The position numbers were made by a program, and so were the translations under genes. Of a DNA stretch of 50,299 nucleotides, positions 1 to 50,299 are shown piece after piece. Every line of letters starts with the position of its first letter. Within the stretch, counting starts at the first letter, position 1. The notes under the pieces were generated by a model that did not search any database, was not told the DNA's origin, and saw nothing but the letters and a program-made list of their open reading frames with translations. The DNA comes from Alphaproteobacteria bacterium (GTDB taxonomy: Bacteria > Pseudomonadota > Alphaproteobacteria > JAJTHO01 > CANGXP01): positions 1-50,299 of the forward strand of contig CANGXP010000008.1 in the NCBI GenBank assembly GCA_947457935.1, written 5' to 3'.

Positions 1-20
1 AACGCGCTACGCTTGACTAT

Positions 21-62
21 ACCGCTCGCACCTCAAGATTTGCAAAAAAATTTGCGAGCGGT
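21..62. repeat. Hairpin-forming repeat unit upstream of the TA locus
   Basis: A perfect 10-bp inverted repeat (ACCGCTCGCA at 21-30, TGCGAGCGGT at 53-62) encloses an A/T-rich loop. Read on the minus strand, the core GCTCGCAAATTT followed by CTTGAGGTG resembles part of the repeat embedded in ubiA (27471-27503), so it may be a degenerate member of the same dispersed family. I see no gene in 1-293 apart from this hairpin and the promoter/operator signals near 234-279. Confidence 0.5.
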
Positions 63-233
63 AAAGCCCGCGCGGCGCTTGAGCGAAACATCGCAACTTC
101 TTCAGTTACGATGAGTATAGAACTGCGTAAGTCCTGTGTATATCATAAAAATGTTATTGAGCTAGTGCTGAAGCAGTTGCCAACGCGTTGGCAGAAGGTG
201 TGCTTGCGTTCTAAAACGTATTAATGTCATCTA

Positions 234-260
234 TTGACATTTTTCCCCCGTTATTATAGG
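234..260 (+). promoter_or_regulatory. Candidate sigma-70 promoter for the parD-parE locus
   Basis: TTGACA at 234-239 is a perfect -35 box. The best -10 candidate is TATAGG at 255-260, with a short 15-bp spacer. The predicted start point falls at the beginning of the palindrome at 266-279, which fits an autorepressed antitoxin promoter. The short spacer keeps confidence moderate. Confidence 0.4.
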
Positions 261-265
261 GTAAG

Positions 266-279
266 GGAATAATTATTCC
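266..279. promoter_or_regulatory. Perfect 14-bp palindrome, candidate ParD operator
   Basis: GGAATAATTATTCC is a perfect palindrome lying 14 bp before the antitoxin ATG and over the expected transcription start. Ribbon-helix-helix antitoxins of the ParD type commonly repress their own operon by binding short palindromes at this position. The palindrome is seen directly; the binding is inferred. Confidence 0.55.
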
Positions 280-293
280 GTCAAAGGTTCTTT

Positions 294-563
294 ATGACAA
301 GCAGTTTGCATGTAAGTTTACCTGATGAAATGCGGGCATATGTTGATTTGCGCACCAATGGTACACAGGCGTTTACAACACCCAGTGAGTACGTTCGTGC
401 GCTGATTCGCAGCGATATGGAGAAAGAAGCAGAACGCCTCTATGTCTTTGGCGAGCTGTTGAAATCTGCTGACGATATTAAACATGGGCGGTTGTATTCT
501 GCTGAGGAAGTTGCAGAGAGGTCGCAGGCATTTCTGGATGAACTTGCGCGAGAAGACCAGTAG
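294..563 (+). CDS. parD: ParD-family (ribbon-helix-helix) type II antitoxin
   Basis: 89-residue protein with the layout of ParD antitoxins. The N-terminal third (SLHVSLPDEMRAYVDLR, then PSEYVRALIRSD) matches the ribbon-helix-helix fold: a short DNA-contacting beta strand and two helices that dimerise. The acidic C-terminal half would wrap around the ParE toxin. It should neutralise ParE and repress its own promoter, probably at the palindrome at 266-279. The stop (561-563) overlaps a GTG at 563 and is followed at once by the toxin ATG at 566, the tight coupling usual for parDE. The toxin partner is frameshifted here, so this may be an orphan antitoxin. Family assignment is firm; the cognate relation rests on position. 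Confidence 0.85.
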   Translation: MTSSLHVSLPDEMRAYVDLRTNGTQAFTTPSEYVRALIRSDMEKEAERLYVFGELLKSADDIKHGRLYSAEEVAERSQAFLDELAREDQ

Positions 564-565
564 TG

Positions 566-938
566 ATGACCAAGACGTATCATCTCACAACAACGGCTGA
601 AACAAGTTTTTGGCAGGCATTGCGAGAAACAGAGAAAAAATGGGGTCATGCACGCGCTGAAAAGTATCGTCTTGATTTTCTCGCAGGGCTTCAAGACATC
701 GCCGATCATCACCGCACGTTCCATTCGCCCCATCGCGCGGCATTGGCAGCAGGCAAGCCTTTTTCTCTCCACCTAGTTGAATATCGCTATGTCGTCTTTC
801 AAGCGATGGATGAGCAATACCGTTATTATCAGCGGTATCTTCCACGAGAATATGGACATTCCCACAAGATTAAAGGAATTACAGGGGTTGGCGAAACACG
901 AGATTGCGGCGTTGCAGCGCAGGATTCTGCCGCAATAA
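566..938 (+). pseudogene. parE: ParE/RelE-family toxin, frameshifted
   Basis: From the ATG at 566 the first ~83 residues look like ParE (an AETSFWQALRETEKKWG helix, then LVEYRYVVFQAMDE). Around 815-818 the normal reading is lost. Moving into frame 3 from 816 restores a typical C-terminus (NTVIISGIFHENMDIPTRL, ending RRILPQ) with a stop at 936-938. A single missing base near 816 explains this. In the uninterrupted frame there is no stop, so translation would run on into the downstream oxidoreductase as one 483-residue product. The toxin is probably inactive, unless the base is a sequencing error or recoding occurs. ParE toxins usually target DNA gyrase. Confidence 0.75.
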
Positions 939-982
939 AACGCACCTTGCACTTTTGCCTCAATGCCCTTAAAACACTGGCA

Positions 983-2014
983 ATGACAACACACTCCCTT
1001 TCTTCTCTCATGCAACGCGGTGCTGCCTTTTTGGGCACTGACTATGCTATCATGGGCGGCGCGATGACGTGGGTTTCTGAGCGCAATCTTGTTGCCGCCA
1101 TTTCCAATGCGGGCGGATTTGGCGTGATTGCCAGTGGCTCTATGCCCCCAGAAATTTTACGCGAAGAAATTAAAGCCACCCAAGCGCTCACCGAAAAACC
1201 CTTTGGCGTTAATTTGATTGTCATGCATCCGCAACTGGAAGAACTGGCAGATGTGTGTGTCGCAGAGAACGTGAAATTTGTGGTGTTGGCAGGGGGCTTG
1301 CCGTCTTCAACGCTGATTAAAAAACTCAAAGACAATCATTGCAAGGTCATTGCGTTTGCGCCAGCACTAGTGATTGCGAAGAAACTCGTGAAATCGGGGG
1401 TTGATGCGCTGATTATTGAAGGTTTTGAGGCAGGTGGGCACATTGGCGCGGTTTCAACAACGGTGCTGGCGCAAGAAATCCTGCCGTTTATTCAAGAAGT
1501 CCCTGTGTTTGTGGCGGGCGGCATTGGGCGGGGCGAGGCGATTGTCGCCTATTTAGAAATGGGCGCGGCGGGTTGTCAGCTTGGCACGCGCTTTGTGTGC
1601 GCCACGGAATCAACCGCACATCCTGCCTTTAAAGCCGCGTTTATCAAGGCAAATTCTCGCGATGCCGTTGCCTCCGTGCAGCTTGATAGCCGCTTGCCCG
1701 TCATCCCCGTGCGGGCGTTAGCGAATAATGGCACGCGCTCTTTTCGGGATATCCAAGTCGCGATGATTGAGAAACTCAACAACAACGAGATTGAGCTCAA
1801 AGCTGCGCAATTAGAAATTGAGCATTATTGGGCGGGTGCCTTGCGCCGTGCAGCGGTTGAAGGCGATGTGGAAAACGGCTCGCTCATGGCGGGGCAAAGC
1901 GTGGGCATGGTGACAGCAGAGCAACCTGTCTCGGCAATTATTCAAGAGCTCATCGCCCAAGCAAACGAACACTTACACAACCGTGCTTCCTCTTCGAAAA
2001 AACAGGTTGCCTGA
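983..2014 (+). CDS. NAD(P)H-dependent flavin oxidoreductase / nitronate monooxygenase family
   Basis: FMN-dependent TIM-barrel enzyme of the nitronate monooxygenase (2-nitropropane dioxygenase)/FabK-like family, 343 residues from the ATG at 983. Visible signatures are the N-terminal YAIMGGAMTWVSE followed by LVAAISNAGGFGVIASG, and GFEAGGHIG, which in this family contacts the flavin phosphate. The physiological substrate cannot be read from sequence; relatives oxidise nitronates or reduce enoyl thioesters. The open frame extends upstream to 563 only because the ParE gene has lost a base; homology begins near 983, so that start is preferred. The stop overlaps the ptsP ATG by one base (TGATG), indicating translational coupling. 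Confidence 0.85.
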   Translation: MTTHSLSSLMQRGAAFLGTDYAIMGGAMTWVSERNLVAAISNAGGFGVIASGSMPPEILREEIKATQALTEKPFGVNLIVMHPQLEELADVCVAENVKFVVLAGGLPSSTLIKKLKDNHCKVIAFAPALVIAKKLVKSGVDALIIEGFEAGGHIGAVSTTVLAQEILPFIQEVPVFVAGGIGRGEAIVAYLEMGAAGCQLGTRFVCATESTAHPAFKAAFIKANSRDAVASVQLDSRLPVIPVRALANNGTRSFRDIQVAMIEKLNNNEIELKAAQLEIEHYWAGALRRAAVEGDVENGSLMAGQSVGMVTAEQPVSAIIQELIAQANEHLHNRASSSKKQVA

Positions 2015-4284
2015 TGACAGACAACCCCCGTCATCAAGGTTCAGGAAGCTGGGCAGGCTCCCGTCGTTTGCTTACGCGGTTACGCGAGGTGATGGCATCG
2101 CCTGACACCACCCAAGTTAAACTCAACAGCGTGGTGCAACTCATCGCGCAAGATATGGTGGCAGAGGTGTGCTCGCTCTATATCCGCAAAGCCGGCGATG
2201 TGCTGGAACTCTCCGCCACGCAAGGCTTGCGGCAAGAGGCGGTGCACCAAACACGGCTCTATGTCGGGGAAGGCTTGGTGGGGGATATTGCGTCCCACGC
2301 CCGTCCGCTCGCGTTAGCAGAAGCCCAAGCCCACCCTAATTTTGCCTTTAAGCCCGAAACGGGGGAAGAGATTTATCATAGCTTACTCGGCGTGCCAATC
2401 CTAAGGGATGGGCGGGTGTTGGGCGTATTAGTCATTCAAAATCGCACCGCACGGCAATACACCGAAGAAGAAATTGAGGTGCTAGAAACTGTTGCGATGG
2501 TGCTGGCAGAACTTGCTGCAAGCGCAAGGCTCGTTGCTTTGGCGGAAGTCAATCACAACGGGCAGGTTGCTTCCAGCCGCCTTGATGGCGTAAAAATCAA
2601 CGGCGGCGTGGCGATTGGCAAAGCCTTGCTGCACATTCGCGCTGTTGCGCCGCGCACCATTATTGCTGATAACGAAGAGGCGGAAATTGACCGCCTTACG
2701 GTTGCTGCTGCCGACATGCTTGCCTCCATTGATGCGATGTTAAGCGGCAAACTTGCTGGCAGTGATGAATATGTAGAGGTACTAGAAACCTACCAAATTT
2801 TCGCGCAAGATGCAGGGTGGATTCGCCGCATTCGCGAGGCGATTCATACAGGACTCACCGCAGAAGCCGCCGTCCAACGCGTGCTTAATGAAATGCGGGC
2901 ACGGATGCGCCAGTCAACGGATGCGTACCTGCGCGAACGCCTCCAAGATTTAGAAGACCTGACCCACCGCCTGATGCAGCATTTGCAAGGCGAACGGGGG
3001 CAAATCCCTGATGAGGATACCATTCTGATTGCCCGCTCCTTGGGGCCCATGGAGTTACTCGACTATCAACCCTATCGCTTGAAAGGCGTGGTGTTGGAGG
3101 AGGGGGCTGCAACCGCCCACGTCTCCATTATTGCCCGTGCCATGGGTATTCCCATGTTGGGCAGTGCACAGGGCATTTTGCAGTCTGTGCAAGCAGGCGA
3201 CACCGTGGTGCTTGATGCGAACGGCGGGCAGGTTTACGCGCGTCCTAATCTTGAAATTCTTGAGCGATTCCACGCCAATATAAAATTATTCAGCGAACGG
3301 CAACAACGCTATATCGCCGAAAAAGACCTTGCGTTTCAAACCAAAGATGGCGTGACGATTGAGGTAAAAATCAATGCGGGACTCGTGGCAGACGTTGAAT
3401 ATCTCCATACTGTAGGCGCAGATGGTGTGGGGCTGTATCGCACCGAAATCCCGTTTATGATTCGCGACAATTTCCCAGATAGCCTCACGCAAGAGGAGAT
3501 TTATCGTAAGGTGCTCAATGCCGCGAAGGGCAAATCGGTGGTGTTCCGCACGCTCGATGTAGGCAGCGATAAAACCTTGTCCGCCATGGATACACTCCCT
3601 AAGGAGGAAAACCCTGCCATGGGTTGGCGCGCCATTCGCATGTCGTTAGATAGACCGTCACTCTTACGGCAACAACTCCGCGCGTTGCTCAAAGCCGCAG
3701 CCGATAAAGAATTGCGGGTGATGTTCCCGATGGTGTCCGATGTATCAGAGTTCATTCGCGCCAAGCAAATTCTGCTGCTGGAGCGCGATAGCTTGAATGC
3801 GGCAGGGCACAAGGTTGCAGCAACGCTGCAAGTCGGCTCCATGTTAGAAGTGCCATCATTGTTGTGGCAACTGCCCACTTTGTTCAAGCACGTTGATTTT
3901 ATTTCTGTGGGCAGTAACGATTTGCTGCAATTCTTGTTTGCGAGTGACCGTTCCAGTCCCTTGCTTAATAACCGTTATGAAGCCTTGTCACCCCCGTTCC
4001 TCACTATGCTTGCAAGCCTTGCACAGCAATGTGACGCGGCAAAAATTCCCCTCACTGTCTGTGGGGAGATTGCAGGTAGCCCCCTAGAAGCACTCGCTCT
4101 CATCGGGCTTGGCTTTAGAAGCCTGTCGATGACCCCTCATGCGGTGGGCGCAATGCGTACCATGATTCGCTCTATGGAGGCCAAAAGTGTGGGCGAATAT
4201 GTGCAAACCCTGCTTCATGCGCCACACCCCAGCGTGCGGATTCAGCTCAAAAACTATGTGCGGGATAGGGGTATTGGGGTTTAA
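2014..4284 (+). CDS. ptsP: Phosphoenolpyruvate-protein phosphotransferase PtsP (EI-Ntr)
   Basis: Enzyme I of the nitrogen-type phosphotransferase system, 756 residues. It takes phosphate from PEP and passes it to NPr, then EIIA-Ntr, a regulatory rather than sugar-transport chain. An N-terminal GAF domain (about 25-170) is characteristic of EI-Ntr and absent from sugar EI. The phospho-histidine lies in TAHVSIIARAMG (His369). The C-terminal PEP-binding barrel has GADGVGLYRTE, VGSNDLLQFLFASDR and VCGEIAGSP with the catalytic Cys near 683. Length is normal for the family. Translationally coupled to the upstream oxidoreductase. Other Ntr-PTS genes are not in the window. Confidence 0.95.
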   Translation: MTDNPRHQGSGSWAGSRRLLTRLREVMASPDTTQVKLNSVVQLIAQDMVAEVCSLYIRKAGDVLELSATQGLRQEAVHQTRLYVGEGLVGDIASHARPLALAEAQAHPNFAFKPETGEEIYHSLLGVPILRDGRVLGVLVIQNRTARQYTEEEIEVLETVAMVLAELAASARLVALAEVNHNGQVASSRLDGVKINGGVAIGKALLHIRAVAPRTIIADNEEAEIDRLTVAAADMLASIDAMLSGKLAGSDEYVEVLETYQIFAQDAGWIRRIREAIHTGLTAEAAVQRVLNEMRARMRQSTDAYLRERLQDLEDLTHRLMQHLQGERGQIPDEDTILIARSLGPMELLDYQPYRLKGVVLEEGAATAHVSIIARAMGIPMLGSAQGILQSVQAGDTVVLDANGGQVYARPNLEILERFHANIKLFSERQQRYIAEKDLAFQTKDGVTIEVKINAGLVADVEYLHTVGADGVGLYRTEIPFMIRDNFPDSLTQEEIYRKVLNAAKGKSVVFRTLDVGSDKTLSAMDTLPKEENPAMGWRAIRMSLDRPSLLRQQLRALLKAAADKELRVMFPMVSDVSEFIRAKQILLLERDSLNAAGHKVAATLQVGSMLEVPSLLWQLPTLFKHVDFISVGSNDLLQFLFASDRSSPLLNNRYEALSPPFLTMLASLAQQCDAAKIPLTVCGEIAGSPLEALALIGLGFRSLSMTPHAVGAMRTMIRSMEAKSVGEYVQTLLHAPHPSVRIQLKNYVRDRGIGV

Positions 4285-4326
4285 AATTTCAGTATGCGGG
4301 ATGTGTTCGGATACCCTGTTTAGAAT

Positions 4327-4450
4327 CTCGCTAGACCGCTAGCGAAAACGCTGCACTTCGAGAATTCGAGGGGAATAAAAACAAGTTAATAACTTGTTTT
4401 CCCGAAAATCCGAAGGCGAGCGCGGAGTTGACTTAAGGTCAATGAGCACC
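4327..4450 (-). repeat. Dispersed palindromic repeat, copy A
   Basis: Fills most of the ptsP-grxC gap. Read on the minus strand it starts with GTGCTCATTGAC, then AAGTCAACTCCGC, and ends with TTTTCGCTAGCGGTCTAGCG. Both ends recur at 35591-35672, and the first half recurs at 47950-48030 and, more diverged, inside ubiA (27424-27510). It contains a second palindrome, AAAACAAGTT-aat-AACTTGTTTT (4378-4400). No ORF is plausible here. Confidence 0.7.
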
Positions 4451-4506
4451 GTATCGCAGAAATAAGGCGTTTGCAGCAAGGTATAGTAGAGATTATGAAT
4501 AGGGTA

Positions 4507-4779
4507 TTAAGCCGCCGCCGTCTCGCCCTTCAACAACCCATCCAATTTCCCTTGACGCTCAAGGGCATACAAATCATCACAGCCACCCACATGAAAACTG
4601 CCAATGAAAATTTGCGGCACGGTGGTGCGACCACCAGACTTTGCAATCATCTCCGAGCGTTGCGTAGGGTCTTTCTCAATATCCACTTCAATGGCGGTGA
4701 TGCCTTTTTGCGTAAGGAGTTGTTTTGCGCGTACACAATACGGACAAACTTGTTTAGAGTAGAGGGTGACAGAAACCAT
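4507..4779 (-). CDS. grxC: Glutaredoxin 3
   Basis: 90-residue class I dithiol glutaredoxin. The redox motif CPYC is at residues 12-15 after a beta strand (VSVTLYSKQV), and TVPQIFIG plus GGCDDLYAL form the glutathione-binding side. It would reduce protein disulfides and mixed disulfides with glutathione in the cytoplasm. Size and motifs are typical of bacterial GrxC. It is a single gene, transcribed away from the SDR gene, with a recognisable promoter at 4806-4834. Confidence 0.93.
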   Translation of the reverse strand: MVSVTLYSKQVCPYCVRAKQLLTQKGITAIEVDIEKDPTQRSEMIAKSGGRTTVPQIFIGSFHVGGCDDLYALERQGKLDGLLKGETAAA

Positions 4780-4805
4780 GATGAAACCTTTTGATGTTGC
4801 ACTGC

Positions 4806-4834
4806 ACTATAGATATATCACAATTCTGTAACAA
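4806..4834 (-). promoter_or_regulatory. Sigma-70 promoter for grxC
   Basis: On the minus strand TTGTTA (4834-4829) is followed after exactly 17 bases by TATAGT (4811-4806). The expected transcript starts near 4799, about 20 nt before the grxC start codon. Confidence 0.65.
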
Positions 4835-4877
4835 TTCAAAGGGGGGATGAAAATATTTTTATAAGGGGATGAAAATC

Positions 4878-5603
4878 ATGAAAACAGCACTCATCACTGG
4901 CGGCGCAACGCGTCTCGGGCGTATTATGGCGTTGCATCTTGCCGCGCAAGGCTACGCAATCGCCCTACATTATAATACATCAGCGGGTGCAGCGCAGCAA
5001 ACAGCGGCGGAAATTCGTGCGCTAGGGTTGCGCTGTGAGATATTTGCTCAAGATTTAACAGCAGAGGGTGCCGCAATAGCTTTATTCTCCGAGATTCAGC
5101 AAAAAATGGGCACTGTTGAGGTGCTCCTCAATAATGCGGCGATTTTTGAGCGCGATACCCTGCAAACACTCGGGCTACAAAGCTTTTTGCAGCATCAACA
5201 CGTCAATCTCTTAAGTCCGTTGTTGCTGATGCGGGCTTTCGCTCAACAAGAAAATATAAAAAATGCGTGTATTATCAACATGCTTGACCAAAAAATGCAT
5301 CGTCCCGATAGTGATTTCCTCTCTTATACTTTAAGTAAAATCGGACTTGGCAGTGCCACAACCATGCTGGCGGCAGATTTCGCGCCGCATATCCGCGTCA
5401 ATGGCATTGCGTTAGGCGCGATTATTCCTGCTCCCACCCAACGGGAAAGCCATTTTAACGCGATGCGGGAGAATACCCCGTTGGGGATTGGCGCATCGGT
5501 GGAGGATGTCTGTCGCGCCCTTGATTTTCTCCTACAATCACCCTCTCTGACAGGGCAAATTATCACTATTGATGGGGGCGCGTGGTTGGGTACAACACAC
5601 TGA
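4878..5603 (+). CDS. SDR oxidoreductase, pteridine reductase/FolM-like
   Basis: Short-chain dehydrogenase of about 241 residues. The nucleotide-binding motif is TGGATRLGR at the N-terminus; the arginine-containing form is typical of NADPH-using pteridine reductases (PTR1/FolM). The catalytic region has NMLDQK and then FLSYTLSK, where the usual SDR serine is replaced by Asp ahead of Tyr-x3-Lys, as in PTR1-type enzymes. It probably reduces dihydrobiopterin/dihydrofolate-like pterins. An ATG at 4869 is in frame, but the AAGGGG at 4862-4867 is better spaced for the ATG at 4878. Subfamily assignment is by motif only. Confidence 0.8.
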   Translation: MKTALITGGATRLGRIMALHLAAQGYAIALHYNTSAGAAQQTAAEIRALGLRCEIFAQDLTAEGAAIALFSEIQQKMGTVEVLLNNAAIFERDTLQTLGLQSFLQHQHVNLLSPLLLMRAFAQQENIKNACIINMLDQKMHRPDSDFLSYTLSKIGLGSATTMLAADFAPHIRVNGIALGAIIPAPTQRESHFNAMRENTPLGIGASVEDVCRALDFLLQSPSLTGQIITIDGGAWLGTTH

Positions 5604-5679
5604 AATATCTTGTTTTTAGAGAGGAAATAGGGGTATAGCGTGGTTAAGTGGAAGCTGTTCTATGAGGGGTAAAGTCTGT

Positions 5680-6153
5680 ATGTTGAAAATTCTTCTCACA
5701 TTGTTATTATTTCCTAGTTTCATCATCGCGATGTTTTGTAATAGCGCCCTTACTCATGCGCAAGAAAGCACGCTACCAATAGAGCTGTGTCATAAAGTCT
5801 TGAATTTAAAAAATGTTCAAAAATGTGATTGTAAGAAAAACGAAGAAGCTGTGGCGAAGAAACTGTATAATAATTTTGTATTAGAGGGGGGAGATTTAGC
5901 GGGGGGAGATACAGCCTTTCCTACCGTAGATATTGATGCAGATGGTAAGATTGATACGGTTATGCGCAGTTGTGGCAATGGGATTGATGCTTCTTGTTAT
6001 GTTTTCTCAGTATTGTCTTCTGGTCAGAAACTGACAAGCCAAGAATTGGGCATTGTTTCGCTGGCTATGTTTGATAAGAGAATGTATGTTATTGAAAATA
6101 TGAAGAATATATATTCTTTTGATGTCAATGGAATTAAACGTTTTTGCATATGA
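5680..6153 (+). CDS. Hypothetical secreted protein with a DxDxDG loop
   Basis: 157-residue protein I do not recognise. It begins with a signal peptide (MLKILLTLLLFPSFIIAMFC) with likely cleavage after THA, so it should reach the periplasm. The mature part is cysteine-rich (CHK, CDCKK, SCGNGIDASC). DIDADGKID resembles a calcium-binding EF-hand/FG-GAP-type loop. The start at 5680 is chosen because GAGGGG (5664-5669) is well spaced for it; an upstream ATG at 5662 is in frame. First gene of the accessory stretch leading to the RTX muramidase, and AT-richer than flanking core genes. An inhibitor or immunity role is possible but unproven. Confidence 0.65.
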   Translation: MLKILLTLLLFPSFIIAMFCNSALTHAQESTLPIELCHKVLNLKNVQKCDCKKNEEAVAKKLYNNFVLEGGDLAGGDTAFPTVDIDADGKIDTVMRSCGNGIDASCYVFSVLSSGQKLTSQELGIVSLAMFDKRMYVIENMKNIYSFDVNGIKRFCI

Positions 6154-6163
6154 AGGATACCAT

Positions 6164-6592
6164 GTGACAGAAGAACCCAATACTACTGCTGCACCCGCCA
6201 AGAAGAAAAAAGGCTTTTGGTGGTGGGTGTGGTGTTCGCTGTTTGTGGCAATAGCGATACCCTTTGTGGGTGCACTTGTTGTGTGGGTTTTGCTGGTGTT
6301 TGCGCCCCCTCCGCCGCCTGAAGTATACGCAGACTGGCCTGAATGTCCCTTGCGGGAAGATGGTGCAAATATTGGGTATTTTAACTTTGGAAAAGCAACG
6401 CTGGGGATACCAAGGGAATTCTTAAAATATGTGGAATTTACCGAACTTCATACATATGGTACGAATCTCTCCAGAACTTTATTGGGCTGTGGAAGACCTG
6501 ATTTGCCTGCCGAGCGCATAAGGCTTGCTACAATTCTTAAAAACAATAAATTAGCATACTATGAACCATTTGATGCCCCCCCCCCTACCTGA
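6164..6592 (+). CDS. Hypothetical single-pass membrane protein, N-terminal half of a possibly split gene
   Basis: 142 residues from the GTG at 6164, preceded by AAGGA at 6153-6157. The N-terminal leader MTEEPN..KKKKGFWWW is followed by one hydrophobic span (about 20-45, LFVAIAIPFVGALVVWVLLV) and a PPPPP hinge, so the rest probably lies outside the cytoplasmic membrane. The same leader (MTEExN..KKKKGFWW) opens the protein at 7110, so the two heads derive from one source. The frame ends just after a run of ten C residues (6576-6585). Removing one C would join it to the next ORF, giving a roughly 300-residue protein. Function unknown. Confidence 0.6.
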   Translation: MTEEPNTTAAPAKKKKGFWWWVWCSLFVAIAIPFVGALVVWVLLVFAPPPPPEVYADWPECPLREDGANIGYFNFGKATLGIPREFLKYVEFTELHTYGTNLSRTLLGCGRPDLPAERIRLATILKNNKLAYYEPFDAPPPT

Positions 6593-7064
6593 GACTGCAA
6601 TGTGTCATTCTAATTTTGGATACAAAGTAGAAGACTGCTCAAAGGCGATTTTTTTAGATATTTATTCTATTGACAAACTTCCTTTTGAACCGCGCGGTAC
6701 GCTTAAAGATCCACGTCTTAAAGATGACAGGATTTGCCCCGCCCCCTCTTCGATAACCCCCAAAGAATTCGAAACAAAAGAACAAAATTTTTTGGTCACA
6801 CTGCATCCCAATCCACATATTCGCTGTAATTGTGGCTATGGCTATGATTTTTACGATAAAAAACTTGGATTATCAATGACCTGTCAAAACACATTGTTGT
6901 TTGACACACTGGGAATTGGTGTGCAGTATACCTACTATACACAACCGACAACAGCAGAAGACATTGCTTTTATTGAACAAGTAATAAAAGACACTATCAC
7001 ACAATTTTACGAAAATGGTAAACACCCGTTTGTTATTCCCCCTCTGAAAAGTAAACAGCCATGA
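6573..7064 (+). CDS. Hypothetical protein, likely C-terminal half joined through a C10 tract
   Basis: About 163 residues, unrecognised. The ATG at 6573 (or 6561) lies inside the end of the previous ORF in another frame, with no clear ribosome-binding site, and the frame runs through the C10 tract. The sequence reads like a continuation of an extracytoplasmic domain: several cysteines (MCHSNF, VEDCSK, RCNCGYGYDF, MTCQNT) that could form disulfides, and no membrane segment or signal. I infer that 6164-7064 was one gene, interrupted or phase-variable at the homopolymer. Its stop overlaps an ATG at 7061 (ATGA) that starts an 11-codon gene remnant. Confidence 0.5.
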   Translation: MPPPLPETAMCHSNFGYKVEDCSKAIFLDIYSIDKLPFEPRGTLKDPRLKDDRICPAPSSITPKEFETKEQNFLVTLHPNPHIRCNCGYGYDFYDKKLGLSMTCQNTLLFDTLGIGVQYTYYTQPTTAEDIAFIEQVIKDTITQFYENGKHPFVIPPLKSKQP

Positions 7065-7083
7065 CCTTTAAATTAACCGCGCC
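7053..7083 (+). repeat. 31-bp direct repeat, truncated head of the 7815 gene
   Basis: Bases 7053-7083 are identical to 7807-7837. They carry the ribosome-binding region and the first seven codons (MTFKLTA) of the small gene at 7815. Here the frame closes after 11 codons (TAG at 7094-7096). It is a truncated duplicate, probably left by recombination in this stretch. Confidence 0.8.
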
Positions 7084-7109
7084 CATTGCCGCATAGTTAA
7101 GGGAAATCT

Positions 7110-7718
7110 GTGACAGAAGAAACCAATAACATTTTCACGCCAACAAAAAAGAAAAAAGGCTTTTGGTGGCGTTTGAGACAAGCTCTATGCTCTGATACAG
7201 TACTGAAAGTCCAGATTTGGGTTTTCTGGTTGTTCCTATCATTCTACTTTGTACGCATATGGGGGGTAGGATTATTATTTGCAGTAGCTTTTTTATCTCA
7301 AGGAGTTACCATTGCAGACTTTCTAGGGCTTGCATGGGTGAGTTCAGGACTTGTGGGTATATTCGTATCTTGGAATGTCTTGCTTTGTCTTGCAAAAAAA
7401 ATACCCATAACGCTGTTGGTCAAAGTACTGGCTGTCTATGCAAGCATTTCTTTGTATGCATTTGTATACATAGGAGGATGGCAACAAGTTTTATTCTCAT
7501 ATGGTTTTTTAGTTTTAGGACATTTTATCACGTTGATTCGTGTCCTTTGTCTGCCTACACGTGTTAATAAACTTGTTCGCCTGCCAGAAGACATTTGGAA
7601 AATACCCGAAAAAAAATCTTCGACAGAAGGAATTATTGTATATGGGATACTTTCAATTCCTTTGTTGTTTGCAATTTTTCTTTGGGTCGATTGGTTGATT
7701 AAGCACCGTGCTTTATAG
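7110..7718 (+). CDS. Hypothetical multi-pass membrane protein sharing its leader with the 6164 gene
   Basis: 202 residues from a GTG start, with AAGGGA a few bases upstream. The opening MTEETNN..KKKKGFWWR nearly repeats the leader of the 6164 protein, at DNA as well as protein level. The rest is different: roughly five hydrophobic segments (for example VQIWVFWLFLSFYFVRIW, YGFLVLGHFITLIRVLCL and a C-terminal span). The basic N-terminus should stay in the cytoplasm. I recognise no family. Lies between the candidate split gene and the small 7815 gene; a membrane-bound accessory or immunity role for the muramidase is conceivable only from position. Confidence 0.6.
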   Translation: MTEETNNIFTPTKKKKGFWWRLRQALCSDTVLKVQIWVFWLFLSFYFVRIWGVGLLFAVAFLSQGVTIADFLGLAWVSSGLVGIFVSWNVLLCLAKKIPITLLVKVLAVYASISLYAFVYIGGWQQVLFSYGFLVLGHFITLIRVLCLPTRVNKLVRLPEDIWKIPEKKSSTEGIIVYGILSIPLLFAIFLWVDWLIKHRAL

Positions 7719-7814
7719 TGATGTTTGTACACAAACCTTGTATTGATGAACGCGAAGAATAAACATTAAATCTTACGATGACAATCCCCCCAATTCTCTT
7801 GAAAGGAAACAGCC

Positions 7815-7982
7815 ATGACCTTTAAATTAACCGCGCCGCAGCTGGCACAACTCAAAACGCTTGCTAATAAAACCACGGCTCTCACTCCAGCAGAAGCAGC
7901 GCAAGGATATAGCTGGCTTTTTCAATGGACGTCTAATGCCGCAGGCACCGCGCCCGCCGCAGGCATGGATTTAGCGGTGTGA
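7815..7982 (+). CDS. Small hypothetical protein, 55 residues
   Basis: ATG at 7815 with AAAGGAAA seven bases or so upstream, stop TGA at 7980-7982. The peptide begins MTFKLTAPQLAQLKTL and contains TALTPAEAAQGYSWLFQW; it ends in an Ala/Pro/Gly-rich tail. It could be a complete small protein or the surviving N-terminus of a longer gene. The duplication of its start at 7053-7083 shows this head has been copied within the locus. No function assigned. Confidence 0.5.
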   Translation: MTFKLTAPQLAQLKTLANKTTALTPAEAAQGYSWLFQWTSNAAGTAPAAGMDLAV

Positions 7983-8013
7983 GCTTGATTTTATAAGGAA
8001 CTAAAGCAGCCGT

Positions 8014-8709
8014 ATGTTAAAACTCCTTGTTGCCCTGTCATTGTTTTTTACGGTTGCCAGTGTGGCGAATGCTGCAAAAAACCCTGTGTTCACCCTTGTG
8101 GACGGCAAGAAATATGAGGTATGCCGCAAGGTAACGGAAATTCTTAATGCGCCAGAAAATAGAAATACTTTTAATCAGAATGATGCCAGCTATGTATTTG
8201 TTATTCCTAAAAAATATAAAGATTTTGGTGTGCCGCAAGGAGAAGACATGACATCAACCGATTGGGAAAAATATATTGGCGAACCGATAGATTATGATCC
8301 TAAATATATACAAATGCGTAAAGAAGGTTTAGCGAAAGTTCATCAGAATTGGCAGCGGGGAAAATTCGAATATATGCGTAAAGCACATATTAACATTGAC
8401 AATTTTACCAAGAAAGAAACTATTATCTTTTATAAAAGCAAAACAGATAATTACATCTTTTATATTGTCAGTAAAGATGCCGCTGAAGGGGTACGGAAAG
8501 CATTAGAAAGATCCCTTAATGGCTTTGTTTTTTCGTATCAGGGACGCTGGTTTCAAACGGGGCTTGGTGGTCATGGAGACCGAGGGATTAGCATTATCGA
8601 GAATATCGGCTTTTATGCGGATGGACTACCAAGTTCTGATGTCCATATGATGTCCCGATACGTCTGCGATATTAAAGGACCTCCTCGGCTAAAGGAACTA
8701 TCCTATTGA
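8014..8709 (+). CDS. Hypothetical periplasmic protein, candidate immunity factor
   Basis: 231 residues with a clear signal peptide (MLKLLVALSLFFTVASVANA, cleavage after ANA), so it is exported to the periplasm. The mature part is charged, rich in Lys/Tyr, and contains only two cysteines; no known domain is recognisable to me. A ribosome-binding AAGGA precedes the ATG. It ends 53 bases before the RTX muramidase gene on the same strand. A periplasmic protein encoded next to a peptidoglycan hydrolase is the arrangement expected of a lysozyme inhibitor or immunity protein. That is inference from context only. Confidence 0.6.
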   Translation: MLKLLVALSLFFTVASVANAAKNPVFTLVDGKKYEVCRKVTEILNAPENRNTFNQNDASYVFVIPKKYKDFGVPQGEDMTSTDWEKYIGEPIDYDPKYIQMRKEGLAKVHQNWQRGKFEYMRKAHINIDNFTKKETIIFYKSKTDNYIFYIVSKDAAEGVRKALERSLNGFVFSYQGRWFQTGLGGHGDRGISIIENIGFYADGLPSSDVHMMSRYVCDIKGPPRLKELSY

Positions 8710-8762
8710 TGCAGAACAAAAACTATTTATGAAAATAACGCTATCGAAAAAAGGAACACACC

Positions 8763-10958
8763 ATGCTCTACAACCCCTTAACCCAAGCCGATTATAACAC
8801 AAAACGATATAATCTCATTAAACTTGTTGAGGAAAACAATAAGGTAAAATTGACTATTTATGATGATGGTAAGGGGAATGCTACTATTGGCGTGGGCATG
8901 AATTTGAAGGCAACGAACATTAGGAATGCTGTGATCGAGGGGCTTTTTCCTAATCCTACTAATGATGCGGCTACAAGAGCGTTTAAGGATGAGCTGGGTC
9001 GTATCATAGATTCAACCCCCGTCAGTCAAGTTCAAGCTGCATTAGATGCGAGGGTTGCCGCATGGGCAAGAACCCACCCTGGAACACGCACAAGCTTCAG
9101 ATTTTCTGGAGACACTGAAGTGTTCAATGTTTTTAATGCTATTGCTCAAACATATGAAAATAAAGTAAACGCATGGCAGGGCGGGATTCCTACCACTGCA
9201 CAAGAACGGCTTGCGTTGTTTTCTCTTTCGTATAACACAAAAGACGGTGCAAAAAGTCTGTTGGGAACGGGGCTTAAAGCAGGAATTATTAACCCCAATA
9301 ACGCAGCGGGGCGTGCTGAGGCATGGTATCAAATTCGCTATGTATCGAATGGGGATAAATTGGCAGGGATAGCGAAGCGACGTTTTTATGAAGCCAATAC
9401 GTTCGGGTTATATTACAATCCTGCGAGCGTTTCAGCTGACGATGCAAAAGAAGTAGCCAAAATGTATACCGTGCATCGTGATGGTATTCTCACCTATGAA
9501 ACAACCTACAAGGCACAGCTAACGGCGGATTATAATAGCGGCGGTATTGTGCAAGATATTAATCTGAGTATGAAACCCGCTATCACTGCCCTTAAAAAAG
9601 AATATAACATTGATGTGGCGATGGTTCTAGAAGAAGTGCAAATTGCCTACGCTGCAAGCACAGGGATAGTAGCACGTCCGAATCTCACAGGGGATACGGG
9701 AAAGGCTTACGATACCACCGCGAATGATCAAGATTTGCTGATTGGCGATGCGGCTGCAAATATTTTGGATGGCGGTAAGGGTAACGATGCGTTGGTGGGG
9801 AATGACGGCAACGACACCCTCAAAGGCGGAGAGGGAGACGACTGGCTGCAAGGCGGTAAGGGCAATGATATTCTCGATGGGGGTTTGGGCAAAGATACCG
9901 CGGATTATAGCAATGAGACAGCCGCAATCACCTTAACCCTGAAGAAAAATACGGATCCGAAAGCAACAGGGATTGCAGGAACGCTAACCGTGGGCGGCAG
10001 TGGCACAGACACGCTTTCAAGCATTGAAGTGTTAGCATTAAGCAAGGTTGATGACATTGTGAAAGTGCAGAATTTTTCTCAAGGCGTAACGCTGGATGGC
10101 TTGGCGGGGAATGACACGTTAGATTTTGCAACGGCAACAAACGCCGTAACAGTCGATGCAGGTACACAAAAAATCGCGCTGCTTGCCAATACAATGGCGT
10201 ACACCAATTTTGAAACCTTTAGTGGCAGTGCGTTTGATGATACGTTCAAACTCAAGGGCACCGAGAAAAAAGTGAGTGGCGGGGCAGGGGTTGACACGGT
10301 GGATGTATCGCTGGCCACAACGGGCGTGACGCTCACCTCTAAAGTTGTTGCGAATACGCTGCAATATAAGGATGTGGAAATCTTCAAAGGGTCAACAAAG
10401 AACGATACGTTTAATATGCTTTCCACGGCAAAAAGCATCGATGGCGGCGCTGGAAGAGACACCTTAAGTTTTGCGGATAGCACCGCAGGGGTAATCGTCA
10501 ATGATCCCACGAAAACGGGGAATATTGTTGCCACAAATATCGAGGAATATATTGGCTCAAACTATAACGATCGTATCAAGGGCACGGCGGGGAACGATGT
10601 GTTCCGTGATGGGGCAGGCAACGATGTGATTTTCGGGGAAGGCGGCAATGATATCTATTATGCAGGTACAGGCGATGATATTTATGCCCTCGGCGATGCG
10701 GGAGATAATTTTATTTTCGCAGGTAGTTATGGGTTTGATGCCATTTACGATGCCCGCAAGGGTGTTGCTGTAAAAATGAGTGGGTTTGATCTGTCGAGCG
10801 TGACATGGCAATCAAAAGCATTTGGTGCGTACTACACAGGGGCGGGCGGTGCGTTGACTTTGTATAAAGATGCGCAGCATGTTCAGATTAACGACACTGC
10901 AGGCAATACATTATTTTTGGGGAATGCTATTACCAATGGGTTGATCACTTTTGGGTAG
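8763..10958 (+). CDS. RTX protein with N-terminal T4-lysozyme/pesticin-like muramidase domain
   Basis: 731 residues with no signal peptide. Residues 20-48 (VEENNKVKLTIYDDGKGNAT, then IGVGMNL) resemble the catalytic face of T4-type lysozymes: Glu23/24, Asp34/35 and Thr41 could be the Glu-Asp-Thr triad, with a two-residue insertion relative to T4. Further on, RAEAWYQIRY and GIAKRRFYEA fit the helical lobe. Two blocks of RTX nonapeptides (GGxGxDxxx; about 325-380 and 600-655) would bind calcium outside the cell. The C-terminus lacks cysteine and resembles type I secretion substrates. It probably cleaves peptidoglycan of other cells, or remodels the producer's own wall. No type I exporter genes are in the window. 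AAAGGAAC precedes the start. Confidence 0.75.
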   Translation: MLYNPLTQADYNTKRYNLIKLVEENNKVKLTIYDDGKGNATIGVGMNLKATNIRNAVIEGLFPNPTNDAATRAFKDELGRIIDSTPVSQVQAALDARVAAWARTHPGTRTSFRFSGDTEVFNVFNAIAQTYENKVNAWQGGIPTTAQERLALFSLSYNTKDGAKSLLGTGLKAGIINPNNAAGRAEAWYQIRYVSNGDKLAGIAKRRFYEANTFGLYYNPASVSADDAKEVAKMYTVHRDGILTYETTYKAQLTADYNSGGIVQDINLSMKPAITALKKEYNIDVAMVLEEVQIAYAASTGIVARPNLTGDTGKAYDTTANDQDLLIGDAAANILDGGKGNDALVGNDGNDTLKGGEGDDWLQGGKGNDILDGGLGKDTADYSNETAAITLTLKKNTDPKATGIAGTLTVGGSGTDTLSSIEVLALSKVDDIVKVQNFSQGVTLDGLAGNDTLDFATATNAVTVDAGTQKIALLANTMAYTNFETFSGSAFDDTFKLKGTEKKVSGGAGVDTVDVSLATTGVTLTSKVVANTLQYKDVEIFKGSTKNDTFNMLSTAKSIDGGAGRDTLSFADSTAGVIVNDPTKTGNIVATNIEEYIGSNYNDRIKGTAGNDVFRDGAGNDVIFGEGGNDIYYAGTGDDIYALGDAGDNFIFAGSYGFDAIYDARKGVAVKMSGFDLSSVTWQSKAFGAYYTGAGGALTLYKDAQHVQINDTAGNTLFLGNAITNGLITFG

Positions 10959-11023
10959 TTTTTAAGTATGCGTTCGTTTCGGGACAAGCTCTAAAGGAAC
11001 ACCTTGTGAGGTAAGTAACTCGA

Positions 11024-11129
11024 CCCCAGCTTCCCGCTGCGCAAGCGCCTGCGCGGCGAGTCGCTGGTGATTCGCCACTCCCGCAACGACTGCCTGCGGT
11101 GCGAATTACCAGCGGAAGCTGGTATCCAG
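11024..11129. repeat. REP-like palindrome family 1, copy a
   Basis: The right arm AGCGGAAGCTGGTATCCAG (11111-11129) and the left CCAGCTTCCCGCTG (11027-11040) are imperfect inverted repeats. The same sequence occurs as a near-perfect element at 20309-20393 and as a half unit at 14252-14286. The loop here is longer and GC-rich (GCGCAAGCGCCTGCGC). First part of the ~600-bp gene-free stretch 10959-11570. Confidence 0.75.
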
Positions 11130-11183
11130 AAACTCTTTAGAAATTTAAGCGGATTGGTATAACTACCCAGCTACCGGAGTATC

Positions 11184-11230
11184 GTCACCCCGCTACCTCG
11201 ACTGATAAGGAGAGGAAGTGCGGGGTCTGG
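11184..11230. repeat. REP-like palindrome family 2, copy a
   Basis: GTCACCCCGCTACCTCGA at the left end and GGAAGTGCGGGGTCTGG at the right end. Reverse-complemented, it matches 15325-15377, where CCAGACCCCGCACTTCC and TAGCGGGGTGAC recur. CCCCGC and GCGGGG can pair to form a stem. Sits between the family 1 palindrome and the tandem repeat. Confidence 0.75.
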
Positions 11231-11281
11231 ATTTTTTTGATGACTTGTTGCACTATCCTCTTATCGGGTAGTTTTTTCATG

Positions 11282-11556
11282 CCATAAAAAACACGCGGTG
11301 CAAAAAATAATTTTCCAAGTTGACTTGAAACCCGCAGAAATAAACCGTCTCAGCCGATTTTTTGTGTTGGACGATTGTTGTAAACTATTGATTTATAATG
11401 ATTTTAAAAAATAAAAAAGACCGTAAAAAACACGATGTAAAAAATATTTTTTATCCGTTGGCTTGAAAGGCGCGGAAATCAATCGTTATAGCCGATTATT
11501 TTGCATTTAAAGTTATTTGTATTATTGTACAATGCATTGATATACAATGATTTTTT
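11282..11556. repeat. Two-unit diverged tandem repeat, period about 139 bp
   Basis: Unit 1 starts CCATAAAAAACACG (11282) and unit 2 starts CCGTAAAAAACACG (11421). Each then carries GTTGRCTTGAAA, a purine-rich CGGAAATMAA-like run, AGCCGATT, and ends TTGATWTAYAATGATTTT. The units share landmarks in the same order but have diverged by substitutions and small indels. The region is very AT-rich and has no convincing ORF. It lies between the convergent RTX and comF genes. I know no family for it. Confidence 0.7.
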
Positions 11557-11570
11557 AGAATAGGAATTTC

Positions 11571-12362
11571 TCAAGAAAGAATGCTCGTTGCAGTGCTGTT
11601 ATCTGAAATGCCTTGAAACGCGCTTAAATCAAGGGTTTCGTCCATATCTTCTGCACGAACAACGCGTGCAGCGCAAATCCACGAAACGCTTGCTACGCCT
11701 GCCTTTAAGAGCACCTCTGTGCATTCTGTTAATGTCGCCCCTGTTGTCCACACATCATCAATCAGCGCAACGTGTTTGTTTCTAAGGCGTTCGGGGTGTT
11801 TTACCGCAAAAGCACCCTGCACATTCGACAGGCGTTCTCGTTGCTTCAAAGACTGTTGTGGCGGCGTTGCACGAATCCGCTGTAACGCTTGTGTATCAAG
11901 GGTTTTACCGGTTTTTTTTGCAAGAATGCTGGCGAGAATTGCGGACTGATTATATTTTCGCTTCATTAACCGTTTCCAATGCAGCGGAACGGGCAGAAAA
12001 CAATGGATCTCGGGGATAATATCACTTGCAGCATTGAGCATCCAACCTGCTAAAAGGGTTGCATGTTGCGTCTGATCCGCATGTTTAAACTTCAGCAATA
12101 AATTTTTACTTTTATCATTATAAATCAATGCACTACGAGCATTTTTGCAGGGCATATTTTCGCAAGAACACACATTCCCCGTCTCAAAAACTTTCGGCAA
12201 TCCACATTTTTCACACCACGGCTTACTAATAAAACTTAAGCTTTGCCAGCAAGACGCACAGATACTGCGGCTTTCCTGCACCAGTACCCCGCATTCTAAA
12301 CAGCGCGGCGGCAAGACAATATGCGTGATTATTTTCAAAACACTGGTAAGACTAGACCGCAT
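11571..12362 (-). CDS. comF: ComF-family phosphoribosyltransferase-like protein
   Basis: About 263 residues. The N-terminus has cysteine pairs (CLECG, CASC, CEKCG, CSCENMPC) that fit a double-zinc ribbon, and the C-terminus has the phosphoribosyltransferase signature VALIDDVWTTGATLTE. ComF proteins are linked to DNA uptake and fork-associated functions; the biochemical role in alphaproteobacteria is not settled. The ATG at 12362 is chosen over an in-frame GTG at 12371. The start is divergent from and overlaps the methyltransferase start: CATG at 12360-12363 holds both ATGs. The first residues may carry little regulatory space between the two genes. Confidence 0.88.
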   Translation of the reverse strand: MRSSLTSVLKIITHIVLPPRCLECGVLVQESRSICASCWQSLSFISKPWCEKCGLPKVFETGNVCSCENMPCKNARSALIYNDKSKNLLLKFKHADQTQHATLLAGWMLNAASDIIPEIHCFLPVPLHWKRLMKRKYNQSAILASILAKKTGKTLDTQALQRIRATPPQQSLKQRERLSNVQGAFAVKHPERLRNKHVALIDDVWTTGATLTECTEVLLKAGVASVSWICAARVVRAEDMDETLDLSAFQGISDNSTATSILS

Positions 12363-13212
12363 GACAGACACATTTTTGTTTGATAGAAAACGTTTGAAAT
12401 CCTTGCAGCAAAAGGCTGTTGCGAGATATGGGCAGTATGATTTTTTGCAACAACAGGCAGCTCTCAGCGTGGTTGATCAAATCGCCGATCTCCAAACATT
12501 TTTCCCCCTTGCTGCAACCGTTGGTGATTATCACGCTATCTTAGCGACAACTTTACAGCAACATAATCGTATTGAAACCGTTTATTCAAGCCACTTTTGG
12601 CAACAACAAAAAACCGATTTTGTGTGTGCGGAAGATTTTTTGCCTTTTGCCCCGCAAAGCCTTGATTTGCTTGCGAGTTGTGGCAGTTTGCAATCGGTAA
12701 ATGATGTGGTGGGGCATTTGATACAGGCACGGCAAGCCTTGCGCCCTGATGGGCTGTATATCTGCGCGTTTTGGGGCGGCGAGACTTTAAAAGAATTGAA
12801 AGAATGCCTCCATGCCGCTGAAATTGAGTTGAACGGCGGGGTAAGCCCGCGTTTTTCACCGTCAATTTTTGTGAAAGATGCAGGAATGCTGTTGCAACGC
12901 GCGGGTTTCGCGTTGCCTGTGGTGACACAAGAAACGCTGACCATCACCTATCCCGATATTTTCGCGCTGATCAAGGATTTGCGGGGTATGGCAGCCACCA
13001 ACATTGTTACCCAACAAAATAAGAAAATACCCCCGAAAGCCTTATTTTTAAGGGCTGAGCAGCTTTATAAAGAACGATATAGCACGCCCGAAAATCGGTT
13101 AATTGCAACAGCAGAATTGATTGTCATGGCAGGGTTTGCGCCCGCATCCACCCAGCAACAGCCCCTTAAACGGGGCAGTGCGAAAGTGAGCCTAGGAGAC
13201 GTGCTGCAATAG
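12361..13212 (+). CDS. SAM-dependent methyltransferase, BioC/NDUFAF5-like
   Basis: 283 residues. The opening FLFDRKRLKSLQQKAVARY, with the later FLPFAPQSLDLLASCGSLQ and ARQALRPDGLYICAFWGGETLKEL, matches the class I methyltransferase family that includes BioC and mitochondrial complex I assembly factor NDUFAF5. NDUFAF5 homologues sit next to comF in many alphaproteobacteria. The usual glycine-rich SAM loop is weak here. An open frame extends upstream to 12145 across comF, but homology starts at 12361. Its 3' end overlaps the convergent lpxC 3' end by 21 bp. The actual substrate is unknown. Confidence 0.75.
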   Translation: MTDTFLFDRKRLKSLQQKAVARYGQYDFLQQQAALSVVDQIADLQTFFPLAATVGDYHAILATTLQQHNRIETVYSSHFWQQQKTDFVCAEDFLPFAPQSLDLLASCGSLQSVNDVVGHLIQARQALRPDGLYICAFWGGETLKELKECLHAAEIELNGGVSPRFSPSIFVKDAGMLLQRAGFALPVVTQETLTITYPDIFALIKDLRGMAATNIVTQQNKKIPPKALFLRAEQLYKERYSTPENRLIATAELIVMAGFAPASTQQQPLKRGSAKVSLGDVLQ

Positions 13213-14118
13213 TTGTTCTTTAGGGGCAGGGGCTTTGACGCTGTTTGCTGTTGCATTCACTTCGCGCCATGCCGTTTTATCGGTAAATAAGGCTTCTAGT
13301 AGCTTGTAATTGAGGTAATGCCCTGAACGCACCCCATGGAAATGTCCTAACAGTGGCAACCCTGCGAGTGACAAATCGCCGATGGCATCCAGCACTTTGT
13401 GGCGCACAAACTCATCGTGATAGCGCAAACCTTCTTCATTAAGAACGGCATCGCCTTCAACCACCACGGCGTTTTTAAGCGATCCGCCTTTGGCAAGCCC
13501 CTTTTCCCGCAACTGGGAAATTTCTTGGGCAAAACCGAATGTGCGAGCGCGGCTGGTAGCCTTGCGGAAAGAGCTATCTGTGACAGTTAGCATAAAGGTT
13601 TGCTTACCGATAGCATGGCTTTGAAAGTCAATATCGCAGGAAACGGTGAAGCCATCGCTGGGGGTGATGCTGGCGGATTTTTCGCCGTCTTGGATGGAAA
13701 CAGGTTTTAAAATTTTGATGTAACGGCGCGGCGCTGCTTGTTTTTGGATGCCAGCACAATCAATAAGGAAGACAAACGGTTGTGCGCTGCCGTCCATGAT
13801 CGGCACTTCCACGCCGTCTAACGCCACGATAACATTGTCAATGCCGCAACCTTGAAAGGCGGCGAGAAGATGCTCAATGGTGGCAACGCTTGCGCCGCTT
13901 TCATGGCGCAAGGTGGTGCACAGCGGAGAAGGGATGACGTGTTTCCAGTTGGCGGGGATTTCAACAATCTTGCCTTGGTATTGCAGGATAAAAACAATGC
14001 CTGTGTTGGGATCAGCAGGGTGCAGCGTCATGGTGACAGGCGCACCACTGTGCAAGCCCACCCCTGTGCAGGAGATGATATTTTTGAGGGTGTTTTGGAA
14101 GATGGGTAGATCAGCCAT
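13192..14118 (-). CDS. lpxC: UDP-3-O-acyl-N-acetylglucosamine deacetylase
   Basis: Zinc deacetylase that commits to lipid A synthesis, about 308 residues. The two-fold LpxC architecture is visible: domain I with LKNIISCTGVGLHSG and TIEHLLAAFQGCGIDN (first zinc His), domain II with RHKVLDAIGDLSLAG (His and Asp ligands) and GHFHGVRSGHYLNY. Its presence implies a lipopolysaccharide outer membrane. A GTG at 14130 is in frame, but the ATG at 14118 begins the conserved part. In most alphaproteobacteria lpxC lies just downstream of ftsZ; here it is about 31 kb away. A good promoter lies at 14157-14185. Confidence 0.95.
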   Translation of the reverse strand: MADLPIFQNTLKNIISCTGVGLHSGAPVTMTLHPADPNTGIVFILQYQGKIVEIPANWKHVIPSPLCTTLRHESGASVATIEHLLAAFQGCGIDNVIVALDGVEVPIMDGSAQPFVFLIDCAGIQKQAAPRRYIKILKPVSIQDGEKSASITPSDGFTVSCDIDFQSHAIGKQTFMLTVTDSSFRKATSRARTFGFAQEISQLREKGLAKGGSLKNAVVVEGDAVLNEEGLRYHDEFVRHKVLDAIGDLSLAGLPLLGHFHGVRSGHYLNYKLLEALFTDKTAWREVNATANSVKAPAPKEQLLQHVS

Positions 14119-14156
14119 TAGGGTGCTCACAGAGGATTATTATTTTTATTTCTCTG

Positions 14157-14185
14157 TTTATACAATGTTTGCTGCACCTGCACAA
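14157..14185 (-). promoter_or_regulatory. Sigma-70 promoter for lpxC
   Basis: On the minus strand TTGTGC (14185-14180) and TATAAA (14162-14157) are separated by exactly 17 bases. Transcription should start near 14150, leaving a leader of about 20-30 nt. Confidence 0.6.
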
Positions 14186-14251
14186 ATCACGCTTTGTTTC
14201 GGATTGTTACAGGAGAGCTGATATCAAGCGTCATGTTGACGAATAAAGCAA

Positions 14252-14286
14252 CTGGACACCAGCTTTCGCTGGTGATTCGCCACTCT
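14252..14286. repeat. REP-like palindrome family 1, half unit (copy b)
   Basis: CTGGACACCAGCTTTCGCTGG followed by TGATTCGCCACTC matches the left arm of the element at 20309-20393 and parts of 11024-11129. A small ACCAGC-tttc-GCTGGT hairpin is present. It lies just downstream of the helical-repeat gene. Confidence 0.75.
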
Positions 14287-14317
14287 CAAGGGATATTTTT
14301 TTGCTGTAAAGAGAAAT

Positions 14318-15286
14318 CTAGGTGTTTTGTGTGGAAGGCAAAAGCGTTGTGGCTATTTCAGGGTGTCTTTCAAGGTAAGCGTCACGTGATCTTTCTGCTT
14401 GCGTGATCGCATCGGCATTGCCTGTGCCATCTCTGTACCCGTGCGCCATTTCCACAGCGTTTTGCAGATAGTTCCAAGCCTCAGGATTATTTTGTTTCTC
14501 TAAAAATTCACCGTATCGAATGTAGTTGCAGATGCGTTTATACTCGGGGTCTTCCGTTTCAGGAAGTGTTTCGGTAAGCGCAAAGGATTCTTTGAAAAGG
14601 GTTTCTGCTTCTTCATAAAATAAGGTTATTTGCGTTTTAAAACTTGCTGATGCTTCACGGAGAGGGGCGCATAGGTCTTCTTGATTAGGAAAATCCTTAT
14701 GGGTTTCTAGCAGAGTATCGAGAATTTTTAAAGAATTTTGACTTAGATCCGCAAGCTCTACAGCAGCAACGGCTTGTGTATGGATAAGGTCAACCAACGC
14801 TCCAGAATCGGGCATAAGTTCTCTTGCAACAGGAAGACGTTCCCCATTAAACGCATATTTTTCTGCAGGAGACATCATTAAGGACAGTTGTCCTGCTGCG
14901 TCCATCCACCCTTTTGTGTAGCCCGCTTCTCGTGCGAGTTCCATGGCCTTATTGAGGGTGATGCGTGCCTGTGCGTAGTCTAATGCTGTTCCTTCAGGGG
15001 AGGCAGCTTTTGTGCCATATACTCTATGCACACAGCCGATGGCAGCAAGATTTTGGGCTGCACTTGCATAGTCGCCTACTTCATGCGCTGCAGCAAAGCC
15101 CTGCTCATAATTCCAGAGAGCAGCATCAAGTTTTTGTGGTTTTTCTGCAAAGTGTTTGATGAGTCCTGCAACCCAATATACAGCAGCCTGTTGTTCAGCA
15201 GGGAGAGCGCTAACTTTTTCTACATAGTCACGCACAAAAAGTGGTTTATCGGCATTCCAAATGTCTAGAGCTTCTTGTGGTAGCAT
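14318..15286 (-). CDS. Hypothetical cytoplasmic helical-repeat (TPR-like) protein
   Basis: 322 residues, no signal peptide or membrane segment. The composition is rich in Ala, Glu and Leu, and several stretches look like tetratricopeptide helices: LDAALWNYEQGFAAAHEVGD, then YAQARITLNKAMELAREAG, then FYEEAETLFKESFALTETLP, and NPEAWNYLQNAVEMAH. TPR proteins act as interaction scaffolds; no partner can be named. The gene stands alone, flanked by REP-like repeats (14252-14286 and 15325-15377), which may mark an insertion site. A GGAGG-like sequence precedes the ATG at 15286. Confidence 0.65.
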   Translation of the reverse strand: MLPQEALDIWNADKPLFVRDYVEKVSALPAEQQAAVYWVAGLIKHFAEKPQKLDAALWNYEQGFAAAHEVGDYASAAQNLAAIGCVHRVYGTKAASPEGTALDYAQARITLNKAMELAREAGYTKGWMDAAGQLSLMMSPAEKYAFNGERLPVARELMPDSGALVDLIHTQAVAAVELADLSQNSLKILDTLLETHKDFPNQEDLCAPLREASASFKTQITLFYEEAETLFKESFALTETLPETEDPEYKRICNYIRYGEFLEKQNNPEAWNYLQNAVEMAHGYRDGTGNADAITQAERSRDAYLERHPEIATTLLPSTQNT

Positions 15287-15324
15287 AAAGCCTCCTTAAA
15301 AATACGATAGTAATATATAAAGTT

Positions 15325-15377
15325 CCAGACCCCGCACTTCCCTTCGGTCTTACAGACCTTCAGGGTAGCGGGGTGAC
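15325..15377. repeat. REP-like palindrome family 2, copy b
   Basis: CCAGACCCCGCACTTCC (15325-15341) and GTAGCGGGGTGAC (15365-15377) repeat, in opposite orientation, the element at 11184-11230. CCCCGC and GCGGGG pair across the unit. It also could act as a terminator-like hairpin between the helical-repeat gene and the M23 gene. Confidence 0.75.
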
Positions 15378-15425
15378 GGACTTTGTTTGCGATACTAAAA
15401 AATCGCTGATTATCGCAGTCCAAAA

Positions 15426-16835
15426 CTAATTCGCCCGTTGCACTGCCACTGCCCGTTGCGCAACTTGGGCATTCGCAGGGCGGCGCATGGCAATGAGTTT
15501 CATCTCAATTTGTGAGAGGCGGTTTTTGAAGGCAACCAGTTCTTTGCCAACTAACTGTTCTGCTGTTGGCAATTTCAAGCTGCTCGGATTAACTTGTTCG
15601 CCTTTGACCAACACTTCATAGTGCAGGTGAGGCCCTGTGGAACGCCCTGTTGTGCCAACATAGCCGATAACCTCGCCTTGTTTAACGCGCACACCTTCTT
15701 TAATGCCCTTGCGGAATGCGTTCAAATGCGCATAGGCTGTGGCGAATTCTGAATTGTGGCGAATTTTAATGTAATTCCCATAGGCACCGTTGGGCCCGAC
15801 TTCGGCAATAATGCCGTTCCCCGCTGCATGGATCGGGGTGCCGATGCTTGCTGCAAAGTCAACGCCTTTGTGCATTTTGCTATAGCCCAAAATGGGGTGG
15901 AAACGCATCCCGAATCCTGAGGACATGCGGACATTATCAACGGGTGTTTTGAGGAGGGCTTTTTTGATGCTCATGCCATTGCGATCATAAAATGCTTGTT
16001 CACCCTCTTGATTTTCATAGCCATAAATACGGCGTTCTTTGCCACTTAAAAGAAGCGACGCATAAAGAATATTACCTGTTCTCGCGGCATCTCCCTTGTC
16101 ATCGATATATTTTTCATAGACGATTTCAAATTTATCGCCATTTTTGAGATCCCGTTGAAAGTCAACGTCATAGCTAAACGCACGGATCATTTTAATCATT
16201 ACGCCCATCGGCACGCCTGCGTCATCACCTGCTTCAAACAGGCTTAAATCAATCACGCTGCCGCCATAGGCAAAAGTTTTCTGGAGGGTGCGCCCGAGTT
16301 TTTCCGCTGTAAAGCTGTCGTCCTCACGATATACAAGCACATCTGTTTCAGGATCAGGGCGGAAATAGATGCCTTCAATCGCATCTGCTTCCTCTGTTGT
16401 TGTTTCTGAGAGAGAAGATTTTATAACGTAAATTTCTTGGTCTAATTTCAGATTTTTGGGATCCCACACGTCTTTTAGGGCTTTTACGGCAACGTGGGCA
16501 TCTTCTGTTGCAACATTTTGCGATTGCAGGAGGGCAATTAAGGTGTCGCCCGAACGCACCGTTAGTTTCTGTTCGTAAAGATTTTCAGGCGTGGTGCTAA
16601 AATATTTTGCAAATTGTTGAAGCGCTGCAGAGGGTTTTTTTACTGTTGCGGCTGTAGGCACAGGAATAGGCTCCGCTTTCGCGGCGATTTTTTGCACGGC
16701 GGCTGTATTTTTTGTGGGCTTTGCTGTCTCATGGAAGAGCACTGACGCACAGAAAATAACAGCAGAAACCGCTGCCATCGTCAAGATTAGTCCAAAACGC
16801 ATAGAAGTATGCTTTGCTATGTATCGTTTTTTCAT
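15426..16835 (-). CDS. M23-family metallopeptidase (peptidoglycan endopeptidase)
   Basis: About 469 residues. A membrane anchor near the N-terminus (about 14-35, LILTMAAVSAVIFCASVLF) is followed by a periplasmic region. A LysM/opacity-associated-like part (about 90-130, LTVRSGDTLIALLQSQ) precedes the LytM/M23 domain. The zinc site is visible: MHKGVDFAA near 320 and HLHYEVLVKGEQVNP near 405, with TAYAHL between. It is therefore expected to be catalytically active and to cut cross-links in peptidoglycan, as in MepM/ShyA-type enzymes. ATGs at 16838 and 16835 are both possible; GAGG at 16843-16846 fits the second better. Upstream lies the structured element 16880-17027, shared with clpB. Confidence 0.88.
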   Translation of the reverse strand: MKKRYIAKHTSMRFGLILTMAAVSAVIFCASVLFHETAKPTKNTAAVQKIAAKAEPIPVPTAATVKKPSAALQQFAKYFSTTPENLYEQKLTVRSGDTLIALLQSQNVATEDAHVAVKALKDVWDPKNLKLDQEIYVIKSSLSETTTEEADAIEGIYFRPDPETDVLVYREDDSFTAEKLGRTLQKTFAYGGSVIDLSLFEAGDDAGVPMGVMIKMIRAFSYDVDFQRDLKNGDKFEIVYEKYIDDKGDAARTGNILYASLLLSGKERRIYGYENQEGEQAFYDRNGMSIKKALLKTPVDNVRMSSGFGMRFHPILGYSKMHKGVDFAASIGTPIHAAGNGIIAEVGPNGAYGNYIKIRHNSEFATAYAHLNAFRKGIKEGVRVKQGEVIGYVGTTGRSTGPHLHYEVLVKGEQVNPSSLKLPTAEQLVGKELVAFKNRLSQIEMKLIAMRRPANAQVAQRAVAVQRAN

Positions 16836-16879
16836 CATGCCTCGTTATGGTTAACAAAGCATTACGGTTGCTCCACTTT

Positions 16880-17027
16880 AGAGCACGTCTATTAACCTCT
16901 TTTCTAGGGCGATTGGCATCGTCAGAAGTTTTCTCGGAATCCGCACGTACATAAGGGTACGCTTGCGTTTCCTTGAAAAATTCTTTCTCGCCACTCATCC
17001 CGATAAAAGGGTTACTAGAGGTGCTCT
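16880..17027 (-). repeat. Structured 148-nt leader element, copy 1 (upstream of the M23 gene)
   Basis: Read on the minus strand, the 5' arm AGAGCACCTCTAGTAACCC and the 3' arm GGTTAATAGACGTGCTCT are complementary over about 25 bases. Between them are blocks identical to copy 2 (37621-37765): CTTTTATCGGGATGAGTGGC, GTACGTGCGGATTCCGAG, CTGACGA and GCCAATCGCCCTA. The inner blocks can pair as GGG..UGGC with GCCA..CCC. Arms differ between copies but remain complementary. It ends 41-44 bases before the M23 start codon; TATAAT (minus strand, 17075-17070) may be a -10 box upstream, so it is probably transcribed as leader. Function unknown. The rest of 16839-17229 is AT-rich with no gene. Confidence 0.75.
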
Positions 17028-17229
17028 TTAAAATGCTACATGCCTACAAGCTGTTTCTGGCAATGTAGTATTATAAATTGCAACAACCATAACACTTTAC
17101 AATAAAAAAATAAAATTACAATAAATGTTTTTCTGTGTTTACGCCTCTTTTCGCAGGTGCAACAAAAAGCCGTGTTCCTTATCCTCTGCTTATAGAGAGA
17201 AGGCAACAACTTTGTTGATTGCTGTTATT

Positions 17230-18237
17230 TTACAGGATCTTACCGAATGAAACCGCGGTATCGAGCATGCGGTTTGAGAAGCCCCATTCGTTGTCATACC
17301 ATGAAAGGATACGCACAAACGTGCCTTCAATTACCTGTGTTTGGGTGAGGTCAAAGTTAGAGCTGAAGGGCGAATGGTTGAAATCACACGACACAAGCTG
17401 TTTATCAACGGTGCTGAGGACATTAAGGAGGTAGCCCGCTGCAGCTTTTTTCATCGCGCTATTGATTTCTTCAACGGTTGTAGCGCGGTTTGCGACGAAC
17501 TTAAAATCAACAACAGAGACGTTGGGCGTGGGAACGCGGATAGACGTGCCATCCAACTTGCCTTTAAGTTCAGGGATAACGAGTCCAATCGCCTTTGCCG
17601 CGCCCGTTGAGGTGGGGATCATGGACAACGCTGCGGCACGAGAACGGCGCATATCCTTGTGCGCGGTATCCACCAATTTTTGGTCGCCTGTGTAGGAGTG
17701 AATGGTGGTCATGTAGCCGTGTTTAATGCCTGTGAGCGTTTGGAGGACATGAACGACGGGCGCAAGACAGTTGGTGGTGCAAGACGCGTTGGAAATAACA
17801 GTGTGCGATGCGTTCAGTTGGTCATGGTTCACGCCATAGACAACTGTTAAATCAACGCCATCCGCAGGGGCAGAAATAATGACTTTTTTCGCGCCCGCCG
17901 CAAGATGTTTGCTGGCAGATTCCTTAGAGGTGAATACGCCTGAGCATTCCAGCGCAATATCAATGTTGAGGGGTTTCCAAGGGAGGTTGGCAGGATCACG
18001 CTCGCTGTAAACTTTAATCACACCGCGCCCAAGGTCAATTCCTTCAGGGGTGACGGTGACGGGGAAGGGGAAACGACCGTGAACGGAGTCAAACTCGAGC
18101 AAATAGGCGTTGCTTTCGGCGGAGCCAAGGTCATTAATCGCAACAATTTCTACATCATTGCGACCACTTTCATACAGCGCACGCAAAACGTGACGACCAA
18201 TGCGACCAAATCCATTAATTGCTAAACGAATAGCCAT
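17230..18237 (-). CDS. gap: Type I glyceraldehyde-3-phosphate dehydrogenase
   Basis: 335 residues, normal length. The NAD-binding start is [17 protein letters not shown], and the active-site cysteine lies in [12 protein letters not shown] with the partner His in [10 protein letters not shown]. It converts glyceraldehyde 3-phosphate to 1,3-bisphosphoglycerate in glycolysis/gluconeogenesis. The Asp in VAINDLGS after the second strand favours NAD. It follows tkt on the same strand with a gap of 43 bases, the tkt-gap order usual in alphaproteobacteria; pgk, which often follows, is not here. Confidence 0.96.
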
Positions 18238-18280
18238 AATATAAACCCCTAATTTTTTAAAAGAGGCGTTTTATAGATGA

Positions 18281-20269
18281 TTATGCGTTTTTCGTCAAGG
18301 CTTGGGATATTTTGTGCGCGATTTTATCTGCTGTAAAGCCGAAATGGGGCAGCAAGTCTTTGAGGGGGGCGGATGCGCCAAAGCCTTGCATGGAGATAAT
18401 CAGCCCCTCAAGTCCCGTATAACGTTCCCAGCCAAACCCGCTCAACATTTCAATGGCAACTTTGAGGGTGCCTTGGGGCAGGACGCTTGCTTTATAGGCG
18501 GCTGGTTGTTGGTCAAACAATTCCCATGACGGCAAGGACACAACGCTGGCAGCAATCCCTTGCACAGCAAGCAATTTTTGCGTTTCAACGGCAAGCATCA
18601 CTTCTGAGCCTGTGGCAATGAGGGTGACTTGCTCTTTGCCTTCTGGTTCAACAAGGCGGTAACCACCACGCGCAGAGCGGTTTTCGCTTGTGTAGTCGGT
18701 GCGTAACGTGGGCAGGTTTTGGCGGGTGAGTGCCAAGACAGACGGTGTTTTGACACTGCTTAAGGCTAATGCCCAACACTCAAGTGTTTCAATGGCGTCT
18801 GCAGGGCGGAAGACTTGTACGTTCGGGGTGGCACGGAGGGCGGCGATATGTTCAATGGGTTGGTGGGTAGGCCCATCTTCGCCCACACCAATCGAATCGT
18901 GGGTCATCACGTAAATAACGCGTTGCTCCATGAGGGCAGAGAGGCGGATGGCGGGTTTGCAATAATCGCTGAACACCAAAAATGTCCCGCCAAACGGAAT
19001 GAATCCGCCATAAAGCGCAAGCCCGTTCATGGCGGCTGCCATGCCGTGTTCGCGGATGCCATAGTGAATATAATTGCCGTTGTAGGTGTCTTTGTTGACG
19101 ATGGTCACGCCCTTGGCTTTGGTGTTATTTGAGCCTGATAAATCCGCTGAACCGCCTAACAGTTCGGGGATATGCGGGGTGAGGGCATCGAGTACGTTGC
19201 CTGAGGCAAGACGGCTTGCAATGTTTGGCTTGCTATTCGTCCATTCTTTTTTGAGGGTGTCGAGGGTGCTCGCAAAGGAGGCGGGGAGTTCTCCCGCGAG
19301 ACGGCGGGAAAGCTCCGTTTGTTTGTCTTCGGGTAATGTATTGAAGCGTTGTTGCCATTGGGTGTAGGCTGCATCGTGCTGTGCGCCAGCCGTGCGCCAT
19401 GCGTGCAGAATATCCTCAGGGATTTCAAATGGGGCGTGTTGCCAGTGAAGGGCAGTGCGTGCGCCCGCAATTTCTGTTGCGCCGAGTGGTGAGCCGTGTG
19501 CGCCCGCTGTGTTGGCTTTGGTGGGTGCGCCAAACCCGATGGTGGTTTTACACGCAATCAGGGTCGGTTTATCGCTGTGTTGCGCGGTTTTGAGGGCGGC
19601 GCGGATTGCCGCTGCATCATGCCCATCAATAGACAGGGTGTTCCAGTTTGCCGCCTCAACCCGTTTGAGGTGGTTTTCGGAGGTAGACAGACTGGTTTTT
19701 CCATCAATGGAAATGCCGTTGTCATCGAACAGGACAATCAGTTTTTTGAGGTTTAAATGCCCTGCAAGGGAAATGGCTTCTTGGGAAATGCCTTCCATGA
19801 GGCAGCCGTCCCCTGCGATAACATATGTGTAGTGGTCGATAATCTCTTTGCCGAACTGGCTTTGCAAGATTGCCTCGCCTAACGCAAAGCCCACGGCATT
19901 GGCAATGCCTTGCCCTAGGGGCCCTGTGGTGGTTTCAATGCCGATGGAGCGATGGACTTCGGGGTGTCCCGCTGTTATGGCGCCGAGTTGCCGAAAGTTT
20001 TTTAATTGCTCCAGCGTCATTTCAGGATAGCCGAGCAAGTAGCTTGTTGCATAGAGCAGCATCGAGCCATGCCCCGCAGACAAAATAAATCTGTCACGGT
20101 TTGGCCATTCGGGGTGTTTAGGATTAACGCGCAAAAACTCGGTAAACAGCACCGTTGCCACATCGGCTATGCCCATCGGCATCCCCGGATGTCCAGAGTT
20201 CGCTTTTTCGACAGCATCCATGCTGAGGGCACGAATGGCATTGCTTTTGTTTTCAAAAGAGACGGTCAC
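18281..20269 (-). CDS. tkt: Transketolase
   Basis: 662-residue thiamine-diphosphate enzyme of the pentose phosphate/Calvin pathway moving two-carbon units between sugar phosphates. Visible features: NSGHPGMPMG near the N-terminus, GHGSMLLYATSYLLGY, the GDGCLMEGISQEA cofactor motif, the pyrimidine-domain HDSIGVGEDGPTHQP and VFRPADAIET. The length is typical of bacterial TktA. It is divergent from DUF4164/zapA, from which it is separated by a palindromic repeat (20309-20393), and heads the tkt-gap unit. Confidence 0.97.
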   Translation of the reverse strand: MTVSFENKSNAIRALSMDAVEKANSGHPGMPMGIADVATVLFTEFLRVNPKHPEWPNRDRFILSAGHGSMLLYATSYLLGYPEMTLEQLKNFRQLGAITAGHPEVHRSIGIETTTGPLGQGIANAVGFALGEAILQSQFGKEIIDHYTYVIAGDGCLMEGISQEAISLAGHLNLKKLIVLFDDNGISIDGKTSLSTSENHLKRVEAANWNTLSIDGHDAAAIRAALKTAQHSDKPTLIACKTTIGFGAPTKANTAGAHGSPLGATEIAGARTALHWQHAPFEIPEDILHAWRTAGAQHDAAYTQWQQRFNTLPEDKQTELSRRLAGELPASFASTLDTLKKEWTNSKPNIASRLASGNVLDALTPHIPELLGGSADLSGSNNTKAKGVTIVNKDTYNGNYIHYGIREHGMAAAMNGLALYGGFIPFGGTFLVFSDYCKPAIRLSALMEQRVIYVMTHDSIGVGEDGPTHQPIEHIAALRATPNVQVFRPADAIETLECWALALSSVKTPSVLALTRQNLPTLRTDYTSENRSARGGYRLVEPEGKEQVTLIATGSEVMLAVETQKLLAVQGIAASVVSLPSWELFDQQPAAYKASVLPQGTLKVAIEMLSGFGWERYTGLEGLIISMQGFGASAPLKDLLPHFGFTADKIAHKISQALTKNA

Positions 20270-20308
20270 GGTGTGATTCCTGATGTGTTATAGCCCTCCT
20301 ATTTTAAG

Positions 20309-20393
20309 TCTGGATACCAGCTTTCGCTGGTAACACGCACCACAGGAAACATCTTCGTGGGTGGCGAATTACCAGCGAAAGCTGGTATCCAGA
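20309..20393. repeat. REP-like palindrome family 1, intact copy c
   Basis: Arms 20309-20333 and 20369-20393 are perfect 25-bp inverted repeats (TCTGGATACCAGCTTTCGCT... and its complement) around a 35-base loop. Each arm also contains the small palindrome ACCAGC-tttc-GCTGGT. This is the best preserved member; diverged copies are at 11024-11129 and 14252-14286. It occupies the divergent tkt/zapA intergenic region, which otherwise shows no gene. Confidence 0.85.
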
Positions 20394-20541
20394 ATATTAT
20401 GGAGGATAGCTGCGGAGTGATGATTTATTCGAGCGCGATGTATACGAAACAGGGGTGGCAAAAGCAAATGTGTTTTTGCAGATTGACGAGAGGGGTTTTC
20501 CTGCTTACTATTTATTCTCTTAACCTGAAAGATGAACGCCC

Positions 20542-20754
20542 TTGTCTGTCCTGCAGCAATCCTTTGTGAAATTAGAACTGGCTTTGCATAAGTTAGAGCA
20601 AGGGTTGGGCGCGTCTGCTGAAAAAGCAGCAAAACAAAAAAGCGAGTTGCAGAAAGTCACTGCAAAAAATGCGTTGTTGCAGCGCGAGCTTGCTCTTGTG
20701 ACCACACAGGTTGAAAAAACCCTAACAAAAATAACAAAAAAAATAGGAGAATAG
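20542..20754 (+). CDS. Small coiled-coil protein, DUF4164-like
   Basis: 70 residues, almost entirely a predicted coiled coil (FVKLELALHKLEQGLG, AAKQKSELQKVTAKN, LLQRELALVTTQVEKTLTKI). Small proteins of this kind (DUF4164) precede zapA in many alphaproteobacteria and are presumed to work with ZapA at the division ring. The only usable start in frame is TTG at 20542 (then GTC/CTG), so the exact start is uncertain. Stop to zapA start is four bases, so the two are an operon. Confidence 0.7.
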   Translation: MSVLQQSFVKLELALHKLEQGLGASAEKAAKQKSELQKVTAKNALLQRELALVTTQVEKTLTKITKKIGE

Positions 20755-20758
20755 GTGC

Positions 20759-21100
20759 ATGGCGCAGGTGGAAGTCCATATCAATGGGCGCAATTACGTA
20801 TTGGCATGTGCGGATGGAGAAGAGCCACGGTTGCGTCAGTTATCGGATTATCTTGATGGACGGATGACCAAACTTGCCCGTTCTGTGGGCATGGTAGGGG
20901 AAGCCCGTTTATTTCTATTGGGCGCGTTGATGCTAGCGGATGAATTGGCAGAAGCGAACACCAAAATCACGCTGCTGAGTGAGGGCAAGTCTGTTCCTGC
21001 TGAGGGCGGCATTGGCGCGAATGATGTGCAAGAAATTGCTGATTACATCGAAAAACTCGCGAATCGGATTACAGTTCTAGCGGAAAAAGTCGCGGCTTAG
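20759..21100 (+). CDS. zapA: Cell division protein ZapA
   Basis: 113 residues. The N-terminal globular part (VEVHINGRNYVLACADGEEP, then LRQLSDYLDGRM) and C-terminal helix (ARLFLLGALMLADELAEA) match ZapA, which binds FtsZ and bundles its filaments at midcell. A GGAG precedes the ATG. Co-transcribed with the DUF4164 gene. In many alphaproteobacteria a 6S RNA follows zapA; I looked at 21101-21396 and cannot support one. Confidence 0.92.
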   Translation: MAQVEVHINGRNYVLACADGEEPRLRQLSDYLDGRMTKLARSVGMVGEARLFLLGALMLADELAEANTKITLLSEGKSVPAEGGIGANDVQEIADYIEKLANRITVLAEKVAA

Positions 21101-21322
21101 CTATCTATCTCCCGCAGATGATTTTAAGTCATGTAATGCAATTATCGCGCCTTCAACATTAGTTTTAGAAGGATTTTCAAAGTCTATAAATAGCGTTGCT
21201 AAGTCGAATATTTCTTCTATAGGAAGCGGGCTGTTCCCTACTAGCATTGGATGTGTATGTGGGATATGTGTAGTGCCGAGGAGGTTTCTTACTAATTCAG
21301 CATCTTCTTTACTTTGAGACAT
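21101..21322 (-). CDS. Small hypothetical protein, 73 residues
   Basis: Acidic protein starting MSQSKEDAELVRNLLG, no signal or membrane segment. AAGGAA lies about 12 bases before the ATG at 21322. It contains PIEEIFDLATLFIDFENP and a possible helix. It is convergent with zapA, sharing the boundary at 21100/21101, and divergent from the DUF4159 gene. I do not recognise the family; size and composition are plausible for a real gene, but conservation is untested. Confidence 0.5.
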   Translation of the reverse strand: MSQSKEDAELVRNLLGTTHIPHTHPMLVGNSPLPIEEIFDLATLFIDFENPSKTNVEGAIIALHDLKSSAGDR

Positions 21323-21396
21323 AAACAATATATTTCCTTATTAAAATAAAAAATAATACTATTATTTCTTTGAATTGCAATTTAAAAAGGTAAGTA

Positions 21397-23964
21397 GTGC
21401 CTATTTTCTTTTTTGCTACGCCCTCTATTTTGCTGCTCCTGTTGGGGCTGCCATTGCTGTGGAAATTGCTGAAAGCAACGCCGCCGCCGCCTAAGACCAT
21501 CCCTTTTTCCGCCATGATGTTTTTAGAGGGCTTAACGCCGCTGAAAACAACCGCGCAATCTGCGCCGTGGTGGCTTGTTTTGTTACGGGTGTTGTTGGTG
21601 GTGGTGCTTATTGTGGCGGCAGCGCACCCTGTTGCACGGCAAGGAACGGGGGAGTCCTCGAAAAAAGCGATTGTGCTGTTGGTTGACAACACAGCCGCTG
21701 CTGCAAAAGCGTGGCAACCCTTAAAGCGTGCGATGATAACGCTGGGGGATACGGCGATTGCAATGGATGCCCCGCTTTATGTTGTGCCGTTGGTGGGGGC
21801 GGCAACGCTTGCGCCGCTTGATAAACAAAGCTGGGAAGATTTGAAAAATACGCTTACGCCGCTGCCGTGGCTTGACACGCCTATTCCGCTTGCTGAAACA
21901 CTCAATACCCTTGCCGAAAACGCGACTTTACCGCTGGAGATTCAGTTTTTATCTTCAGGCTTGATAACAAAAGAACTCTTGTTACAGTTGCCGCCCTCGT
22001 TGAAGAGTTATGTGCCTGATAAAGAAGCACAATTAGCGGCGAGCATTCGGGAAGTGGAACGCGTTGAAGGGGGCGTGAAAGTACGCGCACACATATATGA
22101 TGAGGATGTGCCGCACACGGTTGTGTTGCTGAATGAGACGGGGCAGGTTGTTGCCCGAAAGAATTTAAGCGAGGGGGAGGCAGTACTGCCTGTTCCGTTC
22201 GCGGTGCGTAAAGATATTCGGCGTGTGGAGTTGGAAGGCGCAACAACACTCTTAGAAAAATATTTCAGTGATAGCCGTTGGCAACAGCCAAGCATCGGGA
22301 TTATTGCGCCTGATAATACGGCTGTGGGGCAAAATTTGTTGGAAGAACGCTATTATTTGCAAAAGGCGGCGGCGATATTTACAGAGGTAACGCAAGGCAC
22401 GGTGGAGAAATTGCTCGCGCAAAAAGTGCCTGTGTTGTTGTGGGCAGATAGCGTGCCATTGCGGGAACAAGAGCGCACGGCGTTGACGGCGTGGGTGAAA
22501 CAAGGCGGCGTGTTGTTGCGCTTTGCGGGGGACAGCATGGCAACAACAAAAGAAGAGGGGTTGTTGCCCGTTGCGTTGCGCTATGGCGTGCAGGAATTTG
22601 CAACGGCGGTTGCGTGGGGAAAGCCGCCTGAGGGCTTCCGATTTACAGAGAAAACGCCGCTTGCGTTGAATACGCAACACGCTATTGCCTTAAAAAAGCG
22701 GGTGTTGGCAGAGCCGCGTGCCGATCTCCCTGCAAAAACTTGGGCGACGTTGAGTGATGGGGCGCCGTTGCTAACCGCAGCACAACAGGGGCAGGGCTGG
22801 CTGTTGTTATTGCATGTGGCAGCAACGCCTGTGTGGTCAGACTTTGTGCTGCAATCCGCCTTTATTGATGTGTTGAAAAATGCAAGCCAACTGGCAACGG
22901 GGGGCGCGTTGTTGACCTCGGAAACGCTGCCTTTAAGAGCGTATTTTGATGCGTTTGGCAACACGCAACCGCCGTTGAGCACGATGCAAGGGTTGACGGG
23001 GGCGGACATTGCCGCGCAATGGATAACGCAAAAGCATCCCGCAGGGTTTTATGGCAACGAGCGGGGACAACAGGCGCGGAATGTGGCAGGGTTATTGCCA
23101 AAGTTTGCGCCCTTGCCTGAGGAATTTAAGCCGCAATTACTGCGGGATATTGTGGTGGAAAATAAAACGAATTGGCAACTGTTGCTTATAAAACTGGCTT
23201 TGGGTGTGTTTTTGTTAGACTGGCTGTGCACCGTGTTATTAGGGCGGCAACGGCGGTGGCTTGTTGCGATGCTCTTTGTGAGTTTATTGCCGTTACAAGC
23301 ACAAGCGGCAGAAAATGTGCCGCAAGAAAGCCTTGCCTATATTCGCACAGGGTATGCGGATGTTGACCAAAATAGCGCGAAAGGCTTAGAGTTTCTGACA
23401 AAAACGCTTGCACAACGCACCAATGCGACGTTAGGGGCTGTGCGCGGCGTGACGTTAGGCGAAGAGAGTTTAAGCCCGCATCCGTTGCTGTATTTCCCGT
23501 TGGTGGGGGCAGTGCCCAATTTGAGTGATAAGGCGTGGTTTGCCTTGCAACAGTATATTGCAAACGATGGCGTGTTGCTGATTGACACCCGCACGGGGCA
23601 AGACCCGTTGAGCGATGTGGAGAGCGTGCCGCAGTTGCAAGGCTTGTTGCGCTCTCTTGGCGTGATGCCGCTGGTTGCCTTGCCTGATAAGCATTTGTTG
23701 TTGCGGAGTTATTATTTACTGCCTGTGCTGCAGGGAAAATTTGCGGGCGGTGTGGCGTTGCCTGTGGCAGCATTGGGGAATGATGTGGTGGCAGGGGTGT
23801 TGCTTACTTCTAATGATTTTGCGCAAAGTTGGGCGTTGGAAAGTATGGCAAATAAAGAGCAGGCATTTCGGAGCGGGGCGAATGTGGTGATGTATGCCCT
23901 CACAGGGACATACAAGAATGACCAGATTCATTTGCAAGCCGTGCTTGAAAGGCTGGGACAATGA
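21397..23964 (+). CDS. BatA/DUF4159 membrane protein
   Basis: 855 residues from a GTG. The N-terminus (FFFATPSILLLLLGLPLLW, then PWWLVLLRVLLVVVLIVAAA) is the two-span BatA N-terminal region found in aerotolerance-type proteins. A central part resembles a degenerate VWA/amidotransferase-like fold. A further span near 590-616 precedes a DUF4159-type domain (about 640-855, with LLYFPLVGAVPNLSD and NDGVLLIDTRTGQDP). Such genes normally follow a MoxR ATPase and a DUF58 protein; neither is seen here. Overlaps the next gene by 4 bp (ATGA), so the pair is an operon. Function in the envelope is unknown, perhaps MoxR-dependent maturation. Confidence 0.78.
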   Translation: MPIFFFATPSILLLLLGLPLLWKLLKATPPPPKTIPFSAMMFLEGLTPLKTTAQSAPWWLVLLRVLLVVVLIVAAAHPVARQGTGESSKKAIVLLVDNTAAAAKAWQPLKRAMITLGDTAIAMDAPLYVVPLVGAATLAPLDKQSWEDLKNTLTPLPWLDTPIPLAETLNTLAENATLPLEIQFLSSGLITKELLLQLPPSLKSYVPDKEAQLAASIREVERVEGGVKVRAHIYDEDVPHTVVLLNETGQVVARKNLSEGEAVLPVPFAVRKDIRRVELEGATTLLEKYFSDSRWQQPSIGIIAPDNTAVGQNLLEERYYLQKAAAIFTEVTQGTVEKLLAQKVPVLLWADSVPLREQERTALTAWVKQGGVLLRFAGDSMATTKEEGLLPVALRYGVQEFATAVAWGKPPEGFRFTEKTPLALNTQHAIALKKRVLAEPRADLPAKTWATLSDGAPLLTAAQQGQGWLLLLHVAATPVWSDFVLQSAFIDVLKNASQLATGGALLTSETLPLRAYFDAFGNTQPPLSTMQGLTGADIAAQWITQKHPAGFYGNERGQQARNVAGLLPKFAPLPEEFKPQLLRDIVVENKTNWQLLLIKLALGVFLLDWLCTVLLGRQRRWLVAMLFVSLLPLQAQAAENVPQESLAYIRTGYADVDQNSAKGLEFLTKTLAQRTNATLGAVRGVTLGEESLSPHPLLYFPLVGAVPNLSDKAWFALQQYIANDGVLLIDTRTGQDPLSDVESVPQLQGLLRSLGVMPLVALPDKHLLLRSYYLLPVLQGKFAGGVALPVAALGNDVVAGVLLTSNDFAQSWALESMANKEQAFRSGANVVMYALTGTYKNDQIHLQAVLERLGQ

Positions 23965-25988
23965 TCTTTTCTGGGACCTTTTCCGCGCAACAACTTGTGT
24001 TCTCTGGCATTACCCCGTTGTTTTGGGTGTTTCTGGGCTTGGGCGTAATTTTAGGGGTGTTTGCACTGCGGCATAAAGGATGGGCGGCATTTTTGCGGTT
24101 TATTCCGCTTGGTTTGTTGTTGCTTGCAATGAGTGCGCCGTATTTCTTGCAGGAAAAACGGGAGAAATTACCGAACTATGTGTTGTTGCTGGACGATGCA
24201 AGCACTAGCCAAAAAGTGACAGAGAGACTGCCCGCAACGCAACAAGCGTTAGAAAGAGTGACGGCAGACCTCAAAAAAAACTATCCTGATGTGGTGATTG
24301 AAACGGCAAAAATAGAGGATGGGGCAACGGGCACAACAGTGTTGCCTGTGTTACAACAAAAATTGAGCACAATGCCATTAGCGCAGCTAAGCGGTGTGGT
24401 GCTGTTTAGCGATGGGGCATGGCAAGATGATGCGGCAGAATTGCAAAAATTGCGTGCTGATTTCCCGATTCATACCGTTTTAAGCGGCGAGCCGAATCAA
24501 CCAGACAGAGCCGTGCGGGTTGAGGACAGCCCTCCATATGCGTTGGTGGGCAAGCCCTATCAAGTAACGGTGGTGGTGACAGACACAACCGCCCCAAAAA
24601 ATGCGGATATTCCGTTGTTTATTGAGACGGGTGAGGACAAAATTCCGTTCACCGCGAAGAACTATGAAAAAACCGTGCTGACGTTAAAGCCCTCCCATGC
24701 GGGTACACAACCGCTGTTGTTTTCGGTGCCGCCGTTGGAGGCAGGTGAGCTGACGCTTGCCAATAATCGGGCAATGGCGCGGGTGCAGGTGATGCGCGAC
24801 AGGCTTAAAGTGTTGCTGGTTTCAGGGCATCCCTATGCAGGGGGGCGGAGTTGGCGTTCTTTGTTAAAATCTGATCCGCAGGTGGATTTGGTGCATTTCA
24901 ACATTTTACGCTCCCCGTTTAAGTTTGATATTGCGGCGGAAAAAGAACTCGCGCTGATACCTTTTCCCGTGGATGAGTTGTTTTCGCAAAAAATCAGGCA
25001 GTTTGATTTGATTGTGTTTGATAGTGTGCAACGTCAAGCGGTGTTATCCTCGTTTTACCTACAAAATATGGTGGAGTATGTGAGGCAAGGCGGTGCATTG
25101 TTGATGATTAATGGCGCGGAATATGCCCGCCCGCAAAATCTTTATGATAGCGTGCTGCAAGAAATTCTGCCTGTTGCCCCTGCAACGGCGCGGGAACCGT
25201 CTTTGTTCAAGCCGATGCTTACTGAAAAAGGGAAAGCACACCCCGTGAGCAGTATTTTCAGCAATGACCAATGGGGACGGTGGACAGGCGGCGTGAATGC
25301 CGCGCAAACAACAGGCAAGGTATTGTTAGAAACGCCCGACAAACAGCCGTTGTTGGTGTTGCGGCAACTAGAGCAGGGCGGGAGGGTGGCGCAAATCCTC
25401 ACCGATAGTATTTGGTTGTGGCAGCGCGGTTTTGAGGGCGGAGGGCCGTATCAAGCGTTATTGCAACGCACCGCTCATTGGCTCATGAAAGAACCAGATT
25501 TGGAAACAGGACAGTTGAAAACACGTCTTGAGGGCAACGTGTTGACAGTGCAGCAAGATGATACGGCGGTGAACCCGACGGCAACGCTTTCTCTGCCTGA
25601 TGGCACAACGCAACCACTGGTATTCGTGAAAACGGGCAGCGGCTATCAAGCAACCCAGACGTTAACGCAAATTGGGATTTACAGTGTGCAGCAAGCAACG
25701 CAGCTTTTGCCGTTTAGCTATGGCATGGTGGAACAAGAAATGGCGGCATTGCAGGTGGATGAGGAAAAACCTAAAATATTGAGCGGCACGGTGTTTCCCG
25801 TTGAAAGTGGCGCGGCGATAGAGTTGTCCCCCAGCAAGCCCGTTGCTTTGTTAAGCGATGTGGTGTGGTTGAAAGACAGAGCGGCGTATCAGGTGACAGG
25901 CAGGGAGCAGCATCCGTTTTTGCCTGTTGCGGTGTTGGTGTTGATTGCGTTGGGGGGTGTGTTGATTGTGTGGTGGAGGCGAGGTTGA
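23961..25988 (+). CDS. Large membrane protein, partner of the DUF4159 protein (VWA/amidotransferase-like)
   Basis: 675 residues. Two N-terminal hydrophobic spans (TPLFWVFLGLGVILGVFALR and FLRFIPLGLLLLAMSAPYF), a VWA-like start (NYVLLLDDAS, then VVLFSDGAWQDD), a class I amidotransferase-like middle (VLLVSGHPYAGGRSWRSLL, LIVFDS, VRQGGALLMINGAEY), and one C-terminal span (FLPVAVLVLIALGGVLIVWW). The bulk is therefore probably periplasmic. It is the usual neighbour of DUF4159 proteins in alphaproteobacterial moxR-type clusters. The metal-binding residues of true VWA domains (DxSxS) appear altered to DDAST. No enzymatic role can be claimed. Confidence 0.7.
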   Translation: MIFSGTFSAQQLVFSGITPLFWVFLGLGVILGVFALRHKGWAAFLRFIPLGLLLLAMSAPYFLQEKREKLPNYVLLLDDASTSQKVTERLPATQQALERVTADLKKNYPDVVIETAKIEDGATGTTVLPVLQQKLSTMPLAQLSGVVLFSDGAWQDDAAELQKLRADFPIHTVLSGEPNQPDRAVRVEDSPPYALVGKPYQVTVVVTDTTAPKNADIPLFIETGEDKIPFTAKNYEKTVLTLKPSHAGTQPLLFSVPPLEAGELTLANNRAMARVQVMRDRLKVLLVSGHPYAGGRSWRSLLKSDPQVDLVHFNILRSPFKFDIAAEKELALIPFPVDELFSQKIRQFDLIVFDSVQRQAVLSSFYLQNMVEYVRQGGALLMINGAEYARPQNLYDSVLQEILPVAPATAREPSLFKPMLTEKGKAHPVSSIFSNDQWGRWTGGVNAAQTTGKVLLETPDKQPLLVLRQLEQGGRVAQILTDSIWLWQRGFEGGGPYQALLQRTAHWLMKEPDLETGQLKTRLEGNVLTVQQDDTAVNPTATLSLPDGTTQPLVFVKTGSGYQATQTLTQIGIYSVQQATQLLPFSYGMVEQEMAALQVDEEKPKILSGTVFPVESGAAIELSPSKPVALLSDVVWLKDRAAYQVTGREQHPFLPVAVLVLIALGGVLIVWWRRG

Positions 25989-26012
25989 AGAGAGTATAAT
26001 TAAAATGCTTGA

Positions 26013-26034
26013 CTAATATATATATATATATTAG
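26013..26034. promoter_or_regulatory. 22-bp AT palindrome upstream of a small gene
   Basis: CTAATATATATATATATTAG-type perfect palindrome with (TA) core, overlapping TTGACT at 26009-26014, a possible -35 box. No well-spaced -10 box is evident. It could be an operator or simply a microsatellite. Confidence 0.35.
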
Positions 26035-26100
26035 CGTAAAATACAGAAATCTGACGCAAGAGAAATTTTGTGTCTAGTCCTTATCGTTGAGGTTTTTGTT

Positions 26101-26376
26101 ATGGATGGTATTTTCACATATGCGGTGAATAAGATTGCTGGGTTTGATAGGTCTCTAGAGGAGATTTTGAAAGAAATTCAAACACTTTCTAAAAATCTAA
26201 CCCAACCTATCGAAGTTTTTTTTCTTGAAGAAATAGATGGAGGGCAAGAAGAAACAAAAGTTTGTGATGTCTCTTTTGTTAATAATGGGTTGAGAATAGA
26301 ATTTCTCACTCGCAAGTTTTCTTTGGACACAGAAAAACTACCATTTCACGTCAACGCAAGTTGGCCTGAAGTGTAG
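26101..26376 (+). CDS. Small hypothetical protein, 91 residues
   Basis: Starts MDGIFTYAVNKIAGFDRSLE; a GAGG lies about 10 bases upstream of the ATG at 26101. An in-frame upstream start (26068) is less likely. The middle shows an alternating hydrophobic pattern (IEVFFLEEIDGG, VSFVNNGLRIEFLTRKF) that suggests a small beta-rich fold. No signal peptide. A strong terminator follows at 26402, supporting it as a transcribed unit. Not recognised. Confidence 0.5.
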   Translation: MDGIFTYAVNKIAGFDRSLEEILKEIQTLSKNLTQPIEVFFLEEIDGGQEETKVCDVSFVNNGLRIEFLTRKFSLDTEKLPFHVNASWPEV

Positions 26377-26401
26377 CTTTTTTAATAAAACGTAAGTTTT
26401 T

Positions 26402-26425
26402 CCACCCTCTTGGGTGGTTTTTTTT
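26402..26425 (+). terminator. Rho-independent terminator
   Basis: CCACCC-tctt-GGGTGG stem (26402-26417) followed directly by eight T residues. It ends the transcript of the small gene at 26101. Confidence 0.85.
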
Positions 26426-26427
26426 GC

Positions 26428-26614
26428 TCAAAATATCATTCCATTCTGTCGAAACTGTTCGGTAAACGCCTTTTGCCCCTCTTGTTCAGGGAGAACAATC
26501 TCGTCTTTTTTCCACATACCACGCGCCCACATTTCTTGTGTGATTTCAGGAGCATCCTCTTCGTAGAGGGGGTAGGGGGAAGGTTAGGAAAGAATTTTCG
26601 GTATTCTTTGTCAT
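26428..26614 (-). pseudogene. Possible remnant of a small gene (frameshifted)
   Basis: On the minus strand an ATG at 26614 opens MTKNTENSFLTFPLP, which stops soon after. The neighbouring frame continues with YEEDAPEITQEMWARG, then VLPEQEGQKAFTEQFRQNG, and a stop at 26430-26428. A one-base change in the C-rich run near 26565 would join them into a protein of about 60 residues. DAPEITQEMWARG vaguely recalls the C-terminus of BrnA-type antitoxins. Apart from this I see nothing in 26426-26662. Confidence 0.3.
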
Positions 26615-26662
26615 AGGCGTGCCTCATTCACATAAGAAAACAATTCTTCTGTAAAATACCCG

Positions 26663-27655
26663 CTACGTCAAGTTTTCCAATAAAAACGCCACAGCAACCC
26701 CCAGCCCCAACCAGCTATTTTTTTTGAAAGTGTTAAGAGAACTTGTTGCATCCTCCTCCTTCCAAGTATCAAGCACGCGTGCCCATCCGCCGATGAGCAA
26801 ACCCAAAATGCAATAAAATGGGAGGCTGGCATCCAGCGCAAAACCCGTTAGCCCAAGCAAGAGAGCGCATAGAGCATAACAGGTATGGACAGCAACCCGT
26901 GTGTATCTGCCAAAGGTGAGCGCGGCGGATTTTACCCCTAGTTTTTTATCGTCCGCCGCATCTTGGCAGGCATAAATGGTGTCATAGCCGAGCGTCCAAA
27001 ACACCGCCGCTGCGTATAAAATGAGCGGGGCAAGATCTATGGTGCCTTTTACAGCAACCCACCCGACCAGAATACCCCAATTAAATGTTAAGCCCAAAAA
27101 CAGTTGCGGCAGCGGGAAAAACCGCTTCATAAGCGGGTAGAGCACGACCAGTGGCAGGCTATAAAGCGCGATTTCCCACACCACAGGCGGCAGCGACAGC
27201 AACACCCCTGCGCCAATGCTAAGCAAAAACACGAGTAAGAAAGCTGCTTCACGCATGGACACCGCACCGCTTGCAAGCGGGCGATGCTTCGTGCGTTCTA
27301 CTTGTGCATCAATTTTTCTGTCCCATATATCGTTAATAATGCAGCCTGCGCCTCGCATTGCAAACGCGCCTACACTAAATAATACCAACATCATTAAATC
27401 TCTGTAATTTTGCTGCGCCACATCTACGGCTTCAGTCATTGGCGTTGAGCCAACTCCGTTCAGCCTTGATTCGCTCGCAAAAATTTCAGAAATTTTCTGA
27501 GGTTGGTGTGCGTCCAACAGTAGGATATTTGGCGTGCTTATGGTGGCAGCAAGAACCCCCCACCAACAGGGAAACAATAGCAACAGCGTACCAACAGGTT
27601 GGTAAAAACGCATGAGGTGGAGATAATGCTTGAATTGCGAACGGAACAGGGGCAT
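26663..27655 (-). CDS. ubiA: 4-hydroxybenzoate polyprenyltransferase, with an embedded repeat
   Basis: 330-residue integral membrane prenyltransferase of ubiquinone synthesis. Both Asp-rich motifs are present: INDIWDRKID with ERTKHRPLASG, and YACQDAADDKKLGVKS. Multiple spans follow. Compared with usual UbiA (roughly 290-310 residues), there is an additional hydrophilic stretch after the first span, about residues 42-85 (DAHQPQKISEIFASESRLNG, GSTPMTEAVDVAQQ). The DNA coding for part of it is a copy of the dispersed repeat (27424-27510), read in frame. The active-site motifs are intact, so the enzyme may tolerate the insert in a loop. Starts 12 bp from the divergent Ppx/GppA gene. Confidence 0.92.
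   Translation of the reverse strand: MPLFRSQFKHYLHLMRFYQPVGTLLLLFPCWWGVLAATISTPNILLLDAHQPQKISEIFASESRLNGVGSTPMTEAVDVAQQNYRDLMMLVLFSVGAFAMRGAGCIINDIWDRKIDAQVERTKHRPLASGAVSMREAAFLLVFLLSIGAGVLLSLPPVVWEIALYSLPLVVLYPLMKRFFPLPQLFLGLTFNWGILVGWVAVKGTIDLAPLILYAAAVFWTLGYDTIYACQDAADDKKLGVKSAALTFGRYTRVAVHTCYALCALLLGLTGFALDASLPFYCILGLLIGGWARVLDTWKEEDATSSLNTFKKNSWLGLGVAVAFLLENLT
27424..27510 (+). repeat. Dispersed palindromic repeat inside ubiA, copy D
   Basis: TCATTGGCGTTGAGCCAACTCCG (in parts: TCATTGGC, GAGCCAACTCCG) corresponds to TCATTGAC..AAGTCAACTCCG of the intergenic copies. It is followed by CGCTCGCAAAAATTTC and the palindrome TCAGAAATTTTCTGA. It is oriented opposite to ubiA and adds coding sequence without a stop or frameshift. 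Confidence 0.6.
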
Positions 27656-27666
27656 GGAGCAGTCTT

Positions 27667-29118
27667 ATGGATATTTCAGCAAAATCTCAAGAACAACGCG
27701 TGGGTATTATCGACATTGGCTCGAACTCGGTGCGATTGGTCATTTATGACGTGGCGTGCGGGTTGTGGCACACGCTGTTTAATGAGAAGGCGGCGTGCGG
27801 ACTGGGCAAAAGTCTGCGCGAGACGGGGATGCTGGACAAACAAGGCATGGCAGCAGCAGAACAAGCCATTCAACGCTTTATAACGATAGCGAATGCCTAT
27901 CAAGCAAAGCCCCTTTATGCTGTTGCAACAGAGGCAGTGCGTTCCGCAACGGACGGACAAGCGTTTGTCGATTATCTAAGCGTGACACATAACATTAGTG
28001 TGGATGTTATCAGCGGTGAAGAAGAGGGGTATTATTCTGCCCTAGGCGTGACAACCGTGATGCCAAACGCTTCGGGTATTTGCGCGGATTTGGGCGGCTC
28101 AAGCTTAGAGCTTATTGCGCTGACCGCATATGGTATTGGGGAGCGGGTAACGCTGCCGTGTGGGGTCTTAAGTTTATCAAGCTTTAGTTCGCCAAAACAG
28201 GCAGAAAATTATTTGGAGCAGCATTTACAAAGGATAACGATAGACGTGCCCCGCGATAAAACACTGTATGCGGTGGGCGGGAGCTGGCGATCTTTGGCGC
28301 GGTATCACCAAAAAACAACGAATTATCCGTTAGATCAGGCACATTATTACCGTCTTTCCACCGAGCAACTTTTGCCTACCTTGCAGCATTTACAGAAAAT
28401 GGCAGGCGAGCCGCACAAAAAACTGGCAGGGGTGAGTAAAGCGCGAACGGCTTTAATGCCAAATGCAGCCTTAGTAATGGCGATGCTGACTCAACAATAT
28501 GGGCTTAAACACGTTATTTTCTCAGGGTATGGTTTACGAGAGGGGTATTTAACCGAACAACTGCCGAATTTACCTGAAAAAACAGCGCATAGTCCATTGA
28601 AGGGTGAAATTTCTGCCTATACACTGGCGCGTAATAGCGCAACGGTGGATGCAGTGGCTTTGCAAACATGGCTTTCTCCCCTGTTTCCCACCATGCAGCC
28701 CGAACGCTTGGAGGCCGCGTGTTTATTAAGCAATATCGCGATGTTTGAAAGCAGTGATCACCGCGCGTTTCTGGCTTTTCAAGCAATTCTCCATGCGCCA
28801 TTTGCAACACTGCCCCACGAAGAACGTGCCTTTTTAGCACTGGCAATTTTTGTGCGCTATGCAGGCAAGCATGAACCGATGATTACCACGGCAGCCCTGT
28901 CTTTATTGTCCCCTGAGGATGTGAACATTGCGTTAAAGCTGGGACTTGCCTTGCGTCTTGCTAAAACTATCACAGGCAGGCAGGATGATTTATTAGAATA
29001 TGCACCTATAAAGTGTATAACAGGCAAAAAATTAATCATAGATTTTATTCAGCCACAGCAAATTATGGGCAATGAAACGATCGCACAGCGTCTTGAGAGT
29101 CTGCAGAAAGCCTTGTAA
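27667..29118 (+). CDS. Ppx/GppA-family phosphatase
   Basis: 483 residues of the ASKHA fold. The N-terminal phosphate loop is VGIIDIGSNSVRLVIYD, followed by YAVATEAVRSATDG, ISGEEEGYYSALGV and ADLGGSSLELIAL, all characteristic of exopolyphosphatase/pppGpp phosphatases. The C-terminal part resembles the alphaproteobacterial long form with a helical HD-like extension. It probably hydrolyses polyphosphate or pppGpp, linking to stress metabolism. Divergent from ubiA with only 11 bases between the start codons, so their promoters must lie inside each other's coding regions or be shared. Confidence 0.88.
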   Translation: MDISAKSQEQRVGIIDIGSNSVRLVIYDVACGLWHTLFNEKAACGLGKSLRETGMLDKQGMAAAEQAIQRFITIANAYQAKPLYAVATEAVRSATDGQAFVDYLSVTHNISVDVISGEEEGYYSALGVTTVMPNASGICADLGGSSLELIALTAYGIGERVTLPCGVLSLSSFSSPKQAENYLEQHLQRITIDVPRDKTLYAVGGSWRSLARYHQKTTNYPLDQAHYYRLSTEQLLPTLQHLQKMAGEPHKKLAGVSKARTALMPNAALVMAMLTQQYGLKHVIFSGYGLREGYLTEQLPNLPEKTAHSPLKGEISAYTLARNSATVDAVALQTWLSPLFPTMQPERLEAACLLSNIAMFESSDHRAFLAFQAILHAPFATLPHEERAFLALAIFVRYAGKHEPMITTAALSLLSPEDVNIALKLGLALRLAKTITGRQDDLLEYAPIKCITGKKLIIDFIQPQQIMGNETIAQRLESLQKAL

Positions 29119-29136
29119 AGGCTGATATTTTTGAAG

Positions 29137-29153
29137 TTGGCACGGCTGTTGCA
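29137..29153 (+). promoter_or_regulatory. Sigma-54 (RpoN) promoter for the flagellin gene
   Basis: TTGGCACGGCTGTTGCA matches the -24/-12 consensus TGGCACG-N4-TTGCA, with GG and GC correctly spaced. Sigma-54 control of flagellin genes is well known in Caulobacter and relatives. A GGGAGG-ag-CCTCCC hairpin (29191-29204) follows in the leader. Confidence 0.88.
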
Positions 29154-29235
29154 AGTACTCCCTCGAATCAAAAATTTTGTTTGAGTAAAAGGGAGGAGCC
29201 TCCCCTCAAGCAGGAGTGAGAGAAGGAATAAAACT

Positions 29236-30816
29236 ATGTTGTCTGCAACCACCAACACCGCCGCGCTTACCGCGCAACGCTTCCTTGACAGATCAAGTGA
29301 AATGGCAGGGTCTTCGATTGCCAAGATGTCTTCTGGTAATCGTATTATTAAAGCATCCGATGATGCCTCTTCCCTCGCGATTGGGAACAAGCTGCGCGCT
29401 GATATTGCTGCATTACAGCAGGCAGGCAGGAACGCTTCGCAAGGGGCATCGCTCTTACAGGTGGCAAATGGGGCGATTGATCGTATCGGCGATATTCTAA
29501 CGCGTCTGAAAACACTGTCTACACAGGTTGTGAACGGCACGCTGAGTACGTCTGAGCGTCAATTTGCGCAACAAGAATTTAGTCAGCTGGTTACGCAGCT
29601 TGATCAAATCTCTGAGCAAACACGCTGGAACAACGTTTCCATGTTAAATGGTGGAGACAAAGGTGTTGACAACACGAACACGATTAGCCCTGCAGCAAAT
29701 ATTGTAGCAGGCGTGAGTGGTGCACGCGCCAGTGTAACAACCAACGGCTTTTTTAACCCCACAACCCCTGCAAACACGTTTACAGCATTTACAGGACAAG
29801 TTGAAGGGGCTGTGAAAAGCGTCGTTGTGACGCAAAACGGCACAGCTAACCAATTTAAAATTGAAATGACAATTGGGGGGCAAGAATTTGTTGGATATGC
29901 AGCCTATTCACAACCCAGTGGTGGCAGTATTACAATGACCAGTACGCTGAATAATCACAATACGTTCCGTCTCATTAACAACGGTGGTGCATTGGGCGTG
30001 AGTGCTGCAAACTTACAGGCAGATTTGCGAGAGGCCGTTGAGTTAAATAGTTCCACAGCACCCGCTGCAAGCTTTCAGTCTGCTGCTTTATCAGAGGCAA
30101 ACGCGGCAATTCTGATCGATGCAAACGCGGCAACACCTGAACTAGCGGATGTTGTTGTGGCAAACGGGGCGACACCTGATGGGGTTTACACGGTCACATC
30201 GCGCTATGATAGCACGACGTTGAAAGCAACAGTACGCTTGCACAATGCAACAACAGGGGAAGTTCTAGATTCCGTGATTAACGACCCTGCTGCTGCTACA
30301 GCAGGTCAGGCTGTTATCTTTAGTAACGGATTGCAACTAAACTTTGCAGAAGCGCAAATTGAAGCACTCGCGGTTACAAATTTGAATGGTATCCGCTTTG
30401 AGGTGACAGCAGGTCAAGCAACAACCATGGATTTCCAAGTCGGCGCGTTGGCAACAGATTTGCTGCAAATTAGTTTTGTGGCAATGACCTCCACGACATT
30501 GGGGCTTTCAAGCCTTAATATTGAGACACAGGCGGGGGGGCAAGCTGCATCAACGGTTGTGACTGACGCAATCGCCAAAGTGAACAACGCTCAAGCACAG
30601 CTAGGTGCAATTCAATCGCGGATGGAATATGTACAAAGCAACATTTCCACCATTGTTGAGAACCTTTCTGCGGCAAAGGGCATCTTCTTAGACGTGGATA
30701 TGTCAAAAGAAATGACCGAATTCACAAAGAATCAAACCTTAATGCAGGCAGGGGTTGCGATGTTAGGACAAGCAAACCAGATGCCTAGAGAATTATTACA
30801 GCTTATTCGTCAATAA
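29236..30816 (+). CDS. Flagellin
   Basis: 526 residues. The N-terminal D0/D1 part has AKMSSGNRIIKASDDASSLA, and the C-terminus has AKVNNAQAQLGAIQSRMEYV and finishes QMPRELLQLIRQ, the helices that pack together in the filament. The central region (about 145-430) is variable and Ala/Thr-rich, which is longer than in the short alphaproteobacterial flagellins. AAGGA (29223-29227) is well spaced for the ATG, with a sigma-54 promoter about 83-99 bases upstream. No other flagellar gene lies in the window, so the gene is isolated. It ends at a terminator (30843). Confidence 0.93.
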   Translation: MLSATTNTAALTAQRFLDRSSEMAGSSIAKMSSGNRIIKASDDASSLAIGNKLRADIAALQQAGRNASQGASLLQVANGAIDRIGDILTRLKTLSTQVVNGTLSTSERQFAQQEFSQLVTQLDQISEQTRWNNVSMLNGGDKGVDNTNTISPAANIVAGVSGARASVTTNGFFNPTTPANTFTAFTGQVEGAVKSVVVTQNGTANQFKIEMTIGGQEFVGYAAYSQPSGGSITMTSTLNNHNTFRLINNGGALGVSAANLQADLREAVELNSSTAPAASFQSAALSEANAAILIDANAATPELADVVVANGATPDGVYTVTSRYDSTTLKATVRLHNATTGEVLDSVINDPAAATAGQAVIFSNGLQLNFAEAQIEALAVTNLNGIRFEVTAGQATTMDFQVGALATDLLQISFVAMTSTTLGLSSLNIETQAGGQAASTVVTDAIAKVNNAQAQLGAIQSRMEYVQSNISTIVENLSAAKGIFLDVDMSKEMTEFTKNQTLMQAGVAMLGQANQMPRELLQLIRQ

Positions 30817-30842
30817 CATTTTTTATTATTTTTTGGTCAAGG

Positions 30843-30871
30843 AAAACCCCGCTAGCAATAGAGGGGTTTTT
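30843..30871 (+). terminator. Rho-independent terminator after flagellin
   Basis: AAAACCCC (30843-30850) and GGGGTTTT (30863-30870) form an 8-bp stem around a 12-base loop, followed by further T residues. Confidence 0.8.
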
Positions 30872-30911
30872 CTATTGCAGGCGATGCGGGTTGTTGTAGA
30901 ATGGTATCATT

Positions 30912-32024
30912 ATGCATGATCACCCTTCTTATAAAATTACGCGCCGTAAAAGTCGGCAAATTACCGTTGGTTCTGTTTTGGTGGGCGGTGATGCGCCTAT
31001 CGCCGTTCAGTCAATGACAAACACACTGACCACTGATATTGATGCCACTATTGCGCAAATTAAAGCCTTGGAAGAGGCGGGGGCGGATATTGTGCGGGTT
31101 TCGGTGCCTGATGAAGAATCGAGCGCGGCATTAAAATATATCATCCCTGCTGTATCTGTGCCGATTGTGGCGGACATTCATTTTCATTATCAGCGCGGTA
31201 TTGAGGCGGCAAAAAATGGCGCAGCCTGTTTGCGCATTAACCCTGGGAATATTGGTTCAGAGGCGCGGGTGCGCGAGGTGATACAGGCCGCCAAAGATTA
31301 TGGTTGCTCGATGCGCATTGGGGTGAATGCGGGGAGTCTTGAAAAGCACTTGTTGGAAAAATACAAAGAGCCATGCCCTGAAGCGATGGTGGAAAGTGCG
31401 CTGGAACACGCAAAAATTCTCGAAGACAATGATTTTTTTAACTTTAAAATCAGCGTGAAGGCATCGAATATTTTCTTGGCGGTGGCTGCGTATCGCGGGC
31501 TTGCGGCAAAATGTGATTATCCGCTGCACCTTGGCATTACAGAGGCAGGGGGGCTTACGACAGGCACGGTGAAATCTGCCTTGGGGTTGGGCACATTGTT
31601 GTGGGAAGGGATTGGCGATACTATTCGTGTGTCGCTGTCTGCAGACCCTGCGGAAGAAATTAAAGTGGGGTGGGAGATATTGAAAAGCCTTGATTTGCGG
31701 CGCAGAGGCGTGACGGTAATTTCTTGCCCGTCTTGTGCACGCCAGCAATTTCAGGTGATTAAGACGGTGGAAGATCTGGAAAAGCGGGTGGCGCACATTA
31801 AAACGCCGATAACCGTTTCCGTGATTGGCTGTGTGGTCAATGGCCCTGGTGAGGCATTAATGACGGATATTGGGTTGGCAGGCGGCGGCAATCATACGCA
31901 TCAAATGTATGTAAATGGCTTGCAAGACCACCGCATTAAAGATATAAACATCGTAGACCATTTGGTTGACCTTATTGAAAAAAGGGCAGCACAAATTGAA
32001 GCAGCGAGTGAATCCGCTGCATAA
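30912..32024 (+). CDS. ispG: 4-hydroxy-3-methylbut-2-enyl diphosphate synthase
   Basis: 370-residue [4Fe-4S] enzyme of the MEP isoprenoid pathway, turning MEcPP into HMBPP. The N-terminus [16 protein letters not shown], then [15 protein letters not shown], is diagnostic. Cluster cysteines are in [10 protein letters not shown] and [10 protein letters not shown]. The short form without the plant-type insert is normal for proteobacteria. Downstream within 24 bases lies the DUF2059-type lipoprotein. Confidence 0.96.
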
Positions 32025-32048
32025 CAGTTACATTTCAGGAGCCTCCTT

Positions 32049-32726
32049 ATGACATCTTTTTCTAAAACATTGCGTCTTTCTACCCTTGCGCTTTTAACAA
32101 TGGTAGCAGCGTGTGAAAAGCAAGAAACCTCTACCACTGTTTCTTCTGTAACAACCGAGCAAGGCGTTACAGAACAGCAAGTAACCAACAGCGTTGCTAA
32201 TGATGCAACCTCCATTATTTCAAGCGCAATGGACACGCAAGGGACGTTTGATCGTGTGGTTGAGCGCGTAACGCCTTTATTTGAATCGCAAGCATTGAAT
32301 GCAGGGGATGCAAACAAAGAAACAGCGACAAAGCAACTTGATGCATTCAAAGCAACCTATCAAAAAGTGGCTGACTATCAAAAAACATTGCTGCAGGAAA
32401 ATTTCAGTGAGCAAGAATTAACACAAATCAGCCAATTTTTGGGCACGGATACAGGCAAGAAATTCATTCAAAACAGTGCGAAAATTCAAGCACAAACAGA
32501 AGAATTTGCGCTGCAACAATCAAATGATATTATTAATGCAACGGCTGCAGCACAACCTGCTGACCAAACAACGTTTGGTTCTATTAAAAGCAGTGTAGGG
32601 GAAGCAGCAGATGCGGCAGCGAAAAAAGCCAGCGAAGCCGCAGATTCTTTGAAAGATGCAGCCCAAGATTTGCAATTACAGTTGCAAGGAAATGATGCGA
32701 AGCCTGTTGAAACACAACAGAAGTAG
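32049..32726 (+). CDS. DUF2059-type lipoprotein
   Basis: 225 residues. The signal peptide ends with a lipobox (TMVAAC), so the cysteine near residue 22 would be lipidated and the protein anchored in the envelope. The middle part (LQENFSEQELTQISQFLGTD, TGKKFI) matches the DUF2059 fold. The C-terminal portion (DAAAKKASEAADSLKDAAQD) is a low-complexity amphipathic helix like LEA/apolipoprotein repeats. Role unknown. AGGAGCCTCC precedes the ATG; a terminator follows at 32749. Confidence 0.75.
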   Translation: MTSFSKTLRLSTLALLTMVAACEKQETSTTVSSVTTEQGVTEQQVTNSVANDATSIISSAMDTQGTFDRVVERVTPLFESQALNAGDANKETATKQLDAFKATYQKVADYQKTLLQENFSEQELTQISQFLGTDTGKKFIQNSAKIQAQTEEFALQQSNDIINATAAAQPADQTTFGSIKSSVGEAADAAAKKASEAADSLKDAAQDLQLQLQGNDAKPVETQQK

Positions 32727-32748
32727 CTTTTATAAACGAAAAACGATA

Positions 32749-32780
32749 AGGGCGATTGTCTGGGCAGTCGCCCTTTATTT
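32749..32780 (+). terminator. Rho-independent terminator between the lipoprotein gene and hisS
   Basis: AGGGCGA (32749-32755) pairs with TCGCCCT (32768-32774), followed by TTATTTAT. It may attenuate rather than fully stop transcription, because hisS begins only 15 bases further on. Confidence 0.7.
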
Positions 32781-32794
32781 ATGGTGACTCTACA

Positions 32795-34042
32795 ATGAGC
32801 GATAGTAAAAATCTCCAACCCGTGCGCGGTACACACGATCTTCTCCCCGAAGCAGCGCGGGTGCAGCGGCATGTTGTGCACACGCTGCAAACGGTGACGA
32901 AGAATTATGGCTATCAAGAAATAGCCACGCCGATGTTTGAATTTACAGAGGTGTTTGCCCGCACCTTGGGCGAGACTTCCGATGTTGTCTCCAAAGAAAT
33001 GTATTCGTTTAGCGACAGGGGCGGTGAGTCGCTCACCTTGCGCCCTGAAGGCACGGCGGGGGTTGCGCGGTCGGTCATCAGCAATAAACTCTATGATTTT
33101 CTGCCGCTGAAATATTGGTATACGGGCGCGATGTTTCGCTATGAACGCCCGCAAAAGGGCAGACAGCGGCAATTTCATCAAGTGGGTGTGGAATTTTTAG
33201 GGGTGAGTACGCCGCTTGCGGATGCAGAAACGATTGCGCTAGGGTGGCATTTTCTACAGCAGTTGCAGTTAGAAGGCAATTTACGGTTGGAAATCAACTC
33301 ATTGGGGGATGAGGCGAGCCGCACGGTGTATCGCACGGCACTCGTTGCCTATTTAGAACGCTATAAAACCAGTTTGTCGGCAGATAGCCAAGAGCGATTG
33401 CTGCGCAATCCGTTGCGGATTTTGGATTCAAAAGATGCAGGAGATCAAGAGATTATAACGGGCGCGCCGTCTTTAAAAGACAGCATGAGCGATGAGGCAA
33501 CAGCGTATTTTGCGGCAGTGCAGGAATATTTATCACTGATTAATATTCCCGTTGTGGTGAATTCGCGTTTGGTGCGGGGTTTGGATTATTATTCGCACAC
33601 CGCGTTTGAAATCATTTCGGATGGGTTAGGCGCACAGGCAACGGTGCTGGCGGGCGGGCGATATGACGGACTCATTGAAATGATGGGCGGTAAACCCACG
33701 GCAGGGATTGGTTGGGCCGCGGGGATTGAACGCCTTGCGCTGCTATTGCCGCCATTAGAGGCGTTGCCGCGCCCTGTTGCAGTCATTGCCATGGCGGACG
33801 CGCAAGAACAGTATGCGTTCACAGTGGTGCAGAATTTGCGTGGGCAAGGCATCATGGCAGAGCTTATCACCAGCGGCAACGTGGCAAAAAAATTCAAAAA
33901 AGCCAATAAAATTAATGCCCTCTATGCGGTGTTATTGGGCGAAGAAGAAGCCGCAACAGGTAGACTTACGGTAAAAAATTTAGATAGTGGAGAGCAGCAG
34001 AAAATCGCCATAGAGGAAATAAAAAAAGGTTTATCGCTTTAA
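32795..34042 (+). CDS. hisS: Histidyl-tRNA synthetase
   Basis: 415-residue class II synthetase. Visible motifs: PVRGTHDLLP at the N-terminus; motif 2 FRYERPQKGRQRQFHQVGVE; the His-binding LVRGLDYYSHTAFE; and motif 3 AGIGWAAGIERLALLLP. The anticodon-binding domain occupies the last ~90 residues. The ATG at 32795 is selected; an upstream GTG-type extension to 32756 would overlap the terminator and is unlikely. Confidence 0.96.
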   Translation: MSDSKNLQPVRGTHDLLPEAARVQRHVVHTLQTVTKNYGYQEIATPMFEFTEVFARTLGETSDVVSKEMYSFSDRGGESLTLRPEGTAGVARSVISNKLYDFLPLKYWYTGAMFRYERPQKGRQRQFHQVGVEFLGVSTPLADAETIALGWHFLQQLQLEGNLRLEINSLGDEASRTVYRTALVAYLERYKTSLSADSQERLLRNPLRILDSKDAGDQEIITGAPSLKDSMSDEATAYFAAVQEYLSLINIPVVVNSRLVRGLDYYSHTAFEIISDGLGAQATVLAGGRYDGLIEMMGGKPTAGIGWAAGIERLALLLPPLEALPRPVAVIAMADAQEQYAFTVVQNLRGQGIMAELITSGNVAKKFKKANKINALYAVLLGEEEAATGRLTVKNLDSGEQQKIAIEEIKKGLSL

Positions 34043-34093
34043 GCATTTATTAACCAATATGGGGCAGGATAATAAAAAAGAGGTCTGCCCAAA

Positions 34094-34402
34094 ATGCACC
34101 AAACACTCCACGATATTAATCACTATGCTTACCAGATCGCCCGTCTTTCTGGGCAACAAAACAGAGGCTATGGCAAATTTATGCAATTTGACAATGACGT
34201 TGTTAAAATAAACGTTGAGGCGCTGGATGAGATGGACACGCTCCATCAAGGTATGCTGGAGAATGCCATTATGTATTTGCAGAACCAGCCTAAGGGGGTG
34301 AGCCTGCCGCCTGCGACACAACGTCCCGCCAATGATGATCTCACACAAATGATTGCGCCTGTGTTGACGATGGGGACGGGGCGCGACATCCTATTCGAAT
34401 AG
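34094..34402 (+). CDS. Small hypothetical protein between hisS and prfA
   Basis: 102 residues, soluble, mostly helical (MHQTLHDINHYAYQIARLSG; VEALDEMDTLHQGMLENAIM). AGAGG lies about ten bases before the ATG. Same strand as hisS and prfA, with short gaps on both sides, so it is probably co-transcribed. I do not recognise the family. Confidence 0.6.
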   Translation: MHQTLHDINHYAYQIARLSGQQNRGYGKFMQFDNDVVKINVEALDEMDTLHQGMLENAIMYLQNQPKGVSLPPATQRPANDDLTQMIAPVLTMGTGRDILFE

Positions 34403-34458
34403 ATTGCTATTCTTGGTAAGCGTTGTATAACAACCCTTAATTATAAGGGATATGCGCC

Positions 34459-35538
34459 ATGTCGTGGCAACGAAAATTAGAAAAAGTGCTGGAACGCTAT
34501 GAAGAACTCAAACGTCTGTTGTCAGACGGGGAGATTTCTGCCGCATCGCCTGAGTTTGTCAAACTCTCAAAAGAATATGCTGATTTAACAGCAATAGCTG
34601 AAAAAATTGAAGAAAATCAAAAATCTGTCAGGAATTTGGCAGAGGCAGAAGCCATGTTGGCGGACACAAGTCTCGATACAGAAATGCGGGCGATGGCAGA
34701 AGAAGAAATGTATGCGTTAAAAGAACTCATTCCGCAGCAAGACCACGCTATTCGGGTGATGCTACTGCCCAAAGATGAAGCGGATGATAGAAACGCGATT
34801 ATTGAATTTCGTGCAGGGGCAGGCGGCGATGAGGCGGCGTTATTTGCTGCAAACTTGTTTCGGATGTATCAACGCTATGCAGAACGGCAGGGCTGGAAGT
34901 TTGAGATTCTCAACTATACAGACACAGGGATTGGCGGCTTAAGAGATGCAAGCGCACAAATTAACGGCAAAAGTGTTTTCGCAAAATTAAAGTTTGAGTC
35001 GGGCGTGCATCGTGTGCAGCGCGTGCCTGATACGGAGGCAAACGGTCGTATTCACACCTCAACAGCAACCGTTGCGGTGCTTCCCGAAGCGGAAGAAGTG
35101 GACATTGAAATATTGGAAAAAGATTTGCGCATTGATGTGTTTCGTTCAGGCGGACCCGGCGGGCAATCAGTGAACACCACTGATAGTGCGGTGCGGATTA
35201 CCCACATTCCTTCAGGGCTTGTGGTGCAGCAACAAGATGAAAAATCACAGCACAAAAATAAAGCCAAGGCATTACGCGTCTTGCGCGCACGGTTGTATGA
35301 TCAAAAATTGGCGGCGATTGATGCTGCACGCTCTGCAGACAGACGCGGGCAAGTGGGGACGGGCGATCGTTCTGAGCGCATTCGTACTTTCAACTATCCA
35401 CAAGGACGGATTACCGATCACCGTATTAACCTGACATTATATAAGCTTGACCGCGTGTTAGAAGGCGAATTAGATGAATTGATTGAGGCGTTGATTGCCG
35501 AGGATCAGGCGGCTAAGTTGTCGAATGTCGATGAATAG
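34459..35538 (+). CDS. prfA: Peptide chain release factor 1
   Basis: 359 residues. The catalytic GGQ is at 234-236 ([16 protein letters not shown]), which is methylated by PrmC, encoded downstream. The stop-codon recognition tripeptide position reads P-D-T (190-192, [10 protein letters not shown]) rather than the usual P-A/V-T; outer residues are conserved, so UAA/UAG recognition is expected. The ribosome-binding AAGGGA (34445-34450) sits in a perfect palindrome CCCTTA-atta-TAAGGG (34434-34449), which could mask it. Confidence 0.96.
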
Positions 35539-35590
35539 TAAACCTCTCACCAAAGTCTACTATGACTTGCTGCAAATGGCTGATTTTCCT

Positions 35591-35672
35591 GCGCTTCGTT
35601 GCTCATTGACGAAGGAAGTCAACTCCGCTACGATTCTCGAGAAACAGCCATTTTCGCTAGCGTCCTAGCGAC
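35591..35672 (+). repeat. Dispersed palindromic repeat, copy B
   Basis: GCTCATTGAC, GGAAGTCAACTCCGC, ATTCTCGAG and TTTTCGCTAGCGTCCTAGCG appear in order, matching copy A on the opposite strand. It interrupts the prfA-prmC operon gap (152 bases) without an ORF. Confidence 0.75.
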
Positions 35673-35690
35673 TTTTGCAAGAGGTTTAAT

Positions 35691-36554
35691 GTGCAAGACA
35701 TTGTAAGCCGTGTGGCGAAACGCCTGTGGCAGGTGGGTATCGAGAATGAAGACTATGAAGCGCGGGTGCTGGTGGCGTATGCGCTGGGCTTGCCGTCTGC
35801 AACTTTATATGTAGACGCCCCTGAACATCTTTCTTTTCGTCAAGGCATGGACATTGAGCATTATGTGGAGCGGCGCTGCAAACGCGAGCCGTTGTCAAAA
35901 ATTATCGGCGAAAAAGAGTTTTGGAGTTTGCCGTTTAAGGTCTCCAAGGCAACGCTTGACCCGCGCCCTGATAGTGAAACGCTGATTGAGGCAGTATTAG
36001 AGTACTTCCCTGACCATCTGGCAAATCTCCGTTTTTTAGATATAGGCACAGGCAGTGGCTGTTTGTTGCTGGCAGCGTTACAAGAGTTTCCGAACAGCAC
36101 GGGCGTGGGCGTGGATATTTCTGCTGACGCACTAAAAATAGCGAAGTATAACGCAGTAGCGTTGGGAATGACAGCGCGCACAACATTTCTAGAAGGGAGT
36201 TGGACCACGCCTGTTGCGGGCGTGTTTGATGTGATTTTGAGTAATCCGCCCTATATCGCAACAGCGGAAATCGCGACACTGGCACCCGAGGTGAAAGAGT
36301 TTGATCCGATGTTGGCACTGGATGGAGGGGACGATGGGTTGGAGGCCTATCGCCAGCTTATGCCGTTATTAGGGGCTGTTTTGCAGCCACAAGGCTATGT
36401 GTTTTTAGAAATTGGCTATACGCAACAAGCAGATGTTACAGCATTGGCAGTAGAAGCAGGTTTAGAGGTGATTGTGTGTAAGCAAGATTTGGCAGGGAAT
36501 CCGCGGTGTATAGTGGCAAGAAAATCCTGTCAAAGAAAATCCTTGCTTTGTTGA
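35691..36554 (+). CDS. prmC: Release factor glutamine methyltransferase PrmC
   Basis: 287 residues from a GTG, with AAGAGG upstream. N-terminal helical domain, then the SAM-binding FLDIGTGSGCLLLAALQEF and VGVDISADAL, and the substrate-binding SNPPYIA. It methylates the GGQ glutamine of RF1/RF2. The pairing with prfA is the classic arrangement, here separated by repeat copy B. Confidence 0.95.
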   Translation: MQDIVSRVAKRLWQVGIENEDYEARVLVAYALGLPSATLYVDAPEHLSFRQGMDIEHYVERRCKREPLSKIIGEKEFWSLPFKVSKATLDPRPDSETLIEAVLEYFPDHLANLRFLDIGTGSGCLLLAALQEFPNSTGVGVDISADALKIAKYNAVALGMTARTTFLEGSWTTPVAGVFDVILSNPPYIATAEIATLAPEVKEFDPMLALDGGDDGLEAYRQLMPLLGAVLQPQGYVFLEIGYTQQADVTALAVEAGLEVIVCKQDLAGNPRCIVARKSCQRKSLLC

Positions 36555-36718
36555 AGTTTTTAAGTATAATGGGATTATTGTTTGTAATGACAATCAATGC
36601 TTTTCCGCCTTTTGCTTTATTTTTTATTATAGCACAGTAGCGGCAGTGTTCCGTATATTCCCTAGCAAGAAATTCTTAAGTGTGGGGAAGTTTTTATTTA
36701 ACAAGGTATAGCTATTCT

Positions 36719-37585
36719 ATGATGAAACGGATGCAAGGCGGCAATGGGCGTCGTCGTGATCGCGACAATAATAACAGATCGCGTTCTGGAAATAACAATA
36801 CAAAACGTGGTTATTTTGGCGGCAACCTCGGGAGTCAGAGTGACCCTCAGTACGATCGTCGTATGCGAGCAAAAGCCCTGCAAAATATTGATAAGTACGC
36901 ACAAATGGCGCGGGATGCGCTGTCAAACGGCGATTACGTTTTAGCAGAGCATTATTATCAATATGGAGATCACTATTACCGTGTTGCTGCCTCGTTTGGG
37001 GATATTCCACAAACGCAAAGCTTCGCAGGCGAAACAGAAAATACGCATGATGCCGTGGTGAATAACGGCGTGCCGCTTGACGGAGACGCTGCAAACGCGC
37101 CTGTCTATGCGGCGGAAGATGATCGTCCACAAGAGCGTTTTCAGCGGGATAATCACCGATCGTTTGAGCCGCGAGAGCAAAATAGACAACGCTATCAACA
37201 GCAACCTGATGCGCATTTTCCTGCGCGTCATGTAGAGCAAGAAGGCGATGCACCACGTGAAGACCGTGCGCCGCGTGAAAATCGCGATAATAATGGGCAA
37301 CAGCGGTTTCGCCCGTACAATAATCGCCGTCCTCAACAGGGCGGAAATCGATCGTTCCAACCGCGTGACGGGGAGTCACAGCCGCGTGTTGCGACGCAAC
37401 CTGCTGAAAAAATTGATGCCGCATTCTTGTTTGGAGCGTTGCCTGTTGCGCCTGTTCCTGCTGTTGTTGCAACACCAGCCCCTGTTGCGGCGTTTGCCGC
37501 AGAGGGCTGCATTGTGACTGCCCCCAAGCGTCGCGGACGACCGCCACGCGCAAAAATAGAAGATTCTGCAACAGACGCTCTTTAA
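36719..37585 (+). CDS. DUF4167 protein (putative RNA-binding, basic/disordered)
   Basis: About 288 residues. The N-terminus is rich in Arg/Asn/Gly (MQGGNGRRRDRDNNN), followed by the conserved DUF4167 core: AKALQNIDKYAQMARDAL and GDYVLAEHYYQYGDHYYRV. The remainder is disordered, full of Arg, Gln and Pro, ending with an AT-hook-like PKRRGRPPRAK (typical of minor-groove DNA binding). Found after prmC and before clpB in many alphaproteobacteria. Two adjacent ATGs (36719, 36722) are possible. Nucleic acid binding is inferred from composition. Confidence 0.85.
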   Translation: MMKRMQGGNGRRRDRDNNNRSRSGNNNTKRGYFGGNLGSQSDPQYDRRMRAKALQNIDKYAQMARDALSNGDYVLAEHYYQYGDHYYRVAASFGDIPQTQSFAGETENTHDAVVNNGVPLDGDAANAPVYAAEDDRPQERFQRDNHRSFEPREQNRQRYQQQPDAHFPARHVEQEGDAPREDRAPRENRDNNGQQRFRPYNNRRPQQGGNRSFQPRDGESQPRVATQPAEKIDAAFLFGALPVAPVPAVVATPAPVAAFAAEGCIVTAPKRRGRPPRAKIEDSATDAL

Positions 37586-37620
37586 ATTTTCGTTTTTCAA
37601 GCGCATATCTTTTACAATTG

Positions 37621-37765
37621 AGGGCACTTCTAAGAACTCTTTTATCGGGATGAGTGGCTAGAAAGGGCGATACGAGGAAGCGTAAGCGTACAAAGGTACG
37701 TGCGGATTCCGAGTATTGCGCTGACGACGCCAATCGCCCTAAAAAAGAGTTTCTAGAGTTGCCCT
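37621..37765 (+). repeat. Structured 145-nt leader element, copy 2 (upstream of clpB)
   Basis: The 5' arm AGGGCACTTCTAAGAACTCT and the 3' arm AGAGTTTCTAGAGTTGCCCT are complementary over about 25 bases. The inner blocks CTTTTATCGGGATGAGTGGC, GTACGTGCGGATTCCGAG, CTGACGA and GCCAATCGCCCTA are the same as copy 1 (16880-17027). Here AGGGCGAT (37664-37671) is also exactly complementary to ATCGCCCT (37733-37740). The 3' arm ends one base before the clpB Shine-Dalgarno region (TGGAG), so folding could affect clpB translation. Confidence 0.75.
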
Positions 37766-37779
37766 GTGGAGTAAAAGAG

Positions 37780-40347
37780 ATGAACCTTGAAAAATATACC
37801 GACAAGAGCCGTGGTTTCTTGCAAGAGGCGCAAGCCCTTGCGATGCGTCGCCGCCACCAGCAATTCTTGCCCCTCCATATCCTCGCTGCCTTGATGGCGG
37901 ATGAGGCAGGTTTTTGTGCGGGAATTTTGCGGAATATTGGCGCGAACCCTGAAAAAATCCGTGTTGATGTAGAAACTGCCCTAGAAAAGTTACCCCGTGT
38001 GGAAGGACAAGGGGCAGGAGGGCTGTATGCTCATGCCTCGATCGCCGATTTATTTGCAGCAGCGGAGCAACTCGCCCAAAAGACAGGTGATAAGTTTGTG
38101 ACCGTTGAGCGGTTATTGCAAGCAATCACGATGGGCAAAGAGGAAGCGGCGACCATTTTAAAGAATAATGCTGTGAGTGAACAATCACTCAACAAAGCGA
38201 TTGAGTCTTTAAGACAAGGCAGAACGGCTGATAGTGCGGCGGCAGAGAACAACTATGAGGCGCTGAAGAAATATACGCTGGATTTTACGGAAAAAGCGCG
38301 GAGCGGCAAGCTAGACCCCGTGATTGGGCGCGATGAAGAAATTCGCCGCACTATTCAAGTGCTCTCCCGCCGCACGAAAAACAATCCTGTGCTGATTGGC
38401 GAACCGGGCGTGGGGAAAACAGCGATTATCGAAGGGCTTGCCTTACGGATTGTGAATTGCGATGTGCCTGATAGCTTAAAAGATAAGCAACTGCTTGCGC
38501 TTGATTTAGGCTCGCTTGTTGCGGGAGCAAAGTTTCGCGGCGAGTTTGAAGAGCGTCTGAAAGCCGTGTTGCAGGAGATTCACAGTGCGGCGGGACAAGT
38601 GATTTTGTTTATTGATGAACTCCACACGCTGGTGGGGGCAGGGGCGGCAGAAGGCTCCATGGATGCCTCAAACATGCTGAAACCCGCGCTTGCACGGGGA
38701 GAATTGCACTGTGTGGGTGCAACGACACTGGATGAATATCGCAAATATATCGAAAAAGATGCAGCCCTAGCACGGCGTTTCCAGCAAGTCTTTGTGGCGC
38801 AACCAACCGTCGCGGAAACTATTTCTATTTTGCGCGGCATAAAAGAAAAATATGAAGTACACCACGGGATTCGCATTGCGGACAATGCGTTGATTGCCGC
38901 AGCAACCTTGTCTGACAGATACATTACCGACAGATTTTTGCCAGACAAAGCGATTGATTTGGTGGATGAGGCGGCGGCACGCTTGCGGATGCAAGTGGAC
39001 TCAAAACCTGAGGAGATTGAAGATTTAGATCGTGCGATTATTCAGTTGAAAATTGAGCAGCAAGCCTTGCAAAAAGAAGGGGACAAGGCATCGAGTGAAC
39101 GCTTACTCATTTTAGAAAAAGAGTTAGCGGAGTTAGAAGAAGAATCTGCAACGCTAACAGCGGATTGGCAGCGTGAAAAAGCGAAACACACCGATGTGCA
39201 GCAGGTGAAAGAAAAAATCGATGCGCTGAAAAGTGCATTGGAAGTAGCGCAGCGCACAGGGGATTTAGCGCGTGCGGGAGAAATTGCCTATGGGCAACTG
39301 CCTGTCTTGCAAAAACAACTTGAGGCGATGACAACGGCCGATGTGGGGCAATTTGCCGATGAAGTGGTGACAGAGCAAACCATTGCAGGGATTGTGGCGC
39401 GGTGGACGGGCATTCCTGTAGAGAAAATGTTAGAAGGGGAGCGCGAAAAACTGCTCACCATGGAGGCCGCGCTCACACAAAAGGTGGTGGGGCAAGATGC
39501 CGCTGTGACGGCGATTAGTAAGGCAGTGCGGCGGGCGCGGGCAGGCCTGCAGGATAAAAATCGCCCGATTGGTTCATTTTTATTTTTAGGCCCCACAGGG
39601 GTGGGCAAAACCGAACTCAGCAAAGCTATTGCGCAGTTTCTGTTTGATGACGAGACAGCGATGGTGCGGATTGATATGTCCGAATACATGGAAAAGCACG
39701 CGGTGGCGCGGCTGGTGGGCGCCCCTCCCGGTTATGTGGGGTATGAGCAAGGGGGTGTGTTGACAGAAGCGGTGCGCCGTCGCCCCTATCAGGTCGTGTT
39801 GTTTGATGAAGTGGAAAAGGCGCATGCGGATGTTTTTAACATCTTGCTGCAAGTGCTTGATGAAGGGCGGTTGACGGATAGCCACGGGCGGACGGTAGAT
39901 TTTCGCAATACGCTGATTATTCTCACCTCCAATTTAGGGAGTGAGATTCTAAATGAACAACCGTACGATACACCAGAGGAAATTTTACGCCCCCTCGTGA
40001 TGGACAAAGTGCGGCAACACTTCCGCCCTGAGTTTATTAATCGATTAGATGAGATTTTATTGTTCAATCGCTTAACCCAAGCGCAAATGGCGGGTATTGT
40101 CACGATTCAACTTAAAAGGCTGGAAACGCTAATGAGCGAACGCTCACTCACGTTAAGTGTAGCAGAAGAAGCGCGGGATTGGCTAGCGCGTCAAGGGTAT
40201 GATCCGACCTACGGGGCGCGACCGTTAAAGCGGGTGATACAAAAATATTTGCAAGATCCATTAGCAGAGAAGATTTTGCGCGGGGAGCTTAAAGAGGGCA
40301 CGATGGTTACGGTGACGGCGGGGGAAACAGGGCTTCTTTTTTCTTAA
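37780..40347 (+). CDS. clpB: ClpB protein disaggregase
   Basis: 855-residue Hsp100 AAA+ chaperone that, with DnaK, pulls proteins out of aggregates. N-domain ([20 protein letters not shown]), first Walker A GEPGVGKT near 207, coiled-coil middle domain (about 400-520), second Walker [10 protein letters not shown] near 603, and C-terminal [17 protein letters not shown]. The open frame continues upstream to 37654 through the structured element, but homology and the GGAG at 37768-37771 favour the ATG at 37780. Heat-shock control is expected; I see no clear sigma-32 site. Confidence 0.96.
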
Positions 40348-40404
40348 AATCCGTTGATCCAGACGCAATTTTCTATACGGTGTCATTCTGTATGGAAGAA
40401 TGCG

Positions 40405-41295
40405 ATGGATAATCTACTAACCTTCCCGTGGTGGGTGGCGGCGTTTTGCACGAGTCTCGGCGGGGCTGCCTATTTTTTGGTGAACCAGCAGGGAAAAGTG
40501 TCGCCCACGCACTTGATGGTATGGCGCGGCTTAGGGGTTGCGCTGCTCTATGCGCCGTTTGCTTTTCTTGTGCCATTGCCTACAGATCCACTGTTTTACA
40601 TCGTTTCTGTTATTTCAGGGCTGTGTATTAGTGTGTATGATTACAAGCTATTTGCGGGAGCGCGGCAGTATGGCGCAGGGAGTTTGTCTCGCCTACAACC
40701 TTTAGGTATTTTGCTAACGTTCGTGCTGTGGTTTATGATTTCAACGCCCTATCGCGTGCATTTTCTGGGGTTGGAGGTATATAAAATTTGCGGGGTGCTC
40801 CTTTGTTTATTGATAGGGATGCTTGCGTTAATGTCTGTGCGGCGCAACCCGATTTCCCGCGAAGTCCTGTTGTTTATGCTGCCGATGGTGTGTGTGTTGG
40901 CAGTGATTGATGTGTGCAATAAGATTGCGATTGGCATTGCCCCGCCGCCTGAGGGCTTGCTTTTATACCCTATTTTGAATAGTTTTGTTGCAGGGGTGAT
41001 TTCGCTTTGGCGTTGTTACCGCGAGGATAACGACTTTCACCTTGCAACCCTCTGGCAACAGCCGTTGCTGAAAGTGGCGGGGATTTTTTTGCTGGTGTAT
41101 ATTTGGAATTCAACCAACAAAACGTACGCTATGGCCAAGGCAGAAAGTCCGTCTTATGTGGTGGCGGTTGCTTCCTTAAGCACGGTATGGATTTACCTGT
41201 TTAATAGGGGGCGCGGCATAGCGGATGCCGCAAATTGGCGGGCAGAGTTTGTGGTGGTTATAGCGATGGTGGGGCTGATTCTGTTGACGGCGTGA
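40405..41295 (+). CDS. DMT/EamA-like membrane transporter
   Basis: 296 residues with about ten hydrophobic segments (FPWWVAAFCTSLGGAAYFLV, PLFYIVSVISGLCISVYD, PLGILLTFVLWFM, FVVVIAMVGLILLTA). This fits the drug/metabolite transporter superfamily; the substrate cannot be predicted. The conserved region begins at MDNLLTFPWW (40405); an upstream start at 40354 is unlikely. Confidence 0.75.
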   Translation: MDNLLTFPWWVAAFCTSLGGAAYFLVNQQGKVSPTHLMVWRGLGVALLYAPFAFLVPLPTDPLFYIVSVISGLCISVYDYKLFAGARQYGAGSLSRLQPLGILLTFVLWFMISTPYRVHFLGLEVYKICGVLLCLLIGMLALMSVRRNPISREVLLFMLPMVCVLAVIDVCNKIAIGIAPPPEGLLLYPILNSFVAGVISLWRCYREDNDFHLATLWQQPLLKVAGIFLLVYIWNSTNKTYAMAKAESPSYVVAVASLSTVWIYLFNRGRGIADAANWRAEFVVVIAMVGLILLTA

Positions 41296-41357
41296 CGGTG
41301 TGCGTGGTTGCAAAAACTTTAGTGCTGATATATTTTTTACAAAAGGATGTTGGAGTC

Positions 41358-42155
41358 ATGGCGCACTATACAGAATTAAAAAATAAAAATGCGATTATCA
41401 CGGGCTCAACCAGCGGTATCGGTTTGGGTATTGCCCACACGCTTGCAGGGCTTGGCGTGAATATCATGCTCAATGGGTTTGGAGGCACCGCGGACATTGA
41501 GAAAGTCCGCAGTGATCTTGCTGCCTCCACAGGTGTAAAAGTTCTTTACAGCAATGCGGACATGAGCAAAAGCGATGAGATAGCCACGATGATGCGTGAT
41601 GCAGACGCTGCCTTTGGAGCAGTAGATATTCTTATTAACAACGCAGGGATTCAGTTTGTCAGCCCGTTGGAAGAGTTTCCTCTTGAGAAATGAGATGCGA
41701 TTTTGGCGATTGATCTTTCCGCTGCTTTCCACACGACTCGTAACGTCTTGCAAGGTATGAAGCAGCGCGGCTGGGGACGGATTGTCAATATTGCTTCCGC
41801 CCATGCATTAGTGGCATCCCCTTATAAATCTGCCTATGTTGCCGCCAAACACGGGATTTACGGTTTTACAAAAACGATAGCTCTTGAGGCGGCAGAATTT
41901 GGTGTTACGGTTAATGCGGTGTGCCCTGGATATGTGTTGACCCCACTTTTGCAAAAGCAGATTCCCGAGACGGCAAAGGCACGGGGTATTTCGGAAGATG
42001 ACGTTGTGAAGAACGTGCTTCTTGCCGCGCAACCAACCAAAAAATTTGTTACCATTGAAGAAGTTGCGGCAACGACAGCATTCTTGTGTAGCAATGGTGC
42101 TGCCTCCATCACAGGGACAGCAATAGCGGTTGATGGCGGTTGGACTGCCCACTAA
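41358..42155 (+). pseudogene. bdhA: 3-hydroxybutyrate dehydrogenase with an internal TGA
   Basis: SDR enzyme that would oxidise 3-hydroxybutyrate to acetoacetate. TGSTSGIGLGIA, NNAGIQFVSP, the catalytic YVAAKHGIYGF and AVCPGYVLTPL are typical of BdhA. At 41691-41693 a TGA interrupts the frame in LEK-stop-DAILAIDLSAAFH, where the family has Trp (EKWDAI). TGG to TGA is one G-to-A change. Both halves remain in the same frame and otherwise intact, so the mutation is recent. Either a pseudogene or dependent on readthrough. Followed by adc and patatin, both also broken. Confidence 0.82.
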
Positions 42156-42183
42156 TTTTTGACTCCAGCGAAAGAGCACCCCT

Positions 42184-42952
42184 ATGAAAAAAAAGCGATA
42201 TTCTCGCCTTGTCGTCCATGCCTGCAGCGTCGCCAACCTATCCACGGGGGCCGTATCGGTTTTTGAACCGTGAGTATCTGATTATTACATATGAATCTGA
42301 CGCGGCGGCAATTCGCGAAGCGCTGCCCGAACCGCTTGAGCCAGATGGCAGCAATACAGTGCTCTATGAGTTTATCAAAATGCCTGATAGTGCGGGGTTT
42401 GGTCATTACGTTGAAAGCGGCGTGGTGATTCCCTCGTTGTTTCAGGGAGAGGCCGTTAATTTTACTGCACAAATGTATCTTGACGATGAAGCCCCGATTT
42501 CAGGGGGAAGGGAAATTTGGGGATTTCCCAAAAAATATGCCCTGCCTACGCTAAATGAAATACAAGATACAGTGGTGGGCACGCTTGTTTATGGCGGCAT
42601 TACCGTTGCAACGGGTACAATGGCGTATAAAACAGAAAATCTTCTTTATGATGTGGCGGCAGCGAAACCAAAAGATAGCAGTGGTCTGTTAAAAAAATTG
42701 GGCAAAACGCAAGTTAATCTCAAGCTCATACCCGATGTAGATGGATCGCTCGCGATTGCGCAACTGGTAGGGTATAATTTAAGTGACATTGCCCTGAAAG
42801 GGGCGTGGCATGGTGATGCCCGTCTCCACCTCGTGCCGCATGTCAACGCGCCTGTGGCTGATTTACCCGTGCGCCGTGTGTTGGGAGGGCTGCACTTTAT
42901 TGCCGATTTGACATTGCCTTATGGACGGGTTTTGTTCGATTATAAAAAATAG
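42184..42952 (+). pseudogene. adc: Acetoacetate decarboxylase, frameshifted at an A8 tract near the start
   Basis: Converts acetoacetate to acetone and CO2. The main body has YPRGPYRFLNREYLIITY and REIWGFPKKYALPT; the Lys in GFPKK is the Schiff-base lysine. The ATG at 42184 is followed by eight A residues (42187-42194). With seven A the frame would read MKKSDILALSSMPAASP, typical for this family. As written, the start codon leads into a wrong frame. Initiation at TTG 42209 or ATG 42218 could bypass the lesion but lacks a ribosome-binding site. Polymerase slippage on A8 could restore some product. Central member of a broken cluster. Confidence 0.75.
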
Positions 42953-42992
42953 CCTATAACTAACTCACCACGTTCCCTGAAAGATACGCAGT

Positions 42993-44136
42993 ATGAATAA
43001 AACTAATTTCCCTGTGATTGATATGGGGAACGATGTTTGTCCTGTTCCTTATTACAATTACACAGGTACTAAAGCAGTAAATATAGCATTGCAGGGCGGT
43101 GGGGCGCATGGTGCGTTTGCTTGGGGGGGTTCTGGAACGTCTTTTGGAAGAAGGGACAGTGCATTTTGAGGGAATAAGTGGCACCAGTGCGGGCTCGATG
43201 AACGCAGTTGTGTTAGCTTACGGATTATTGTGTGATGGGGCAGAGGGTGGACGCCAACATTTACATGATTTTTGGAAAGCCATCTCCGATGCGGGACAAA
43301 AAATGGGTATGGGGCAGCGTATGCCGTGGGAAGAATTCTTAGGTTTAGATCCTGAATACTCGCCCACGTACCAATTTTTTAGTAATATCACGCGTTTTTT
43401 ATCGCCGTATCAATTCAATGCTATGGATGTGAACCCCCTACGGGATGTTTTGGTTGATAGAGTTGATTTTGACAGGTTGCAGCAATGCCAGCATACTAAG
43501 CTTTTTATCTCTGCAACGAATGTTCGTTCAGGAAAAGTGCGCGTATTTCATACAGGAGAAGTGACGGCTGATGCAGTGCTTGCATCTGCCTGTCTTCCAC
43601 AGCTTTTTAAAGCGGTGACAATTGACGGTGAGTCTTATTAGGATGGGGGATACATGGGTAACCCCACACTCTATCCGTTCCATTATCACACAAAAAGTGA
43701 TGATTTGTTGATTGTGCATATCAACCCCATAGTGAGGTCAAGTGTTCCCACGTTAGCACATGAGATTAACAATCGTGTGACGGAAATTTCCTTCAATTCC
43801 TCTTTGATTCATGAATTGCGGGCAATTAATTTTGTGCAAAAACTGATTGATGAGGGCTGGATTAAAGAGGAGTATCGCAACCGATTGCGTAGTATAAATA
43901 TACACGCTATTCGTGCAGATACAGTGTTAGCAGATCTTTCAACGGCGACAAAATTTTCTAGTGACTGGACTTTTTTAACCATGCTGCGTGATCGGGGGAG
44001 AGCAGCAGCCGCTGACTGGCTGCAATCATGTAGCCATAATATTGGCAAGAAATCTACTGTTGATCTCCATCAACAGTATTTGCGCAAAGAAACGAATCAA
44101 TCCGTTGCCCCTGAAGTTAAGAAAAAAGCCTCATAA
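42993..44136 (+). pseudogene. Patatin-like phospholipase, frameshift plus amber codon
   Basis: Serine lipase with the patatin Ser-Asp dyad. VNIALQGGGAHGAFAWG (oxyanion loop) begins from the ATG at 42993, but a G7 run at 43123-43129 has one G too many: with G6 it would continue VLERLLEEGTVHFEGISG. GTSAGSMNA carries the nucleophile. A TAG at 43639-43641 stands in ESY-stop-DGGYMGNP, where the family has Trp (TGG to TAG) just before the catalytic Asp. The C-terminal part to 44136 is intact. Patatins in clusters with bdhA and adc are thought to act on PHB or membrane lipids. Two independent lesions make it a pseudogene. Confidence 0.82.
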
Positions 44137-44146
44137 TAGTGCTTTT

Positions 44147-45055
44147 TCAAAGATGCTGATGATTGCCTGATTTTGTCCGCCTATTGCCCCAATACGCCCC
44201 GAAACTCACGAAAATAAGCCCAATAACAATGCTATAAGAGAGCTGTTCGTCCAACAAAGGTACGGCAAGAATGCTCGCAAATGCAGGAACGCATGCCATG
44301 AGCATCCCTAACCGTGAAGGGCCAAGAATACTGATGGTGCGGATGTATAACAGCATTTGAACGCAGGAGACCAGAATACCTTGGTATACAGCGGGTAATA
44401 GAATGTCCTTCAACGGGGCTTGAGCAATATTCTTAGGCAGGAATACAATATACACAGGTAAAAAACATAAGGCGGTTAGAATGGTTAGCCCCGTTGCGGC
44501 TTTCAAGGGCGCAACATTCCATTTCTTCAGCAATACGCTATAAAGACACCACGAAGCAGCCCCTAGCAACAATAATATATCGCCCTGCAACGTAACGCCT
44601 TGTAAGTGTAAGTTCTCAAAACCTAAAAATGAAATGCCGACGGCAATAATAACAAGACCAATACGCCGACGTTTAGAGGGCACTTCCCCCAGCAAAAAAT
44701 ACGCAAACAGCGCGGTCATAAAGGGAATGCTCCCAGGGAGCAGGATAGCGGCATGGCTGACAGGGGAAAACGTAAAGCCCACAAATACAAACAGCGTGTA
44801 AAACAATCCGCCTGAAAGCGTCAGCGCGATGTTCTGCTTGGTAAATAACGGAAAGCGGTGATACAGCCACACGCCTAAGAAAATAATACCTGCCACGGCA
44901 TAGCGAATGGCGATGATGTCATATGGTGTGAGACTGCTTAGCCCGCCAATGCGGGATACCAGCATAAACCCTGTCCAAATAGACATGGCAAAGAAGGCGC
45001 AAATATAACCATGGAGGAGCGAGGGGGATGGGGCAACGGAATTCACAAGGCGCAA
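44147..45055 (-). CDS. DMT-family (EamA) transporter
   Basis: 302 residues with two EamA repeats and ten predicted membrane spans (for example FFAMSIWTGFMLVSRIGGLS, PFMTALFAYFLLGEVPSKRR, GDILLLLGAASWCLYSVLLK, VPLLDEQLSYSIVIGLIFVS). The GE-P-x-KRR loop after span four is typical. Probably a metabolite exporter; substrate unknown. Convergent with the patatin remnant. Confidence 0.85.
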   Translation of the reverse strand: MRLVNSVAPSPSLLHGYICAFFAMSIWTGFMLVSRIGGLSSLTPYDIIAIRYAVAGIIFLGVWLYHRFPLFTKQNIALTLSGGLFYTLFVFVGFTFSPVSHAAILLPGSIPFMTALFAYFLLGEVPSKRRRIGLVIIAVGISFLGFENLHLQGVTLQGDILLLLGAASWCLYSVLLKKWNVAPLKAATGLTILTALCFLPVYIVFLPKNIAQAPLKDILLPAVYQGILVSCVQMLLYIRTISILGPSRLGMLMACVPAFASILAVPLLDEQLSYSIVIGLIFVSFGAYWGNRRTKSGNHQHL

Positions 45056-45089
45056 CTATAAAATAGACGTGGTTGCGGCTGTAAGATTC

Positions 45090-46598
45090 TTAGTTACCCT
45101 GCCGCCGCAAAAATGCAGGGATATTGAGATTTTCTTCTGTTGAATTTCCAGTCGTTTCAAGCGATTTTTGCGCGTTTTGTTCAGGGCGCTGCGGGGTATT
45201 ATTTCCCGTAATCCTGTCAATCAGCGAGGGACGCGTGTGCTTAGGTGCGGTAAAAACAGGCTGTTGCGGTACATCTTGTTCCATAACCGCCACTTCAACG
45301 GGTTGAGCAGGAACAAAAGGCGTAACAGGAGACACACGCGCCGTTGCAGGGATAGACGGTGCATCTGCATGAAGCGCTGGAACATCGTCTACACTATCAT
45401 GCTCGTGCGCCATCGTATCAACAGTGTGTTGTTGCATCACAGGGGCTTGCTGCGGTGTTTGGCGATAGGCTTGCTGTTGCACAGGCTGTTGTTGCTGTTG
45501 TGGTTGACGCAACGTGGGGCGGACGGGAGCACCAAAAGCAGGCATGGTGCGGCGTTGTTGCGGTTGATAAAAACCGTAAGGCGATTGGTTCTGCTGCCCT
45601 TCAGCAGAAAGCGGTTGGCGTTGGATGTTTTCGTTATCAATCCCCGTTGCAACGATAGAGAGGCGCATTTTACCTTCAAGGCTTTGATCAAAAGTCGATC
45701 CGAAAATAATGTTGGCGTTGGGATCAACTTCTTCGCGAATACGGTTAGCGGCTTCGTCAATCTCAAACAGCGTCATGTCATAGCCGCCTGTGATGTTAAT
45801 AAGTACCCCTTTTGCGCCCTTCATGGAGACATCATCGAGGAGCGGGTTAGAAATCGCGGCTTCAGCAGCAGCAACAGCACGGCCTTCGCCTTCGCCTTCG
45901 CCCGTGCCCATCATCGCTTTGCCCATTTCCATCATCACGGTGCGAATATCGGCAAAGTCAAGGTTAATAAGCCCCGGCATGATCATCAGATCGGTAATGC
46001 CGCGCACGCCTGCGTGCAACACGTCATCCGCCATTTTAAAGGCATCGGCAAAGGTGGTTTTTTCATTAGCAATGCGGAACAGGTTTTGGTTAGGGATGAC
46101 AATTAAGGTATCAACAACCTGTTGCAGTTCTTCTAAGCCGCTTTCTGCAAGGCGCATACGGTGTGCCCCTTCAAAATGGAAGGGCTTTGTAACTACACCC
46201 ACAGTGAGGATACCTGCCTCGCGTGCTGCACGGGCAATAACGGGGGCTGCCCCTGTGCCTGTGCCGCCGCCCATCCCTGCTGTAACAAACACCATGTTGC
46301 TACCGTGCAGGTGGTTCATAATTTCTTCTAACGCTTCTTCTGCGGCCGCTCTCCCGATTTCAGGGCGTGATCCTGCGCCCAACCCACGGGTGATGTTCGT
46401 GCCGAGTTGAATACGATTTTGGCAAAGTGCTTGGTTGAGCGCTTGCGAATCGGTATTGGCAATAACAAATTCAACGCCTTCCAGATTGGCGCGAATCATA
46501 TTGTTCACGGCATTCCCACCAGCACCCCCTGTGCCCACAACGGTGATGCGGGGTTTTAGTTCAAACTCACTGGGCGGGACGCTGATGTTTATTGCCAT
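45090..46598 (-). CDS. ftsZ: Cell division GTPase FtsZ
   Basis: 502 residues. The tubulin-like GTPase shows [14 protein letters not shown], the signature [15 protein letters not shown] and the T7 loop region [21 protein letters not shown] long linker rich in Gln/Pro (about 325-470) leads to the terminal peptide ([11 protein letters not shown]) that binds FtsA and other partners. Linker length is typical of alphaproteobacteria. AGGAGT precedes the ATG. Last gene of ddl-ftsQ-ftsA-ftsZ; lpxC, usually next, lies at 13.2-14.1 kb instead. Confidence 0.97.
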
Positions 46599-46659
46599 AA
46601 TGGTATACTCCTGAAAAATTCTTTACAATAGTTGCATGGAAAACAACAAATCTCAAGCC

Positions 46660-47904
46660 TCAAAAATTGTCTTTAACCCAATTTACGGTATTGCGCCACC
46701 AACTATCGCCGTCTTTGCGCAAATAATAATCATATGCAGGAATCCATGCGAGCGGAAGCTGGCTATACCGAAGCAATCCTGCCGTTGTGGCAAACACGGG
46801 AGACTGGTAATCTAGGGGAAGGTTGCCCAAAAAATCATTCGGTTTGGCAAGGCGAATTTTATTACCCAAAAAAGGCATCGCAATATCCCGCAAGGCAGGC
46901 AAAAGGCTGCTACCGCCTGTTAGCACGATTGTATACTCATTCGGCATCTGCATCCCAATTTTTTCAAGGTGTTTGCGTAACATCTCAAAAATTTCTTCTA
47001 CGCGCGGTTGAATAATACGGGCGATTTGCCCTTTAGGAATCGTGTGCATCACCACTTGATCAAGCTCGCCCATCACGGGCACATCAACAAGTTCTTTGTT
47101 GGTGACGGCACGCGCCGAGGCAGAGCCATGCAATGTTTTTATTCTTTCTGCGTCGTGACTGCTGGTGGACAAGCCCTGTGCAAGATCTTGGGTAATGTGC
47201 GCCCCGCCAAGGGGAAGCATACTGATATGCTGCACTCTGCCGCCATGAAAAATCGCAAGAGACGTTGAGTGGCTGCCTAAATCAATCAGCACACTGCCGC
47301 GTTGCATTTCATCCTCTGTTAAGCACGCAAGGGCAGAGGCGTAAGGAGCGGCAACAAACGCTTTTACAGTGATATGACAGCGTTTTACACAAAGCCCTAA
47401 TGTCCGTACAATCGCGGATTCTGCCGTTGCGATATGCACAAGGGCGGAAAGCTGTTGTCCATACATCCCGCGCGGATCTTCAATATCAGGTGTGGTATCC
47501 AGTTGGTATCCTAAGGGGATTTTATGAATAATCGTGCGGTTTTCGCGCCGTTGTGGTTTTGCGATGCTTAAAAGTTTCCGAATATCCCCGCCAACAATTT
47601 CCGTTCCGCCAATGTTGAGCGTTACCGCATGTGTTTCAGACGAGGGATCGCCCCCACACAGGCTAACATAGGCGTTCTCTACCCGAATGCCCGCTTCTTC
47701 TTCCGCCATTTGCACCGCACTGGCAATAGCGTGTTCGGCTGCTTCCATGTCAACAATACGACCGCTTTTAATGCCGCCCGCGCTGCAATAGCCTACCCCT
47801 AAAATTTCCAGCATCCCCGCAGCCGTAGACTCTGCAATAAAACAGCAGATTTTTGAGCCTCCAATATCGAGGGCGGCAATGATGTTACTTTTTTGTTTTG
47901 CCAT
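46660..47904 (-). CDS. ftsA: Cell division protein FtsA
   Basis: 414 residues from the ATG at 47904 (MAKQKSNIIAALDIGGSKIC). Actin-like fold with phosphate loops ALDIGGSK and SVLIDLGSHSTSLAIF, the adenosine motif IVLTGGSSLLPAL, and a C-terminal amphipathic helix (WWRNTVNWVKDNF) for membrane attachment. It tethers FtsZ to the membrane. An in-frame start ten codons upstream (47934) lies in the repeat-bearing gap and is less likely. Confidence 0.95.
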   Translation of the reverse strand: MAKQKSNIIAALDIGGSKICCFIAESTAAGMLEILGVGYCSAGGIKSGRIVDMEAAEHAIASAVQMAEEEAGIRVENAYVSLCGGDPSSETHAVTLNIGGTEIVGGDIRKLLSIAKPQRRENRTIIHKIPLGYQLDTTPDIEDPRGMYGQQLSALVHIATAESAIVRTLGLCVKRCHITVKAFVAAPYASALACLTEDEMQRGSVLIDLGSHSTSLAIFHGGRVQHISMLPLGGAHITQDLAQGLSTSSHDAERIKTLHGSASARAVTNKELVDVPVMGELDQVVMHTIPKGQIARIIQPRVEEIFEMLRKHLEKIGMQMPNEYTIVLTGGSSLLPALRDIAMPFLGNKIRLAKPNDFLGNLPLDYQSPVFATTAGLLRYSQLPLAWIPAYDYYLRKDGDSWWRNTVNWVKDNF

Positions 47905-47949
47905 GTATTGCCTATTGCATAAAGCTTCGTCCACGGGCTGCGCCGTCTC

Positions 47950-48030
47950 TCTCGGTGCTCATTGACAGTAAAGTCAACTGTGCGCCGTTCGTTAGTCTCG
48001 CCTGCATGGTCAAATCTTTCTGCAATAGCA
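47950..48030 (+). repeat. Dispersed palindromic repeat, copy C
   Basis: CGGTGCTCATTGAC, AAAGTCAACTGTGCG and AGTCTCGCC occur in the ftsQ-ftsA gap, matching the first half of copies A and B. The second half is more diverged. No ORF. Confidence 0.6.
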
Positions 48031-48046
48031 ATACTGTCTACAGAAC

Positions 48047-48895
48047 TTAAGGAATGTTTTGAGATGCAGCGGCACTAGACGTGTCGTCCTTCGGCTTTAC
48101 TATCATACGATCGGCCATGCGTAAATCAATCCGCACGATATTTTTTTGGAGCAAGCCATATTGTTTTTCGGCTTGTTCCAGTGTTTTTAGGGCTTTTAGC
48201 GGGTCATCATCGGGCAGGCGCACTTCCACGCCGTTGCTGAGATAAAGATTCCATCGCCTGTTGCCAATCCACGATGCGGACACAACCGCTTTTCTTACCT
48301 CTGGATACTCTGCAAGTAATGTCATCAGCGTGAGTGCTTGGGCGGGGGCGTTATCCCCCACAACAATCAAAAAGTCTGGAAAGTCTTGTGCGCTGGTTTT
48401 TTCAATTTTTTTTCCCAATTTATCAATGACATAAAAGTTTCCTTGGTTTTGCCAAATGGCGAGAGGAACGCGTTCATTCAGCACAATCCGAATACGGTTG
48501 GGAAATTGGCGTTGCACAAGCACGCTATTCACCCACGGTAGTTCAAGAATCTTGGTATGGGCACTCTCTGTATCAAACTGAAACAGCGAATCGCCAATGT
48601 TTACGTTCAGCGTGCTTAAAATTTCCTCAGCCGAGGTGCGATGCCGCCCTTCGATTTGAATATCCGCAATTGCAAGATTGTGATTCGCGGTAAATGCATA
48701 AAAGCCCGTCTGAAGGCGTGCAATGCCATCATCTTTCAGCAACCACAGCACACAACTAAAAATAATAGAAAAAACAACAAGCCTTTTTAAGAGACGCGGC
48801 GTAAGCCACGCAAGAATATGCCCCTTGCGGCGCGATTTTTTCTTTTTGCGCGCAGGCTTAAGCGGAAAAGGTTTTTGCTGAACGGCTGCTTTCAT
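48047..48895 (-). CDS. ftsQ: Cell division protein FtsQ
   Basis: 282 residues. Short basic cytoplasmic N-terminus (KKKKSRRKGHILAW), one membrane span (LVVFSIIFSCVLWLL), then the POTRA domain (NLAIADIQIEGRHRTSAEEI) and the FtsQ beta domain (RQFPNRIRIVLNERVPLAIW). It recruits FtsB/FtsL to the divisome. Overlaps ddl by 4 bp (ATGA). Confidence 0.93.
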   Translation of the reverse strand: MKAAVQQKPFPLKPARKKKKSRRKGHILAWLTPRLLKRLVVFSIIFSCVLWLLKDDGIARLQTGFYAFTANHNLAIADIQIEGRHRTSAEEILSTLNVNIGDSLFQFDTESAHTKILELPWVNSVLVQRQFPNRIRIVLNERVPLAIWQNQGNFYVIDKLGKKIEKTSAQDFPDFLIVVGDNAPAQALTLMTLLAEYPEVRKAVVSASWIGNRRWNLYLSNGVEVRLPDDDPLKALKTLEQAEKQYGLLQKNIVRIDLRMADRMIVKPKDDTSSAAASQNIP

Positions 48896-49836
48896 TTTGT
48901 GAGTGCGTCTTTCAGCAAGGTTTCAATGAGTTCTAGAAACGAAATCCCCTCATGTTTTGCGCTGGTGGGGGTTAAAGAGAGCGAGGTCATGCCGGGTTGT
49001 GTGTTAATTTCCAGAAAAACAAGCTGTTCGCCTTGTGGCGCATCGGAATTATAGCGAAAATCAGAACGGCTCACACCCTTGCACCCCAACGCATGATGGG
49101 CGCGTAGGGCGAAATCTTGTGCTGTTGCGTAGATTTCTTGGGGGATAGGGGCGGGCAGCGTGAAATCGGCGTGCTGTTTGGCGTCGTATTTAGAGGTGTA
49201 GTCGTAAAAACCCTGTTGCGGGGTAATTTCAATGACAGTAAGTGGGCGGTTGCCCAACACAGGCACGGTGAGCTCGCGCCCTGCAATGTATGCTTCTACA
49301 AGATACACGCGCTGTTGTTGCTGGTTGGAAAGTACGCTGCTGTTATGGTAGCTCTGTTTATTGTGGATGATAAATACATCGACACTCGAGCCTTCGCTCA
49401 CAGGCTTTATCACAAACGGATAGGGCAGTGGGGGATTGTGCAGAATCTCCGTAGGCGTTGCGGTGACAACCACGCTTTTCGCACAATACACGCCGTGTTG
49501 CTGAACAACACCCTTGGTAATCGCTTTATCCATCGCCATGGCAGAGGCAGCAACCCCTGAATGCGTATAGGGCACGCCGAGAATCTCTAAAAATCCTTGA
49601 ATTACGCCATCTTCACCGCCATTGCCATGCAGTGCGTTAAAAATAATATCGGGCTTGGGGGTGAGTGCGGCAAGCAAGGCGGGGGCATCGTGTTCCACAA
49701 TCACATCGCGGGTTTTGTAGCCAGCAGTATTGAGGGCATCCAGAACCGCCTGTCCGCTGATAAGGGACACAGGGCGTTCGGCAGACCAGCCCCCGCGCAA
49801 TACAGCGATTTCTTTGCGTTTTAAATCCAAGACCAT
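48892..49836 (-). CDS. ddl: D-alanine--D-alanine ligase
   Basis: 314-residue ATP-grasp enzyme making D-Ala-D-Ala for peptidoglycan. Motifs: LRGGWSAERPVSL, FNALHGNGGEDGVIQG, PYTHSGVAASAMAMDK, PFVIKPVSEGSSVDV, and the metal site VFLEINTQPGMTSLSL. The residue pattern favours a D-Ala rather than D-Lac product. First gene of the ddl-ftsQ-ftsA-ftsZ unit in this window; murB/murC, which often precede it, are not here. Confidence 0.95.
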   Translation of the reverse strand: MVLDLKRKEIAVLRGGWSAERPVSLISGQAVLDALNTAGYKTRDVIVEHDAPALLAALTPKPDIIFNALHGNGGEDGVIQGFLEILGVPYTHSGVAASAMAMDKAITKGVVQQHGVYCAKSVVVTATPTEILHNPPLPYPFVIKPVSEGSSVDVFIIHNKQSYHNSSVLSNQQQQRVYLVEAYIAGRELTVPVLGNRPLTVIEITPQQGFYDYTSKYDAKQHADFTLPAPIPQEIYATAQDFALRAHHALGCKGVSRSDFRYNSDAPQGEQLVFLEINTQPGMTSLSLTPTSAKHEGISFLELIETLLKDALTK

Positions 49837-49874
49837 ACAAGATGTTTCTAATAAAAGATAATATTATTTATTTG

Positions 49875-49916
49875 TTGACGTAATTTTCTAGGTGCTATAG
49901 TGCTTTTACTATAGCA
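49875..49916 (+). promoter_or_regulatory. Extended -10 promoter with an overlapping inverted repeat
   Basis: TGCTATAGT (49893-49901) is an extended -10 box, with TTGACG at 49875-49880 as a close -35 (15-bp spacer). The perfect inverted repeat TGCTATAGT-gctttt-ACTATAGCA (49893-49916) overlaps the -10 and the start point. It could be an operator or a 5' hairpin. Confidence 0.55.
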
Positions 49917-49935
49917 AGAACAGGAAGTCAAAACT

Positions 49936-50166
49936 ATGCAAGAAGAAGGCATCCATATTCGGAGTGCGCTTGTAGATACGAGTGTGCAAGGTCTTGTTGC
50001 AGATGTGCGTGCAGCTGTAGCGAAAATCCACAAAGAACAAAGTATAATTACCATAGGTGGAAAGCAAATACCACGATGGATGAATTATATTGAAGGAGAT
50101 GTCGCTCTTGTGGATGAGCCCGAAGGTAATATTTATAGCAGCGCATATGTTGAGACCCTCGCATAA
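49936..50166 (+). CDS. Small hypothetical protein, 76 residues
   Basis: Starts MQEEGIHIRSALVDTSVQGL; AGGAAG lies about nine bases before the ATG. Contains SIITIGGKQIPRWMNYIEGD and no signal or membrane segment. Its own promoter and inverted repeat upstream support it as an expressed gene. Divergent from ddl. Not recognised. Confidence 0.55.
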   Translation: MQEEGIHIRSALVDTSVQGLVADVRAAVAKIHKEQSIITIGGKQIPRWMNYIEGDVALVDEPEGNIYSSAYVETLA

Positions 50167-50299
50167 CTTTTGCAAGCATGCCATAAGGATGTATGCAAAA
50201 ATCATTCAGCACGCAACCCGCCCTTTTCATCAGCAACGAGATATACAATCACCGAGCCTTACGGGGGCTTGATGGTGCGGAGGCGGTACTGGACTGGCT
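50167..50299. other. End of window, no gene seen
   Basis: Searched by eye for an ORF start, a tRNA-like TTCRANTC loop and repeats; none can be supported. The repeated TGCAAGCATGCCATAAGGA-like text contains GCATAC/GTATGC-type complementarity but no clear terminator. Confidence 0.4.

Follow-up and report, generated by a model that had tools for sequence, protein, structure and literature searches.

The Rickettsia palindromic elements (RPE) are palindromes dispersed between genes and also found in frame in conserved protein genes (PMC2229807). Together with their Wolbachia equivalents, they resemble the element described here in size (about 105-146 bp), in the formation of one long hairpin and in the coexistence of intergenic and in-frame genic copies. 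They differ in that a 4-bp target duplication is clear in the present element, whereas the duplication of RPE is given as '?' in a review (PMC2229807). A palindrome in frame within conserved protein genes, as expected of the RPE type, was found in AcpS, AddB and a GT4 glycosyltransferase, and apparently for a relative at L301 in genome G332, but this likeness concerns descriptions and not sequence, and the element is not classed as RPE. Moreover, the order of the host is probably not Rickettsiales, as inferred from the collection holding only four genomes of that order. Similarly, ERIC/RU-1, Correia/NEMIS and YPAL are short non-autonomous palindromes with terminal inverted repeats, and several of these repeats carry open frames fusing to genes (PMC2229807), but their hosts are others. 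A further likeness is with RIME, Sm-repeats and AB/C motifs of Sinorhizobium, which are dispersed structured intergenic repeats in Rhizobiaceae (PMC2573895), RIME being compared with the present element by description and not by RIME sequence. The tip consensus presented below matches Ensifer adhaerens, but S. meliloti is absent from its listed matches although the collection includes pSymB of strain 1021. Finally, small RNAs from Thalassospira look like the arms of this tip; the paper describing them interprets them as miRNAs (PMC6413936).

The window, i.e. the whole stretch of 50,299 nucleotides of alphaproteobacterial DNA that was analysed, contains two copies of the element. The first-pass annotation of this DNA had described a duplicated sequence upstream of two genes; the duplication is real, each limit lying one base inside the coordinates given earlier. 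The features are as follows:

16881..17026, minus strand: palindromic element copy 1, full length, 146 nt (covariance model 160.8 bits; alignment)
37622..37764, plus strand: palindromic element copy 2, full length, 143 nt (covariance model 140.4 bits)
17027..17030, minus strand: target-site duplication TAAA, upstream side of copy 1
16877..16880, minus strand: target-site duplication TAAA, downstream side of copy 1
16940..16963, minus strand: apical hairpin core of copy 1, AGCGTACCCTTATGTACGTGCGGA, a motif common across the class (pattern match)
37685..37706, plus strand: apical hairpin core of copy 2 (pattern match)
15426..16838, minus strand: M23 peptidase gene, downstream neighbour of copy 1 (Pfam PF01551; ATG at 16838)
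17230..18237, minus strand: gapA (type I GAPDH), upstream neighbour of copy 1 (TIGR01534)
37780..40347, plus strand: clpB, downstream neighbour of copy 2 (TIGR03346; ATG at 37780)

Other details of the earlier description hold as well. Three inner blocks are identical between both copies in the alignment, the outer arms (GAGCAC/GTGCTC versus GGGCA/TGCCC) differ yet remain complementary with a compensated A-T versus G-C pair, the immediate TAG in the clpB copy is present, and each copy lies upstream of a gene on its own strand, with start codons at 16838 for the M23 peptidase and 37780 for clpB. These two genes and gapA are neighbours, outside the element. An 18-base block has two matches versus 0.01 expected by chance. 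Copy 1 folds at -64.3 kcal/mol (z -8.1 over 16876-17030) and copy 2 reaches z -7.5 over 37618-37770, i.e. both are 7.5-8 SD more stable than dinucleotide shuffles. Copy 2 has no intact target duplication (flanks TTGA/TGTG). The window also holds a second palindromic repeat family (TCTGGATACCAGCTTTCGCTGGTA...) at 11061-11131, 14252-14283 and 20309-20394, one of the three sites being a near-perfect 40-bp inverted repeat. Two direct-repeat pairs, 6163-6223/7109-7169 and 7042-7083/7796-7837, lie about 0.75-0.95 kb apart and are probably a duplicated gene or operon segment.

Copies, termini and target duplications

In the host genome (1.83 Mb, 72 contigs), 19 close elements were detected at 20 blastn places, comprising 17 full-length and two damaged copies (L018, L019), and a covariance model search added about 16 more distant copies. 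The modal length is 146 bp (9 of the 17 full-length copies), and all copies have a common fold, one long imperfect hairpin. With termini GGGCAYYTCTA...TAGARRTGCCC, the element is short, bounded by terminal inverted repeats, dispersed and without its own transposase, as is characteristic of miniature inverted-repeat elements (MITEs). The covariation test proposed in the first-pass annotation gave a strong result over the 17 host copies: paired cells reach 91.6% versus 82.7% in shuffles, and changes on both sides are seen in 23 of 56 pairs, compared with a shuffled mean of 14.8 and with 6 to 15 pairs in slid controls. None of 500 shuffles reaches any of the five covariation measures, a count that is not a probability because the alignment rows are related copies of one genome. 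No Rfam match was obtained at gathering score for the window and related element loci, nor any match on an element at a relaxed threshold. The subfamily block TATCGGGATGAGTGGCNAG gave seven matches in unrelated phyla in a contig scan of genomes, near chance level, and was absent from viral contigs; among the genomes searched, it is limited to the host. Blastn of a window copy against plasmids and of a related element against phages returned no match.

Exact 4-bp target duplications at the GGGCA...TGCCC boundaries flank 6 of the 17 copies (TAAA, TACT, TATG, TTGA, TTTA and GTTA) versus 0.06 expected, and flanks agree at three or more of four bases in 11 of 17 versus about 1.5 expected. Permuting the right flanks 100,000 times never equalled either measure, and duplication lengths other than 4 bp show no comparable excess. 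The element thus transposes, and each of its many insertion sites is unrelated to the others, the target being duplicated over 4 bp. Its ends act as terminal inverted repeats, and they enclose an interior of unrelated sequence in a second genome: in G003, from the same order as the host and another family, the host-element termini surround a different interior (CGTCATTGCGAGCG...). This 131-bp multi-copy family (L120, L132, L156-L160) has 4-bp duplications too, exact in seven elements (TGTT, AAAA, TATA, TTGA, ATGG, CTTA and GTCA). Within the host itself, one element (L031:483-614, contig C29) has main-family termini around an unrelated, G003-like interior (CGTCATTGCGAACAAAGCGAAGCAATCC). The termini therefore behave as an exchangeable transposition module, and the hairpin tip as a module of its own. 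Altogether, the element is very probably a non-autonomous transposable element of MITE type, about 146 bp long and folded as one long imperfect hairpin.

Mobilization may be carried out by a DDE-type transposase acting in trans on the termini. An autonomous transposon with GGGCAYYTCTA-type ends was not found in G000-G003, which are fragmented assemblies. The only clear DDE_Tnp_1 match in the host genome is an IS5-type transposase split into two ORFs (L066, contig C32, about 1465-2260); its inverted repeats, AGAACCAGTCACGTAAACCT, are other than those of the element, and it was rejected as mobilizer. IS30 copies in G002/G003 were rejected likewise, having other ends, and a 2.77-kb G003 stretch bounded by element ends consists of ribosomal-protein genes between two partial repeats.

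The hairpin tip across families and genomes

The covariance model of 17 copies also detected host elements with other termini, family C (CAGGACTTACGCAG) and family D (AGGYTCTGTTGAGA), neither of which has clear target duplications. The tips of family D and one family-C-like tip resemble the tip of family A, with 0-1 of 5000 palindrome-preserving shuffles as similar, and two typical family C tips show a weaker likeness (20-23 of 5000). We know of no report of one tip common to families with different termini for ERIC/RU-1, Correia/NEMIS or YPAL. The same model matches elements in other orders. Of 385 alphaproteobacterial genomes, 23, host included, contain the tip pattern AGCGTAC-N3-7-GTACGTG[A/C]G[C/G]A, and none contains its reversed control; matches in three of the 23 genomes are not independent support because the pattern was picked after seeing them. 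There, the pattern is joined to other termini. A wider tip consensus, GAGAACCGGAGCGCAGCGTAC-loop-GTACGTGAGCACCGGAAGCGCAG, was found in many IMG/VR contigs and on 32 plasmids, for which all genera listed are alphaproteobacterial, at least 10 in number and including Sphingobium, Shinella, Agrobacterium and rhizobia; a longer-element query also listed one Legionella plasmid. Tip copy number is very high in some small alphaproteobacterial genomes, with 109 pattern matches in G157 (0.9 Mb), 31 in G147 and 26 in G332. Seven closely similar IMG/VR loci (L234, L235, L239, L251, L261, L263 and L271) contain AACCGGAGCGTACACGTAGTACGTGAGGA with their own flanks, GGACAGCGCGGAG...GAGCACTGCC, and possibly represent a conserved phage-borne version of the tip.

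Among 69 non-redundant tips, the outer helix covaries, with 54 double-change cells versus 11 in shuffles. Since the inner six pairs are fixed by the search pattern, the count of tip pairs with double changes (4 of 10) does not exceed that in shuffles. With helices that covary and internal-loop bases that are fixed, the apical hairpin would be kept for something that its folded form does. Because one and the same tip persists in distantly related alphaproteobacteria next to termini of various kinds, the likeliest form would be RNA, namely a hairpin within a host transcript that may be bound or cut, for example by RNase III or another conserved factor. At mismatched pairs, G-U cells outnumber A-C cells by 39 to 21 in the 17-copy alignment and by 13 to 5 in the 69 tips, an excess that is weak and non-independent between copies and gives a weak hint of maintenance as RNA in the orientation drawn. 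Small-RNA sequencing in Thalassospira reported TTCGGTGCTCACGTACTTTTAG (5p) and TGCGCTCCGATGCGCGTGAACC (3p) at more than one T. lucentensis locus (PMC6413936, Table 5). By inspection, the pair seems to correspond to the tip's two arms, read from the complementary strand, a lead that suggests transcription of the tip.

The main competing explanation is that of a plain MITE, in which the complementarity of the arms is maintained by DNA-level processes alone, RNA playing no part; these processes could involve a cruciform or single-stranded DNA substrate or template switching at a quasi-palindrome. The dispersal of the element, its termini and its target duplications are then accounted for without anything further, and template switching, by which one arm is copied from the other, can change both sides of a pair without any selection. 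When distinct pair types are counted, G-U and A-C also differ little, 17 versus 13. However, the non-complementary internal-loop bases of the tip are the part conserved across the class, G-U cells are in excess of A-C cells, and both tip arms apparently occur as small RNAs in the Thalassospira table (PMC6413936). The DNA-only explanation is a strong contender, somewhat short of an even chance, and maintenance of the tip at the RNA level is favoured over purely DNA-level causes with a confidence that is itself about evenly balanced. More specifically, the tip could be a conserved structured RNA module of Alphaproteobacteria with a defined partner, repeatedly gaining new termini, a mobile RNA cargo whose hairpins are processed from host transcripts and tolerated in essential genes; this fuller proposal is tentative and, on balance, rather doubtful.

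It could also be hypothesized that the tip itself is mobile, as a REPIN- or attC-like hairpin that travels in the form of single-stranded DNA, with the differing termini being secondary. Its presence in many genomes, and in three host families (A, C and D) whose ends differ, would agree with this. However, the 4-bp duplications map exactly to the GGGCA...TGCCC ends, for family A as for the elements of G003, and such duplications are the mark of transposition at the termini. A mobile tip is very unlikely.

In-frame copies and gene context

Each insertion adds 150 bp, the 146-bp element plus a 4-bp duplication, and hence 50 codons. Three copies lie in frame within open genes, namely acpS, addB of the alphaproteobacterial type (TIGR02786) and the gene for a GT4 glycosyltransferase, where the copy is in reverse orientation. 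The type of addB points to the Alphaproteobacteria as the class of the host. When the flanks are joined with a single copy of the duplication, uninterrupted normal AcpS, AddB and GT4 proteins are obtained. Alignments of solved AcpS chains cover both sides of the insert and skip it; for chain 3qmn, the aligned parts are residues 1-91 and 157-176. Another copy alters the last residues of thyX. Of 18 further copies checked in three genomes, one, the related element at L301 (G332, contig C10), is apparently in frame inside an ORF that by eye resembles an HK97-type phage capsid gene. The element frame from ATGAGTGGC is open in six copies, but the three codon positions are about equally variable (20/48, 18/48 and 17/49 columns), so that the peptide itself does not seem to be under selection; a conserved leader peptide was rejected for this reason.

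Counted by eye from the ORF table, with divergent sites entered on both sides, main-family copies are found upstream of a gene 10 times in sense and eight times in antisense orientation. Three copies are located between convergent genes, three within coding sequences and one between tRNA-Gly and tRNA-Trp, and the neighbours (gpsA, pheS, recG, gyrB, rne, tRNAs, thyX and others) are functionally unrelated. The first-pass annotation had proposed either a leader RNA controlling envelope/proteostasis genes or a MITE whose RNA is structured, and this gene context does not support the former. A riboswitch-like or thermosensor-like RNA acting in cis on the downstream gene would be consistent with the strongly conserved, covarying structure and with the location of several copies, including both in the window, immediately before start codons. 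It is nevertheless very improbable, given unrelated neighbour functions, no consistent position or orientation, convergent, coding and inter-tRNA sites, target duplications that identify the copies as insertions and no Rfam match. The element does not appear to act as a regulatory switch of the M23 peptidase gene or clpB. The MITE side of the proposal stands, with dispersal, duplications, termini and covariation in its favour. By the criterion set in the first-pass annotation, a plain MITE would show numerous randomly inserted copies, duplicated targets and a lack of covariation; the copies and duplications were found, but the covariation is clear, and therefore the label of plain MITE does not fit either.

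If this reading is correct, many alphaproteobacteria, plasmids included, have acquired copies of a structured element that lacks annotation, and one element family makes 50-codon in-frame inserts in essential enzymes beyond the best-known cases of Rickettsia and Wolbachia. Small-RNA surveys may list such repeats as miRNAs or leader RNAs, which calls for caution. What moves such repeats and what keeps their folded core are long-open questions, and the combination of exchangeable ends with a conserved tip would provide a direct test of both.
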